The translations under genes and the position numbers were made by a program. The notes under the pieces are model-generated. The model was not told the DNA's origin. It worked only from the letters and a program-made list of their open reading frames with translations, and made no database searches. 64,000 nt of DNA from Arthrinium phaeospermum (Eukaryota > Ascomycota > Sordariomycetes > Amphisphaeriales > Apiosporaceae): NCBI GenBank assembly GCA_006503535.1, contig QYRS01000002.1:3968001-4032000 (forward strand), given 5' to 3'. Positions within the stretch are counted from its first letter, which is position 1. Each line of letters starts with the position of its first letter. Shown here piece after piece: positions 1 to 64,000 of this stretch.

Positions 1-438
1 TACGCCTGGTCGTCGGACTCGGTGCTGCGGGGCGCGCGCTGGCCGCCCGTCGTGTTCGCGGGGACGGTGCTCGTCGGGCTCAACTCGAGCCTGGCCGCGT
101 GGGACCTTATACCGGCGGGGTGGAAGTGGGCTTGCTACGTGCTGGGGCTGATGGGCGGGGGCGTCTCGGGGCTGCTGTTTGCGTGGGCGCACGAGATTTG
201 CGGCGGGGACAATGAGGAGAGGGCGCTCGTGGTGGCGGCTATGAACGAGATGTCCTTCGTCGTCCAGGCTTGGCTGCCTTTGGTTGTTTGGCAGCAGGTC
301 GAGGCGCCGCGGTATCGCAAGGGGTTCGTTACGAGTGTGTTTCTCAATGTGGGCGAGATCGGCATGGCGCTGCTGATTCGGTTTCTGCATCGGCGCGAGC
401 TGGCGCAGAGGGCGCGGAGAGGTTCGGTTGAGGCTTAG
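1..438 (+). CDS. MFS transporter, C-terminal part (allantoate/pantothenate permease type)
   Basis: The reading frame is open from the first base of the window to a TAG at 436-438, so this is the 3' end of a gene starting outside it. The roughly 145 visible residues contain hydrophobic segments and the stretch NEMSFVVQAWLPLVVWQQ, followed by a basic tail (HRRELAQRARR). This resembles the last membrane helices and cytosolic tail of Dal5/Liz1/Fen2-type anion:cation symporters of the major facilitator superfamily. These plasma-membrane carriers take up allantoate, pantothenate, biotin or related organic anions. The substrate cannot be deduced from this fragment. The flavin monooxygenase downstream is in the same orientation, about 800 bp away, but no functional link is evident. 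Confidence 0.75.
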   Translation, partial: YAWSSDSVLRGARWPPVVFAGTVLVGLNSSLAAWDLIPAGWKWACYVLGLMGGGVSGLLFAWAHEICGGDNEERALVVAAMNEMSFVVQAWLPLVVWQQVEAPRYRKGFVTSVFLNVGEIGMALLIRFLHRRELAQRARRGSVEA

Positions 439-1234
439 ACCGGGTCTTAGATGATCATCCAGCATCAACCTATGTCGATGGCATGGCACATTTCTAGTAG
501 ATAATAGCAGTGGGACGATGGGCTTTTCTCACGATAAACATAAGTTCACATGAGGCATAAATCTCCCAGAATCTTGTCAATTGGTAGTCCCACAAAGGTC
601 TAAAGAGACCCATCTCCCCCTGTACACGTGACCCAGACTGCATTGGGTTTTCCTCATCGGTCTTGATCTGTGAGAAGTTCTTCAAAATGCTTCATGAATC
701 TCATAGACCAACGTACGTTGAAAGCACCAAGACTCGCACACTGCAAGGAACGACTGCCCCGAATCAGAAGAAGGCGTGGGGGGGCTGGGAGGAAGCACGC
801 CATCAAGAGTGCATATTGCTTCATAGCTCTCCTAGGTGTGAACGCGCGGGGGATCGGAACTGAGGGGCTCCCCCGGCCGCGGCGGGCTGATAAAGCAAGA
901 AAAGACATCGTGCAGACAGAAGCAGCATGGGTGATGGCGAATACTGATGCAATATGCCGCGCCGCGGTTGTACAAAGGCGGGGGACACGGTATCAACTCG
1001 TACGAAAGGACCTGTTATCTCATCTTTTGGTTTCCATTGTTGACTCGCTCTGCGTGACAGATAAGTCAAAATAGTAAAATGCCGCTACTTTATAATATGC
1101 ATTGACTTTGCTTCAGCATTTCCTTCGACTAGCTTTGATTAAAGTTGAACGTTCTTTTAGTCCTGTTTACTTGATATCAGCTCCGGTAGACTTCACTGCC
1201 ATTAGGGATATCACCACACACTGTCTTCATCGGT
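439..1234. other. Intergenic region, transporter to monooxygenase
   Basis: About 0.8 kb without a supportable gene; the short ORFs lack family resemblance. A 12-bp sequence with 5-bp inverted arms, TAGACCGGGTCT, lies at 436-447, overlapping the transporter stop codon. It recurs exactly at 3026-3037, beyond the next gene. Confidence 0.5.
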
Positions 1235-2863
1235 ATGGGGTCCGTTACGCAAGAGGCCCAGCTACTGCGGGATGTCCAAAGCGTCGCCGTGATAGGCGCC
1301 GGGATCTCCGGGGTTGCCTCGGCCGCCCATCTTCTCCGGTACGGGCTCGACGTGACCGTGTTTGAGCGATCAAGCATAGCAGGCGGCGTCTGGCACTATG
1401 ACCCCCGGACGGCCCAGGAGCCCCCGTATCCCAACGAACACCCGCCGGCCCCTTCAGAAGTCGATCCCAGCGGTTCTCTGGGGGAAACCGACACACATGC
1501 GAAAGTCAGTTTCGATGAGGCTTCCATCGTCCACGCACCACCTGGACCTTGCTATGCCGGCCTGCGCAACAATGTGCCCACCTCGCTCATGAGGAGTACG
1601 CTACTGGACTGGCCAGCGGGGAGTGAAGACTTTGTCAGCCAGGACCACCTGGAAAGATACATACAGCGACTGGCAGAGCACACTGGATCGCAGGAAAAGA
1701 CTCTATACGACACCAGCGTGGAATCCGTCCACAAAACCCCCGGCGCCCAGCAATGGACCCTACACAGCCGCACCCTTGTCCGGCTCGAAACGGGCGAAAC
1801 CGATTTCCAGTTCGTCGACCGGACGTGGCAGTTCGATGCCGTGGTGGTCGCCAGCGGCCACTACCACGAACCCCGGGTCCCGGACATCCCGGGCCTGCAG
1901 GACCTGAAGCAGCGCTTCCCGGACCGGGTGATGCATTCCAAGCGGTACCGCACCCCGGACACCTTCCGGGACCAGAACGTCTTCATCATCGGCGCCGGCG
2001 TGTCGTCGCTGGACATTGCCCGCGAGAGCGAGGCCACGGCCAAACACATCTACCAGAGCTCGCGCGGCGGCAAGTTCGACCTCCCCCCTTCCTTACTACC
2101 CGCGAGCGCGCAACGAGTCGCGGGCATCCACAGCTTCGTCGCGCACGAGGGAATCGGCTCCGGCGCGGCAACGTTACCGGACGACTCCCCCATCCCCTTC
2201 GAGGTGGTCCTCGACGACGGCACGCGCCTCCGCGACGTCGACCGCGTCGTGCTGGGGACGGGCTACATCTCCTCGTACCCCTTCCTGGGCCCCCGGCTGC
2301 AAGCCCCCGATATACCCCTCGAGCAAGCCGGCGACGCGACCGTCATCACGGCCGACGGCGGCGTGACGCACAACCTGCACCGGGACCTCTTCTACATGCC
2401 CGACCCGAGCCTGGCGTTCGTCGGGGTGCCGTACCACATCTCGACCTTCTCGCTGTTCGACTTCCAGGCCGAGGTCGTGGCGCGCGTCTTCTCGGCGCGG
2501 GCCGCGCTGCCGACCGAGGCGGGGATGCGAAGGGGGTACGAGCGGCGCCGGGCCAAGATGTACGTGGAGAACAGCAGCAAGGAGTTCCACAGCTTGTGGG
2601 GGCGGGAGACGGAGTACATTGACGAGCTGCTCGGGTGGGTCAATCGGGACGCGGCGCTGTTGGGATACGAGGCGATGAAGGGGGTGGATGATCGGTGGCG
2701 GAGGAAGCGGGCCGAGTTTGCGGAGAAGATGAAGGAGATTCGGAGGTGGCCGCCGGTTGCGGCGGATGGGGAGGATGTTGGTGACGGGGGTTTGGATGAG
2801 GAGGGCTTGGCGGTGAAGCCGGCCGAGGTTGTGAGGGCCAGTATTGGGCTGGCAAGCGCATAA
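1235..2863 (+). CDS. Flavin-containing monooxygenase
   Basis: Single-exon gene of 542 aa. A Rossmann FAD-binding motif lies near residues 18-27 (VAVIGAGISG). An FMO-type segment follows (VVVASGHYHEPRVP), then a second dinucleotide motif near residue 250 (VFIIGAGVSS) for NADPH. The late VVLGTGY matches the (L/V)xTGY motif of class B flavoprotein monooxygenases. Such enzymes use NADPH and O2 to oxygenate soft nucleophiles (N, S) or do Baeyer-Villiger chemistry; the substrate here is unknown. There is no signal peptide, so a cytosolic enzyme is inferred. The ATG at 1235 is the first in frame and places the FAD motif at the expected distance from the N-terminus. The 3' end converges on the SGNH esterase gene, 230 bp away. 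Confidence 0.9.
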   Translation: MGSVTQEAQLLRDVQSVAVIGAGISGVASAAHLLRYGLDVTVFERSSIAGGVWHYDPRTAQEPPYPNEHPPAPSEVDPSGSLGETDTHAKVSFDEASIVHAPPGPCYAGLRNNVPTSLMRSTLLDWPAGSEDFVSQDHLERYIQRLAEHTGSQEKTLYDTSVESVHKTPGAQQWTLHSRTLVRLETGETDFQFVDRTWQFDAVVVASGHYHEPRVPDIPGLQDLKQRFPDRVMHSKRYRTPDTFRDQNVFIIGAGVSSLDIARESEATAKHIYQSSRGGKFDLPPSLLPASAQRVAGIHSFVAHEGIGSGAATLPDDSPIPFEVVLDDGTRLRDVDRVVLGTGYISSYPFLGPRLQAPDIPLEQAGDATVITADGGVTHNLHRDLFYMPDPSLAFVGVPYHISTFSLFDFQAEVVARVFSARAALPTEAGMRRGYERRRAKMYVENSSKEFHSLWGRETEYIDELLGWVNRDAALLGYEAMKGVDDRWRRKRAEFAEKMKEIRRWPPVAADGEDVGDGGLDEEGLAVKPAEVVRASIGLASA

Positions 2864-3093
2864 TCCTCATCTTCTATTATATTTTAGGCTCAACACATAT
2901 CTCCATTACACTTCGGGCGGGAATACGATTGACGGAAATCACTAACACCATTGCTGTTGGAGTCGAATCGAATTATATATATATGTACCAAGACCTGTTC
3001 GCAAATACCAATGGACAGTGTAGCCTAGACCGGGTCTGGAAGAAGCTCCGGCTATGAACTTGCTGCCTCATAATATTAAGTAATCGGCTGCTA

Positions 3094-4364
3094 CTACAAC
3101 AGGAAAAACAAAGCAGTCCCCATCACTCCCGCCGTAATAATGAAAGTGTGGAACTCGTACGACATCGAGGAGCCCGCCTTCACCGGGGGAGTGCCGCCCT
3201 TGGTCGAGTTCTGCTTCTGGCCGCCGGCGGCGCCGCCCTTTTGACCGCCGTTGGGCTTGTTGCCGGTGGCAGGCTGCGTCGCGTTCTTGGCCGGCTGGCC
3301 CTTCTGGCCGCCCTTCTGGCCTCCATTGCCGGGGTTCTTGGAACCGGAGCCGGAGCCGCCCGTCGCGGGCTGGGTGGCGTTCTTGGCCCCGCCCTGCTGG
3401 CCGCCCTTCTTGCCGCCATTGTTCTTGTTGCCCCCTCCGGATCCAGTAGCGGGCGTCGTCGAGTTCTTAGCCGCGCCTTGCTGGCCACCCTTGTTGGAAG
3501 AGCCGGAAGTGGCGGCGGCGACGGGGGCCGTCAGGAAGCCCTTGGTCTGAGCCTCCTGGATGCCCTTGAGCCAGACGGCGGCCATCTTGGCATAGCCGGC
3601 GTCGTTGGGGTGGCGCGAGTCGTTGAGGTCGGCCGTGGTGGGGCCCTCGGGCGCGCGCATGTCGACGAGGACGAACTTGGCCTTCTTGGCCGCCATGTCG
3701 GCCGCCAGCGTCTGGTACTGCGCGTTGACGCCCAGCCGGCACTTGTCCTGGGCGGCGTCCTTGTTGGCGAGGACGGTGGCCAAGACGACGGTGGCGCCCG
3801 GGCTGCTGGCGTAGATGTCGTCGATCATGGCGGCCACCTGCTTGCCGGCGTCGGGCACCTCGCCGCCCTTGTTGCAGTTGTTGGTGCCGGCGTCCAGCAG
3901 GACCAGGTTGGGCTTGAACTTGGGGGCCGCCGTCTTGACCGACTTGGCGATCTGGGCGATGACGAACCCGGACGTGGCTTCGACTTGGTTGTTGGTGAAG
4001 TCCTTGCCGTTCTGCTTGGAGCCCACCATCTCCGCCGTCATCCCCTGCGCCTTCAGCAGGTCCAGCAGGTCCTTGCGGTAGCTGTCGCCCATCGTCGAGC
4101 CGACGCCGAAGGTGACCGAGGCGCCGACCGGCATGATGCGCAGGGGCACGGCATCGGCGCGCTTGTAGGTGATGCGGCTGAAGTCGAGGTAGTGCGACTC
4201 GGAATCGGAAGTGGAATCAGCGGACGCAACCAGTGCTGCAGCGAAGATGTCGTCTGTTAGTCATCATCCCATGGCATACACACACGCACACACATCTATG
4301 GTGTAAGTGCTATTGTGGGGAGAGACTTACCGTGTGCTGCAATAAGAAGAGAACCCAGCAACAT
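3094..4364 (-). CDS. Secreted SGNH/CE3-type esterase with repeat-rich, GPI-type tail
   Basis: Two exons (4364..4331 and 4235..3094) give about 391 aa; the donor is GTAAGT, with a CTAAC branch site just before the acceptor. The N-terminus (MLLGSLLIAAHALVASA) reads as a signal peptide. SGNH blocks are present: VGASVTFGVGS (block I, GAS instead of GDS), LDAGTNNC (block III) and DSRHPNDAGY (block V, Asp/His). This matches carbohydrate esterase family 3, which deacetylates xylan. After the catalytic domain comes a low-complexity Gly/Lys/Asn/Gln region with three related AKNxTxPATG units. A Ser-rich segment and hydrophobic C-terminus (ITAGVMGTALFFLL) suggest a GPI signal. An alternative in-frame acceptor would add six residues but spoil the signal peptide. 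Confidence 0.87.
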
Positions 4365-7017
4365 GATGTTGAAAATAGTGGAAACCACCACAAAAAGTAT
4401 TACAAAAAACGGGTAGGAAGAGAAAGTTAACAAGATGCCAAGAGGATTGACAAGCAGATCCGTCAGCAAACAGCAGGCGCAGCCGAGCTATATACAAAGC
4501 CAAGAAGCGCCTCTGCAAGTCGGGAGACTCGACTCTGGGCTTTCTGTCGTCGGGGCGGCCAGTCTCGCGCGAGAAACCCGGACCCCTGCGCAGATCAGGC
4601 AAACTAGTACCCTTGCCGTTTCATCGGTCCACCGGTTTGCATGCACGCAACCCCCGGCGCCCCAGCGACCTCCGACGATTTCTGTGTCAATTCCTGAGCT
4701 GAAGAGGCTTAATTGCTAAAATTGCTTTCGTGGTCCGGCCCTGCCTTGGCATGATGGTCTGATTAGGACGCCGAGGAGCCCGGCTACTCGACAAAAGCTT
4801 GTCGGACCCTCGACCAGGTAATATTCTGAAGTGCATACCGCAGTACCTAATTAGAAACACTTGGGCGAATGCACACCTATAGGACGCATGTTCTATATGA
4901 TTCGCCCGGAATGGCAAGTTTTGGCGGCGATCATCTTGGCATATGGTCAAATTAGGCGACGAACGCAAACATTTCAACCGGCCCATTCTCGTGTCAACCG
5001 GGCCATCAAACGCAGGAAATATGAGATGGCACGATTTCTTTTGAAACATTATCCTTGGCGTTTCAATACTATGCAGCGACATCTTGGTTGCCCAGACGGG
5101 TTGCTGGGTAAGTGGGTAGGTTCATTATTGGCGCGAATAGCAACGATATCTACCCTTTGTACGGAGTATCAGCAAGTCGACTGCGGCTAGTCGATACTGC
5201 TAATGAGGTGTATCGCTTCATTGTTTCTTCAAGAGGCTTTCGTCGACGACCGGCCTCCCCTGACCGCCGACCCCTATCCGCCCATAGCTGAGTCATGACA
5301 TTGCTGCCGCGGTGGTCCTATTGTGCCCACAGTGACTTTGCATCCCGCCGTATGATTGGGTTGAAACTTCTCATCTCAAGCCCTGCGGTTCGGTAAAAGG
5401 TCTCCGCTAGGGTTGCCTCGTAGATGGGGAATGGAGCAACCGTGCAGTGCCCCCGTCACAGCCCGGCCTGTCCTTAAGCAGAGGCCGAGGCCGAGTGACC
5501 GTCGTAGTTTCACGACTCGGTGCATCTCGTAATCTCATCCTCAACGCATGGACTGGCAAAGAGATTGTTCTAATAATACAGGAAGCTGGTAGCCGCAGCG
5601 CAGTATTATAATACCGGCAATTATTGGGCCACCTGGCTTGGGTTTTGGGTATTTCCGTAAATGCAGTTGATAGAATGCATCTTGCCTCGCCACCAAGTTC
5701 AACCCCGGCCACAAGACGATGTAAGAACTCTACTTTGGTTCTGATACCAAAGTACTTCACACGTCCTACTACGCTTCCGCTGTTGACTTTCAGTATCGCT
5801 ATTTTCTTCATGATTCTTTCAGGCACCTAGTTATTATATGAAAATACTCGATATGCGATATTTGGCCTCTTCGGTAAGGTTAGAGCATAGTCTCCGTCCT
5901 AGGATCAGTGAGCTCAACTGAGAATGTTGTAGTCATGGCTCGTTGTCTTCAAACTAGTAACCAGCCTTGTTAGAAGCCAAGTCAGAGTTTTAGGTGCATC
6001 AACGGTACAACAATGTCCAAGGTGTCTATAATACTACGGGAGTATGCGTTGACCCAAGGGACGGCAGATCACGTGCTGAGCTTCTGCCATTCGCCGGCCA
6101 GGACAGTGGCTCTCTATAATTAGCTACCGTGATAAATGGCGCTCCGCACGCAGTGCAGAACAAGTGCCGGTAACATTGACAGCCTTAACATATTTGACCT
6201 CGGATACCCAGGAACACACCGCTTCGATATAGCGCCTTTTGAAGCCAAGTCAAGCTCGAGATTGGCTGTGCTTGTTCGAACCCGGCAACCACCCCCTTGG
6301 AACCGACCCCCATGACCTCATCAACTTTGGCGCTAAAAGGAGCCATGGAATCTCTCCGGTGTTGCACAGCATATTTCTATTGGCTCAGCTGAAATGGGAT
6401 TGCAACGGACCCGACTCCCCAAGACAGGATACGACGAACCACAGTCCGAAGAAATGATGTTAGTAGGCGGGGTAGTCAGGCGTCATCCTTCGCCAATCAG
6501 AATGCCTCAGATATACAGGGAAAGTCCGCAACATCTCGGCTGCCTGCGGGTTCCGTTTAGTTCTTTTGGGACATGTCAGCATAAGACTTTGCTTAGCGTA
6601 ATGAACTATCACATACGACGAGTTGAGCCTGACCACCTTCTTACTTCCCAGGGACAGACCTCTCTGACGGTTCACTCAACTGTACCCCAGCTCGATAGTA
6701 CGGACCTTCCGGATTTCCGCTCTAATGCAACCCGCCCTCACGTAACCTGACTCCGGCTTGGCGTATAAGGGACCCGGGATGAAGCTGATGACCGCTGCTG
6801 CTGCCACGAAGCCAGGGATGCGCCATGGCCCAGAATGGAAGGTAGTCCAGGGCAAGCCGACAACAGGTACGTCTTAGTCAGCCCGACTCCCGGGACCCCT
6901 TAGAACGGACAGAGCAGGTTAATATAAAAGCAATTTGCATCTGCCTCGAAAGCGAGCCGAGAAGATGGGGTAGATGCAGCAAAGGCAGTTTATCCGTCCT
7001 ATGAGCAACTCTTCCGA
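4365..7017. other. Intergenic region, 2.65 kb
   Basis: No gene is supported. ORFs of 60-140 codons exist on both strands but none shows a family motif or plausible exon chain. The right part (about 6900-7017) is the promoter and leader of the tannase gene. No transposon termini or long repeats were recognised by eye. Confidence 0.5.
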
Positions 7018-8694
7018 ATGGCTCTCATCTCTTTACCCATATTATGGGCCGTCTCGATCTTGGTTCTGCGGCATGCGTCTGCTGCCAGATCGCAACCGAG
7101 CGGCCGTCAACAGCTTGGCGTCTGTGAAGCATCGGCTTTCACTGACGCGTTGCCCCAGGGGGCCTCGGTCGAACTGGCCTATCCGGTTCCGAGTGGAGGC
7201 TCGTTTGGGGAAGGCCCTTCCAATTTGGGATATCCACTCAATGCGACCAATCTACCTGAGCTGTGTGCCCTCATCATACGGGTGTCCTCAGGCACCTCGA
7301 CCTACAGGTTCGGCATGTATCTCCCCACAACGAACAATTGGAACTCGCGGTTCTTGGCGACGGGAAACGGCGGCTTCCTGGGGGGTATCGACTGGGTCGA
7401 CATGGCCCCCGGTCCCCACTACGGCTTTGCCACGCTGTCGACCGACACCGGCCACAACTCGGCGTCGGACCAAAGCTGGGCCTATGAGAATGCAGAGGCG
7501 CAGAAGGACTGGGGTTACCGCGCCATGCACGGCTCGGTCGAGCTGGGAAAGCGTCTTACTGCGGCCTACTACGGCCGAGACATTGCCTACTCGTACTACT
7601 CTGGCTGCTCGACGGGAGGCAGACAGGGCCTAAAAGAGATCCAGATCAGCCCCGAGAGCTTCAACGGGGTCCTGGTGGGAGCGCCGGCCTGGCCCACCAC
7701 GGGCCTCATGAGCTGGCTGACGGCCTTGGGCACTTGGAACCTCCCCGCCAGCGACCCCAAGGCCTTCACCACCACCAGCCAGTACCAGTTGCTCGCCTCC
7801 ACCGTCATGTCCCAATGCGACAAGGCCGACGGTCTGGCGGACAACATAGTCAGTAACCCCGAAGCCTGCAAACCGGACCTCAGCGCGGTGCAGTGCGGCC
7901 AGCGCGGCGTCGACGCCCGCAACTGCCTCACGCAACAACAAATCCAGACTGCCCAGAAGGTCTGGGACGACTACCACACGTCCCGGGGCGACCTCATCTA
8001 CCACGGCCTCGAGCTCAGCGGCGAGAACCAGTGGGACGTCTACACGCTGTACGGCAACCCGGCCAACTTCGACACCCAGTGGGAAAGGTACTGGCTGTAC
8101 AGCGACAAGTCCTGGACCTGGCGGCAGTACAGCGAGAACGTCTTCTACGACTCGGTCCGGGCGAACCCGGGCAACGCCACCGCCGACGCCTTCGACATCA
8201 GCGCGTTCCGGCGCGCGGGCGGGAAGCTGATCCTCTACCAGGGGCTGGCTGACGGGTTGATCTCGGCGCGCTCTTCGCTGCATTACTATAACGAGACGGT
8301 CAAGGCCGTGGGGGGAGAGGGTAGCGTGGACGATTTCTTCCGCTTCTTCCGCGTCCCCGGGATGCAGCACTGCCTCGGCACGCCGGCCGCGGTAAAGGCG
8401 CCCTGGTACATTGCCTCGTGGGGCCAGGCGGCCAAGCTGCCGGGCACCGTGGCCGGCGGCTATTCCGTGCCCGGGTTCCGGGATCCGGAGCACGACGCTT
8501 TGCTGGCGCTGATGCGGTGGACGGAGAATGGGACGGCGGTCGACTCGATCATCGCGACGGTCTGGGACGATGTTTCGGGGGGCGATCAGGAGCTCACGGT
8601 TTACCGGCAGCGGCCTGTTTGTCCTTACCCGAAGAAGGCGACGTACGACGGGGAGGGGGATCCGGACTTGGCTTCGAGCTGGGCTTGTGCATGA
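7018..8694 (+). CDS. Tannase/feruloyl esterase family, secreted
   Basis: Intronless gene of 558 aa. A signal peptide is evident (MALISLPILWAVSILVLRHASA). The family's CS-D-HC catalytic motif is complete: Cys197-Ser198 in GCSTGGRQG, Asp412 in YQGLADGLIS, and His451-Cys452 in VPGMQHC. The two cysteines are adjacent to the catalytic Ser and His, as in known tannases and feruloyl esterases, where they form a disulfide. Family members hydrolyse galloyl or feruloyl esters of tannins and plant cell-wall polysaccharides outside the cell. Length is typical (520-580 aa). Tannase cannot be separated from feruloyl esterase by sequence reading alone. The ATG at 7018 directly precedes the signal peptide. 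Confidence 0.92.
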   Translation: MALISLPILWAVSILVLRHASAARSQPSGRQQLGVCEASAFTDALPQGASVELAYPVPSGGSFGEGPSNLGYPLNATNLPELCALIIRVSSGTSTYRFGMYLPTTNNWNSRFLATGNGGFLGGIDWVDMAPGPHYGFATLSTDTGHNSASDQSWAYENAEAQKDWGYRAMHGSVELGKRLTAAYYGRDIAYSYYSGCSTGGRQGLKEIQISPESFNGVLVGAPAWPTTGLMSWLTALGTWNLPASDPKAFTTTSQYQLLASTVMSQCDKADGLADNIVSNPEACKPDLSAVQCGQRGVDARNCLTQQQIQTAQKVWDDYHTSRGDLIYHGLELSGENQWDVYTLYGNPANFDTQWERYWLYSDKSWTWRQYSENVFYDSVRANPGNATADAFDISAFRRAGGKLILYQGLADGLISARSSLHYYNETVKAVGGEGSVDDFFRFFRVPGMQHCLGTPAAVKAPWYIASWGQAAKLPGTVAGGYSVPGFRDPEHDALLALMRWTENGTAVDSIIATVWDDVSGGDQELTVYRQRPVCPYPKKATYDGEGDPDLASSWACA

Positions 8695-9554
8695 TGATTG
8701 CTTTGATGAAGAGTCATCGTGGCACAGTGCAAGGGGGTCTGAACGGTCACGTCGAGTAGGGTTGGCACTAGCCACTAGCTTCTATTGGTTGAACCTTTCC
8801 CAGCCTCTATTTTTAGTGTCGCGTTTATTAACTGATTTCTAGCTACTGAGAATGAGAGATTCAGGAGCTATCGTTATTGAGCTAGAGTTAGACACAAAGA
8901 GAGCACAGTGGCTGTTCTTTCTACTGCTCCAACTGCACATGTGCTATCGCTCCTCTTTGTGAATCCAGGTGCTTAGTTGCCTAGGAAGGATTCCATAAGG
9001 TGGGGGTAAAGTAATGCTTCCCATATCGTGATTCTGTTTGCGAATGCTGCATGATGATGATAGCCTTTATGCCAGGCGTTTGTGACTCAGACTGTTTTGT
9101 ACTGCCGTTATATGAGAAGCACGCCCGATAGGGGCCTATTCCCCACACTACCCCTGGTTCTGCCTAGAGGCTGACCAATGAGAAGATACGGGGAGCAGCC
9201 ACCTCTTGGCGACCCACAAATTATAGGTTGCACGGCGTCTCTCGAGCCTTGTGTCGGGAAACCGTATCCAACTACCTGCCTGTCTGCCTGCTGCTGCCTT
9301 GTGTATTAAATCCATGTGCTTCTCTGCGGCTTACTTACACAACAAGGCTGCCTTGATATGCCTCAGGCAAGGTTGCATCTGCCGTTGGGTATATCTAGAC
9401 ATCTTGCATCGCACATCTTTCCAATTCATCTTCTCTCATCATCTCATCCCGAGCTTCTCTAGATCATTTGCTTGGCACAATAATTCACTTTTCTGCTTTC
9501 TCCAACAAGTTGATAGAAACCGTTTGAGTCAACGACCCAAACCCTATACCCAAC
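8695..9554. other. Intergenic region, promoter of the AAA+ ATPase gene
   Basis: No ORF has recognisable homology. The last 150 bp before the ATG at 9555 are rich in CT stretches (around 9410-9500), typical of fungal 5' leaders, and end in a good initiation context (CCCAACATGGCT). Confidence 0.5.
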
Positions 9555-11785
9555 ATGGCTCGCACCAAGCAGACAGCACGTAGAGGTAGGTGCTCATCCG
9601 TGGCACCGTTTGGCTTGCCCCGATATGAGTCCACGGATACTTTATACACGTTTAGAGTCGACTAACTGGAACTAAAGCCGCGAAATATGACTATGAGGAC
9701 GAAGAGAGTGAGAACTCTCAGGAGGAATCCGGCTCCGAGTCCGGATCCGAGTCCGAAGAGAACAAGAAGGCAAAGGAAGACAAGATCCAGAAAGAACATG
9801 CCCAGGTCCTAGAAGGCGTCGAGGTCATGGCGCTCGCCAAGAACAGCAGTGGCGCCTCCGAGGCATCCAAGCTCGGTTACGCCTCCAAGCTGGTCAGTAA
9901 CTGGTACCATCACAAGTGCGCTTACGATTCGTGCCAGCTCCGATGGAGCGAGTTCGCCGTCGTGGACGAGGAGGAGGCCGACCTCCAGAAGCGGGCCTTG
10001 CAGGTTCCCATCGTCCACCGCCACGAGTACAAGAACAAGCACTGGGTCACGTCCAATATCACCGTCCAGGACAAAGCCATGCGCCAGGTTCTCGACAAGG
10101 TCCTCCACAAGTACCAAGACCTCGACCTCGAAGTCATCAACTACACCTTTGAGCCCCCCTTCATGCCGCTGGTCCACCGATGGGATGTCCTGAAGACGTA
10201 CCACGCCGCGGCCGAAGCCGGAACCCTGAAGAATGCGGCGGCGGCCCTGCTCGCGTTCCTGACGCCTGTCATTGCGTCCTCGGTCCTCTCTCATGCCCTC
10301 ACTAGGAAGACGGGAAAGGTGAACTTTGAGAACATTTGGCAGATATTCCCTCCTAACGAGCTCGTCATCACCAAGTTCTTCGGCGTCGACACCATCTGCC
10401 GCGTCGTCCGATACAGATATCGCCCTGAGACCCGGACATGCCCGGCCGCCTGGACTATCGACATCGAGTACGTTGACTGGAACGGCGAGGCCAGCGGATT
10501 CACCACCACCAGCGTCAACATGTGTGAGTTTGACGGTTTCCGGCGGGTCCAGGCCCTGCCCGTCTTCCCCATCTCCTTCCTCGGCGATGTCGAGAAGACC
10601 AAAGCCACCTTCATCGAACGGGGACGCAAGTTTGAGAGCCTTCGCGGCTACAAGTTCATGCTTTGCAACGGCACCAAGATTCTCCTGGAGACGGAGAAGC
10701 CGGAGCAGCGGCCCGTTGCTGGCAAGGTGTGTGTGGACGCCTACGCGTACTACCGAAGCTGCAACATTGTGAAACCCAAGCTTCGACCTCTGTCCGGCGA
10801 AGAGGCTTCTGATGCTAAGACCGAAGCGGCTGATCCGGATCTTTCTGACACGCCCTACGAGATGGATTTCTCTGCAGCTCCGGTGGAGACTTCTACAGCC
10901 GCCAAGGGCCCGGCTGAGCGCACTGAAGATCTCCAGCCTCTGACCGACGAGCAGTGTCTCCTGTCTACGCCGTGGATGAAGGGCTTCGATCTCAAGTCCA
11001 AGGAGTGGTGCGAGCTGCGGGTCGACGAACTCAAGGACATGACCTGGAACGACGAGGCCTTTGAGAAGCTGGTCCTGCCCGAGGGCGAAAAGGACCTCGC
11101 CTGGGCCTTCGTCGAGAACAAGTCCCTCTCCAAGACGGACTTTGACGACTTCATCCCCGACAAGGGCCGCGGCCTCATCATCCTCATGTTCGGCCCGCCC
11201 GGCGTGGGCAAGACCTTCACCGCCGAAGCCGTGGCCGAGCGCTCGCGCGTGCCGCTGTACCTGATGAGCGCGGGCGACCTCGGCACGCAGCCGGCCGACG
11301 TCGAGAAGACGCTCGAGCGCGCCCTGGAGCTGTGCCGCATGTGGAACGCCATGCTCCTGCTGGACGAGGCCGACGTGTTCCTCGGCGCGCGCACCAACGA
11401 GAGCCTGGCGCGCAACGAGCTCGTCTCCATCTTCCTCACCAAGCTCGAGTACTACCAGGGCACCCTCTTCCTGACCACGAACCGCATCTCGAGCATCGAC
11501 CACGCCTTCCAGTCGCGCGTCGACCTGTTCCTGCCCTACCACGACCTGACCAACGCGGCGCGCCGGCAGGTGTGGGAGAACTTCATCGACCGCGCCGGGC
11601 GGGCCAAGTTCGACGTCGACGAGGCCTCGCTCGAGAAGCTGTCCCAGCTCAACCTCAATGGAAGGGAGATCAAGAACCTCATCAAGAGCGCGCAGCTGCT
11701 CAGCCTCAAGAGTGGCGGGAAGGTACCCATGGACCGGCTTTACATGCTGGCAGACAAGCGGGTGCAGGCGCTTAGCTTACTTTAA
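9555..11785 (+). CDS. AAA+ ATPase with a histone H3-like N-terminus
   Basis: Two exons (9555..9585 and 9678..11785) give about 712 aa. The 92-bp intron has donor GTAGGT, branch CTAAC and acceptor AAAG, and splicing is exactly in frame. Exon 1 reads MARTKQTARR, so after Met removal residues 1-8 equal histone H3 residues 1-8 (ARTKQTAR). Exon 2 continues AAKYDYEDEE and an acidic Ser/Glu-rich stretch of about 30 residues. A long N-terminal region resembles the DUF7025-type part of fungal AAA proteins. A single AAA+ module follows: Walker A GPPGVGKT at about 516-523, Walker B LLLDEAD at about 570-576, sensor TTNR, and VDLFLPYHD. AAA+ proteins remodel protein complexes using ATP; the target is unknown. 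The internal ATG at 9827 would remove tail and acidic region, but the exon 1 start has a better context. Confidence 0.86.
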
Positions 11786-12324
11786 GAGGCTTGTTGGTCA
11801 AGCTGGGTTTATGGGGTTTCGGGATGAAAGGTTCTGAGCGGTTTTCTTGTTTCACAGATTGTGAGGGGTTGCGGGTGATCAAGTTCGCTGGAGTCGGGAG
11901 TAGTTTCAGTCAAGGCAATGTTCAGAGGGAGTCAGACTTTTTAACGGGTGAAAGAGGGCGAGATGTGTGACTGCCTACTCCTTTTTATTTTCCTATAGCA
12001 AATGAAAGAGTTATACAATATCAAGTCTACTTTCATTCCTCAAGGGTAATAATGGGAAGCTTGGTAGGGAAGGTAGTGTCAACAGACTTGGGATTGTGTA
12101 AATAGGCTCGTCTGCCTTCTCTCTGATGCGGGTTTCTACCTTCATACCCCTTTCTACCGCGTTTTCACTAGGCCTGACCCATACCCCAGACACCCTCTGC
12201 CTCCTGACGACGGAAGAATATTTCGTACTATCGAGACATCAACTACGCAGGATCGTAAATCAGACTTTTCATCGAGAAGTCCGTGTCCTTGTCATCCCCG
12301 ATCGGGATCTCTTCCAACTACCGA
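11786..12324. other. Convergent intergenic region, ATPase to NLR
   Basis: About 0.54 kb between two convergent 3' ends. It holds only untranslated sequence as far as I can see; short ORFs have no support. Confidence 0.5.
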
Positions 12325-15300
12325 CTACCTAGACCAAAACATAATCGACTCATCATAGTCTTCCTCTGTTGCCGAAGCCCCGTTATTTCTGCGAGTGATG
12401 GCGCATCGCAGCTCCTCTGCTTTCGTTCTCCTGTCCTGGGCTTCTTCCATCATGCCCCTCTTCGCTGCGATCTCACTGAGCTTGAACCATGCCCTGGCTT
12501 CCTCGTTCCTGAATGTGCTACCATCTTGATAGATCTGAAGCGCCTCTTGGAGGGTGTCTCTGCGACTTATGTATCAATGAATAGGCCTCTTTCGGTTGGG
12601 TAATAGACTTACTCTGCTGGTTCCAGCTGGTTCATGCGGCATTGGTGCCATGCAACCTTGTAACAGGCGTCGGCGTATCTGTGGTGGCTTTTGCCCACCG
12701 TTTCGGCCAGCATTTCTGACGATGAAAGATGCGTTTGATAGGCCTCTTCGAATCTTTTCTGCTGGATCTGCAGGTTGCCATAGGCCAGATATACAATACC
12801 AGTCCTAGAAGCGTGAGTAGTCCGCCCGTCAGAGCCGTTTCCCATTCCACACACCCGTCTGCCTAATAGGTCAAAGGGCAAAATTTGCTTACCGGAAAGT
12901 TGTGCAATCCCGCTCCCCGTGCTCCTCGGCTCTCTTTGTGATCAGTTCCGACAGTAGGGTTTCGGCTTCTTGAAGCTTCCCTTGGAACATCAAGCACATG
13001 CCGAGGTGTGGCACGTATATCGAAGGGTCGCCCGGGCATGCTTCCCAGATTTTGAGGCATTGGCGAAAGGACACCTCGGCCTCGTCGTACCTCTTGAGCG
13101 ACATCCTTCCCACCCCGATTCCCCCCTCGCTCAGAGCCTCTCGGATGTCGGGACTGGACAGAAGGCCCAAGTCAATAGCCTGTCGAATCAAGTCATGTTG
13201 CTTCGAGAAGGCGTCGAAACATGGTTCGTTGCATTCACTCGCAATGGACCCATACACGCCGTGGATGTCCGCCAGAACCACCTGGCAGTTGTTTGGGTTC
13301 TTCTCGCAGCAGAGCTCGGCAGTTGAGAGTAGTAGCAGAGCAGACGAGAAATTCCCCCGCTCGTAGAAGTACCTACCACAATCGGTCAGTGTTGTCCCAT
13401 TGCTATCATGACGGCTGTGATCGCGACTGACCAAGCACAGTTATAGAGCAACTCGGTAAATTTGACAGAAGCATGTAAGTGAATGCCATCCTGTGCCTTG
13501 AAAGAGGCACCCCAGCGATCTGCTAGGCGGACCACATGGCTTGAGAGACGCTCTTGAGTTGGCCATAAGCTCCTGTCGTGGCGACTATGGCGTGGTGGTA
13601 CCCGCCACTGTTTGTTGATCAGTGTAAAGGCAGCATCGAAGGCAGCTTGTCTGGACTCTGGGGTCATGATGTAGTGACAATAGTCTTGCATCATCCTGTG
13701 TATCAAGATAGTCTTGATGTCCGGGTTTCTGTCAATGGCGTTATTCTCGCAGAGAAACGATCGGTTGACCTCGAATCGATGGCTGTCGACAATTTGCCGA
13801 AGCACATGATGCTGGCTTCCCAAAGAGCCGTCCGACAGGTCTTGTTCGCTCACTCCATCTGGGTCCAAGAAAGAAAGAAGCTCTAGTAATTTCCAGGCAT
13901 CCTCGTGGCCTTCGCTATATTTGATGCCGTCTACTGCGCTCCGGAAAGAGCTGGTTAGGCTGTCCTCGTAAAAGGAGTGGGGCGCCGCGATTGGTTTTGC
14001 TTCTTCGAAGAGTCGGGTGTTTGGATAGAGATCGATGTACTCTTTGAAGTCGATCTTCTTGACAGAAATCATGGATGCAACTGTGGTGAGAGAGAATGGA
14101 TGCCCTGCGACCTTTCCGTAGATCTGCTCTGCGTATTTTCGGTTTTGACGGCTCTCTTGGATTTTGGATATTCGGAAGAGGATATCAACCGACTCGTTGG
14201 CCTCTAACCCAGAGATGTACACAACCTCACCACCGGAGACTTGGAACGGAGGTCCCAACGCCGTATCCTTCCTGGATGTTACTAATATCGAGCCTCTGTT
14301 TCCAGAAGGCCAAAAGTCAGCCAGGCTCCAATCAGGTTGCGGGCTCGATGACTGCCTTGAGATTTGCTCCGGCAGCTCTACGTTGTCGAATATCAGTAAC
14401 CACTGCTTGTCTGCCTATGTGTTAGATCACTTTACACAGGTGTACATCTAGTTTGTAGCTTGTTGTGCCAAGAGCCCTTCACTTACCTGTGTCCTGGAGA
14501 TACCTCTTGACTCTTTCCCTACTCGCTGTCTGGTTGCTGGCCGTAGATGCAGGAGCGTGAGCCTTTAATCCAAGCTCATCGTCAAATTTGACGAAGCTTG
14601 TCACCAACTTGGCATTGGTCTCAGCCTGCGCTACCAGAACAATATCGTATCTTCCAGCTTTGATGGACTCAAAGGCGTACTCCAGGGCTATTTGGGTTTT
14701 GCCCATTCCGGGTATGCCGACCAAAGCCAATTTAGATTGATGTCCTGGGACTTTGCTGGGCTCAAGCGCCTTTCTCACTCTGGAGAGCGTATCCTCACGG
14801 CCTGTGAAGCCGGGGTTGCGCTGGTAAGGGGCGACATAATAACAGGGTAATTTAGCATCCCCCATGTGTGTCGTCAGCTGTGAGCGAATGGCTGGGGGAC
14901 GACTAGAGGCTTTATGACGGGCGGGGACTCTCAGGGACGTTTTCGGACTCATAGCCACCTTTCGAGAATAAACCAACTCGACTTTTCCAACCACTGCATT
15001 AGCCGGCATGTATCATCGCATGAGTCAAGTTGAAAATAGTAACTTACCAGGGATGGGCGCGTGAGCGGGCACTTGTATATTCTGGATCACAGATTTGATG
15101 TTCGTAATGAGCGTCATACTCGATCCACCCAAGCCAGACATATACTCGTGGCTATAGGGGAGCTCAGTTGTTGCATGCCGAGGCCTCGTTAAGGACCCCA
15201 GATCCTCCGAGATTACCTTCAACATTGTAGAAACGTTAAATATTGATCAACATGTATCAGAAAGGCGGTACGACGGTACTTACAAAGTGTTTCACTTTCT

Positions 15301-16192
15301 TAGGGAAACACCCGCGGCACAACCTGTAGGTCGATTTCTGGCTTGCGGTATACGCGGTTGTGTGGAAGAAGAAGAGAGACTCGGTGAAGCTTCTGCAAAG
15401 GCATCTCATTTTCGCCACGAACGCTTTCCCCTTGAGAATCTTCAAGCTCGACTTGTTGATGAAGTTGGCACCAATCTCACAACAAGCAGCTTCAAAGAAC
15501 GACATATCGAAGCGTTCAGCTTCCTCGTTGTGGATAGCACATACGAAAACGATATGGATCGTTTGATGGAATAGCAAGCTCCATGTCGGGTTATGCCGGG
15601 AGCATAACATTGCCTGCTTAGGAATTAGATCCTTAATCAACCGATAGCATTGGAAGGGGATACATGGCTCAATATTGACGAACCTCTTTGATTATCATGG
15701 AGCCAAAGGAGCATCCAATAAACACAATGCGAGTGCTTGTGGGCAAATGCAACAACTCCAATTCGTTGAGTAGGTCGTTGACATTTTGTCTCAGATTATC
15801 GTTCTTGTCTTCCCCGATGTAATTTGATACCCAGTCCTGAGAATATAGAGGCTCATGCACGTACAAAGAGCTAACTCTAGGAAGGGAGAGGAGATCTGCC
15901 CAGTTGCTCCAGTCTGCCTTGCTGCCAAGGGCTGACAACTGCCTCAGACTTGGACATATTACTATGCTTGTAATATGAGTACATGTTAGCCCAATAAAAA
16001 AAGGGGGGGAGGGGGTCGATCTTTGATGACTACGCGCTGTTGCTTATGGCTGTCACATCCAAGCACTTGCACCCAACTCTCCTTGTTCAAATTGACCTGA
16101 AAAGCAACTCACCAAAACTCTATGCCAAAAGAGTCACCTCCTATTCCTTCTATATCGGGGTTGGATGGAGGAAGCAATATTTTGAGAGGCAT
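12325..16192 (-). CDS. NLR (STAND) protein: alpha/beta-hydrolase, NB-ARC, TPR
   Basis: Nine exons were rebuilt: 16192..16113, 15966..15684, 15613..15284, 15216..15048, 14993..14487, 14410..13432, 13372..12893, 12804..12613 and 12559..12325. They sum to 1084 codons plus stop with every junction in phase. The N-terminal third resembles the SesB-type alpha/beta-hydrolase of fungal NLRs: EGIGGDS in exon 1, the nucleophile elbow GCSFG (Ser113) and AMLCSRHNPTWSLLFHQT. The NB-ARC part begins near NPGFTGRE, with P-loop GIPGMGKT (about 380-387), Walker B WLLIFDNVE and SILVTSR. The C-terminal half carries TPR-like helices (WYFYERGNFSSALLLL, IVYLAYGNLQIQQKRFEEA, LQEALQIYQDGS). Such proteins act in fungal self/non-self recognition and programmed cell death. 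An upstream exon is not excluded. Confidence 0.84.
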
Positions 16193-17548
16193 CTCGCATT
16201 TTTGCAGCTGTGGTTGTATGTGATGTCAAGGTCTTGTGTGCTTGCGTCTTTGCTTGTTGTTGTGGTGGTCAAGATCGAAGCAGGCCCATGCACTGTATAT
16301 GCACCGATATTGCATCATCAATAAGGCGTGAGGCTCTGTAGCAGTATCTCGAGTCTTGTTGGTTCACCGAAGATTGAGGCTGAACTTAGTCATTCGGGTC
16401 AAGATGGGCTTCGGAAGCGCAACGGGCAGGAATGGGCAATCACTCACTGTTTCCAATGCCCAAGTATAGTCAAGTCGTTTGGTGTACCCAAGTAGAGCCC
16501 AACAGTCATCATTCGGATGCTCATTACGCCACTCAAAGCCCAAGAAGCTGCCATCTGCATATCGGGTAAGTACCCGTCGAAGCCAGGCGATGCATATCAT
16601 CCCATTGTGACATCGTGACTAGAGACAGGCTGTTCAGTGAGGCATATGTTCATTGGGTATGGAAAGTCCATCTGTATGATCTGGACTCTCCACGGGCGTG
16701 TTCTCGTGTGATTCGAGGAGATAGGCACTCAAGAGGCTCTGCGAAGAAGGCATCATGCAAAATCATGTGGAATATGTTGGGGGTTGATGCTTGATGGGCT
16801 CACCTATCTCGCATGCATCTGAGATATAGCTAGATCAAATCGACCAGTACAGTACGAATTGTGTTTCTACACATGGCATCAGCGTTGGGTCTACAGGCAG
16901 GGAACATGGCTGCTTTGGGCCAGCCACATAAGCAGACCGAGAAGTGATCGTGGCATATCTATTGGACTAAAGACGGCGCCACGAATCAGAATTTTCGGTG
17001 TCCGCGACAAGCGCTAGTCCGGGTCGCCGGTAGCCTGCTTACAGATGCCCCGGGCTGTTGCCACCGGCGGCTATCATGGACTACCGCCACGGGCTAACAC
17101 CGAATGATCCATGGTTGGCTGCCACTATTGTTTGCCTTGGTCAGGCAGGCTTGGGCTTTAAACGCCACTTTGGCTGGAACCCACCGCCCTTGCAAGAAAT
17201 CATATGATCGAGGCAGGCTGGCTATTTGCTTGCAACCTACTGGTGCTTGTGAAAATGCACAGTACTTTTGGTGCATTCATCCCACTTGACTGGTGTGCAT
17301 AACATGAATAATTGCAGCCGAAGTCATGAGATTTGGCGATGGGTGTCAGGCATGGGCGAGGCCAAAACCGGGATGCTGCTCGCGTGCTTCACTTCATGAT
17401 CATTGCCTGACTTTTACGTCAAGTTGCATGAACGCATGCCATTGAATATATTTGCAGCACATAATTGGCCCAGGGCTTCGCCTTGGGACATGGTAGAAGA
17501 AAGGGAAGGAGGAGTGATGGGGTCGAATCATCATCAAAGCATTGCCTT
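16193..17548. other. Intergenic region, NLR to CorA-like gene
   Basis: About 1.35 kb. A 78-codon minus ORF at 16364-16600 has no recognisable motif and starts without supporting context. I see no other gene. Confidence 0.45.
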
Positions 17549-19269
17549 TTATTGCCTGCCCTGGAGTTCTATATCCACGTGTGTGTTTGCCGTGGGCTTT
17601 ACTCTTCTCCGGAATGTGTCCGGATATCGCAAGCGCCCAAGTCCTGAAAAGCCGAAGTAGATAGATATAGCTAGTACTAGCAATGAAGTAAGACCGAAGT
17701 GCCATAGCGAAGCGACGGCGCCATCAGGGGTAATCTCTATAACGTTCATCCCAAAGATAGAAGATATGAGAGACAGAGGCGCGAGAACGAAAACAATTCG
17801 AGTGAGCTTATTGATCTCGGCGGACTGGTCCATAGACCTATGTGCCTCCTCGAGCTGCACGGCGCTTTGCAGCACATTGCTACTTGACTCGCAACGCTCC
17901 ACCAACAATCGACATTTCTCGACCAGGTACAGGTAGTCTTTGAGAATGATATTTCTCATTGCCTCAGGCTCTATAGTGGATACTGAAGTACGCAGCGCCT
18001 TATCGATCGGGGAAGATCCAGTTGAGGTCGTGCCCCTTATTGGCCATGTGGCACAGTTTTGTAACAGGTCAAGATCGCGATGGATAAAGCTCTTGAACCG
18101 GTGTACTGTTCTAAGATTGAACCGTATCTGAGCCAAGGCCTCGCTCGTGGCGTTGTCGTCTTCCGCATCCTGGTTTTCGTCTATGTCATCCTCAATGTAG
18201 TTAAGGACTTGGTTCCAGGATAAAGCAGCTGATGAGAGCAGCGTGTAAAGGCCGACAATGGGATTGTCTTGGAGGGCCCGGGAGATTTCCGAAGGACTGC
18301 AGTCCCTGTACGGGTGATAGGGATGCGACGTCGATGAATCGACTGATGGGGTCCGGAGACTGCCAGCCTGGTTATCAGGGTGGAACAGCTCGTTGTATCG
18401 TACAGCATGTAATATGCTGAGGCTACCAAGGTTTAGGCTACCAAACTGAGTGATCCATTCTGAGCCAGCGAGTTGTGTTCCTTTGTCAAGCATGAAGAAA
18501 CCTGATTCTCGGTTAGTCTTACCGGTATATTCCCGGACAGTAATACATAGCTGGAATGGTAAGGATGGGGCCACGTACAAGTATCCTGACTTCGTCCTTC
18601 AATAGGCAGGAAGCAAAATGACACCACTTGCTCCATTGTGAGGTGTTGCGAGTCATGTAAGTGGACTCGGCGAACACGTGTCGAACCATACTTTCCGTCG
18701 AATAACCCCTTCTCGTGGCGCTGGACGGCATCTTTTGCTGTTTTTCGCGCCTTTGGATTCATTCGTGCCTTTTTGATGTGAGGTGATGTTCTCCAGAGGC
18801 TCACCAACCGGACGTGTACAAGATTATCCCTACGCGATAATAGGGGAGGAAGCTCATAACATGAGCGCACATTGTTTTGAACCTTTTCTAGTCCAAGGTG
18901 GCCAATGAGAAGTTCCCACGGGACGCGGTACTGAATAGCTAAGCGACTGATGGTGCTTGGAGATGGGAAGCCCTCCACGACAACCATCGCTATATCCTCT
19001 TCCGGCTTAGGAATATCCGCAGTCCCTTCGACAGGAGTAAGAGCTAGGTGTTTCTCACTACCCTCAGTATCCGTTTGTTGCCCGATTCCTTGTCGCGGTG
19101 ATGGCATTGGAGACGCATCAATCAATTTGTATAGAGAAATCGACGGCTCCCCTGCGTTGGTATTATTTGAGATGTAATGTCGAAGCTGGTTGAAGTAGAA
19201 ATCGTTTTCTGGCCATGCGGCACGAGACCTCCGCAGGAAGTCCTGTAGGTCTTGATCATCGCTTGACAT
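17549..19269 (-). CDS. CorA-like Mg2+ transporter-type membrane protein
   Basis: Two exons (19269..18579 and 18501..17549) give 547 aa. The 77-bp intron (GTACGT donor, CTAAC branch, CAG acceptor) resolves a frame change and fuses EGRSQDTC to FFMLDKG. The C-terminus has two hydrophobic helices, the first containing IFGMN, which carries the GMN signature of CorA channels, and the second LLVLAISIYFGF. The preceding region is long and helical (ILKDYLYLVEKCRLLVERCE, AHRSMDQSAEINKLTR), as in the CorA stalk. The N-terminal half is fungal-specific. Many such CorA-like fungal proteins are uncharacterised, so Mg2+ transport is inferred from the signature only. The start used is the ATG at 19269; the frame remains open upstream without a better ATG. 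Confidence 0.77.
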
Positions 19270-19828
19270 GGTAAGATGATTGCGCAGGAGGCGCTGGCAG
19301 CTAGATATTTGCTGCGGCAAACATCTACACAGCTCGGCAGCTTCTCTTTTGTGTTTATATAGTTTAGGTAAATTAGGTCTCTCCAGATCCTTTTTTCTTT
19401 CTTGCTAGGCAGAACTCCCCTGAGTAAAGAAAATGGAGAAGAAGAGAGGGAAATGAACCGAGTACGACTTTCTCACTGAGGGGCTGCACACTGCCAGCAC
19501 TTGAGCCGCAGCTAGCAATCCGCCACCCCATCCACCTTCAGCCTCCTTACCTTCCCATCACCCCAAGCTAGCCAATCATATAACGTCCGAGTGTCTGGCA
19601 AATGTTGAATTATATCACTATTGTATACCCAATGCGGCATAGAGTATGATTTGGTACAATGCATTTTATCGTTCATAATGGCCTTCAACGAAATAGGAGA
19701 AGCGACTAAGCCATGTTCACCACATTTCTAATAAGTAGTGACTTTAAGGATAGGCAAACCATCAACTTGACGAAACCGTGAGCAGATTCCAAAACATCAA
19801 ATACGTGCTCATATAGTTGTTATCGTCC
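19270..19828. other. Divergent intergenic region
   Basis: About 0.56 kb between the CorA-like gene (minus) and the oxygenase gene (plus). It presumably holds both promoters. No coding signal or repeat was noticed. Confidence 0.5.
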
Positions 19829-20923
19829 ATGGATCGGTCCCTCTCAACGGAGATTGTCTATTTCTCTAGAGACGACAAGTATGATGTTGAGAAGCCCTAC
19901 ACCACTTCCTTCCCTGTTGGACAGCTGGAGGGAGCGAAGGTTGACAATCACGAGTTCGATCATGTGCCAGTGACAGTCCAGGACATCAGGGGGTGTTTCA
20001 CACCCAAACTAAACTCCAACGGTTTTTGCTTCGTGGACCACCCTACCAGTCTCGATTCGAAAGCTTTTGACGACGTCAAGACAGTCACTGAAGTGTACTT
20101 TGCTGAACTTGCCGACATGTTCAAAATGCACTTCCCTCAATACCGGAAAATATCATTTCTCGATCAAGTCGTGCGTTTTTTAATCTTGCAAGAGGGCCAT
20201 CTCTTTCTGATCTCTTGCCCGTTCAACTTTTAATAACGTCGTTTGAGTCTAGGTGCGTCGCAGACTTCCAGACTATCCTGCCAAGAAAGGGGCGGCTGTT
20301 ACGACTTCACAACCATTCCGTTACGCCCATGTGGACTTCACGGAACATGGAGCTCTATTGAAGTTGTCAACTTCTCTGGCCGGTGATGTTGAGACGCGCT
20401 TGGGGGAGGCCAAAGATGGTCGTTGTGACATGCTTAAGTAAGTCTTTTCTCTTGAACACATGCGCGTTCTGCTTTCACATCTTGTCGCTCCCAGACGAGT
20501 TGGCAGACTTACCTTAGCAGCATATGGAGGCTTCTCAACAAAGCCCCAACTCCAGACTGGCCTTTGGCATGGTGTGATTATGGTACTGTTGATGCCGCCA
20601 ACGATACCATTGCGAACGATGTGGTGTATCCGAAGGGACTAGGCGAAACACACTTCCTTCGCAGCAACCCGAGACACGAATGGTGGTACTTGAGCGGGCA
20701 ACGGCCGAACGAGGTAGCAGTATTTCGGAATGTCTGTGTAGGAGACAGTGCATTGCCTCGTAAGGCCCCTTCTCCGAGTTTGAAGGCTTATAGCATACCC
20801 GATACTGATTATGGGCACTCTGTACCGACAGGTGGATTTCACTGCGCATTCTTCAATCCAGATGCTGGCCCAGCAGATGAATTGCGTGACAGCATCGAGG
20901 TGCGTGCAGCTGCTTGGTATTGA
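19829..20923 (+). CDS. CmcJ/NvfI-family oxygenase-like protein
   Basis: Four exons are proposed: 19829..20170, 20253..20437, 20521..20759 and 20832..20923, giving 285 aa. The last intron (72 bp) is a multiple of three without stops, so retention would give 309 aa. Diagnostic stretches include FRYAHVDFTEHG, IWRLLNK, WPLAWCDYGTVD, RHEWWYLSGQRPNEVAVFRN, GFHCAFFNPDAG and LRDSIEVRAAAWY. These match the fungal family annotated as CmcJ-like methyltransferase or GA4-desaturase-like, whose member NvfI is a non-heme Fe(II)/2-oxoglutarate enzyme. The HVD pair would fit iron binding; this is inference. The family often sits in secondary-metabolite clusters. The amidase lies downstream in the same orientation, but no biosynthetic core enzyme is adjacent. 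Confidence 0.76.
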
Positions 20924-22277
20924 ACACATCCAGGCAAGTCAAGCTGGAAGATTTCGATGTACACGGAAGGACGAGAGGGGATGCGTAGCGGCTCTATCTG
21001 TGATTAGGATAAATCGTGGTTTCGGAAAGTTCAATACGATAAACAATATCTCTCCATTGTTCAGTTTTTAACTAAGTAAATATGTGATTGAGTAAGAGAG
21101 CGTAGCTGCCAAGCCATCGTGACAAAATCTCGGTCGAATTTCTCTGTTCGAGAGAAATGCATAAGAGTGCATAAGGAATGATTACATGATATTGTCATCA
21201 ACCTCAAAGGGGGCCTGCGTATAACACAAAACGGAACCAGACTTCATGTTCCTGCCTCTCAATATCGACCACCACAAAGTGCCTAGTCACCCATATATCT
21301 TTTGCCTAGCACGTTAGATATACGGTCAGCTCTGCACTCCAGACAGGTGGCATAACTTACTCAGCAGCAATGGATGGTTAGTGCTGGAGCTCAAACTCAG
21401 TAGCGGGGACATCAACAGGTCCGTTCCCGTTTTGGGAGTCGTCATGAACCTCAACAGCTCTGTGCGGGCCCTGTGGCACCTTATGAGCATCCTTCTCAGG
21501 CTGGAACCACTTCATCCATGGCTGGTTCTTCGGGGAAGGGAGTTGGGTTTGTTGAGACGAAGTCATGTTGATGTGTCAGCAGGGATATTTTGTGTTTTTG
21601 ATGCAATGCAAGAGGCTATGGTTTTGGCTTTCCGATCTGAGACAGGCTGGAATCTTCAAGGTAATATTGAGGCTCATGGATGCCTTGCTGGATACGACAT
21701 AGTCATCTCACATTTATATATGTCCCCGACTCTTCAGCATGGCGATGTAGATCACCTTCTGCTTTTCTGAGCCCTGGGGTAAAAGTAGGGGGGAGTCAAG
21801 AAGACCCCGAAAATGAGCTTGAGGCTCTTATGTCTGTCTTATGCAAAGACGCCCAAGGGATTATTCTGGGGTAACACAAGCCTGACGCCGCATGCCGAAG
21901 AGGTTGCTGCTTTTAGTATGGTTTCCAAGTGCTTCGTGTACACAATTTACAAGAAGCGCCCCTATTGGACGCCATCATGCATTGCTTTTTCGGATACAAC
22001 CGTGCTTTGGCGCCCTGGGAGCCTTAACGCACAGTGTCTATCAAGATGTGCCATGATGTACAATACTTGGGCTTGGACTTTAGTGCGGGGCTTGCGCTGA
22101 TTGAAAAGCAAACCCGAGGCATGTTTTGCATAAGGAAAGGGGAAACCGGTACTTCTAGAAACGCTGTTCTATTGAGTGGATGGTCAAGGGATGGGACGTC
22201 ACTAAAGTCAAAACAGTCCCTTCTAACTCTGTCAAGGGCGCCGCCCCAACAGATAAGCAGTAACCCTTAGTATGTGA
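20924..22277. other. Intergenic region with one possible small ORF
   Basis: About 1.35 kb. The only coding-like stretch is the 62-codon minus ORF at 21378-21566, listed separately. The rest, including 21600-22270, shows only short unsupported ORFs. Confidence 0.45.
21378..21566 (-). CDS. Possible small protein (62 aa), unknown
   Basis: ATG (21566) to TAA (21378), with a reasonable initiation context (CATCAACATGACT). The product begins MTSSQQTQLPSPKNQPWMKW and is hydrophilic, rich in Pro, Gln, Asp and His. It has no signal peptide or membrane segment. Codon choice looks coding-like, but I recognise no family. It could be one exon of a larger gene or chance. Confidence 0.35.
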   Translation of the reverse strand: MTSSQQTQLPSPKNQPWMKWFQPEKDAHKVPQGPHRAVEVHDDSQNGNGPVDVPATEFELQH

Positions 22278-24895
22278 ATGGAGGCTTGGTCAATTTCTGT
22301 TCCAAATTCCCACGACATTCAACACTGTTTCCAGCAAAACAATCAAGACCACGCGCCAATGTACTCGCCGTTCACCCTCACGGGGTGGTGCATCGGCATC
22401 AGGGCGTTCAAGCCTGGACGACTCTCAATTCCCCACCCAATTCATTCACTTACTCCAGGAATCCGGGCAGACGAACCACCAGTATTGCATTTAGAAGCGG
22501 CATCATATGTTGCAGTTCCTCTTTCTCATGTCAATGTCAGTATTCTCACCTTCAATTGCGTTGAAGCAACCAGCAGGTGTGCAAGACTGAAAACTTCGCT
22601 TTCGTAGCAGCAGCCAGACTCCCTGCGACCGTCCAAGAAGTTCCGACAGCCGGCCATAGACCCCAACGAATTCAAGCCCGTCGTCGTCGTGTCGATCGAT
22701 TATGATTCTAAGGACTCCATCCATGATCAAATAAAATCATTCCGCTCCAAGGCCTCCAAAGATGACGAATTTTCCAATGCGTTTCTGACCGATACGGTTA
22801 TCGTCCAAGCCTACACCAAGGACATCAAACGGGTCCAAGAGTCATTTGAGTCTCTTTCTCATCAGATCAGCCCCTATTGGGCTCCAAAGACATTCCTTCC
22901 AGTCCAGCGCTCGAACAATCATATACCAAGCGGACCCTACTTCCTCGGCCAAGGGCTACGTCTCTTTCAAGCGTGGAGACTGTATCCAGATACACAAGGC
23001 AGCTTTATCTCCTCTCTCATACCCGCAAAGTCTGAAAATGACGAACCTATCTTCCGTCCTTTGAATGTTAGCCTAGGCGGTATGTGGAAGGCAATTGCAG
23101 TTCCCAGTCGGCTCTACAGCAGAGCGACTGAGGATCAACCTCTTGCTGGCCTGAGGTTCAGCGTCAAGGACAACTACAAGATTGCAGGTATAGTGACCAC
23201 ACAAAACAACAAAGCTTGGTGCGAACTGTACCAGGGTAAAGCTGAGAACGTGACCGCTGCATATGTGAAGTCATTGATCCGTCTCGGGGCAGTGCTTGTT
23301 GGCAAGACCATGATGTCCTCTTTTGCGTCCTCGGAAGAGGCGACTGATCAGTGGATCGATTTCCAAGCCCCTTTCAATCCCCGAGGAGACGGCTACCAAA
23401 GCCCATCCGGAAGCACAACAGGAGGGGGGACAAGTCTAGCAGCTTATAAGTGGCTGGACTACTCGATCGGCACTGATAGTGGGTATTCCATTTGCACACA
23501 AATGCCTTGATGCTAATAGAAAGCAGCAACTGGAAGTATTCGATGGCCCGCCGCGTGGGCTGGTCTTTTCGGCCTTCGAACTACTTGGGAGGAGAATGCA
23601 ATGCAAGGTGTTTGGCCTGCGTGCAGGTTTGTTATACCACTGAGAATTATTCCACAAGACATCTGACTTGGCCTTGAGATCCATGGACACGGTCGGTCTC
23701 CTTTCAAGAAGCATGGAGCGCATGGAGACGCTTGTCAGGACAACGATCCCAGGGCAGATGAGCCTGAAAAGCGAGAAGTTGGTGAGTACCCCAGGCCTAC
23801 TTCTTGACTGTAGCCGATCTAACTTACGTGAAGTGGCCCACGCAAATACTATATCCCACCGACTTTTTCCCGATGGCCAATGCTGAGCAGCAAGCGCTAG
23901 TCGATAGGTTTCTGAAAGACCTCGAGTCATCCTTGCCTGGTAATATAACAGCTACCAGAATGAGTATTGCAGACCGCTGGGAAAGGTGCCCGCCACCAGA
24001 AGCAAATGGGAAGCCTATCGAGGAGTATCTGGAAAAGGTTCGAGAACCACTAAAAAGTGCTAGTTTCACAATATTGATTCAGTTCAGACTGCATATAATC
24101 CATTCTACTACGACGGGTACAACGAATACACAGGGTTTCATGGAGAATATAAGGATGCGTTCAAAAAACCGGTTTATGTCGGACCCTACATGAAATGGAA
24201 ATGGTATGTGGCTTGCATTATTCAGATTGATGTCTCTGACAGCAAATTAGGGAACGCGGCTCCGAAGTCACTGAAGAGATGAAGAACAAGTCTCTTGAAG
24301 AGGTCCAAGTCTATCGCCGATGGTTCCGGGAGAACATTCTCCATAGCACGGGAGGCGGTGGTACTTCAGCAATCATGCTCATTCCGTGCGGCAGCAGCGG
24401 CCCTAAGTACCGTGATGAACCCAACAGGTAGAACGGTGAATATTTCCAGTGATGAACAGGATAGCTAACTAAATCAGTGCACCGGCACCCATCGGCGCCT
24501 TCACGTGGAATTACATAGCCTCGGTCCAGGGGCTACCGCAGCTAGTTGTGCCGAGTAAGCCACATCCAGAGTAAAAGATTTGATAAGGAGCTGACATATG
24601 GTGTAACATAGTCGGGCAAATAGACTATTACAGTCGAATCAGCCTACGATTTGAGCAGCTTCCGGTAGTAGGCTCAATCCTGGGCGCAGAGGGTAAGTTG
24701 GGCATTTGTCCAGTGTTTTCGATATTTCTGACTGAGCAACCACTAACGGGACTTACAGGAAGTGACAGACTACTTGTCCATATTGCAAAAGCTGCTCTCG
24801 TGAAGGCCAACAGGCCCACCCGTGTTCTTACTGGGCGTAAAATGTTTGAGCAGACAGACGAAAGTTATAGCATGCGCGGAATGCATAAACGGTAG
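22278..24895 (+). CDS. Amidase-signature protein with fungal N-terminal domain
   Basis: Ten exons: 22278..22535, 22608..23478, 23527..23626, 23679..23781, 23834..24037, 24088..24203, 24251..24427, 24478..24554, 24612..24692 and 24759..24895, giving 707 aa with all phases consistent. An N-terminal region of about 280 residues (PVVVVSID, DDEFSNAFLTD) precedes the amidase domain. The catalytic Lys lies in RFSVKDNYKIAG and the Ser nucleophile in GTDTTGSIRWPA, a motif restored by the 48-bp intron at 23479-23526. The canonical cis-Ser position (GGSSGG) reads GSTTGGG, so Thr may replace Ser. Later blocks include ILYPTDFFP and APIGAFTWNYIASVQGLPQL. Family members hydrolyse amides; the substrate is unknown. 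The start is uncertain: ATG 22362 or an upstream exon is possible. Confidence 0.83.
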
Positions 24896-25184
24896 CATTG
24901 TACATAGAGTGGCATCAGATGCCGAAAGATCACGTTTCTTGTATTTTGACAACTCTTTAAAAGGGGGGCATTTCTCAATAATTATTTATAGAAGGGATGC
25001 TGGCGGTGGATATTTCTTATTCAATTTGCTCTTATTCTCACATCTGGTCTTTGATTCGGTGTATCTCATTATTTGTTACCGGGCCAGCACCAGTCTTACT
25101 ACATCCTGCAAAAGTACGAGGCAATAATTCTCATTTGTAAACCATCGCTCTTGCCGTGAACCGACACTAGCCACAAGCAAGGAC

Positions 25185-26260
25185 TCAACTCTGAGAACCA
25201 AGGTGAGGCTTCAAAATCTTCAAGATCTCATCCCAGGTCTCACGGTAAAGCTTCTGGCCCCGTTCGCTTTCCAGTAATTCTCCAGAGCTAGTCGTGTGTC
25301 AGCCACATACCCGGGCTACGATAACGACAACGTGCATGAAAGAGGTGACTTACGGGAAGAACTCATCATCCCTCCAAAATCTCCCATTACTCTCCGGGCC
25401 CAAGCCCGTAGCCGTGATCAAAGACCGGCTCCCCTCCTCGGCGCTGCGGCTCAGGGGCAACAGCGACACCTTGGCCATGATCCGCTGCACGAACGGGAAG
25501 TCGCGCTGCATGTTGGTGCGGCACATGCCCGGACAACACGCGTTGATGACGATACCCCCGTGTCGAACTCTGGGTTCTCGATCATGCCGCGGATGGCGAA
25601 CCACGCCGCCAGCTTGGCCAGGTAGTACTGCCTCGTCACGTCGAACTTGGCGCGGTCGTTCAGGCTCCCGAGCAACGTCCGGCCGCTGTCGGTATTGGGC
25701 AGCATTTTGGGCTCGACGACGTGGGAGGCCAGGCTGTTGAGGAAGCAGAGATGGGGGAGCGATGGGGGAGTTGCTCCGTCTGGTGAAGCCGCTGCGCGGA
25801 GTCTTGGCAGGAGGAGTAGGGCTAGTAGCGTGTTCGACAACACGTTGACCTGCGTTGTCATCTCGTACCCGTCCGGACTGGTGCGGAAATCCGGGACGGC
25901 GACGCCGGCGCAGAGCAAGACCACGTCGAGCTTCTGATTGGGGAGCCGCTCATCGAGGCGGTTGATGAAGGCCTTGACGGAGGCGAAGCTCGAGAGCTCG
26001 AGGACCAGGGGGATGATATCGAGGTTGGTCTTGAGCACCTCTTGCTCAATGGCGGCCTTGGCGGCTTCCCCTTTTTCCGGGGAGCGCACGGCGAGGATGA
26101 GGGGCGAGGCCCCCAGCGTCGCGTACTTGACTGCCGCCGCGTAACCGAGGCCCGAGTTTGCGCCCGTCACCAGGACGGCTTTGTTGCGGAACGACAGGTC
26201 GGCTGGGGGGTGGTTCGGGGGGTTCCGGGCTTCCCGCCACAGGGCGCTGGGTGTCGTCAT
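25185..26260 (-). CDS. Short-chain dehydrogenase with one-base frameshift
   Basis: Exon 1 (26260..25354) and exon 2 (25287..25185) flank a 66-bp intron (GTAAGT donor). The Rossmann motif is TGANSGLG near residue 33, the active-site Ser lies in LNSLASHV, and the YxxxK pair in YYLAKL. Architecture is that of retinol-dehydrogenase-like fungal SDRs of about 330 aa using NAD(P)H. The frame breaks at a G5 run (C5 on plus at 25555-25559). The conserved NACCPGMCRTNM block continues one frame away, so one G is missing relative to an intact gene. An intron beginning GTATCG would avoid the break but delete this conserved block. It is therefore either a recent pseudogene or a sequencing error. Exon 2 encodes a normal tail (SGELLESERGQKLYRETW). 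Confidence 0.8.
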
Positions 26261-26627
26261 TTTATTGGGTTCGGAAAGAAAACGAATATGAAAAGAAAAG
26301 TGAGTAGATCGTGAGAATTATTGTTCTTATTGATAAGAATACGGCAAAACATATCGGTCCCCATTTCTGAGTCACGATGGTTATCCGCCAACATATACGC
26401 CTTTTTCTTTATCCCTTGCGTCACTGTTGGATCCTCCCGAGTACGTAGGCTGACATCCAACCAATGGGATGGTTTTGTTGGTTCGTGTGCATAATCCCTC
26501 CGTCGCATTCGGATTGATCCGACATCCCTGCATCATAAGACATACTTGGTATCGGCGAGAAGTGAATAATTGAATAACCCGAGCACGCGTAAATTTAGGA
26601 ACATTAAGTACTCAGGGGTCGAGAACG
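26261..26627. other. Short intergenic region, CE5 to SDR
   Basis: About 0.37 kb; both flanking genes are on minus, so it holds the SDR promoter and the CE5 3' end. Nothing else was noticed. Confidence 0.5.
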
Positions 26628-27639
26628 TTATGCGCACAGCACCATCATTAAAGGAAGCGCGACCCAGACCGCACCCCAGCCACCCAACAGCCCCGTGGTC
26701 AACGCCGAGTCGCCGGCGCCGGACTGCTTGTCCTGGCCGGCCACGATCAGTTTGTCGGAGACCGGTTCCTCCTCCTCGACGGGCGGCGGCGGCGGCATCT
26801 CGGCCAGCTTCTTCTGCACGAAGGCCAGGGCCTCGCGGCCGTACCGCTGCCCGTACGACTGGTGCGCCTCCGTCGAGTTGCCCTTGGCGCAGAACGGGTC
26901 GTCCGAGTCGCAGTACGACTGGATGCGGGACCCGAAGTCGGCGCACTTGAAACCTTCCGGGCGGGCGGCGAACTGATCAAGGGGCACGTGTTAGTTGTTG
27001 TCAGGATATGGTGGGTGAGGGGTGACTAGGGGGAAACGTACGCCGCTTTCTGTGGCTGTCCCGACGTTGTACTCTAGTCCGTCGACGTGGCGGGGGTTGC
27101 CCATGAGTATGATGGCTGCGACGCGGCCGTCCATTACGTTCGCGACCTTGGGTGCTTGAGGGTTGTCCCCGCCGCAGAATGCGTTGTCCATAATCTGAGC
27201 GCCCTGTTCGGTTGTGAGTCAGCTATACATGAGCGTTGTCGGTTGGTGGTGTGTGAAATCGTACCTGCGAGTATCCCACCATAACGAGCATGGCCTCGGG
27301 GCACATGTCGACAAACGACTTGGTCTGGCGCACCACGGCCTGGACGCCCTCCTCCGCGCTCGCCGCATACGCTTTGTTGTCGTCGCCGGCCGCCGGGTAG
27401 ATGATGCCCTCGGCCGTGGCCGACCCGTTGTGGGCGCCGAGAATGGCGTCGACGACCGACTTGGTGGAGCCGAACCCGGGCGGCTGCAGCGTCTCGCGCG
27501 CGCCGAACACGTGGATCTTGGGGCAGGTAATGACTCGCGACCGGTGGGGGTTATCGGCGGCAATGGCCGCCGCGTTCGCCGTCTGCGAGACGGCGAGGAG
27601 CGCCGTGGCGACGTGGCGGACGGTGGATTGGTGCTGCAT
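26628..27639 (-). CDS. CE5 cutinase/acetylxylan esterase, secreted, GPI-type tail
   Basis: Three exons (27639..27265, 27203..27042, 26972..26628) give 293 aa, all junctions in phase 0. A signal peptide is seen (MQHQSTVRHVATALLAVSQTANA). The nucleophile motif is GYSQGAQ, split exactly by intron 1 after the Gln. The Asp lies in SDDPFCAKGN and the His in EAHQSYGQRYG, as in carbohydrate esterase family 5. Family members hydrolyse cutin or deacetylate xylan. The C-terminus has a Pro5/Glu4 spacer followed by a small-residue site and a hydrophobic end (VWVALPLMMVLCA), suggesting GPI anchoring to membrane or wall. Cutinase versus acetylxylan esterase cannot be settled here. A longer frame to 27660 begins with TTG, so ATG 27639 is preferred. 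Confidence 0.9.
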
Positions 27640-30039
27640 GATTATTGGGACTTTTACCAAAGAAAGCCTGTTTCGTTGGGTTCAATTTTGGGGGTTTGTT
27701 CTATTAATTAAAAACTCTGGGATATTAAACGGTCGTATGAGAATAGAAAACGAGACTCGGGTGGTTCATCAGAGACAGACACAAACTCTGGCAGGGCGCC
27801 CTTGGTTTTATCTACCCATCCGTTTGAGCAGGGCAACTTTAACATTAGCCGAGCGTGGGCTAGGAGATTCGCGACGTTGACGCCCAGATGTTTCCGGTCA
27901 TGTAACCGGCTGTCGCTGAGCCGGCTGGGCTCGACGTCGTCCTTGGGCTGGACTTGGCATGCAGGCTAAGCATTTTCCGCGAGGAGTTGGCAGGCCGGGT
28001 TATTTTGGAACAACGATTTTCTGCCCTGTCTCCTTGGTTTTGGCAGTCTCGCACCGCCGCGACGGTCAAACAGAAGGAAGACGGCGCCAAGGCAAACGAC
28101 CAAAGTTTGTATTGCCAAAAACTCGTTTCTCTGGGCGAGTTATGCCCTGGGTTTTATTTGCCAAACGTCGAAATAGGCTTTTGGCAAGGCGAATGGGGGC
28201 GAGGCCGACGGCGCATTGCCATGTTCCAGCGTGGTGTTTGATCGTCGGAGCTGTTCATGTGTAGCGGCGGTCTTGGCATTTTTCTTTTTGGGGATGACGA
28301 TCAGCACTCTGGATTTTAGGCCCGACGTCGAAACAAGCGTCGAGACCGTCCGAGTCAAGGGATCTTCCGAAGGCATATACGTTTTATTGTCCGAATTCGA
28401 AGGGGAGCAAAGGTGGCAGGATCGATTCATGGCTGCGTTTTGCTTGGACCCCCCTAGGCTCAACTTAAGGTTCGACAGACAGACAGAGACAGCACGTCAG
28501 ATCAGATCGAGTCCGAACGTTTGAACATGGGACATAAAACGGACGGCTGCCCCTGCGAAATGAGATCTAGACTTTCGCCCCTACATTCACAGAATTTCGT
28601 CATATTGTGAGCCTGTCATAGGTTTACCCACCAGTTATGCTCATCCTTATGGTGTCCGAAATGCAGCAAAAGGGATTCCCCATAGGACGTAGCCGGACGC
28701 CGTGGATCTTGCGGGGGTGGATATAGAACCACATTAACGCTTAGATTGAAGTCATCATCCACGTGGTGTAGCTAATCATGGCTTCTTACTATACTGAGGC
28801 AGTCGGGGCTAGCTGTTGCAGAAACGGTGACCCCCGTCTCTTTCTTCTCTTAGTTTGTAATTATAGATATTTGATAAGAGTATAAATAGCAAATTAAATC
28901 ATCCAAATATGCCCATGTAATGAGTAATAGACGGTCTTGGGCCAGCTGGCAACATACCGGCCCACGCAAACACGTGAAGTAGGAAAGGGGCAAATCAAAT
29001 CGATATAAATAGACTCGAGGCCACTTCGGTCAGTACGAACACCAAGATCCAGACTCTCGGGTGTCAGGGTTGGCTTGCTTGGCAAAAACCTAGGGGCAAA
29101 GTGGTGCCTCATGACATAGGAACATCCCGGCTGGAACTTGGCATACTAGACAGATGTATAGTATGGTCTGTCGCCCCTTTTCGTTGAAACCACATGTCGT
29201 ACCTGGAACTAAAAGAGAAAACGGAGGCAAAGAGGAGTAGATGCCAAACAGAACTTTCATAAAACATATTGGGGCTTGACAGAGAATGTTGTTCTTCATC
29301 GTCAAGCTATGTATACAAATTGCGGATATCTCTCTTTCGGGGCCGAACCATGATGTATTCCAGGTGTAGGGGGTTAGTATGATGGCAGGAATAGAGTTCA
29401 GATCACTCATGTTGCCTAGGTTTCTCCGTCTCTGGACTTGAAGGTTCCTGGGGCTTTACTAGCTAACACAAAAGAGTCGTGTAAAAGCCGACATCCACAA
29501 CAGGGACGCGGCGGCATTATCCGTTGAGTTATGGGGATCTTGCACCCCCAAGCCAAAGATATTGAACTTAGATTGAAGCAAGCAGCACCACCCAAGGAAA
29601 TGTCTCGGGGTCCTGTGGTTAATCGTTATACGAGAAGTATATCTTATTGCTCAGCGAACTCTGAGCGCCCCTTGGCATCAAACACCCGGCCGAGTATACC
29701 GTATGCGGACATGCCGGAGCCCATTTCGGTCAAGCCGGAGAGCCCAGGCTCATCCAACGTGTTCTACTGTCATCGTATACCATGATCTCGTGGAATGAAG
29801 GCCGAGTCTAATCATGCGTAGAGGGGGGCCGGCTCTGCGTGGCACTTGGAGATTTGGGTTGAATTCGCGACTACAAATACCCTCCTCGAGAGCCTCGTAG
29901 AATGACCTTTTCCTCCTCATCAGTCCAACTGTACCCACATTCGCTCACATTCGCTCAATACTTGCACTTTGCAGTAATCAGTCACTCGTTCACTCTCCAG
30001 TTCAACATCTTCAGATCACTCTAATACCCAACCGCCAAC
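27640..30039. other. Intergenic region, 2.4 kb
   Basis: No supported gene. Several ORFs of 60-107 codons occur on both strands without motifs. The last 100 bp before 30040 form a CT-rich leader for the LysM gene. No tRNA, long repeat or transposon terminus was recognised. Confidence 0.45.
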
Positions 30040-30737
30040 ATGCGTACCGCTACCTTCACCCTCATCGCCACCGCTGCCCTCGCGGCCGCCCAGCCCGTAA
30101 GTGATGAACAACCCAACCCCTTTTATCTCCCTTCCTTCCATCCATACTAGTGACCAGATCGTCAACGCAACGGCCCAAGACATGGCGGACTGACTCCTTT
30201 CTCCGACAGGCCTTCGTCGGACAGCGGGCCGACACCTGCGCCGCCGGCTCGTCGGTGCTGTACACGGTGCAGTCGGGCGACACGCTGACGCGCATCGCCG
30301 CGGCGCTCGGCTCGGGCATCTGCGACATCGCCAAGGCCAGCGGCCTCGCCAGCCCGGACTACATCCTCAACGGCGCCGAGCTGACCGTGCCCGTCAAGGT
30401 CGCCAGCCCCGACAACAAGTCCTGCCTCAAACAGGCCGCCCCCGCCACCGCCGTCTGCGTTACCGGCGGCGCCGGCACCTACACCATCAAGTCCGGCGAC
30501 ACCCTCTACCTCGTCTCCGTCTCCCTCGGCATCACCCTGGACTCTCTCCTGGCCGCCAACAAGGGCGTTGTGCCCGAGAACCTCAACGTCGGCGACAAGG
30601 TACGTGGGAAATATCACTTCTCCGCCCTAACCCTAACCCCGGACCTCAGACTCCTTTCTTCATAATCCTTCTTTCGATGTCATGTGCAGCGTGCTAACCT
30701 CGGTGGACGGGAACAGATCAACGTTCCCACTTGCTAA
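30040..30737 (+). CDS. Secreted protein with two LysM domains
   Basis: Three exons (30040..30096, 30210..30599, 30717..30737), all in phase 0, give 155 aa. The signal peptide is MRTATFTLIATAALAAAQP. LysM 1 begins YTVQSGDTLTRIAAALGSG and ends ILNGAELTVPV; LysM 2 begins YTIKSGDTLYLVSVSLGI and ends LNVGDKINVPTC, its last residues supplied by the 7-codon final exon. Four cysteines outside or between the repeats suggest disulfides. LysM binds chitin or other GlcNAc polymers. Small secreted two-LysM proteins of fungi (Ecp6/Slp1/CIH1-like) shield hyphae or sequester chitin fragments. Whether it is a plant-interaction effector is inference. Intron 2 contains a telomere-like CCCTAACCCTAACCCC at 30625-30640. 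Confidence 0.88.
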
Positions 30738-31490
30738 ATGGGGAACATTGGACCCTGCGGCAGCTTTTGGTGGAATGATAAGGGGTAGCGCGCAACCTAT
30801 TGATTGTAACCTGATCACCTAGTTACTCAATACAATATACTGTGATCTGAAAACCAAAAACCAGTCTTCGTGTTTACGGGGCCCCAGTGAATGAATGCAC
30901 AAGTACTTGTTCAACCGAACTGCCCATCTCATGAGTTGAGATGAAGTTCAATTAATTGACTGATCTTTGTCGGCCAGTGAACTCTAGCGTTAGCTGGGGA
31001 AAGCCAATGCAGGTACGGACGGTCCACTGTAAAAGCTTATCGATTGGATGTATGGCGCTGTAAGAGGAAGGAGGTGGCCCGTCGTGGCGTCATGTGGTGG
31101 GCAAGCTCCTAAGCTCCTTGTCGCGACTCGGCGGGGGAAAGCTCCAGGCTGCAGGCTGCTGGCTCCAGCGTCCAATACTCCATTCGGGCGGCCCAGTAGC
31201 GGCCCTTGTTTGGGCTTGATGCCCCCGGCAACTCTGGATGACCCGTCCGTTGCTTATCGCGTGACACCCAAATTCCAATCAATCAACCTGGGTCACCACG
31301 TCAGCTGTGCTACCCCCATCATCTCTCCCATCATCCATCTCCAATCAATCCATCCTCCCTTTAGTCGTTATCTACATCCATAGAGCAGGTTGGGTTAGAA
31401 TAAGACAGTCGCTGCATTTCGGTTTCATCGCCATCAAAGTATCAATAAATCAATTATCGACATCTCTTCTACAAACCCATCGCCATCATC
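30738..31490. other. Intergenic region, LysM to aminopeptidase
   Basis: About 0.75 kb. The right 200 bp are a pyrimidine-rich promoter/leader (CATCATCTCTCCCATCATCC type) upstream of ATG 31491. No gene. Confidence 0.5.
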
Positions 31491-32850
31491 ATGAAGGGCC
31501 CATCGCTTCTCGCTTTGCTGCTGCCGGCAGTCGCAAGCGCTCGCTTCATCGAAGCCGACGAGGTCAGCCGGCTTATCCTCCACCCCGAAGGCATCGCCAC
31601 CGAGCCTGCAGAGCAGTTCCTCGTGGAGCTGTCGCCGGGAGTGACAAAGCTGGTGACCGAGGAGCAGAAATGGGAGCTGCGCAGGGTAAGTCGGCTAATA
31701 CCGCCATCACTGCACTACTACTTGTGGTACTGCCTCAATACTAACTACTAGTCATCGCGATAGAATGGCCAGCGTTTCATGGACATCACCGAGCACGAAG
31801 GCCTCGGTACCCAGATCCTCGCCTCCAAGTCGAAGCCCGTCTTCCCGACCAAAGTCTCGCAGCAATCCGACGTCAACCCCATGCTTAAGAACTTGACCAA
31901 GACCCTGATGCGCGAGCATCTCGAGAAGTTCACGAGCTTCCACACGCGATACTACAAGTCCGACTACGGGCGCCAGAGCTCCGAGTGGCTGCTGAAGACG
32001 GTCCAGGACACAATCAAGGATGCCGGTGCCGACAAGCACGGTGTCTCGGCCAAACACTTTCCCCACTCCTGGGGCCAGAACTCCATCATCGCGACCATTC
32101 CCGGTCAGTCCAACTCGACTGTCGTGATTGGCGCCCATCAAGACTCGATCAACCTGTGGTTCCCCTCGATGCTTGCAGCCCCCGGGGCTGACGATGATGG
32201 CTCCGGTACCGTCACGATCCTCGAGGCATTCCGTGTCCTTCTCCAGTCCGAGGACATCATCAAGGGCAAGGCCCCCAACACTATTGAGTTCCACTGGTAC
32301 AGCGCCGAAGAGGGTGGTCTCCTGGGTAGCCAGGCCATCTTCTCCGACTACGCGCAGAACAAGCGCGACATCAAGGCTATGCTTCAGCAGGACATGACTG
32401 GCTTCGTCCAGAAGACCAAGGACGCCGGCAAGCCCGAGAGTGTCGGCGTCATCATGGACTTTGTTGACCCTGGCCTGACCGCTTTCATCAAGAAGGTCAT
32501 TGAGGAGTACTGCCAGATCCCTTGGGTCGAGACCAAGTGCGGCTATGCTTGCTCCGATCACGCCTCTGCTTCCAAGGCCGGCTACCCGTCTGCCTTTGTT
32601 ATCGAGTCTGAATTCAGCGAGTCGGACGACCACATCCACGGCACCGAGGACCTCATCAAGTATCTGTCATTTGACCGTAAGTACCTCATTCTGTAAAACG
32701 TTTCACCCTCGAGAGCATCCGCTAATCCATGGTGACGCAGATATGCTGCAGCATGCTAGAATGACGCTTGGCCTGGCCTATGAGCTCGGCTTCACAGACT
32801 TTGCTAAGCTGGAGAAGGGCGCGCAGTCGATTAATGAGAATGAGCTGTAG
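31491..32850 (+). CDS. Secreted leucine aminopeptidase, M28 family
   Basis: Three exons (31491..31685, 31764..32676, 32741..32850) give 405 aa. The signal peptide is [17 protein letters not shown], followed by a propeptide-like region. Co-catalytic zinc ligands and catalytic acids are all visible: GAHQDSIN (His, Asp), GADDDGSG (bridging Asp), [10 protein letters not shown] (Glu-Glu), MDFVDPG (Asp) and [16 protein letters not shown] (His). This matches M28E fungal leucine aminopeptidases (Lap1 type, about 390 aa), which release N-terminal residues from peptides outside the cell. The ending [10 protein letters not shown] is short and hydrophilic, with no anchor. Confidence 0.92.
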
Positions 32851-33904
32851 ACGGGCGCAATCGGCGATATACACGATAGAAGTTTTGGAAGAGATCCTGG
32901 ATAGATTGGCCAAGTCCCAGGCGAAGTCAAAGAGTCGTAGAAGAGTGGTTTGCGCTCGATAGAATGAAACGGCTTAGTCAACCCACAATGATATTTGAAC
33001 GCGCGTTCAGTCTCAAACGATTTACATGTCTAATTTGAAAGCCATCGCTATTTTCGACCCAACTACGTAGTTGACGCCCATTGTTAATATGCATCTCTCG
33101 ACGATTGGCACACATGGCTGCTGATGCTCCAGTTTGGCCTTACGTCATTCATGACGACCCATCAATTGCCCCGGATAATCGGCAGAGAATAGGCCTAGCA
33201 CCACTGCGCGTCAGCGACGTTCCAGGTATTCAGCTTGGAAAACAGGGAATCCGATATCAGCAGGAGCGCACAACAACGCTGCACAACCGTTGTACAGCTG
33301 CCGACGTTCCGGAGGAAAGGCTTTAGACCTTATGGGATGGAGGAACTGATTGGCATTTCCATCCTGGGCTGTGACGCAGCGTAGCCGCAAATCTTGGCAT
33401 TTCTTGGCACGAGCTGATGCGGAAGTTGCACAAGGGCAAGCCTCTTATGGCGACGGCGCGGCCACGTATGGTCTAGAGCCTGAGCTAGGTGCTCGTAGGG
33501 CTGTCTGTCGGGCGCGCTCGGTTTTGGAGTTGGGTGTTTTGAACCGTGAGAACGTTCTGTCAAAGCGCTGGGTGTACCGTCCTATACATCCTGGCCGACT
33601 GACCTGATGCTGCCAATTTCCCAAGATGATTGGTCGGGCCAGGTATAAGCGAGTACTGCCGTCGGAATAAGCAAGCATCGCCCGATTGCCTCTAAGCGCA
33701 GGCGCCACCAAACCCTCCCCAGGGGAGTTGATCGTCATCATATATCATGGTCCCTTGGGTTTTGCCCACTCCCCACGTTTTGCCCTGCAACACGTATACT
33801 CTAGTTCGGAGCTTTTCTGGTGTTCCTGCCGCATTTCCCGTTGTCCCTGTCCTGTCTCCTCTCGTTCGCTCGGCTTGGCATCTACTTGACTGTTATCCAA
33901 GACC
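32851..33904. other. Intergenic region, aminopeptidase to PLD-like gene
   Basis: About 1.05 kb with no supportable gene. The last 150 bp form the promoter/leader of the PLD-like gene. Confidence 0.5.
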
Positions 33905-36464
33905 ATGACTTCCCCCACCGAAAATACCGGCTACCCGAAGCTGGCTTCTACCTTATATCAGGCCTTCGTCGAGTTTCCGGCTAGCGCTCTCACCATCCCA
34001 AGACAGCAGGACATCGACTATTCCGCCATGCATAGCACTACTACCACCACCACTAACCAGAAGGAGGCCGAGGGCGAGTCGGACTACCACCTCGACCCGG
34101 CGCTGGCGCTGCTCTGTCAGGAGTCGGAGAGCGTCTCGGCGCGGCTGGCGAAAGAACCGGACGTCGCCCCGGGGAACGCTTGGAAGGAGCTGTTCAGCCG
34201 TAGTGAGCGTTCCTTGAGGAGTAAACGGGATATCCGCGATATCGGGAAGGGGTACTTGACCAAGGACGAGCTGGAGACGACGAGGAAGTGCGGGACATGG
34301 GGGCCGAATGAGCCCAGCGACCTATTCCTGAGGGTAAGACAACCGGTTTCACCAATCTTAGCTGGCCACTTTGCTAACCGCGGTTACCGTCAGTTGTACC
34401 ACGATGCGCTGTGCACGTTGAACGAAGACCTCGGCAGCGGCATGGTCAGCCCTTCATTGATGGGCACCAACGGCGTGGTGCCGCTTACCATCATATCTTG
34501 GTAAGTCATTGTGACTCAAGCCCCAGGCACATCAAGACTAGCTTCTTCTAACCCCAGACGGTGTGTAGCATTCCTGATATTGTGAGGCACATGTCCAACC
34601 TCATCGTGAGGGCGGAGCATGAGGTGTACATCGCCACCAACTACTGGCAGAACGGCGTGGCGTCGAGCTACCTGACCAACGCCATCAAGGAGCTGTCGCG
34701 GCGGTGCGGCGAGCGGGGCACGCGCGCGGTGGTCAAGGTGGTCTACGACCGCGGCAGCGTGAAGCAGGTGTTCCGGCCGCACACGGTGGTGGCGGAGAAG
34801 GACTACACGGGCAAGGCGGTGGGCCTGCCGTCGCAGGACGAGATCCCCAACGTCGACCTCGAGGCCATGAACTACCACGACCCGCTGCTCGGCACCTTCC
34901 ACGCCAAGTACATGGTGGTCGACCGCAAGATCGCCGTGCTGCAGAGCAACAACATCCAGGACAACGACAACCTCGAGATGATGGTCCAGGTCGAGGGCCC
35001 CGTCGTCGACGCCCTCTACGACATGGCCCTGCTGACCTGGCACAAGCCGCTGGAGCCGCCCCTGCCCAGCCACGACCGCCCGGTGGCGCCCGTCGTGGAG
35101 GGCAAGGAGAGCTTCAGCACGACCCATGATAACATCTTCACGAGCCAGGGGACGCTGCATGGGAGCCAGGTCGTGGTGCTGCCGGAGAAGATGACGGCTC
35201 GGGCGGCCGCGTACGGCGAACTGGCAGACCAGGAGGTTGCTTCTGGCAGGGTGGGGTCTTCCGGTGCGGAAAATACGCTACAAGCCTCGAACGGGGAGAT
35301 GCCCCTTTGACACAGAATGGTGTGACTAATGGTGGCGCAAACGGTGCGGCAAACGGTGCGACAAATGGCACCAACGGGGGTGTAGGGCAAACTGAGACGG
35401 AGACGGCCGGTACCACGCCGCAAAACAACCAGTCCATCCCGCCCGAGCAGACCGTCGACCCAGTCCAAGCCAGCCAGCAGCTCCCGGAGCACCTCGCCGA
35501 CGACCCGCACTACGACGACGACCTATCCGGCGAGATCGCGCGGATCTCGGCCTCGATCCGGGGCGGGCCGGGCGAGAGCCACATGCAGGCCGTGGGCCGG
35601 CACCTGAACCACACCATCAACGAGGGGTTCGAGGGCTGCCGGGCGCCCGAGTGCGACCCGCGCGACGAGATGACGCCCTACATGCCGTCGCCGGCCCACG
35701 CGCCCTTCCCCTGCGCCCTCGTCAACCGCGACCCCTACGGGCCGCCCAACCACAAGTCGCTCGCCAACCCGCAGAACGCGGCCTGGCTGTCGGCGCTGCG
35801 CAACGCGCAAAGGAACGTGTTTATCCAGTCGCCGACGCTGAATGCGGAGCCGCTCCTGCCCGCGATTGTGGAGGCGTGCGAGAGGGGGGTGGATGTTTAT
35901 TGTTATATCTGTCTGGGGTACAACGATGTGGTAAGTTTTGTACCGATATTCAACCCTTTATGTCAACTGCTAACCTCTACATTTTCACAGGGAGAGCTCC
36001 TGCCCATGCAGGGCGGCCACAACGAAATGATCGTCAGCAAGCTGTACGGCGACCTCTCGCCGGGCGGCCGGGAGCGGCTGCACTGGTACTGGTACGTGGG
36101 CAAGGACCAGGCGCAGCCGCTGGCGGCGAGCCAGAAGAAGCGGTCGTGCCACATCAAGCTCATGATCGTCGACGAGGCCGTCGGCATCGCGGGCAGCGGC
36201 AACCAGGACACGCAGAGCTGGTTCCACAGTCAAGAAGTCAACGTCATGATCGACTCGCCCGAGGTCTGCCGGTCGTGGATCGACGCGCTGCGCCGCAACC
36301 AGAACACGCACCGCTACGGCGCCGTCAGCCGCGAGGACGGGGTCTGGCGCGACGGGGAGGGGGCGCTGGTCCAGGGGGCGATGGGGAAGGATCCCGGGCG
36401 GTTCAGCTGGGCGAAGGGGCTCGTGGGGGCGGTGAAGCGGGTCCAGGGCGAAGGCGGGTTCTAG
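33905..36464 (+). CDS. Phospholipase D-like protein with two HKD motifs
   Basis: Five exons are proposed: 33905..34333, 34394..34500, 34569..35250, 35316..35930 and 35991..36464, giving 768 aa. HKD 1 is FHAKYMVVD (HxKx4D) followed by QSNNIQDNDN; HKD 2 is CHIKLMIVD followed by GSGNQDTQS, the canonical HxKx4Dx6GSxN. PLD-superfamily enzymes hydrolyse or transfer phosphodiester bonds, and two motifs form one active site. The halves are joined by a low-complexity linker with repeated NGGANGAANGATNGTNGG-type units. No signal peptide is present. The junction near 35310 changes frame: a 65-bp intron (GTGGGG donor, CACAG acceptor) resolves it, though a one-base deletion in a T run would too. The exact substrate (cardiolipin/phosphatidyl-type) is unknown. 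Confidence 0.82.
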
Positions 36465-37153
36465 TTGGGGATGGATATAGGTCGGGTTCTCTGTTGTTGT
36501 TTCAGCGTCGTGGTTTTGGCATACCCCATTTTCTATATATCCTGCTCATGTTACCCCTTACTGTCTGTTTTATGTTGTCATTTTCATAGTCGCATTGATT
36601 CCCTTGAAAAGTTCCAGTTGTGTACGTTTAGTTGTGAGGGTCTATTTGATTTCTGTAGCAATGTTACTAGAGTACTCTGCTGGTGTAAGGGAGTCACTGA
36701 CATATCCTTGAAGATACAGGAAATCGTGACAATGCCAGGTCCTCTGTGGCACGTCAAGGAGTTGACTTCCACGACGTAGGGCGACTCCTGTCCTGAATTC
36801 ACCAGGGAATCGCATATTTGGCTCATATTCATTGAAGTATAGTAAGGTTCTGGAAACGAGTACTCGTCTGCACTTGTAGTAACGTCTCTTAGAAGTGGAA
36901 AAACCATATGCCTTTAAGCAACCAACCAAGTTGTGATTTCCATGCATAGCTGTGGTTCTGTGGCATTTCAAGAGACTGCGCGAGCTTTTATTGAGCGACA
37001 TTTGATAATCAGGTTGAAACTTTTCACAGGATTCGATATCATGTGTTTGATATAGAACAAAGCATGGCGGACTGATGGGAGTAGTGTGGGTGAATATAGC
37101 GGGAAGAAAAAGAGAGAAAGAAAAAAAAGGGTTTCCAGACGGGGTCAAAAAAG

Positions 37154-37235
37154 TGACCGCAGAGGGAGTTGAACCCTCTTGCCTTTAAGTATAATATGAA
37201 TAAGAATACTACCGCTAGGCTACACCGGCCCGGTC
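37154..37235 (-). tRNA. tRNA-like Pol III unit, isotype unassigned
   Basis: On the minus strand an A-box-like TAGCCTAGCGG (37212-37222) precedes a T-arm with perfect 5-bp stem, GAGGG-TTCAACT-CCCTC, containing the B box. A T6 run (plus A6 at 37147-37152) follows at once, as a Pol III terminator. The ends GACCGGG and TGCGGTC pair at five positions plus a wobble. However, the spacing from 5' end to A box is about six bases too long, and I cannot draw a clean D or anticodon stem. It could be an intron-containing tRNA I mis-folded, a degenerate tRNA, or a tRNA-derived element. Confidence 0.45.
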
Positions 37236-37344
37236 AAGGGAGGTATGCAATAAAGCTGTTGATAAACTCATGGGGGGTGGGAATGCTGCTTGCTGCTGTT
37301 GTATAGAAACCTGGGCGCCGGTAAACTCAAATGTCGGGGCCTGA

Positions 37345-37373
37345 CCCCCCCCCCCCCCCCCCCCCCTCCCCCC
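37345..37373. repeat. Poly-C tract, C22-T-C6
   Basis: A run of 22 C, one T and six further C in intergenic DNA. Its length is likely variable and poorly determined by sequencing. Confidence 0.85.
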
Positions 37374-38220
37374 AACGATCGATTCATGACCCGAACTTTG
37401 TATGCTTACCAGACAGCCATGACATCTTACATGTCTCCAAGGAACCAGTCTAAATTCTCCATGGCAATGTGCATTATGGGACTCTGAGCGTTAGTCGGTT
37501 ATGTCCAGGGTTCAAGGGGGGCGGGGGCGGTTGATGTTGTCAACAGCTATCCCTTTACTCAGTAGCCTCTCATGAGCTAGATGATCTAATATTCATTACT
37601 GTCAGTATCACTTTCTTGTATGGTCAATATGACATGTCTTTTACAGTCAGTAATTACGACTTGTCAGCCCAGCGGGGACACTCACAGGATACATCATTTG
37701 GGCTTGAAGAACAGTTAGGCTACGATACAGGATACCTTTTGGGGATCATATGGGTCATTACTCTTCAAGGATGCCATGGCCTTCGCCAAACCCACTGTTT
37801 CGGCCGAGACATGGCACGAACAGTGGCATTTCCGATACTGCACCGCTCGCTTGTGTCCATCGCACCAACACTTTGGATCTCGATGAGGTCCTTCAAAGCG
37901 CTCCAAGTTCCTATAAATATTACATGTAGTAAGATACGCCATTTGGCGCAGCACAGCCTACAGTGTAGTATTGTGGCGCTCTTTCTGCGTTAGTCCTCCT
38001 CACTCATTGGATTATCATTTCATCGCCGAGACTGCGCCAAGCAGCCACTCTTGGTGATCCTCAGCCTTACAATAAGCAAACTGCGCGGGTCTGCTTCAAG
38101 TACTTAACCCCATGTCCCCCGACTAACCGTAATCCTATCTGACCCCTTTCCAAAATATAAAATTTGATGTGTCTATGACCTATCACGCATTTTACATCTG
38201 GCAGGCAAGCTTGCGACATA

Positions 38221-39798
38221 ATGGCAACAAGCGGCAACGACACCAACCATGAGTGCACTGTTGACCTCGATGATTCTGATATAACCGGGCTTCTGGTCAG
38301 TCGATCACGCATCAATTATCCCGCCCTGCACTAACAACTAGGACTGGTATAGGTGATCCTTGCATTCATATTATCTCTGATCATCACCTTCTGCAGCGTC
38401 CTTTATACCTACCTCTCTATTTCCCTCCCCAAAACAGCCTACAATGGCTTTGACGCACTAGTCATCCCGGAATGGGTTGTCCAGAAGCTGGCAGCCGAAA
38501 ACAAAACGAACGCTCAGAGTAAACTGGCTGCTTGGACGAGCTTGGTGCTCGCTATGAGCGATCAGCACCTCGTCACGGGAACGGCCATGCTCATCACCAG
38601 CTACGCCATCGCCGCGGGCGCTGGCGGGCTGGACAAGGAACGATCGGTATATTCGCTGCGCGTCGCCACGTCTCTCGCGACGTGCGCCGCCATCGTGCAC
38701 ATCGCCACCCTCTCGGTCCTGCGTTTCCGGTTCCACCACCGGACCGTGGACTCTGCGCTCCGGCACTTCGCCATTGTCGTCTTCGTCGGGCTGACGTTTG
38801 GCGCGCGCATAGCCAGCAGCTTCACGTCCTACGAGCAGGACCGCCTGTGCGTTTCCGATAGCAGCGTGGGGCGCGGCCTGGCTGACATGGCCGACACCGA
38901 TCGCAGGGAAGCCTTGATACGCATAGCTGCGACGGTCATGGAAATGGCAGGGCTTTGGATCTGCCTCTATCGTATCTTGAAGGAGTGCCTTCATGTCGGT
39001 GGCTTGAAGTCTCTGGTGAGGTTTTGCCTGCTGGGAAGGAAGCTTAAGACAAAGGAAGAGGAGAGGATCCGTGGGGATCGGGAAGAGTCTCTATCGAAAA
39101 CGCCGGCTTCGCGTCTGCTACTGATGGTCATGAAGTTTTCCGAGTCCTCCCTTGTCGACATGCTGTGGCTGTCGCTTTTCTTCTGTTACAGCTTGATCGA
39201 AATAGGACGGATCTACGCGGGTCGGATCAAGTTTGTAACCGCTGTCGTTATCGAGCCAAGCTTCGGACAACTGATGCCGATGCTCGTCCTGACCGTCTCC
39301 CTACTCGGCGTACTTACTACTTGGAAAGGTATGTGACCCGTCTGTCTACCAGCTTGACATATCATTGATGAGAGCGGCATATACACAGAGACCAGCCAGC
39401 ACCAATCATCTGGTGCAAGAAGGAGTCGACAGGGTAGCTCAGAAAGAGATTCTACTACAAACGATAAAACGTGGAAGAACCGTTTGCGAACCTGGATCAG
39501 AAATTTCGGAGATACAGGGAGCGGCGAGTTCTATAGTGTGAAAACATGGGGTGGTGCTAGGACTGATAAGTTTATCGGCAGACACCGCAGGCTTGCCTGG
39601 ATCGTCTTCTTCATTGGGATGGCAGCTATGACTGGCTTGGTGTTTATTCGCGTTATGACCGCCACTGACGGTGTACCAATCAGACAGGGCGTGTTCATCT
39701 GGCATTCCGTCTTCATCGCCGCCGTTGGGTTGTATCTCGTTTTGCATGTTCTTGCATCTGTCGTCTTGGCGATTGACGATGCAAGACGGGCTGGGTGA
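38221..39798 (+). CDS. Multispanning membrane protein, unknown function
   Basis: Three exons (38221..38295, 38353..39328, 39389..39798) give 486 aa with good splice sites. At least six or seven hydrophobic segments are visible, e.g. VILAFILSLIITFCSVLYTY, HLVTGTAMLITSYAIAAGA, LRHFAIVVFVGLTFGARIAS, LWLSLFFCYSLIEIGRIYAG, QLMPMLVLTVSLLGVLTTW, WIVFFIGMAAMTGLVFIRV and GVFIWHSVFIAAVGLYLVLH. The N-terminus (MATSGNDTNHECTVDLDD) looks extracellular or luminal. This pattern resembles orphan membrane proteins common in Pezizomycotina, often near secondary-metabolite or incompatibility genes. I recognise no named family or enzymatic motif. Confidence 0.72.
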
Positions 39799-40818
39799 CC
39801 GAACTAGAAAGTAACGAGCATGGGTAGTAACAATCGACAGATATAAGGAATCTATGTTGAAACCTGCTGTTCCATTTGACCCTTTCTTCCTAGTTCTTCT
39901 ACCCGATCTGCATGGAAACCTAGTTTTAGCAGCGAATACTCAATATTGCCCAAGTGACACTACAAGAAACATCCGCGGTCCGAGCAAGTCATCGTAAGGG
40001 TGACCCAGGGACAAGGAGGGGTTGGTGTTCGGCAGTCTACGTTTGCGCAGATATCCTTCAAGAATACTCATCTCTTTTCTGCCAAACACCATCGAGAGAC
40101 CCAGAAACCGTACCCAGTCCTTACATTGAGCATACACAAGCTCCAAACAGACGCGCCACGCACAGGCAGCCCTCTGTGAGTCTAACTTTTCTGCTGGTTT
40201 TGGCTGTCATAAAACCGAAAGTTTCTGTACAAAACAAAAGAACGGAATACATGGGAAGCCGCATTAACAACGTCCCCGACCCGTCTCGATCTTACGAGAC
40301 TAATTACAGATGGCTTCTGTCGTCCGGGGTTTCATTGCTTCTGTCTGAGTGCCGAGGGTGGCTGCATAAGTAGAAATCCTCGGGCAACGGTTCCGTTTGT
40401 GCGTCATTTTGATTTTTGTTCTTTGCAAACGGAGCAGCGGTTGCACAGCTCGCACTCGTAGTGTTCTTTTTTTCTTTCTGTTTGTGTCAAAAATTTTCTG
40501 TTCGTTACCAGAGTTGCATGTGGTCGCACAAAGTATTAGTAGGGTTGTGACCTGTACGTGTACAGGTTGCCATGCAAAGCTCAGGAAACCAACGCCCTCC
40601 ACTGTATCCTTCAAGTAACCGAGCCAACTCTTCTTGGACGAGTTCAAAAACTCACCACTGCCCTTCCATCGGCAAGCACATCAGCCCAAATATCTGCCAT
40701 CTTCTCTACTTCCCACCACTCGACCTTTCTCAAACAATTTCAGCAACTCCTAACTCCTCTTCCAGCCGCAAAACACAACTTCAAGTTTTTCAGCCTCCGA
40801 ACCTCACTCGATATCAAG
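39799..40818. other. Intergenic region upstream of the IFI27-like gene
   Basis: About 1.0 kb. An open frame extends from 40558 into the IFI27-like gene but begins without an ATG until 40819, so it is taken as 5' leader. Nothing else is supported. Confidence 0.45.
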
Positions 40819-41238
40819 ATGTCTCGTGTAGCTATTGGTGGCGTTGTGGGTGCTGTCGTCGCCCCTGTGTTGATCGGCCCCGTCCTGGGAGCCGTAGGAT
40901 TCAGCGCTATTGGACCAGTCGCTGGTAAGACACTTCAACCCCCCTCCTCCATCAATCACATATCCAAGCATGACATGATACCTAACGAAACTTCTGGTGT
41001 TTATGTAGGATCTCTTGCCGCCGCCACGCAGTCGGCTGGTGCCGCGGGCGCCATCTTCAGCACCCTCCAGAGCGCGGCCATGGGCGGCTACGGGCTGGCG
41101 GCCGTGTCATCGGTCTTCACGGGCATTGGGGCAGTGGTCGGCGCTGTTGTCGGCGGCGCTTCTGCCGAGGCTTCGTCGGAGAAGCATGGCGGAGAAGAGG
41201 ATGAATCAGACGATGACAAAGAGGAGGAACACCGATGA
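40819..41238 (+). CDS. IFI6/IFI27 (ISG12)-like small membrane protein
   Basis: Two exons (40819..40924 and 41009..41238) give 111 aa. The protein is almost entirely Gly/Ala/Val-rich hydrophobic (VAIGGVVGAVVAPVLIGPVL; GFSAIGPVAGSLAAATQSA; GYGLAAVSSVFTGIGAVVGA). It ends in an acidic, charged tail. The GFxxxGPxAGSxAA pattern matches the interferon alpha-inducible 6-16/ISG12 family. Animal members localise to mitochondria or the nuclear envelope and affect apoptosis; fungal members are uncharacterised. The 84-bp intron is a multiple of three and stop-free, so its retention would add 28 residues between the membrane segments. The preceding AUG context is good. Confidence 0.78.
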   Translation: MSRVAIGGVVGAVVAPVLIGPVLGAVGFSAIGPVAGKTLQPPSSINHISKHDMIPNETSGVYVGSLAAATQSAGAAGAIFSTLQSAAMGGYGLAAVSSVFTGIGAVVGAVVGGASAEASSEKHGGEEDESDDDKEEEHR

Positions 41239-41491
41239 AGACAAGGGTGGATCCGACTGGTTTAGGTCGGAGATGGATAGCACGGATGGGATCTTGGAAC
41301 AGTCCAGGAGCTGATGTGGCCTGCGGATTGCACAAGGTCTCTAAGGAAATGAAGGCTGTAATTGGAGGTTTCCGAAGAGGTTGCAGGCATGTATTCTGAC
41401 CAAAAGAAAAGGAAATACTAAGTAATTACTACTCCGTAAAAGTCCTAGTCCTAGACCGCGTCACATCTCCCACCCCACCCCCTCCTCCTCC

Positions 41492-43285
41492 TCACACTTG
41501 TGTCGGCTGCAGGATCCGCAGTCCAATGGCCGTAGTCAAGCCGCGGTTGCCGATACGGGCACCAGACCGACCGTAGCAGCAGAAGTGCCCAGCAGGCCAC
41601 CCGCCGTCCGCCTGCTGCAAGGATAGGAATTCCTCCCGATCCTTCTGGTACAGGCCGGGATCCATGCCTGCCACCTGACAAGCCGCGACGCGCAAGCCTA
41701 GCGCTAGCGGGTTGACGCTGACGCCCATACGATCGAGCAGCTCCCCCTTGACCTGGCCCAGCCTCTCCTTCAGAGGGCAAGGGCCACATTCCTCATACAG
41801 CCTCGCCACGAAGTACAAGAAACTCTCCGGGGTCGTGTAGTGTCGATTCCCGTACAGGCACGCTTTGTTCTCCAGACAGCTGACAACATAGTCTTCGGTC
41901 TTCTTGATGCGGGGGTCGGACCTGTGGTGGAAGCGGTAGAAGAGGCGCAGCATGTTGCAACAAACCTCGGGCGTGGTCCGCGGCCGGTCCGGCGTAAAGT
42001 AGGTCTGCATGATGCCGTCGGGATCCAGGTTCGTGGCCATCAGATCCAGCACCAGGCCGACGTCGGTCACACGGTCCGAGTACTTTGCGGGCAAGGAGAG
42101 GTAAGCGGTGGCGGTGGTATCCGCGTCGCACGGAAACGACTTGGTGGTCAGAACCGGCTCGTCGCAGAAATAGTTCCAGAGCCCGCCCTGGACGCCGTCG
42201 GGGCCGGCGTGTCCGTCTTCATCCTCGTTGGCTTGCTGGCTCCGGCTGTGCAATGCGCCAGAAGGGTATCTAACGTAGACGATATCCTCGTCTCCCGTAA
42301 GCTCCCAGATCAACAATTGGACGAAATTGTCCCGAAGCCTCAAGCTTTGATCCTCGATGACGCTGTCGTGGTGTCGGGCATTGGCCTTCATGAACCGGGA
42401 CGCCCGGAGGAGGGAATCAGGCTGAATGAGATTCCACAACTCCCTGTCCAGAACACCATGGTCCATAAGGACCCCTTGGATGCCGATAGAGCGGGCAGCA
42501 CAGACGTTTTCCACGGTATCGTCGATGAAGATCACATCTCTAGGATCTTCTCCGATCTTGTGGATAACGTGGTTGAAAAAGCACAGGTCGGGCTTCCTCA
42601 TTCCTTCGTAGCCCGATGCGAAACACCCGGCAAAGGCACCCCAGCCTAGGTCCACTTCCTCGCGCACTATGTCAAAATGCTCCTACATGGAACGTGGTCA
42701 GGTGGCGAGGTGGCGGGGTAGGTAGGTACAGGGACGCACGACGGACTGACTTACCTTGGAAATGTTGGACATGACGTAGAATTTGAGATCACCGTCCTCG
42801 GCCCGGAGATCATGCACCAATTGGGTCATCTGGCGGTTGGCTACCAGTGATGACTGTGCCTCGGTCAAGGCGTCCTCGACGACCGACGGCTCAAGACCCA
42901 GGATCTTCCCAAAATGCTAGCCCGAGGTCAGTATCACTCGCCAAGCATGTGTCTGTTCTTTTTTTCTGCCGGGGAGCCTTGGCATGAATGGAAAGAAACA
43001 GAGATTGGAAAAAGAAAGAAAAGAATGTGTCTGATGGGGGTTGTATGATTCGCTTACAGTGCATGCGTCCTTGACTGAGAGCCGCCCCCTGTCAAGGTCA
43101 TGCCAAGTCGTGGAGTTCATAATGGTCATGAACTGGGCACGAGAAAGTGCCTTGACACTAGTTTTGTCCCAGCTCAGTAAGACACCCCCCAGGTCGAAGA
43201 TGATGGCCCGGTATCTTCGCGCCATGATGCCGTTTCTCCAATGGCGGGACAGATCTCCTCGCAGGACTTGTGATGACCGTTTCAT
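41492..43285 (-). CDS. HAD-fused DxDTT sesquiterpene cyclase (drimane synthase type)
   Basis: Three exons (43285..43058, 42916..42755, 42682..41492), all phase 0, give 526 aa. The N-terminal domain is HAD-like: IIFDLGGVLLSWD (Asp31; the second Asp of DxD is absent), VMSNIS and VIFIDDTVENV. The C-terminal domain carries CDADTTATAYL, a class II terpene cyclase DxDTT motif at 316-320. A QW-like LSLQQADGGWPAGHF lies near the end. This architecture is that of AstC-type fungal and bacterial drimenol/drimanyl-phosphate synthases, which protonate and cyclise farnesyl diphosphate and may then dephosphorylate the product. A second ATG at 43225 (MARRYRAII) is an equally plausible start. The gene is divergent from the P450, consistent with a small biosynthetic locus. 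Confidence 0.86.
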
Positions 43286-43382
43286 TCAGGATTCGACTGG
43301 GCGTTCGGGAGTTCACGATGCTATTTATGTACTAGGCCGAGCTATACTAAAGTCAAGACTCGACGTGGCATAAGCACCTGGC

Positions 43383-43440
43383 CCTTGCCGTATCGTTGCC
43401 TTGCCGTATCGGTACCTTGCCGTATCGTTACCTTGCCGTA
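43383..43440. repeat. Tandem repeat, 16-bp unit
   Basis: Three full units of CCTTGCCGTATCGKTR type and a fourth partial unit (CCTTGCCGTA), back to back. It lies about 100 bp upstream of the cyclase ATG. Confidence 0.85.
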
Positions 43441-43754
43441 GCCAGCCATGTTGAGACCCGCCAAGGCCAAAGGCATACGATTCCCGAGGACGGCATGAAT
43501 GGTAGACCAATAATGCTGTTTATTGGAAACCGAATCTGACCTGGAAGCCCTATTGAGCGGTGTATCTGATTCCCTCCCTCGTTGCTTCATCGGGTAATTC
43601 AGGTGGCCGATCGTAAGCTGACTTCAGCCCGTCTTCCGATGTGGGATTGATTGCTCGGCTTCGGTCCGTCCCCCTCCCTAGCTTGCGGATCGCATGCCGA
43701 GTTACACGATCGTAGCCTCATCCCTTGTTACACATTGTCTCAGAGATTGCCGGT

Positions 43755-43884
43755 CTGATTGGAAATATATTACGGTAGCGCTTATGGCGGCTCGGCTCAC
43801 TCGGGGCCAGGCTCCTGTTGGCCTGATTGGAAATATATTACGATAACGCTTGTGGCGGCTTACCCGGGGCCAAGATCTTGTTTC
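43755..43884. repeat. Imperfect direct duplication, 68-bp spacing
   Basis: Two copies begin with the identical CTGATTGGAAATATATTACG, at 43755 and 43823. Both continue with GCTTRTGGCGGCT and CGGGGCCA blocks before diverging. It lies about 180-310 bp upstream of the P450 ATG. Confidence 0.8.
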
Positions 43885-44062
43885 AGAATTAGACGAACGA
43901 TAGAGGATAATGGAGGAGGGAATATAGTCCTGGGAGAAGCTTGGGCAGTTGAGATCCCCACCTCAATCACTCTACGCCTTTCCTGAATCTCATACTCTTC
44001 GTCGCGATTTGCTTCAACGCAGACTGCTTGGGCATTGCTACTTCACATCAGAAACAGGAACA

Positions 44063-46247
44063 ATGGCACGAGTTGTGCACACACAGGATCTAATGGACCA
44101 TTTCCACCAGTGGAAGAGCTCTCCATGTTTGCTTTTCATCTGTGTCGTCTCTACTTTGTTGTATGCTCTTGCTCGTGTTGTGTACCGTCTTTTCCTCCAC
44201 CCTCTGGCCAAATTTCCCGGCCCTAAAGTGGCGGCCATTACTTCATGGTACGAGGCCTTTTACGATGTAACGGGCGGGCGGTTCCCCGAAGTCTTGTCCG
44301 GGCTACATGACATCTATGGTGATTATTACACGATGCCGTTCATCACCGTCGCCGCATCTCACGAAAAACTGACTGCAAGGCTAGGTCCCATCATCAGAAT
44401 TCGCCCAGACCAGCTCTCCATCAAGGACGCCGAGTACTACAACGAGCTGTATGTTCCAGGCGGAAGGCGCCGGACAAACACCCTATCTGGGGACCGCGCT
44501 GGACTGGGCATATCAGGTACGTTTGGAAAACCTCCCCCGTTGGACCTGCATACTCGAGCATCTACTGAGCAAAAGCCGTTGATAGACGCGATTGCAACTA
44601 CAAGTAGCCATGACCTTCACCACATGAGGCGCAAAGCTGTGGAAACCTTCTTTTCGCGGCAGAGCGTCACCCGCCTCGAGTCCAAGATTCACGACGAAGC
44701 AAGAAGCCTGGACGAGAAGTTGCAAAGCCTCAAGGGCTCGGGCGCTATCGTCTCCTTGGACCACGCATTTTCCTGTATGACTGGAGATATGGCAGCCCAG
44801 TTTGCTTGTGGAGAGAACCCGCATCTCCTCGAAGAGCCGTCGTTCAATCCCGACTGGTACGTGGTCGTTGAGCAACCCCCTCCTGCGTCCATTTGTCTAC
44901 ATGGCTGTATAGTAGGGAAGGCTTGTTGGAAAGTACCTAATCTCATCTACAGGCACAATGCCCTGACCGGCATCTTGGCCATGGTTCCTTATGCTCGAAA
45001 CATGGCCTGGATCAACAGGTGGGTCATCAAACAGACTACCTGCAGGCAAACCACGTCAGACACGGGCAATACTAATAACAACCTCATCTAGTCTCCTCAA
45101 GATGGTTCCGATATCTGTTCTAAAAGCGCTTAATCCGAGAGCTGCGGGCTTCCGAATCTTCCATGTGGTTTGTCTCTCTCTTTCTCTCTTCTGTTCTAAT
45201 TACGATCAGGAACTTGCCGTCTAACAAAACTTGTTTTTCTCGTAAAAGATTAGCGAGGGACGGATCGAGCAAATCAAATCCGAAATGGAGGGTGGAACCA
45301 AAACAAGCGACGACAGCATCTCCTCCGTTTTCCACCATATTCTCCGAAGCGACCTCCCTGAAACCGAAAAGGCCACTGACCGGCTCAGTCGCGAAGCATT
45401 TGGACTGCTTGCTGCCGGAACCATCACCACGGCCACGAACTGCAGCTTCATCACTTACTTCGTACTCAAGAGCCCCGAGATTGAAGCAAGACTTCGCGAA
45501 GAATTAGGAAGGGCAACCATGAATTACCCCCAGGAGGTCCCCCGCTGGGCTGAGTTGGAAAAACTGCCGTATCTGACGGCATGCATCAGAGAAGGGCTAC
45601 GGTTCGTCGGGGGTTTCTCGCTTCATCATCCCCCTGCTCATCAAGATTTGGCCATTTACTGACGATGCTAAGTCTCACACGGTTCTTCCGACGCAATATC
45701 CGCATCTCCCCCGACCAAGAATTGCAATACAAGCAATGGGTTATCCCCAAGAACGTGAGTCTACCTAATACCTTCCATAATACTTGTCCGAAACCATCAA
45801 CTCTTCAGCCCGCCAAGAAACACCACTAACCTTCGGATCCCGTCCGATAGACGCCAGTCGGGATGTCGCTGGGCCACATGCATATGGACCCCGAGGTATT
45901 CCCGGAGCCGCACGAGTTCATGCCGGATCGATGGCTCGGCAACTATGATGCTTCCATGAACCGAAACTACGTACCCTTCGTCCGCGGCTCAAGGAACTGC
46001 CTCGGCGCAAAGTACGTCGACCCTCACATGACATTTGGATTGATTGGAGCAAGTTGCACTTGAACTGACAGCCGGCGTATCTAGTCTCGCATACGCAGAA
46101 CTCTATGTCTTTCTGGCGGTGCTCTTTCGTCCCGGTGCCCACCAGATGAGCCTGGAATGCGATGATTCGGACCTGGTCCTCGTCCGCGATAGTGACCTCG
46201 GCATCCCTAAGCACGATAGTAAGGGGCTCCGGGTTCGCTTCAGCTGA
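44063..46247 (+). CDS. Cytochrome P450 monooxygenase
   Basis: Nine exons: 44063..44318, 44385..44516, 44586..44856, 44953..45018, 45092..45167, 45249..45601, 45673..45754, 45851..46011 and 46085..46247, giving 519 aa, all in phase. An N-terminal anchor (LLFICVVSTLLYALARVVYRL) precedes the LHPLAKFPGPK hinge, indicating an ER membrane enzyme. The I-helix has AGTITTA and the K-helix EGLR. The haem loop is FVRGSRNCLGA with Cys462, split by the last intron just after the loop. The second and third exons are joined by stop-free introns of 66 and 69 bp whose boundaries are less certain. It resembles fungal secondary-metabolite P450s; oxidation of the product of the divergent HAD-type cyclase is the natural inference. 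Confidence 0.88.
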
Positions 46248-47031
46248 AACATCAGCACATGCGTGGGAGATGATTGCAGACTCAGTTGAACACGTCGGTT
46301 GTATTGGGTACTTGGACATGTGCTGCCAGGTTACCAGGGCCGGTACAGACCTAGCTCTCAGTTTCGAGGCTGAGTTATAAGTTGGATGTGCTTTGAAACG
46401 AGTAGTGCAATGCGATCAAATTGTACCTTCCAGATTTCAGTCATGAAAAATAGATCAGCCCGGTCTTGTCGTGATAAGCATTGATGTATGGACATGATAG
46501 AAAAGTGACTGATGCTGACATGGGTACATGGAAAATCCCGGCGGCGGCTTCCACTGGCCACCAGCGCACCTCAGCCTCTGTCATCATCACCAATGTAAGC
46601 CCCGCACTCATGCAGTCTCAAGGACTTCATGCCAGATGACTCCCTAGGCCCGCTATCCGCTATCCGCTACCCGCTGCCCGCTGCCCGCTACCCGACGTCA
46701 GCGCTAATGTGAGCGACTGTTGCACTCATGCAGCCCCTGGGATTTAGGGACGCCTATACCCGAGCTCCTCCTCCCTTGCATCGACGGCATGGTGGTTTGG
46801 TCGTCCGTACTCCGTAGTGGTGGCACCAGATGCCTATCCGCATCTGCAGTGCGACCTCGGGCCTTTGTACCTACCAAACGCCGAATGTCCCATTCTACCC
46901 ACGCTTCGCTTGCGCGGATTGATCTGTACGAGATTGCCTAGCTACTTTATCCACCCACACAAGACGATCCTTTCTACCATCCGTTTCGAACCTACATCTT
47001 AGACCTTGGAACTCGTACGAAGCACGCGAAC
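46248..47031. other. Intergenic region, P450 to SDR relic
   Basis: About 0.78 kb without a gene. It contains a 7-bp tandem repeat (46650-46694), listed separately, and the leader of the SDR relic. Confidence 0.5.
46650..46694. repeat. Tandem repeat, 7-bp unit
   Basis: Six consecutive units of the form CCGCTRY/CCGCTGC (two CCGCTAT, then CCGCTAC, two CCGCTGC, CCGCTAC), plus a terminal CCG. Confidence 0.85.
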
Positions 47032-47906
47032 ATGGAAGCCCCGCCGCCCCAGCCCTATCAATTGCCTGCCGATGCTGTTTGGTTCAGTGAGTACCCTCCC
47101 ACCTCCCAATTCTCTTCTATTATGGAAGTATGTCGTCTTGTTCGCTGTTTATTTAACCTTGGTGCCTTATCAACTACTTACGCAGTCACCGGGTGCTCCT
47201 CGGGGCTCGGCGAGGCGCTCGCTCGGTTGGTGGCGGGCACAAAGAGCAACCGCGTCGTGGCGACGGCCCGGAACCCCGACGCCCTGTCCGGCATCCCCGA
47301 CGACGCCGAGGGCCGGGTGCTGAAGCTCCAGCTCGACGTCGTCGTCAACAACGCCGGCTACACGCTCGTGGGCGACGCCGAGGGGGCCGGGGACGCCGAG
47401 GCGGCGGGGTGATCCTGCAGGTCAGCTCGATGGGCGGCTGGTCCGGGTTTCCGGGCGGGGCCTTCTACCACGCCAGCAAGTTCGCCGTCGAGGGCTGGAC
47501 CGAGGCGCTGGCCAAGGAGCTGCCGCCGGCCTGGAACATCCACTGCTGCATCGTGGAGCCGGGCGGGGTCCAGACCAACTACGCGACCACCTCGCTCCAA
47601 CACACGGCCCGCCGCCACCCGGCCTACGCCGACCCGGCCTACCCCACCAACGCCCTGCTGGCCTACATGCTCGACGAGCAGGCCCGGAGCGCCTGGTCCG
47701 AGCCCCACGACATGGCCGCCGCCATGTACCACGTCGTGAGCCGGGGCCGGCCGCTGCCCATCCGCGTGCCGCTGGGCCACGACGCCTGGGGCATGATCAT
47801 GCTGGACATTGAGAACACCAAGAAGGATCTCGACGAGTTGAAGCCCCTTAGCACGGGTGTAGGCCAATCGGACCAGCTCAAGTCGATCGATTTCTTGAAG
47901 GACTGA
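47032..47906 (+). pseudogene. Short-chain dehydrogenase relic with internal losses
   Basis: Exon 1 (47032..47086) and an intron (GTGAGT donor, CGCAG acceptor) lead into exon 2 at 47186, which reads ITGCSSGLGEAL, a Rossmann TGxxxGxG motif. KLQLDV then runs directly into VVNNAGYTLVGDAE at 47340/47341, although 20 or more residues normally separate these blocks. After DAEGAGDAEAAG the frame ends at TGA (47410-47412). VILQVSSMGG resumes one frame away, skipping roughly the next 25-30 family residues. The remainder is well preserved, with YHASK active site, EPGGVQTNY and a normal C-terminus. The family is the fungal NAD(P)-dependent SDRs of about 290 aa. A GC-rich assembly collapse is an alternative to a true pseudogene. 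Confidence 0.72.
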
Positions 47907-48201
47907 AGTCTTTGATCAGGCTCCAACACCCAGAGGAACAGCTAGGCTGGGAAACTCTCAGATTTCGGAATAACAGACTCGTAGATCTCATAACAATGCT
48001 CAACGTTGACAACGTCATATCCCAACGTCCGTGAGAAACAAGTCTTGGCAAAACTTACATGACATGCCTTTCAATATTGCAGATCACCCAACCGCGTAAC
48101 CCTCCCCCACATGCTACGTGTATGCTGTTAACACACCAGGCCAGAAGCATCATGACCCACCAACCCGGGAATCCGGCCGCCGCTCAACACTCACATGAAC
48201 C

Positions 48202-50682
48202 CTACTCGCCGCCATCCGCCTTCCCCGCGACCCCAGACCAGCGATTAATCCACTCAAACACGACCCGATGCCACTGCAGCGAGTTCTCGGGCTTCAGAAC
48301 CCAGTGGTTCTCGTCGGGGAAGCTCACGAAGCGGGCCGGCGTGCCCAGGGCCCGGAGCGTGTGGAACGCGGCGACGCCGTCCGTGACGGGCACGCGGTAG
48401 TCGTTGTCGCTGTGAATCACGAGCATGGGCGTCGTCCAGTGGGCCAGAAGGTCCGGGCGCGCCGGGTTGTAGCGCTCGAGGCCGTCGTTGTTCTTCCAGA
48501 CCAGCGGCGGGCCGCCCCACTCGGCGTCCTCGTCCACCTGGTCCGAGGCGATGCACGAGGTCGGGACGTCGTAGACGCCGTCGTGGCAGACGATGGCTTT
48601 GAACTGGAAAGTACGATGAGTGATTGCAGGTAAGGCTTACACAATATGATGTTCAAGTCAGCAAACTTACACGTCGCCCGAGCTCATGGCCCTGGATCCA
48701 ATTCATCATGTAGCCTCCGTAGCTTGCGCCTGCGGCTATGGCATTGTCCATGTCGATCCCAGGCATGTCTTTGACAAATTCTAGACAGTTCACCAGGTCG
48801 TCATAAGGGCTTCCGCCCCAGTTGTCATGGACAGCTGCACGATATTAGCGATCAGATGCGCACTTCATTGAACACTCTGGAAACGACATACCTTCTGTGT
48901 AATCGAGCCCAAAGCCAGTGCTGCCCGTGATGTTGGGGGCGACCACGATGTATCCCTGTTCCGCCCACAGAGCTAGGTTCCACTGCCCACCGTTAGCCTG
49001 ACGATCCATCGGCGATAATTGATCAAGTCAACGGGGCGCAATGCCAACAGGCAGGTACTACGTACCCTATTACTCCAGTCGTCCAACCAGGCGGACTGGG
49101 GCCCGCCATGGACGACCAAGCACAGCGGGTACTTCTTCTTCTCCGGGTCAAAGTCGCGCGGCTTGACGACCCACGCCTGGACGCAGGAATCGCCCGCGCC
49201 CTCAAAGTAGATCTCGGAGACCTGCTTCCGGGAGAGGCCGAGGTTCTCCAGGTGCGACGCCTTCGAGACCGTCCAGGGCTCCGTGGTCCCCACTCCTCCT
49301 GCCGCGGCATCGTCGGGGTCGGCCTCGAGGATCTGGTAGATGGACGGCTCGACCATATTGGCGCTGGTCACGAACACCTTCTCGGCGGCGCCGTCGCCGT
49401 CCCTCTTGGCGAGCGGGTAGTACGCCTTGACGGAACCGTCCCGGAGCAGGGTCTGGGGCGACGCGTTGGGCTGCAGGTCGAGCCGGTAGAGCCCGTTTCG
49501 CGCGCAGTCCTCGGCCTCGACGTAGAGGAAGTGGCCCTCGGTCGAGAACTCGAGGCCGCCGGGGATCAGGGTCCACGCCTGGCCGGTGACGGTGGCGAAG
49601 ACGTCCGTCGCGGCCGTCGAGTGGGCGAGCTGGTGCACGTAGATGGACACCTTGAGCTGGCGCCCGAACGGCGCGCGCAGGAAGGCGATCATGCTGCCGT
49701 CGGGGCTGATGCGCGGGTTGGAGCAGTAGCCGAGCCCGTCGTCGCCGCCGCCCTCACCCGCGACGGCGATCTTCTGCGGGCCCGTCGCGCTTTCCTTGTC
49801 GAAGGACTCCAGGGGGAGGTAGTAGATGGCGCTGGTGTGGCGGTGCCGGTAGTCCTTGGCCTTGGTGGGACTGGCCGCGAAGACGATACCCCCTTCGCCG
49901 ATATCGAAGTGGGCCAGGGGGTCATCTGGCTCGTAGATGTTGATAGGGGCATCTAGGTGGCTGCCTTTCAAGGCATTCTTGAGAGGCGTGCTCAATTTCC
50001 ACGTGCCTTCATCGTTCTTGGCCAGAGTGGTGTAGAAGATCGCATGCTTCTGGGGTTTGGTGTATGTATCCCACTTTCCGGCCCATCATCAGTCACCGAA
50101 AAGGAGTCAAAGTTTGGCTTGCATGTAGGAGGAAGAAAGACGGTGATCACTCACAATCCGCACATCATATTCATCGTAAATCCTAATACTCGACAGCTTC
50201 TTGTCCTTGTCCGGGTTGTGCAGCTCGCCGTCCGCATCCGCCAGCCCCACAACCAGAAACGCGACGGACCCGTCCTTCAGCGCCTTGGCTTTGAGGTTGT
50301 CCACGGGGGCCGGGATCTCGCCCAGCTCCACGGCCGGTGCAGACGGCTTGGCGGCATCGGCCAGCTCGAGGGTGGTGGTGCCGCCATTTCCCTTCTTCAG
50401 CCAGATGACCGTGGAAGAAGAGGAAGAAGAAGACGATGGGAGCCAGACGGCGTCGTGGACTTTCTCGTCGGCCACCAGCTGCTGGGACTCGCCCGACTCT
50501 ACCTTCATGACGCGCACCTCCTTTAGCGTCTTGGCCTCCCCAATGGTATGGGTGGACTGCGTGAACAGGGCCAGCGTGCCATCGCGGTTCGGCACGGCGG
50601 GCGCGCGACGAGGCGCCGAGATGAGGATCTCCGGGGTGAACTTGGGCACAATAACCATTTTATTTTCTTCTTCTTTCGGCAT
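48202..50682 (-). CDS. Prolyl oligopeptidase family peptidase, DPP5-like (S9)
   Basis: Five exons (50682..50155, 50073..49066, 48982..48892, 48834..48671, 48603..48202) give 730 aa. The N-terminal part is a propeller-like region (e.g. APAVPNRDGTLALF, NPRISPDGSMIAFLRAPFG). The C-terminal alpha/beta-hydrolase domain has HGGPQSAW, PNITGSTGFG, the nucleophile GASYGGYM, the acid HSDNDYRVP and His in DENHWVL. This matches S9B/C peptidases such as fungal dipeptidyl peptidase V, which cleave short peptides. No signal peptide is present, so an intracellular enzyme is inferred, unlike secreted DppV. A poly-Ser stretch (eight Ser) lies near residue 85. ATG 50658 is an alternative start. Confidence 0.9.
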
Positions 50683-52912
50683 TCAAGCGAACGAGATTAA
50701 TTCAAATTACAACTTCTCACGTATGGTACGGTAGTATCGAAATGAGAGGAGCCCTCCCAAAGTGGCGCAGCACGTCAATGTTGATGGAACCAGGTAAAAT
50801 ATATAAACGTACGTCTCCTCCCGTCCCGATCGATCAATGTGAGGGAGGAGGACCTGGAGGCACGGATGATGGCGGGTGCTGGTCTGGATGCGAGGATGCG
50901 AGGATGCCACGCAATTGGAGGGGTAATGGATGGCGAACCACATTACGCGGTTGTATTGGATTCGCTTCCGGCTGCGTGGCTCGTCTCATGTAGAAATTAC
51001 TTAAGCTGCAGCAGTTTCTCTGCCTGCCTACTACATACTGACATAGGCGAATAGCCTTTGGTGCCTTGCATTGGCTGCAAACGTCAAGCGTTTGATGTTT
51101 GGGTCTGATGTCGAATAGCAGCAACCCGAGGAGTTTGTTCTACTCTTCATCCATCAATATCGCCCTACCTGCCGACCTTCGCAAGCATGCAAGTAATCAA
51201 CTCGATGTGATTCGTACTTGTAGTAGTAGAGGGCCGCGCGGGTCGCAAGCTCATGCCCGTGCCCGTGCTCCGCTTGGTACCTCGTACCCTTTCCCTTATG
51301 TAACAGCCGTTCGTCCACCGTTCGTAACCTAAGCCGTGATAAAGCGGTTCGGGACATAAACCGACTCGGAGCATTAACGGTTCAGGAGACTACTGGGAAC
51401 GATATGTAAGTTGACTTGGCGAAGAGGGGGCCGGTTGCCAGGTCGGAGTCCCAAGGGATGCTGCGTAGTATCCTGTGTATGACTCGTTGACGCTGCCGGT
51501 AACGCGCAACGAAAAAGCACACAAGAAACTTAAGAAACTGGATCCCTGGGCCCCGACCAAGACACATGCATGCAGCTACGCAGCTTAGCAGGGCGGACCA
51601 GAAGAAGAAGCGGAAGGGGGGTCTCAGTGATAGTTCACACATCACATGCATATGGGCCGCTATTGACTTGTCTCGACTGCTGCGAGGTAGACTTCCAGGG
51701 CCCCGACGGAGAGGATTTGCAAAGAAATGCAGGGGCAGAGAGCCGTGACAGTTACTGGTGACAGAGGGTTCCCAGTCCCAATATTCGACACTTTGGAACA
51801 GGGTACCCTCTCGTTTTGTGGTGATAGCGATATATTTTTTGTTAGAGACATATGTAAGAGCACCTGATTTCAATGTTAATCGTTGCTTCTAGACCCTCCT
51901 TATCTCCGACCCTCTGAAGCTGCGCCGTCTGGGTCACACGATGGTTACATGGGCCAACCCGCGAAAGCGTCCAAAAGGGCATTTCTCCCTACAAATAGAT
52001 TCGTCAGGGAAACTCCAAATTAGGCCGGAAACGCAATAGTGAATAATGGCCCAGTGGTACCAGTCCCAGTCCCCGGTCTCAGTGGTGCCTTTGTGCTTTC
52101 CCAGTGGCCTGCCTGCCCGCCTCGGTGCCATCGTGGGTGGCATTTTCACGCCGATGCACGCCGATGGATGGCCGACATTTCTCTGGGTACCTTGGGTAGG
52201 CTGGATACGACGTCAAGGGCCTTCAGCAGCGTTGCAGGCCTGCTAGCCCTGCTAGCCTCCTGTAGCCAGGGCCCTTCTTTACCCTTTGGCCTACCATTCA
52301 AGCTCATTGCGTGCAAGCCCGGGCGCCCCAAGTCAGGTCACTTTTGGCGATAAGTGGTCCGACTTCGGGTGGGGACCCTGGCAGTTGGGCGAAATTTGGG
52401 AAATTCCCTGGGTGATAAGGAGGTACCCAGAAACATTGGATCGAAATCAAAAAAATATCCCAAAAAGAAAGGTCGACAAGCAGCACCACCACCTCGCGCC
52501 GCCATCCCCAATAAATTCGCAAATGCTATAATTGCACCTGCCAGTCCGCCCTCTTCCCACGCCGTCGACGAGAGATGATGATGTCTTCTTCTTCCTTTTC
52601 CATTGTACAATAACCATAAACCGCCGTAGATCCAAACATTAATGCCTAGTCCAACGCTTTGCTTCGCTTGAACAGACAGACGTTTAGACACACCACCCCT
52701 CCTTGAGAGCTTGCTCCCTCACTACCTGCACACTAGATCATAGATCACCAAGCACCAATCCACTTCCACGCATTTGCATTGCGAGATAGTAGTGGTGTGT
52801 ACCTCCATATCTGAGCCTGAATTCCGTCTCGACTCGAACCTCGACATCCCTCACCTTTTCCCCCCACCTCTCCTCCCTCTTTTAGCACCCTCGGTCGCGC
52901 AAAGCTCCCGCC
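50683..52912. other. Intergenic region, 2.2 kb
   Basis: Lies between divergently transcribed genes. ORFs of 60-160 codons occur without recognisable motif. The 400 bp before 52913 look like promoter and pyrimidine-rich leader of the next gene. Confidence 0.45.
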
Positions 52913-53926
52913 ATGAGCGACAGAACCTTCGACAGCCCTCCGACCCCGACTCCGGCGCCGAAACTCAAACTCGCACCGATGCCGAGCACATCCACCGTTG
53001 GCTTGCCAGCCAAGACCCTCAAGGCGAAATCGGAATGGAATACCAAGAATTTGGGCATGAGGCTCGGCGCCGACCTTGTGAGTGCGGCCACCGCCGCCTC
53101 CATGGTCGCGCCAGTCATCTCCATCGTAGACAGGTTAGCCATTCTACAATACAAGCAATGCGCGCACATGCGCACACGCAGGTCAACAATCCTGCAATGC
53201 AACTTCTAATATTCGGGCGTTTACAGATCTATCACTGAGAACGCCTCCGGTCGTAAAACACTAGGCGAATCTTTGAAGGCGTCGTTCAAGAACCTGCTCC
53301 TGCGCCCTCACACGGTGCTCTTCTCGAAGCCCGTCGCCCTGATCATCATGGTGTACGGAGGTACTTATCTGACAGCCAACACGCTCGATACCGTCACCTC
53401 TACGGTGAAGAACAAGCCCGCGACGCTGGTCACAAGCGGGACGACGAAATTCGCCACCTCTTCGGCCGCCAACGCCGGTCTGAGTGTAGTCAAGGACCAG
53501 ATGTATGCGAAGCTTTTCGGGCCGTCTGGGCCGCCTCGACCCGTCCCCTTGCCTAGCTATGGCCTGTTTCTACTCCGTGACTGCATGACCGTCTTCGCCT
53601 CATTCAACCTCCCACCGCTGCTGGGGCCTGCCCTGACCGCACGAATGAGCGAGGAATGGCAGAAGAAGGTCAGCGGCCAGACCGTTGCCCAGTTCGCCGC
53701 ACCAGCCATGGTGCAATTCCTGAGCACTCCCATCCATTTGCTTGGTTTGGATCTCTACAACAGACCCGCTTCAGGGGGCGTGACGAGGCAACAGAGATGG
53801 ATGGCCATCAAGAAGAATTGGAACGTCAGCTCGTGGGCAAGAGTCTGCAGAATCGTACCTGCCTTTGGTTTTGGTGGTACGGTCAACTACAAAGTCCGGT
53901 CGACTTTGATGGGGAAGCTCGCGTAA
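52913..53926 (+). CDS. Conserved fungal membrane protein, possibly mitochondrial
   Basis: Two exons (52913..53133 and 53227..53926) give 306 aa. A Pro/Thr-rich N-terminus (SPPTPTPAPKLKLAPMP) precedes several amphipathic or hydrophobic stretches: MRLGADLVSAATAASMVAPV, FSKPVALIIMVYGGTYLTAN, YGLFLLRDCMTVFASFNLPP and FAAPAMVQFLSTPIHLLGLD. The organisation loosely recalls mitochondrial carrier-like inner-membrane proteins, but I do not see the carrier PxD/ExxK/R signature clearly. It looks like a conserved single-copy gene of unknown function. It converges on Vps36. Confidence 0.78.
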
Positions 53927-54261
53927 GAAGAACGGGGCCCCATCGTTTTATCTTTCTGAGTCCCTGTATCATGTTTCTTGTCTGAAAGCAGAGCTTTCTT
54001 TCTGTGGCGTTCTGGCAACTGGGGGCGTATTATAGAGGGCAAGTTCCCCCGGATAGATATGTGTAATGACGGCTGGTTAGAGGATAGAGTCCGATAGACC
54101 TACATAGACTGACTTAGAAGAAGTAAGCAGACTCCCGGCCAAAGGTGATTGGGAGCATTCTGTTCGACCCCTTCCTCAAGGACGTCGGGTATCAATAGCC
54201 CCGAAGCAAATTCCACTCTGGTTTCAACGAGGTTGCAAGTTCATTATTGGTCTTGCCTAGG
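53927..54261. other. Convergent 3' intergenic region
   Basis: About 335 bp between converging genes. Nothing beyond untranslated sequence was noticed. Confidence 0.5.
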
Positions 54262-56337
54262 TTAAAGCAAACCAGCCGCCTTCAGATCTGCCAGGATCCG
54301 GTCATTCTCTGTGACTTGACGACGCGGGCGGTTACGATACTCGCCGGTATCGATAAAGTTCTCCCAGAACTTGATGCCCTCGATGCCCTCTTCCCGGCAC
54401 AGAACGCCGCGCTCTTCGGCCATCTCGAGTTCTTCCTCGGCAACCGCAATGCTCCAGCTAAATCGCTCCGCAACGTCTTGTGCAGTGACGCCTCGGCCAA
54501 ACTCTTGCCAGTCCCAAGACACTTCGCTGTCGGGGGGAATGTCGTGCAAGTCACGGAGCCAGGAAAGCAGGGTCTTAACCGTGGCCTCGTCTGTTCGGTC
54601 TCGGCTCTGCACGACCATGACACCGCTCTTGAACGTGCGCAGACGGACTGGCAGTTTCAGCTTCTCCCAGAGCCGGGCCGCTTTTTCGAAATCGTTAGGG
54701 CTGACCAGCTCAACACCACCACGCGCCCGGTTGAACATGGCCCACAGGTCGACCAAGCTCATGATGCCACCGGCCTTCTTGAGGACACCTCTGGCATCAT
54801 CTGTCAGAAACTCGGCAAGGTTGCGGGACAACTCAGACAGGTAGAGTGACTCCGAGGCAGAGCCGCTCCCTCCGCCAACGATATCCTTGGTGGTTATCAG
54901 ACCAAGCTGACTGGCAGACTCGGCCAGCAATGCATTGGCCTCTGTAGTGGCGTTGTCTGAGCCTCCGTTGACTTGCCGTGCAAAGGACTCAGCAAGGGCC
55001 ACAATTTCCTTTGCTGACGCCATGAGAGCCTCGAGATCCTCAAACGAGGTGCCGATCATAAGTTCATTGTTTCTACGTCTGTCGAGACCCATTTGCTCGA
55101 GCCCCGCTATCCCTGCGGTCTTAGTTCGGCCAGCGCCGGAACCGGTCCGCGACAGCGTACCATTGTCACCTTCGGCCGCTCTATTTGCCCTTGGTATGGG
55201 TGGGGCCTCCTGAAGCAGCCATTTGCGCTGGATCATGCACACCTTCAGACGTTCGTAGAATATCTTCTCGCCACCGGCTCGGAAGGATACCTTCACACTC
55301 TCCGGACTTTCAAAACCCGTCGCGTTGCCAGTCGTCAAGACCGGCCCCGGAGAGTCTGTCCGGGGGGTGACTGGGGACATCGACGATGAAACTTCTTGAG
55401 ATATCAAAGGCGCGCCACACATTTCGCAGGACAACAGCGAGGGATGGTTCTCAAAAGTGCATCGCGGGCACTGAAAGCCTGAACCGGCGCCAGTATTCGG
55501 ATTGGACGCTGATGCCGCGGGGCTCATGCCGGCTCCGGAAGGAGACGACCCACCAAATCCCTCTGCTATCGGTTTCGTGTCGCGGGAAAGGGGGCTGAGC
55601 CCCGATGGTGGGCGAGATGCGATCCCGGGAGCTGCCTGTCGGCTCGTTGCATTGTTGATGGATGCTTTCAGAACATGTGTCAATGCTGGTTTAATGCCAC
55701 AAGCCAAGCACGGTGGCAGAGGTGTATGGACATTCGCAGTAGTCGGGTCAAAGTTGGACGGCACCGGATTCGGAAAACTGCAGATGGTGCAGACCCAAGT
55801 AGCAGATGTGGCCTGCACCGGGGCTGCAGGTGACGCGCGCGGTGACGAGGGACTGTAGGAGGTGGCAGCTGCCCGAGATTGGAGTGAGGCTCGTTTGGCG
55901 GGTTTGGGTATCAGTGTAACTTTTGCCGATGACTTTAAGAAGCCGGCCTGGTTACCATTAATCTTAGCAACTCCATGTCTTCATATCTGGCCAGCAAGGT
56001 GTTGTCTTACATAAAACTCATACCTTTCGATATCTTTCAGGTCCAGCGCCACCGAGTGCTTTCTGGGGTCCTGGCTATCAACATAGCAGATTCGATGCGT
56101 CGTCAAGTAGACCTGCCCCTTCTGCTGATTTGGAAGCTTGTACTTCCTGACCAGGCACCATCTGTCAGTCGTGATACACAGGACAAGAGTCGCAGAGCCG
56201 ACTGAAAGCACAAACACGCCGGACAAAACAACTCACCCCTCATAGAGCCCCACATTGTCCTGGACAAAGGTGAGAGCTTCGCCATCAAGATAGGACGGCC
56301 TGAGGGCAGTAGTAAGATCGATGTGTTTTAAAAACAT
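54262..56337 (-). CDS. vps36: Vps36, ESCRT-II subunit
   Basis: Three exons (56337..56237, 56161..56011, 55947..54262) give 645 aa. The N-terminal GLUE/PH-like domain is split by introns (ALRPSYLDGEALTFVQDNVG; KYKLPNQQKGQVYLTTHRICYVD). It is followed, as in yeast Vps36, by inserted NZF-type zinc fingers: CTIC...CLAC and CPRC...CEMC. The C-terminal half is the winged-helix Vps36/EAP45 domain (LADLKAAGLL at the end; GISAQDV-like RGVTAQDVAERFSWS; EERGVLCREEGIEGIKFWEN). It joins Vps22 and Vps25 in ESCRT-II, which sorts ubiquitinated cargo at endosomes; the GLUE domain binds phosphoinositides and the NZF can bind ubiquitin. Length and order are typical. Confidence 0.92.
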
Positions 56338-57144
56338 TCGTCATAGCGGTCGTTCTAGTATAGAGGAAGGACAGCCTCCAGGTTGGATCTTGGAGCTTGC
56401 TAGATGTTTGGGGGAGCAGTTGGGTTAATGTATGTTGCGCAGGATGGAGTCTGTTAGGGTGTCGCATGTGCTTGGCCTAGAGCTCTGTAGTGTAGTGTAG
56501 GTGACGGGAGTGTGATAGCAAGCACTGTTATCAGATACCGAGGCGTGCGTTGGATTGCGTTGCGACAGGAGGCACCCACTTCCTCCCTGCATTGCCTTAG
56601 GTACTTACCTAATTGCTGGGAAGTGCAGGTGCTGGCTGCCTGGCTGCCGGAAGTTCATATGACCGACCACCGGACCAAAAGCCAGAGCCAACACGCCTCA
56701 CCAAAAGGTGGTCCCCCAAATGCGGTACGCGCTTGTGACTGGCTTTTGCTTTTAATTGATTGATTGCTTGGATTGTTCCTCCGCCGCCGCGAGGACACCC
56801 TCGCACTGTGATTTGCACCCGCCGCCCCCATCTCCAGAAGCCTAAACCCTCTCACACCCCAACTTCTTCTCCAGTGTCTGTCTCTCTTCCTTTGACTTCC
56901 CCGTCATCCAAAAGCCCTTTCATCATTCCACCTCCATTCCCGGACAAGAGAACGGCACTCTTTCTTTGTCAAGATCTGTTAACGATATTCTTCATAAAAC
57001 ACCATATTCTAGATTGCTGCCATCCAACCCCGGCTTGCGATCGCAACCCCCGTATTTTTTTTATTCGTTGCATACTAACCACTTGAAATCCGACTGTTCC
57101 GCCTTTTCTGGATTTGAACCACCATCCGCACAACACTCTACACA
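56338..57144. other. Divergent promoter region, Vps36 and Thp3-like gene
   Basis: About 0.8 kb between divergent starts. The right half is a long CT-rich leader (56820-57140). No gene. Confidence 0.5.
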
Positions 57145-58894
57145 ATGTCCTGGGCATCAGCAACGCCCCCGGGCACCCAGCCGGGCTATGCCAGCTACGC
57201 ACAAGGTAAGCACAGTACTTCTGCTTTTCCATTTGCCGTGCTTCCATCAACAAATAATTCGACACCATCCACGATGCCATTCCCATCAAACTCCCGCCCT
57301 TGGATCCAGGCTAACATGGCACCACCTCCAGCTGCTACGGCCTACACACCAGTCCCTGTCCGCCAGGGCTTTGGCCAACCGTATACCCTCCAGCCTCAAT
57401 ATGCGGCGTATGCTACCCCTACTAATCCGCCGCCTGCTCCTGCGGCTGTCCCTGCAGAACCACAACAACAGCAGCAGCAAAAGATCGACTGGCCTGACAA
57501 GGTCCGCTCGTACGTGCAACGGTCGTTCGAATCAAAGAACATGCTCCCCGACGTATCTCGCGAGGAGATGGAAGCCAAGTTGAAAGAAACCATCAGCCAT
57601 GCCAAGGATGCTGGTATCATGTACACCACCGACTGGGACAGCATGCCCCTACCGCAGATGTTGGTCAGGACGCAACGGGCTGCGCAGCTCGAGGCGCAAC
57701 AACGCGCGTCCCAGATGATGGCTTCAGCCTGGTCAAATCCAGCAATGACGGCCGCCTCGGCAGAGCCAGCCCATGCCACCGCCAACCATCACAACTCTAA
57801 AAAGAGGAAATCGTCTGACTTTAGCGAGAGTGATCCTTCATCCGGAACCCCTTGGCGTAGTAACAAGAAGCTTTCGAAACTGTCTCTTTCGGATCGCATC
57901 AGCCAACCCCCCGGCTTGGATAGTAAGTCTCTCAAGGCGGCCGAGAAGGCCGAGAACCGGAAGCAGCGATTCAACACCGCCGAGTACAAAACGTATCGAT
58001 CTCCTAGTCCTCCACCACCCACCGGTCCTATCCTCGGAACTTGTACAAATCTTGAGAAGAACTATCTTCGTTTGACTGCGCCCCCCAAGCCCTCCCTTGT
58101 CCGACCAGAACACATATTGCATCAAACTCTGGATTTACTGAAGAAGAAGTGGAGAAAAGAGAACAACTACAACTATATCTGTGACCAGTTCAAGTCGTTG
58201 CGACAGGACTTGACCGTTCAACGTATCAAGAACGAGTTTACCGTTTCGGTCTACGAAATCCATGCCCGCATCGCCCTCGAGAAGGGCGATCTTGGTGAGT
58301 ATAATCAGTGCCAGACTCAACTTCGTGCACTGTACGCTTCGGGCATCAAGGGCAATGCCGTTGAGTTCAAGGCCTACCGTATTCTTTACTTCATTCATAC
58401 CGCGAATCGTACTGCGTTGAACGACGCTATTGCCGATCTAACCACAGCAGATAAGGAGGAGCGGGCCATCAAACACGCCTTGGAAGTGCGCTCCGCGCTC
58501 GCCCTTGGAAACTACCACAGATTCTTCCAGCTTTACCTCGACGTTCCCAACATGGGAGCATATCTTATGGATATGTTCGTCAAGCGAGAGCGTCTGGCGG
58601 CCTTGGCGAATATGTGCAAAGCGTGAGTCAATATCCACTCTCCCCTTCCAAATGAACAGGCGATGCTAATCAATATATAGTTACAAACCAGACTTCAAGT
58701 TGCGATTCATTACTGAGGAGCTCGCTTTCGAGTCCGATGCCGAGGCCGCGCAGTTCATCATTGACCACAACGGCGAACATTTGCTTGTCGAGCGCGGAGA
58801 TACCATCATCTTTATGGCAGGTAACGCCAAAGCGTTATTTGAAACTGCCCGAGCAGACGCCCATCGGAGAGTCGACCTCAAGGGCCAGATCTGA
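57145..58894 (+). CDS. SAC3/GANP family protein, Thp3-like
   Basis: Three exons (57145..57205, 57332..58622, 58681..58894) give 521 aa. A Pro/Gln/Ala-rich N-terminus contains an NLS-like stretch (KKRKSSDF) and FNTAEYKTYRSPSPPP. The SAC3/GANP domain begins near NYLRLTAPPKPSLVRPEHIL and includes YICDQFKSLRQDLTVQ, EFTVSVYEIHARIALEKGDL, QTQLRALY and NPN-like segments. It ends at LVERGDTIIFMAG. Yeast Thp3 (with Csn12) and mammalian Leng8 belong here and act in transcription-coupled mRNA maturation, including splicing. The first intron (126 bp) is a multiple of three and open in frame, but has CTAAC and CCAG signals, and removing it joins AQ to AATAYTPV. A nuclear location is inferred. Confidence 0.88.
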
Positions 58895-61800
58895 TCCTTT
58901 TTCCATACTCCGTTTCTTAACTCTTTTTTGCTTTCCTACGCCAGCATCGTTGTTTCGCGCCGAGGCTCCGTAGGCGCCCCCTGGGGATCCCGCATTTCGT
59001 AGCCCCATGCCTACTCCTATGCTCTAGCGATCTCGATACAGCAAATCCACTAAGGCGTGATTGAGTTATCATCAAGAGCTCAACGACATGCGACTGCCGG
59101 CTGGTTTTGGATGCTTGTTTGGTCTATAAACTGGCCGGTCCCGTGACGTGAGCTGTCGGCATTCACTGAACCCATCAGGCATCACCGCCCATCAAAAGCT
59201 TGCATCACTGACTCAAGTCGAGTCATGCAACTTGATTCTATAACGAATGAGTTATACGCGTGGATGTGGAACGCATCCTGGAGAGTGGTGGCATGCAAGA
59301 GATGATCAGCATGGCGGCTGAAGCGAAATCGTGGACCACTCTGCTGGATGACGAATGATCATGGCCGGCGTTCGATGGAGTGTACAATGAGAGGGTGAAG
59401 GGTCGTTGGCGTTTTTTTGGACTGAGTAGTCTGTTCTTGCTGATACCCCCAACCAAGCATGGCTTAGAGGATGCATTTGCTGGTGTTCGCGGCGCTTTGG
59501 GGGCTTGACCTGCCGGCTGATGGCAAGGTCGAATGATTTTATATAGGCAGTAGTTCGGTATGGTATATCAAAAGTGACCTTCAGTAACCCAGTGCCTTGC
59601 GGACTCTCTCATATGTGATACATACCACGTGGCAAACAGCTTGTTTCGTAGGTCCCAGAGCACACTTGCTTGGCAAGAATGTACCATCGCACTGGCTGGG
59701 TTCAGATGTCAACAAGTCGGCCGGGGATATTGTCGTTTGTTAGAGATGGAGAGCGTGAGGGCCCTTATCTGATGACAAGAGCTTCGCATTCTTTCCCTAT
59801 TAATCTCCAGCGCCCTTACAGAGATCAATAGGCATTCCTACGTCTGGCTGGGCATTGGCAAGCAAGAAGCTGCTTACACAGCTTCCGCCCGATCAGCGTC
59901 ATCGCCGTCCATCCCTGCCAGGAGCGAGGATTTGGAATGTAGTCAGCGTGTCTGGGGGCCGTGGTGGGAGGCTGTATCTGACAGAGCAATGACATCCTTT
60001 CTCACTTCCACACAGGTACGCATGGCCACTCTTGTTGTCACGCCTCTGTTTCTGTGTGTACACAGTTTAAAGGGGCCTGCGTAACAGTTTCGCGCTTCCC
60101 GCACGCTTGACCTGTGGGTTAATGGACTCAACACTACTCGTCGTGCTGGCCGGCTCTGCGCCAGAAGGGGGCTTTGAAATCGGCAGGTGCCAGAGCTAGT
60201 CGGGCACGACAGGTGGGAGGGGGAAGACTGTTCCCGAGGTTCGCCGCTGGCGCTGTCGTGGGTTGAAGCCGAGTGTTCGTCTGGGCATGACAAGACGGCA
60301 ACTCGGCGACTCTGTAAAGGGGGGAGAGGTGATGGCAGGTGAAGCTGCATACTGCCGTCAGCATGGTTCGCCGCTCACTTCGCTGTCACTCTTCATGGAG
60401 GCGGTACATTCCCCTGCGGGGGTGCGAGACTGGCCGCGGGTTTCTTTCACTTGCCACTCTTAGCCTCTATAAGGATAGCAGTATGTAAATGCTGGCAAGA
60501 CGGGTCTGTTTGAAACTACGAGATCAATATCAACAGGCTTCGCGACACGCATCTTGAGCTCGCGGTATCATCTCGGAAGAAAATTCCAAGGGCCATCAAT
60601 GTATTCGAGGGTAAAGCTTCCTCGATGCGACAATAATCTTAGACATGACGGAGCATATATCCTCTCGATGTCGTAAAATCTTGAGAAAACCCTGGCTTGG
60701 ATATGGCCGTTCACGAGAGTACGCTTCATCTGCAGTCACTGCGTCTTCCATTGTCTCTCAAGATTATCAGCGCACTCGGGATTGTGTAACTGATGCTCTT
60801 CGAGCAGTAGCTGTCTAGAGATCACATAGCGGTTGAGAGATCCTACACAAATTATGCGGCAGAAGCACAGAGAAGCGCCAGCCAAGTCCAGAGCATGCAC
60901 GAATCACGTGTAACTTAGGCAGTTGCATGCATGCCTAATCTTTCTTTACATGTCTTCTACTTGGTGGAACAAAGAAACCTTCTGCCTTAGTCCGCGAGTA
61001 TGATAGATCGGCTTCATCGGGCAGGGGAGGGTCATGGTCTTGTCATATATCTATCTACAGCATCACATATATCGGCTACACTACTACGTCACCATGAGTA
61101 ACAATATATCGACCCGAAACATATACCGAGGAGGATGATGCCGGACATGGTGGCCAAGTCTTGGCCAAGGCCAAGGCTGGGATCGCGATATACCCATGGG
61201 TTAATATTACCATTATAGATTCGCATGTTCAAGGAGAATGGGGTCGAAGAGCGACGTTTCGGAGTTAAGCACGCTGTGTTCCTTCGGGCAGAAGAAAGCC
61301 GTTCTCTCATGGAAGGGAAGTTATATAGAGATACCATCTTTTCGGGTGCCGAAACAGTGAGCGCAACTTGATGTTAATGCCGTCAGGTAAAAAGGAAGAC
61401 CATCACCAACGTATCAGAGACCCGACCTTGATGTTGCTTCTTGTGTGCGGGGGTGGGTCAGATCGATGCTCCCAGCTTCAGACTTGCAATAGGGACGATA
61501 GGGATTGCCTAGCCATGTAGCTGCCGTGCAAGGGAAATGTCATTTTCCCATTATCTCTTGTGGTTCTATATTTAGTATCTTGTGAAAAGGGCTACTATAC
61601 ACGGACAGCATTCGTGTCTGTGTGTCAACGATCTGCACGATACCACTCACATCTGCGCTCCTTGCTGGAAATGTGCCGTTTCAGAGTCGGCGGAGTTGCC
61701 ATTCCGTTTCACGATGCTTGGCGGGCTGACCCCGGAAACAAATCATGCCGGATGGAGATGGGTTCTGGGCAATGCGTGCATGAACTACCTAGCACGAAAA

Positions 61801-64000
61801 GCGATGCCTGAGAATGTGTGCGCGTATTGTGTTAGTAGTGTAGTTCCATGATACATCACATCCAACAGGCTGGGAAGGGAACCATGTTTTTTGGGCCAGT
61901 GGGAGGGCCAAAGCAGCGTGGTGGGAGGGGCCGCCTGGTCATCGTCAGTCTCCAGGGAGAGGAGGGGAAGGGAAGGGAGAGGGGAAGATATTTCCAGTAT
62001 TAATTTTGCCCGGGAGATCCCTTGTGTTCTTTTGTTTCCCCCTACATATCGCATTATGCCGGCCGCATCGCATGGCCTGACGATTCGTACGTCATACAGA
62101 GGAGCGGGAGGCGGGAAAAGCTGTTGGATCAAGCAGCCGCCCGCCTGGGCCACCATGCCCGGCGCCCAGGTTGGAGCTTGGGCAGCTATATAAATGTCTT
62201 GTCTTTCAATGCCACGAGGCGTAAATGTGGTGCCCCGACCAGCAATGGCATGTCATGGTGGGATGGTGGGGTGACCGACTATATCCGCCCGGAAAGTAGC
62301 AACTTCCGTCAGTTGGTTAATAAAGGGGGTGGTTGCGCAGTGGTTGTGGGTTGGTTTACCTAGTTCGATGGGCGTTGAGGATTTCGATTCCGGACGGGCC
62401 CCAGAAAACGGCTTGTCCCCAATATATAGATTATGCCCCATATGACAGAACGAGGGAACAGGGATAAAAAAGTACTGGGCTTGGGGCGTAATGGCGCGGA
62501 TCACTTGTGATACATCACTCGCGCATGAGGAAAGCAAAAGCTGACAGCCCGCCTGAGCATGGGAAGCTGAGCGTCTAGATTGTACAGCAGAAGTACTGCC
62601 TGAAGGCGGCATGGTTGATTGGCCGGCGCTGGCGTGTATTCCAGAAACCACAGCCAGAAGAATGTTGCAAAAACTGTACCTAGGCACTAGGCGCCTAGTA
62701 GTATATAGCCTAGCAACCGTATATGTGATCTGCACCGAACGCAATGTCAAACAACTACTTACCTAATTATCTACCCGGTTCCCCAAGACGGCCATCTGCG
62801 CGTCGGGCTCTGGACCCGTCGACCATCCATTGTAAAAACAAGTTGGGTTTGATGAGGAAAAGCACGCAAAACAGCCCAGGAAGCTGCTGACAAAGTGGCA
62901 TCCTTTGCTGGGTCTCGTCTCTTAATATGGGGACCATCAAATTACCGGCTGCGGGTGCGCACCAAATACACACGACATCCTCGCTCTCTCGCTCTCATAA
63001 TTCTACATGGCAGGCTTGCAAGCGGACATGGAATCCTATGCCTTCGGTGTTAAGGGAGGGAGGGCTAAGTAACTCTGTTAGGTAGCAAAACTGTGAGTCA
63101 TTGGTCCGCCGTTGGAATGGTGGTTTCATTCGCAATCGATAAGAGGCGCGCCGTTCCGTTCCGGTGCGTCTTCGAGATTGCTCCAGTTGGCATAGATTAG
63201 AGCTGAAGATGCGATGGCGTATGTACAGCTCTCACGGTCTGTTTCCGTTCCAGACCCAAAAAGACCAGAGAGATTGTCGGGCGAGCGCGCTGGGGGGTGG
63301 ATAAACGGCTATTTTAGAGACCAGGGAGCCAGGGCACGCCATGTTTCCAGTTCTTCCTTAGCACTTCTTGATGCGTCAGCTGTATCTCCACTGCAAAAGG
63401 GAAGGATCAACGGAATGGCACAATGGACCTTCCTTGGGTTCGGCTTGGGGGGTGCAGTGCCGGCTGTTGGAAGATGTCGTTTCATCGCGAGGTAGAATGT
63501 GGATCAAACATGGAGTCCATGAAGTAGCCAAATCATGAACGAGAAACATATTTTCCCCGTTGGTTAGGCACAGACTCGCCGGTTCCATTGTTGATGGATG
63601 CATATCTCTGCCATCTGTTGCATCCAAAGCGGGAGCAAAAAAGAAAGTGAATCCGGCGCGATGGGAGCTCAATTCAAGATTATATTCTTCCGAACGAAAG
63701 GAAAGGAGTTGATTGGTAGACGTCAAGCAGTATCTTCTCATTGCGATCAAAGTTTACTACTATGCTGGGAATGAGATGTAAGGCAACCGCCAGATGCCAT
63801 TGGTCCTTCTACTTTGAAACATCTATGCTTGGGTCTGCATATGCTCGGGGATGGAGATTATCATTTTTGGAGTGCAAGCAGAAAGTGCAAGGTACAGAGA
63901 CAGCTAACAGACAGTGTGGAGTACACTTTGTAATGAGTGCAGTGCGCAGTGCATGGGTAGTATCGGGACTCAACGGCGAACTATTCAACCCTGTCACACC
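58895..64000. other. Gene-poor region, 5.1 kb
   Basis: No gene is supportable. The longest ORFs (165 and 135 codons, both minus) lack motifs and exon signals. I saw no tRNA, 5S rRNA, transposon gene or long tandem repeat. A 14-bp perfect palindrome ACTAGGCGCCTAGT lies at 62686-62699. The flanking gene beyond 64000 is unknown. Confidence 0.45.

What the first reader, a model, noticed from the sequence alone, without database searches (positions are those of the whole stretch)
9555..9826. AAA+ ATPase that starts with the histone H3 tail (MARTKQTAR)
Seen: exon 1 encodes MARTKQTARR and splices in frame (GTAGGT donor, CTAAC branch) to AAKYDYEDEE plus an acidic Ser/Glu stretch, then an AAA+ ATPase. 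Known: H3 starts ARTKQTARKSTGGK after Met removal; free Ala1-Arg2 with Lys4 is what PHD, Tudor, WDR5-type readers and COMPASS recognise, and short histone mimics exist in some viral and host proteins. Inference: this ATPase could be methylated at the Lys4 equivalent, or could recruit H3K4 or H3 N-terminal readers or chaperones. Eight identical residues at the exact N-terminus are unlikely by chance. The identity stops after Arg8, since H3 has Lys9 here replaced by Arg, which would avoid K9-type marks.
Basis: partly seen in the sequence, partly recalled or inferred. Interest (0 to 1): 0.92.

Follow-up and report, generated by a model that had tools for sequence, protein, structure and literature searches.

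The report
Fungal ATPase wearing a histone tail
A fungal energy-using enzyme begins with the same first eight residues as histone H3, and several diverged relatives keep this start although the residues just behind it have changed far more freely, so the copied tail is probably used to meet proteins that normally read or edit H3.

Summary
Exon 1 (9555-9585) encodes MARTKQTARR and splices at 9586-9677 to a 712-residue DUF7025-AAA+ ATPase. It is not an isolated coincidence: MARTKQTAR starts 7 of 48 rows of the window's clade and 0 of 74 other rows of the tree; M[A/P/G]R starts 19 of 48 and 0 of 74. Exact carriers sit in both main halves of the clade (Apiospora, Microdochium, two other Xylariales, Bisporella, a metagenomic relative near Stachybotrys). 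Parsimony gives ARTKQTAR for their common node under four treatments of doubtful rows. Conservation drops after H3 residue 8: between six exact-carrier lineages the linker behind it is about 33% identical, the folded body about 71%. Many members lack the start, and Apiospora hydei is annotated without it. The host genome has N-SET, SWIRM+amine-oxidase (LSD1-like) and PHD matches. Best reading: an ancestral, selectively kept H3-tail mimic that docks an H3-tail reader or modifier onto this ATPase. Methylation, partner and chromatin role are untested. DUF7025 models as a small beta-barrel weakly resembling Tudor/chromo readers, so self-recognition is possible but unproven.

The parts
9555..9585 (+). 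exon 1: Met + H3 residues 1-8 (ARTKQTAR) + Arg; last base G starts codon 11
   Evidence: 24 of 27 bases equal to the H3 gene's first 27
9586..9677 (+). intron 1, 92 bases, GTAGGT donor, CTAAC branch-like site, AAAG acceptor; in-frame stop if retained
   Evidence: matching junction product listed for Apiospora arundinis P0002
9678..11785 (+). exon 2 with stop codon: rest of the 712-residue ATPase
9689..9763 (+). acidic Ser/Glu-rich linker, poorly conserved; the corresponding part of P0002 is modelled with low confidence
9857..10804 (+). folded N-terminal domain (AlphaFold2 mean pLDDT 91)
10301..10579 (+). Pfam DUF7025 (PF22942), models as a small beta-barrel
11180..11527 (+). Pfam AAA core (PF00004) with Walker A GPPGVGKT and Walker B LLLDEAD (motif names recalled)

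Best explanation
This is a single-AAA+, DUF7025-type fungal ATPase whose N-terminus is a genuine histone H3 tail mimic. The mimic was present in a common ancestor within its clade and has been kept by selection in several lineages. After Met removal (inferred) the free Ala1-Arg2-Thr3-Lys4...Arg8 end, held out on a disordered acidic linker, docks onto a nuclear protein that normally grips the first eight residues of H3 (an LSD1-type demethylase, a Set1/COMPASS-type methyltransferase or a PHD/Tudor reader), bringing the ATPase to chromatin or to that complex. Lys4 methylation could act as the switch. Shown: the sequence, its splicing logic, its distribution and the drop of conservation after H3 residue 8. 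Inferred: Met removal, selection as the cause, binding, partner identity, methylation, and what the ATPase unfolds.
For: (1) The exact octapeptide sits at the protein start, about 1.6e-6 by chance per 12,000 proteins. (2) MARTKQTAR starts 7 of 48 clade rows and 0 of 74 other rows of the tree; MARTK 10 v 0; MAR[TS] 13 v 0; M[APG]R 19 v 0, Fisher 1.4e-9, rows not independent; 0 of 22 rows found later start so either. (3) Exact carriers lie in both main halves; parsimony at the node joining window and Microdochium (29 rows) gives A-R-T-K-Q-T-A-R in all four treatments of doubtful rows, and residues 9-11 stay compatible with H3 K-S-T without being fixed. (4) Between six exact-carrier lineages the linker is 33% identical and the body 71%, while the octapeptide is the same (the set was chosen so); 0.33^8 is 1.5e-4 for one pair. 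In the 13 MAR[TS] rows, protein positions 5-9, on which rows were not chosen, are 0.47-0.59 identical pairwise; position 10 is 0.23 and positions 11-40 are 0.04-0.35, ungapped. (5) The genome holds one N-SET match, a SWIRM+amine-oxidase frame and 14 PHD matches. (6) The tail of P0002 is modelled as disordered (mean pLDDT 32 in the first ten residues).
Against: 29 of 48 clade rows do not start M[APG]R; by my reading, 12 of these are truncated or mis-started and 17 look like real differences or wrong models. Apiospora hydei, same genus, is annotated without the tail. So the tail is dispensable in places. Another frame in this genome, which looks to me like a membrane transporter, starts MARTKQVKP, so the first five residues can arise without an evident chromatin link. 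The clade is not firmly rooted: support 88 in one tree, and three of its rows fall outside the group in the other, weakly. No localisation, binding or modification data exist. Relatives' DNA was not read, so their gene models are taken as listed.
Confidence: 0.55

Rival explanations
1. Cis switch: the ATPase's own DUF7025 barrel, a Tudor/chromo-like fold, binds the protein's own H3 tail (or a neighbour subunit's) and holds the ring inactive until real H3 tails or tail methylation displace it, as an H3-mimic sequence autoinhibits Swi6.
For: The DUF7025 region models as a small beta-barrel; 18 of 50 listed structural rows carry titles naming Tudor, chromo, SAWADEE, 53BP1, JMJD2A/KDM4A, UHRF1 or Sgf29, including Sgf29 with dimethylated H3K4. 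Autoinhibition of Swi6 by an H3 mimic is stated in PMC7192584 (passage). Yta7, another AAA+, takes the H3 tail into its pore and has an acidic disordered N-region (PMC9898759 passages).
Confidence: 0.15
2. The tail is a general basic N-terminal signal (nuclear or nucleolar targeting, or nucleic-acid or acidic-patch contact), and H3 resemblance in detail is a relic or coincidence.
For: Several members without the exact tail keep a short basic start (MPREARRRPKK, MVNHKRRRR, MARTSRI); K or R is common at protein position 10 of the MAR[TS] rows.
Against: Charge alone does not explain keeping Gln5, Thr6 and Ala7 in six diverged lineages, nor the frequent A/P/G then Arg at the very start.
Confidence: 0.2
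3. H3-tail decoy: the ATPase belongs to an expanded, possibly immune-like family and carries the tail as bait for invading factors that attack H3 tails.
For: The genome search gave 73 exon-level matches to this family on many contigs, and an NLR-like gene with DUF7779 and TPR matches lies beside it.
Against: No evidence here that this family acts in immunity; the body of the tail-bearing form is well conserved (74.5% mean pairwise).
Confidence: 0.04
4. Gene-model accident: exon 1 is not translated and the resemblance is meaningless.
For: No transcript was available; several relatives are annotated from inside exon 2.
Against: Other genomes' listed proteins give the same start, one relative shows it in one uninterrupted listed protein, and exon 2 alone would start downstream of a conserved block.
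Confidence: 0.06

Closest known systems
Histone H3 N-terminal mimics in non-histone proteins (Chen et al. 2021, PMC8166343: title seen only in reference lists; the paper is not held)
   Same: Judging by the title alone, non-histone proteins with an H3-like N-terminus
   Different: Here all eight first residues of H3 are kept on a fungal AAA+ ATPase and the trait is followed across a clade; whether that paper lists anything similar was not seen
SNAG domain of SNAIL, mimicking H3 to bind LSD1 (PMC8175190, passages)
   Same: N-terminal H3 mimic; some members here start MPR-, which resembles the SNAG start (SNAG sequence recalled)
   Different: SNAG sits on zinc-finger transcription factors and is not an exact H3 sequence (recalled)
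Yta7 and its ATAD2/Abo1 kin, AAA+ histone chaperones (Yta7: PMC9898759, passages; ATAD2 and Abo1 papers: listing only)
   Same: AAA+ ATPase, disordered acidic N-region, H3-tail biology
   Different: Yta7 binds and threads H3 tails with a bromodomain and two AAA modules; this protein wears the tail, has one AAA match and no bromodomain match
Viral H3 mimics such as influenza NS1 ARSK (PMC10208167, passages)
   Same: Short H3-like motif recruiting chromatin factors
   Different: Viral, and C-terminal in NS1; here cellular, at the true N-terminus, 8 of 8 residues

Membership tests
H3 N-terminal tail mimic | Start identical to H3 ARTK after the initiator Met | tested here: met
   8 of 8 residues
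H3 N-terminal tail mimic | Kept in relatives more than surrounding disordered sequence | tested here: met
   in part of the clade only
H3 N-terminal tail mimic | Binds or is modified by H3-tail readers or enzymes | not testable with these tools
   needs peptide binding or mass spectrometry
DUF7025-AAA fungal ATPases | PF22942 and PF00004 above curated cut-offs | tested here: met
   82.7 v 27 bits and 66.8 v 21.2 bits
Histone H3 or H3 variant | Histone fold after the tail | tested here: not met
   Pfam lists no histone domain in exon 2; the true H3 gene is on contig 3
ATAD2/Yta7 histone chaperones | Two AAA modules plus bromodomain | tested here: not met
   one AAA stretch, no bromodomain among 13 Pfam rows
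SNAG-domain proteins | SNAG motif on a C2H2 zinc-finger factor binding LSD1 | tested here: not met
   no zinc finger in the 13 Pfam rows; LSD1 binding itself not testable
Tudor/chromo reader domains (for DUF7025) | Clear fold match to a reader barrel | tested here: inconclusive

The most novel reading that the evidence does not exclude
An ancestral fungal AAA+ ATPase captured the H3 N-terminal tail and kept it as a working, K4-methylatable copy. The cell then runs this motor through its H3K4 writer/eraser/reader system, possibly with the ATPase's own Tudor-like DUF7025 barrel reading the tail in cis, so that a histone-code signal switches an unfoldase without any histone.
Probability: 0.2. Interest if true: 0.93.

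Novelty: new variant of a known kind. Interest (0 to 1): 0.74.

Why it matters
Known H3 mimics are mostly shorter or degenerate (recalled). Here a cellular enzyme family keeps the full first eight residues of H3 at its true start, in lineages whose adjacent sequence has diverged to about one third identity. If it is read or methylated, it would extend H3K4 signalling to a motor protein in fungi. It would also be a practical confounder: such a protein could react with antibodies and readers raised against the H3 N-terminus. The natural variants (MARTKQTAR, MARTKQIAR, MARTKATAR, MARTRNEPR, MPRAKATAR) are a ready-made series for testing which H3 residues each reader needs.

Tried and rejected
Exon shuffling from the H3 gene's own first intron: rejected for this genome, because H3 here (contig 3, from 88711) has no intron behind the tail; its first intron follows ...KLPFQRL. 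Capture in a relative with a different H3 gene structure stays possible. Recent copying from H3: not favoured; 24 of 27 bases agree, with three third-position differences, and the bases before the ATG do not look alike (by eye).

A third tail gene in the genome: the place on contig 4 reads MARTKQTAEK and stops, and I saw no convincing gene behind it (by eye); treated as chance or relic. MARTKQ places on contigs 5 and 7 give MARTKQVKP... and MARTKQMVW..., the latter inside the span of a family match but in another frame; the contig 13 place reads Ser at position 3, because the pattern also allows AGY.

P0001 (96% identical, start MQLTEIPAHKRHDYEDDE) as a loss: rejected as evidence. Its first residues align with the window's intron end read in the exon 2 frame (SRLTGTKAAKYDYEDEE), with LT over the CTAAC site. 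Its DNA was not seen.

More tail carriers: of the 22 rows first listed by the third protein search, with a profile of ten relatives, none starts M[APG]R; six of them (P0134-P0137, P0139, P0143) are short pieces 74-82% identical to P0007 that may belong to the clade but lack this end. Protein lists were capped: 120 of 382 and 120 of 227 matches were shown; one search showed all 7. Fold of DUF7025: Foldseek gave no match under E 0.001 and the second look gave middling Z.

Papers: the search for DUF7025 gave 0 papers. None of the papers listed has a title or shown abstract describing this tail on a fungal ATPase; several listings were cut (20 of 14,133, 20 of 27, 8 of 14, 12 of 170). That is a statement about listings in an open-access library only.

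Limits: rows are not independent; the Fisher values ignore ancestry. The 48-row clade comes from a FastTree tree (support 88; 95 for 45 of its rows). In the 45-row tree three of its rows (P0010, P0020, P0024) fall outside the 29-row group, across a branch with support 32, while the two halves have 89 and 99. Parsimony used ungapped positions and bottom-up sets. In one search seven rows and 12 of 13 outgroup rows were set to unknown and the first Met of P0028 was dropped; undoing the unknowns step by step leaves ARTKQTAR unchanged but makes residue 10 ambiguous. The sorting of the 29 non-matching starts into 12 and 17 is my reading, not a computed count.

Full report
What is there. The window contains a two-exon gene at 9555-11785 on the plus strand. 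Exon 1 is 31 bases, ATG GCT CGC ACC AAG CAG ACA GCA CGT AGA G, and encodes MARTKQTARR. The intron 9586-9677 has a GTAGGT donor, a CTAAC site and an AAAG acceptor; of five AG acceptors tried, only this one yields a frame with no internal stop, 712 residues long. Without splicing the frame ends after 36 residues. The first in-frame ATG of exon 2 is at 9827, downstream of a block, HAQVLEGVEV, that relatives share, so an upstream start is needed. Pfam finds DUF7025 and one AAA core, both well above cut-off.

Whether it is chance. With residue frequencies from the family itself, ARTKQTAR directly after Met is expected about 1.6e-6 times in 12,000 proteins (the gene number is an assumption). A codon-degenerate search of the 48.4 Mb genome for MARTKQTA found three places and none for the reversed control: this gene, the H3 gene, and a frame that stops after ten residues. 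The shorter MARTKQ pattern found six places, again none for the control: these three, one reading Ser at position 3, one out-of-frame place inside a family match, and one on contig 5 starting a frame MARTKQVKP... that looks to me like a membrane transporter. So the first five residues alone are not proof of anything.

Relatives. Three protein searches (lists capped at 120) gave 143 distinct relatives. A first tree of 121 of them and the window set apart a clade of 48 rows from 74 others; 22 further rows came later. MARTKQTAR starts 7 of 48 clade rows, 0 of 74 others and 0 of 22 late rows: the window, Apiospora arundinis, Xylariales sp. AK1849, Xylariales sp. PMI_506, Microdochium trichocladiopsis, Bisporella sp. 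(a leotiomycete, recalled) and an unnamed JGI relative, P0121. MARTK starts 10 of 48, MAR[TS] 13 of 48, M[APG]R 19 of 48, and none of these starts any of the 74 or the 22; Fisher for the last, 48 against 74, is 1.4e-9, ignoring ancestry. P0028, among the 74, starts MMARTSRR and does not match as written. Near variants are MARTKQIARK (Oculimacula), MARTKATAR (Thelonectria), MPRAKATAR (Dactylonectria), MARSRQTAS (Stachybotrys), MARTRNEPR (Seiridium) and MARTKNDH (Thozetella).

Non-carriers. 29 of 48 clade rows do not start M[APG]R. Five begin without Met and six begin within or just before a conserved block. P0001, the nearest relative, begins in what aligns with the intron end. That leaves 17 that may be true losses or wrong models; this sorting is mine. 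Apiospora hydei (P0004, MPREARRRPKK) matches the loose pattern M[APG]R but not the tail, and is the most telling possible loss, being in the same genus. No relative's DNA was read, so these annotations were not checked.

History. In a tree built without the N-terminal part (45 rows) exact carriers occur in both main halves (supports 89 and 99); the branch below the 29-row group that joins them is weak (32), and P0010, P0020 and P0024 fall outside it. Bottom-up parsimony at the node joining the window and Microdochium gives A, R, T, K, Q, T, A, R, then A/K/R/S, then S, then S/T. With fewer or no rows set to unknown the octapeptide is unchanged, residue 9 is A/K/R/S or K, residue 10 is R/S/T/V and residue 11 is S/T. 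H3 reads ARTKQTARKST. So the ancestor probably carried the octapeptide and perhaps eleven H3 residues; Bisporella still reads MARTKQTARKST. Repeated erosion followed (inference).

Constraint. Among the 13 MAR[TS] rows, pairwise identity at protein positions 5-9 (H3 residues 4-8), on which rows were not chosen, is 0.47-0.59, then 0.23 at position 10 and 0.04-0.35 over positions 11-40, ungapped; aligned with gaps the linker is 32% and the body 74.5% identical. Among six exact-carrier lineages the linker is on average 33% identical (25-43 aligned residues per pair) and the body 71% (for pairs with P0121, 280 residues from the start of the folded part only), while the octapeptide is fixed by choice of the set; keeping eight residues at linker rates would have odds near 1.5e-4 for one pair. 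The drop lies after H3 residue 8, which fits readers of the H3 extreme N-terminus better than readers of Lys9 (inference).

Origin. The H3 gene of this genome has no intron behind the tail, and exon 1 agrees with it at 24 of 27 bases. Neither recent copying nor use of this H3 gene's intron is indicated. An old capture in an ancestor, or convergence, remains.

Partners. The genome has one N-SET match, four SWIRM matches, one of them in a frame with an amine-oxidase domain as in LSD1, and 14 PHD matches counted exon by exon. These show that candidate partners exist, not that they bind.

Compared with the known. H3 mimicry as a principle is known: SNAG on SNAIL for LSD1 (PMC8175190, passages), an H3 mimic autoinhibiting Swi6 (PMC7192584, passage), viral motifs (PMC10208167, passages). 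An AAA+ enzyme that takes the H3 tail into its pore is known too (Yta7, PMC9898759, passages). I saw no listing of an AAA+ ATPase that itself bears the H3 N-terminus, within an open-access library only. I therefore file it as a new variant of a known kind.

Noticed in passing
window 12889-15012, minus strand: NLR-like gene (my reading) beside the ATPase: a weak AAA_16 match below its cut-off, DUF7779 and TPR matches in separate open frames.
   Followed up: partly
G000 contig 5, 2354401 (L047:1501): A frame starting MARTKQVKPIERQ that looks to me like a membrane transporter; a natural control showing that MARTKQ alone can start a protein with no evident chromatin link.
   Followed up: partly
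G000 contig 4, 2491304-2491326, minus strand (L043): MARTKQTAEK followed by a stop, with no evident gene behind it; chance or a relic.
   Followed up: partly
G000, many contigs: 73 exon-level matches to this ATPase family in one genome, a large expansion; the full MARTKQTA codon pattern lies at only one of them, the window's gene.
   Followed up: no
P0121, residues after about 375: The listed protein leaves the family frame after EKPEQRPV, so an unspliced intron or a frame error probably lies there in its 2409-base contig.
   Followed up: no
window 6928-8691 and 1190-2860, plus strand: Tannase/feruloyl esterase and FMO-like monooxygenase genes upstream.
   Followed up: no
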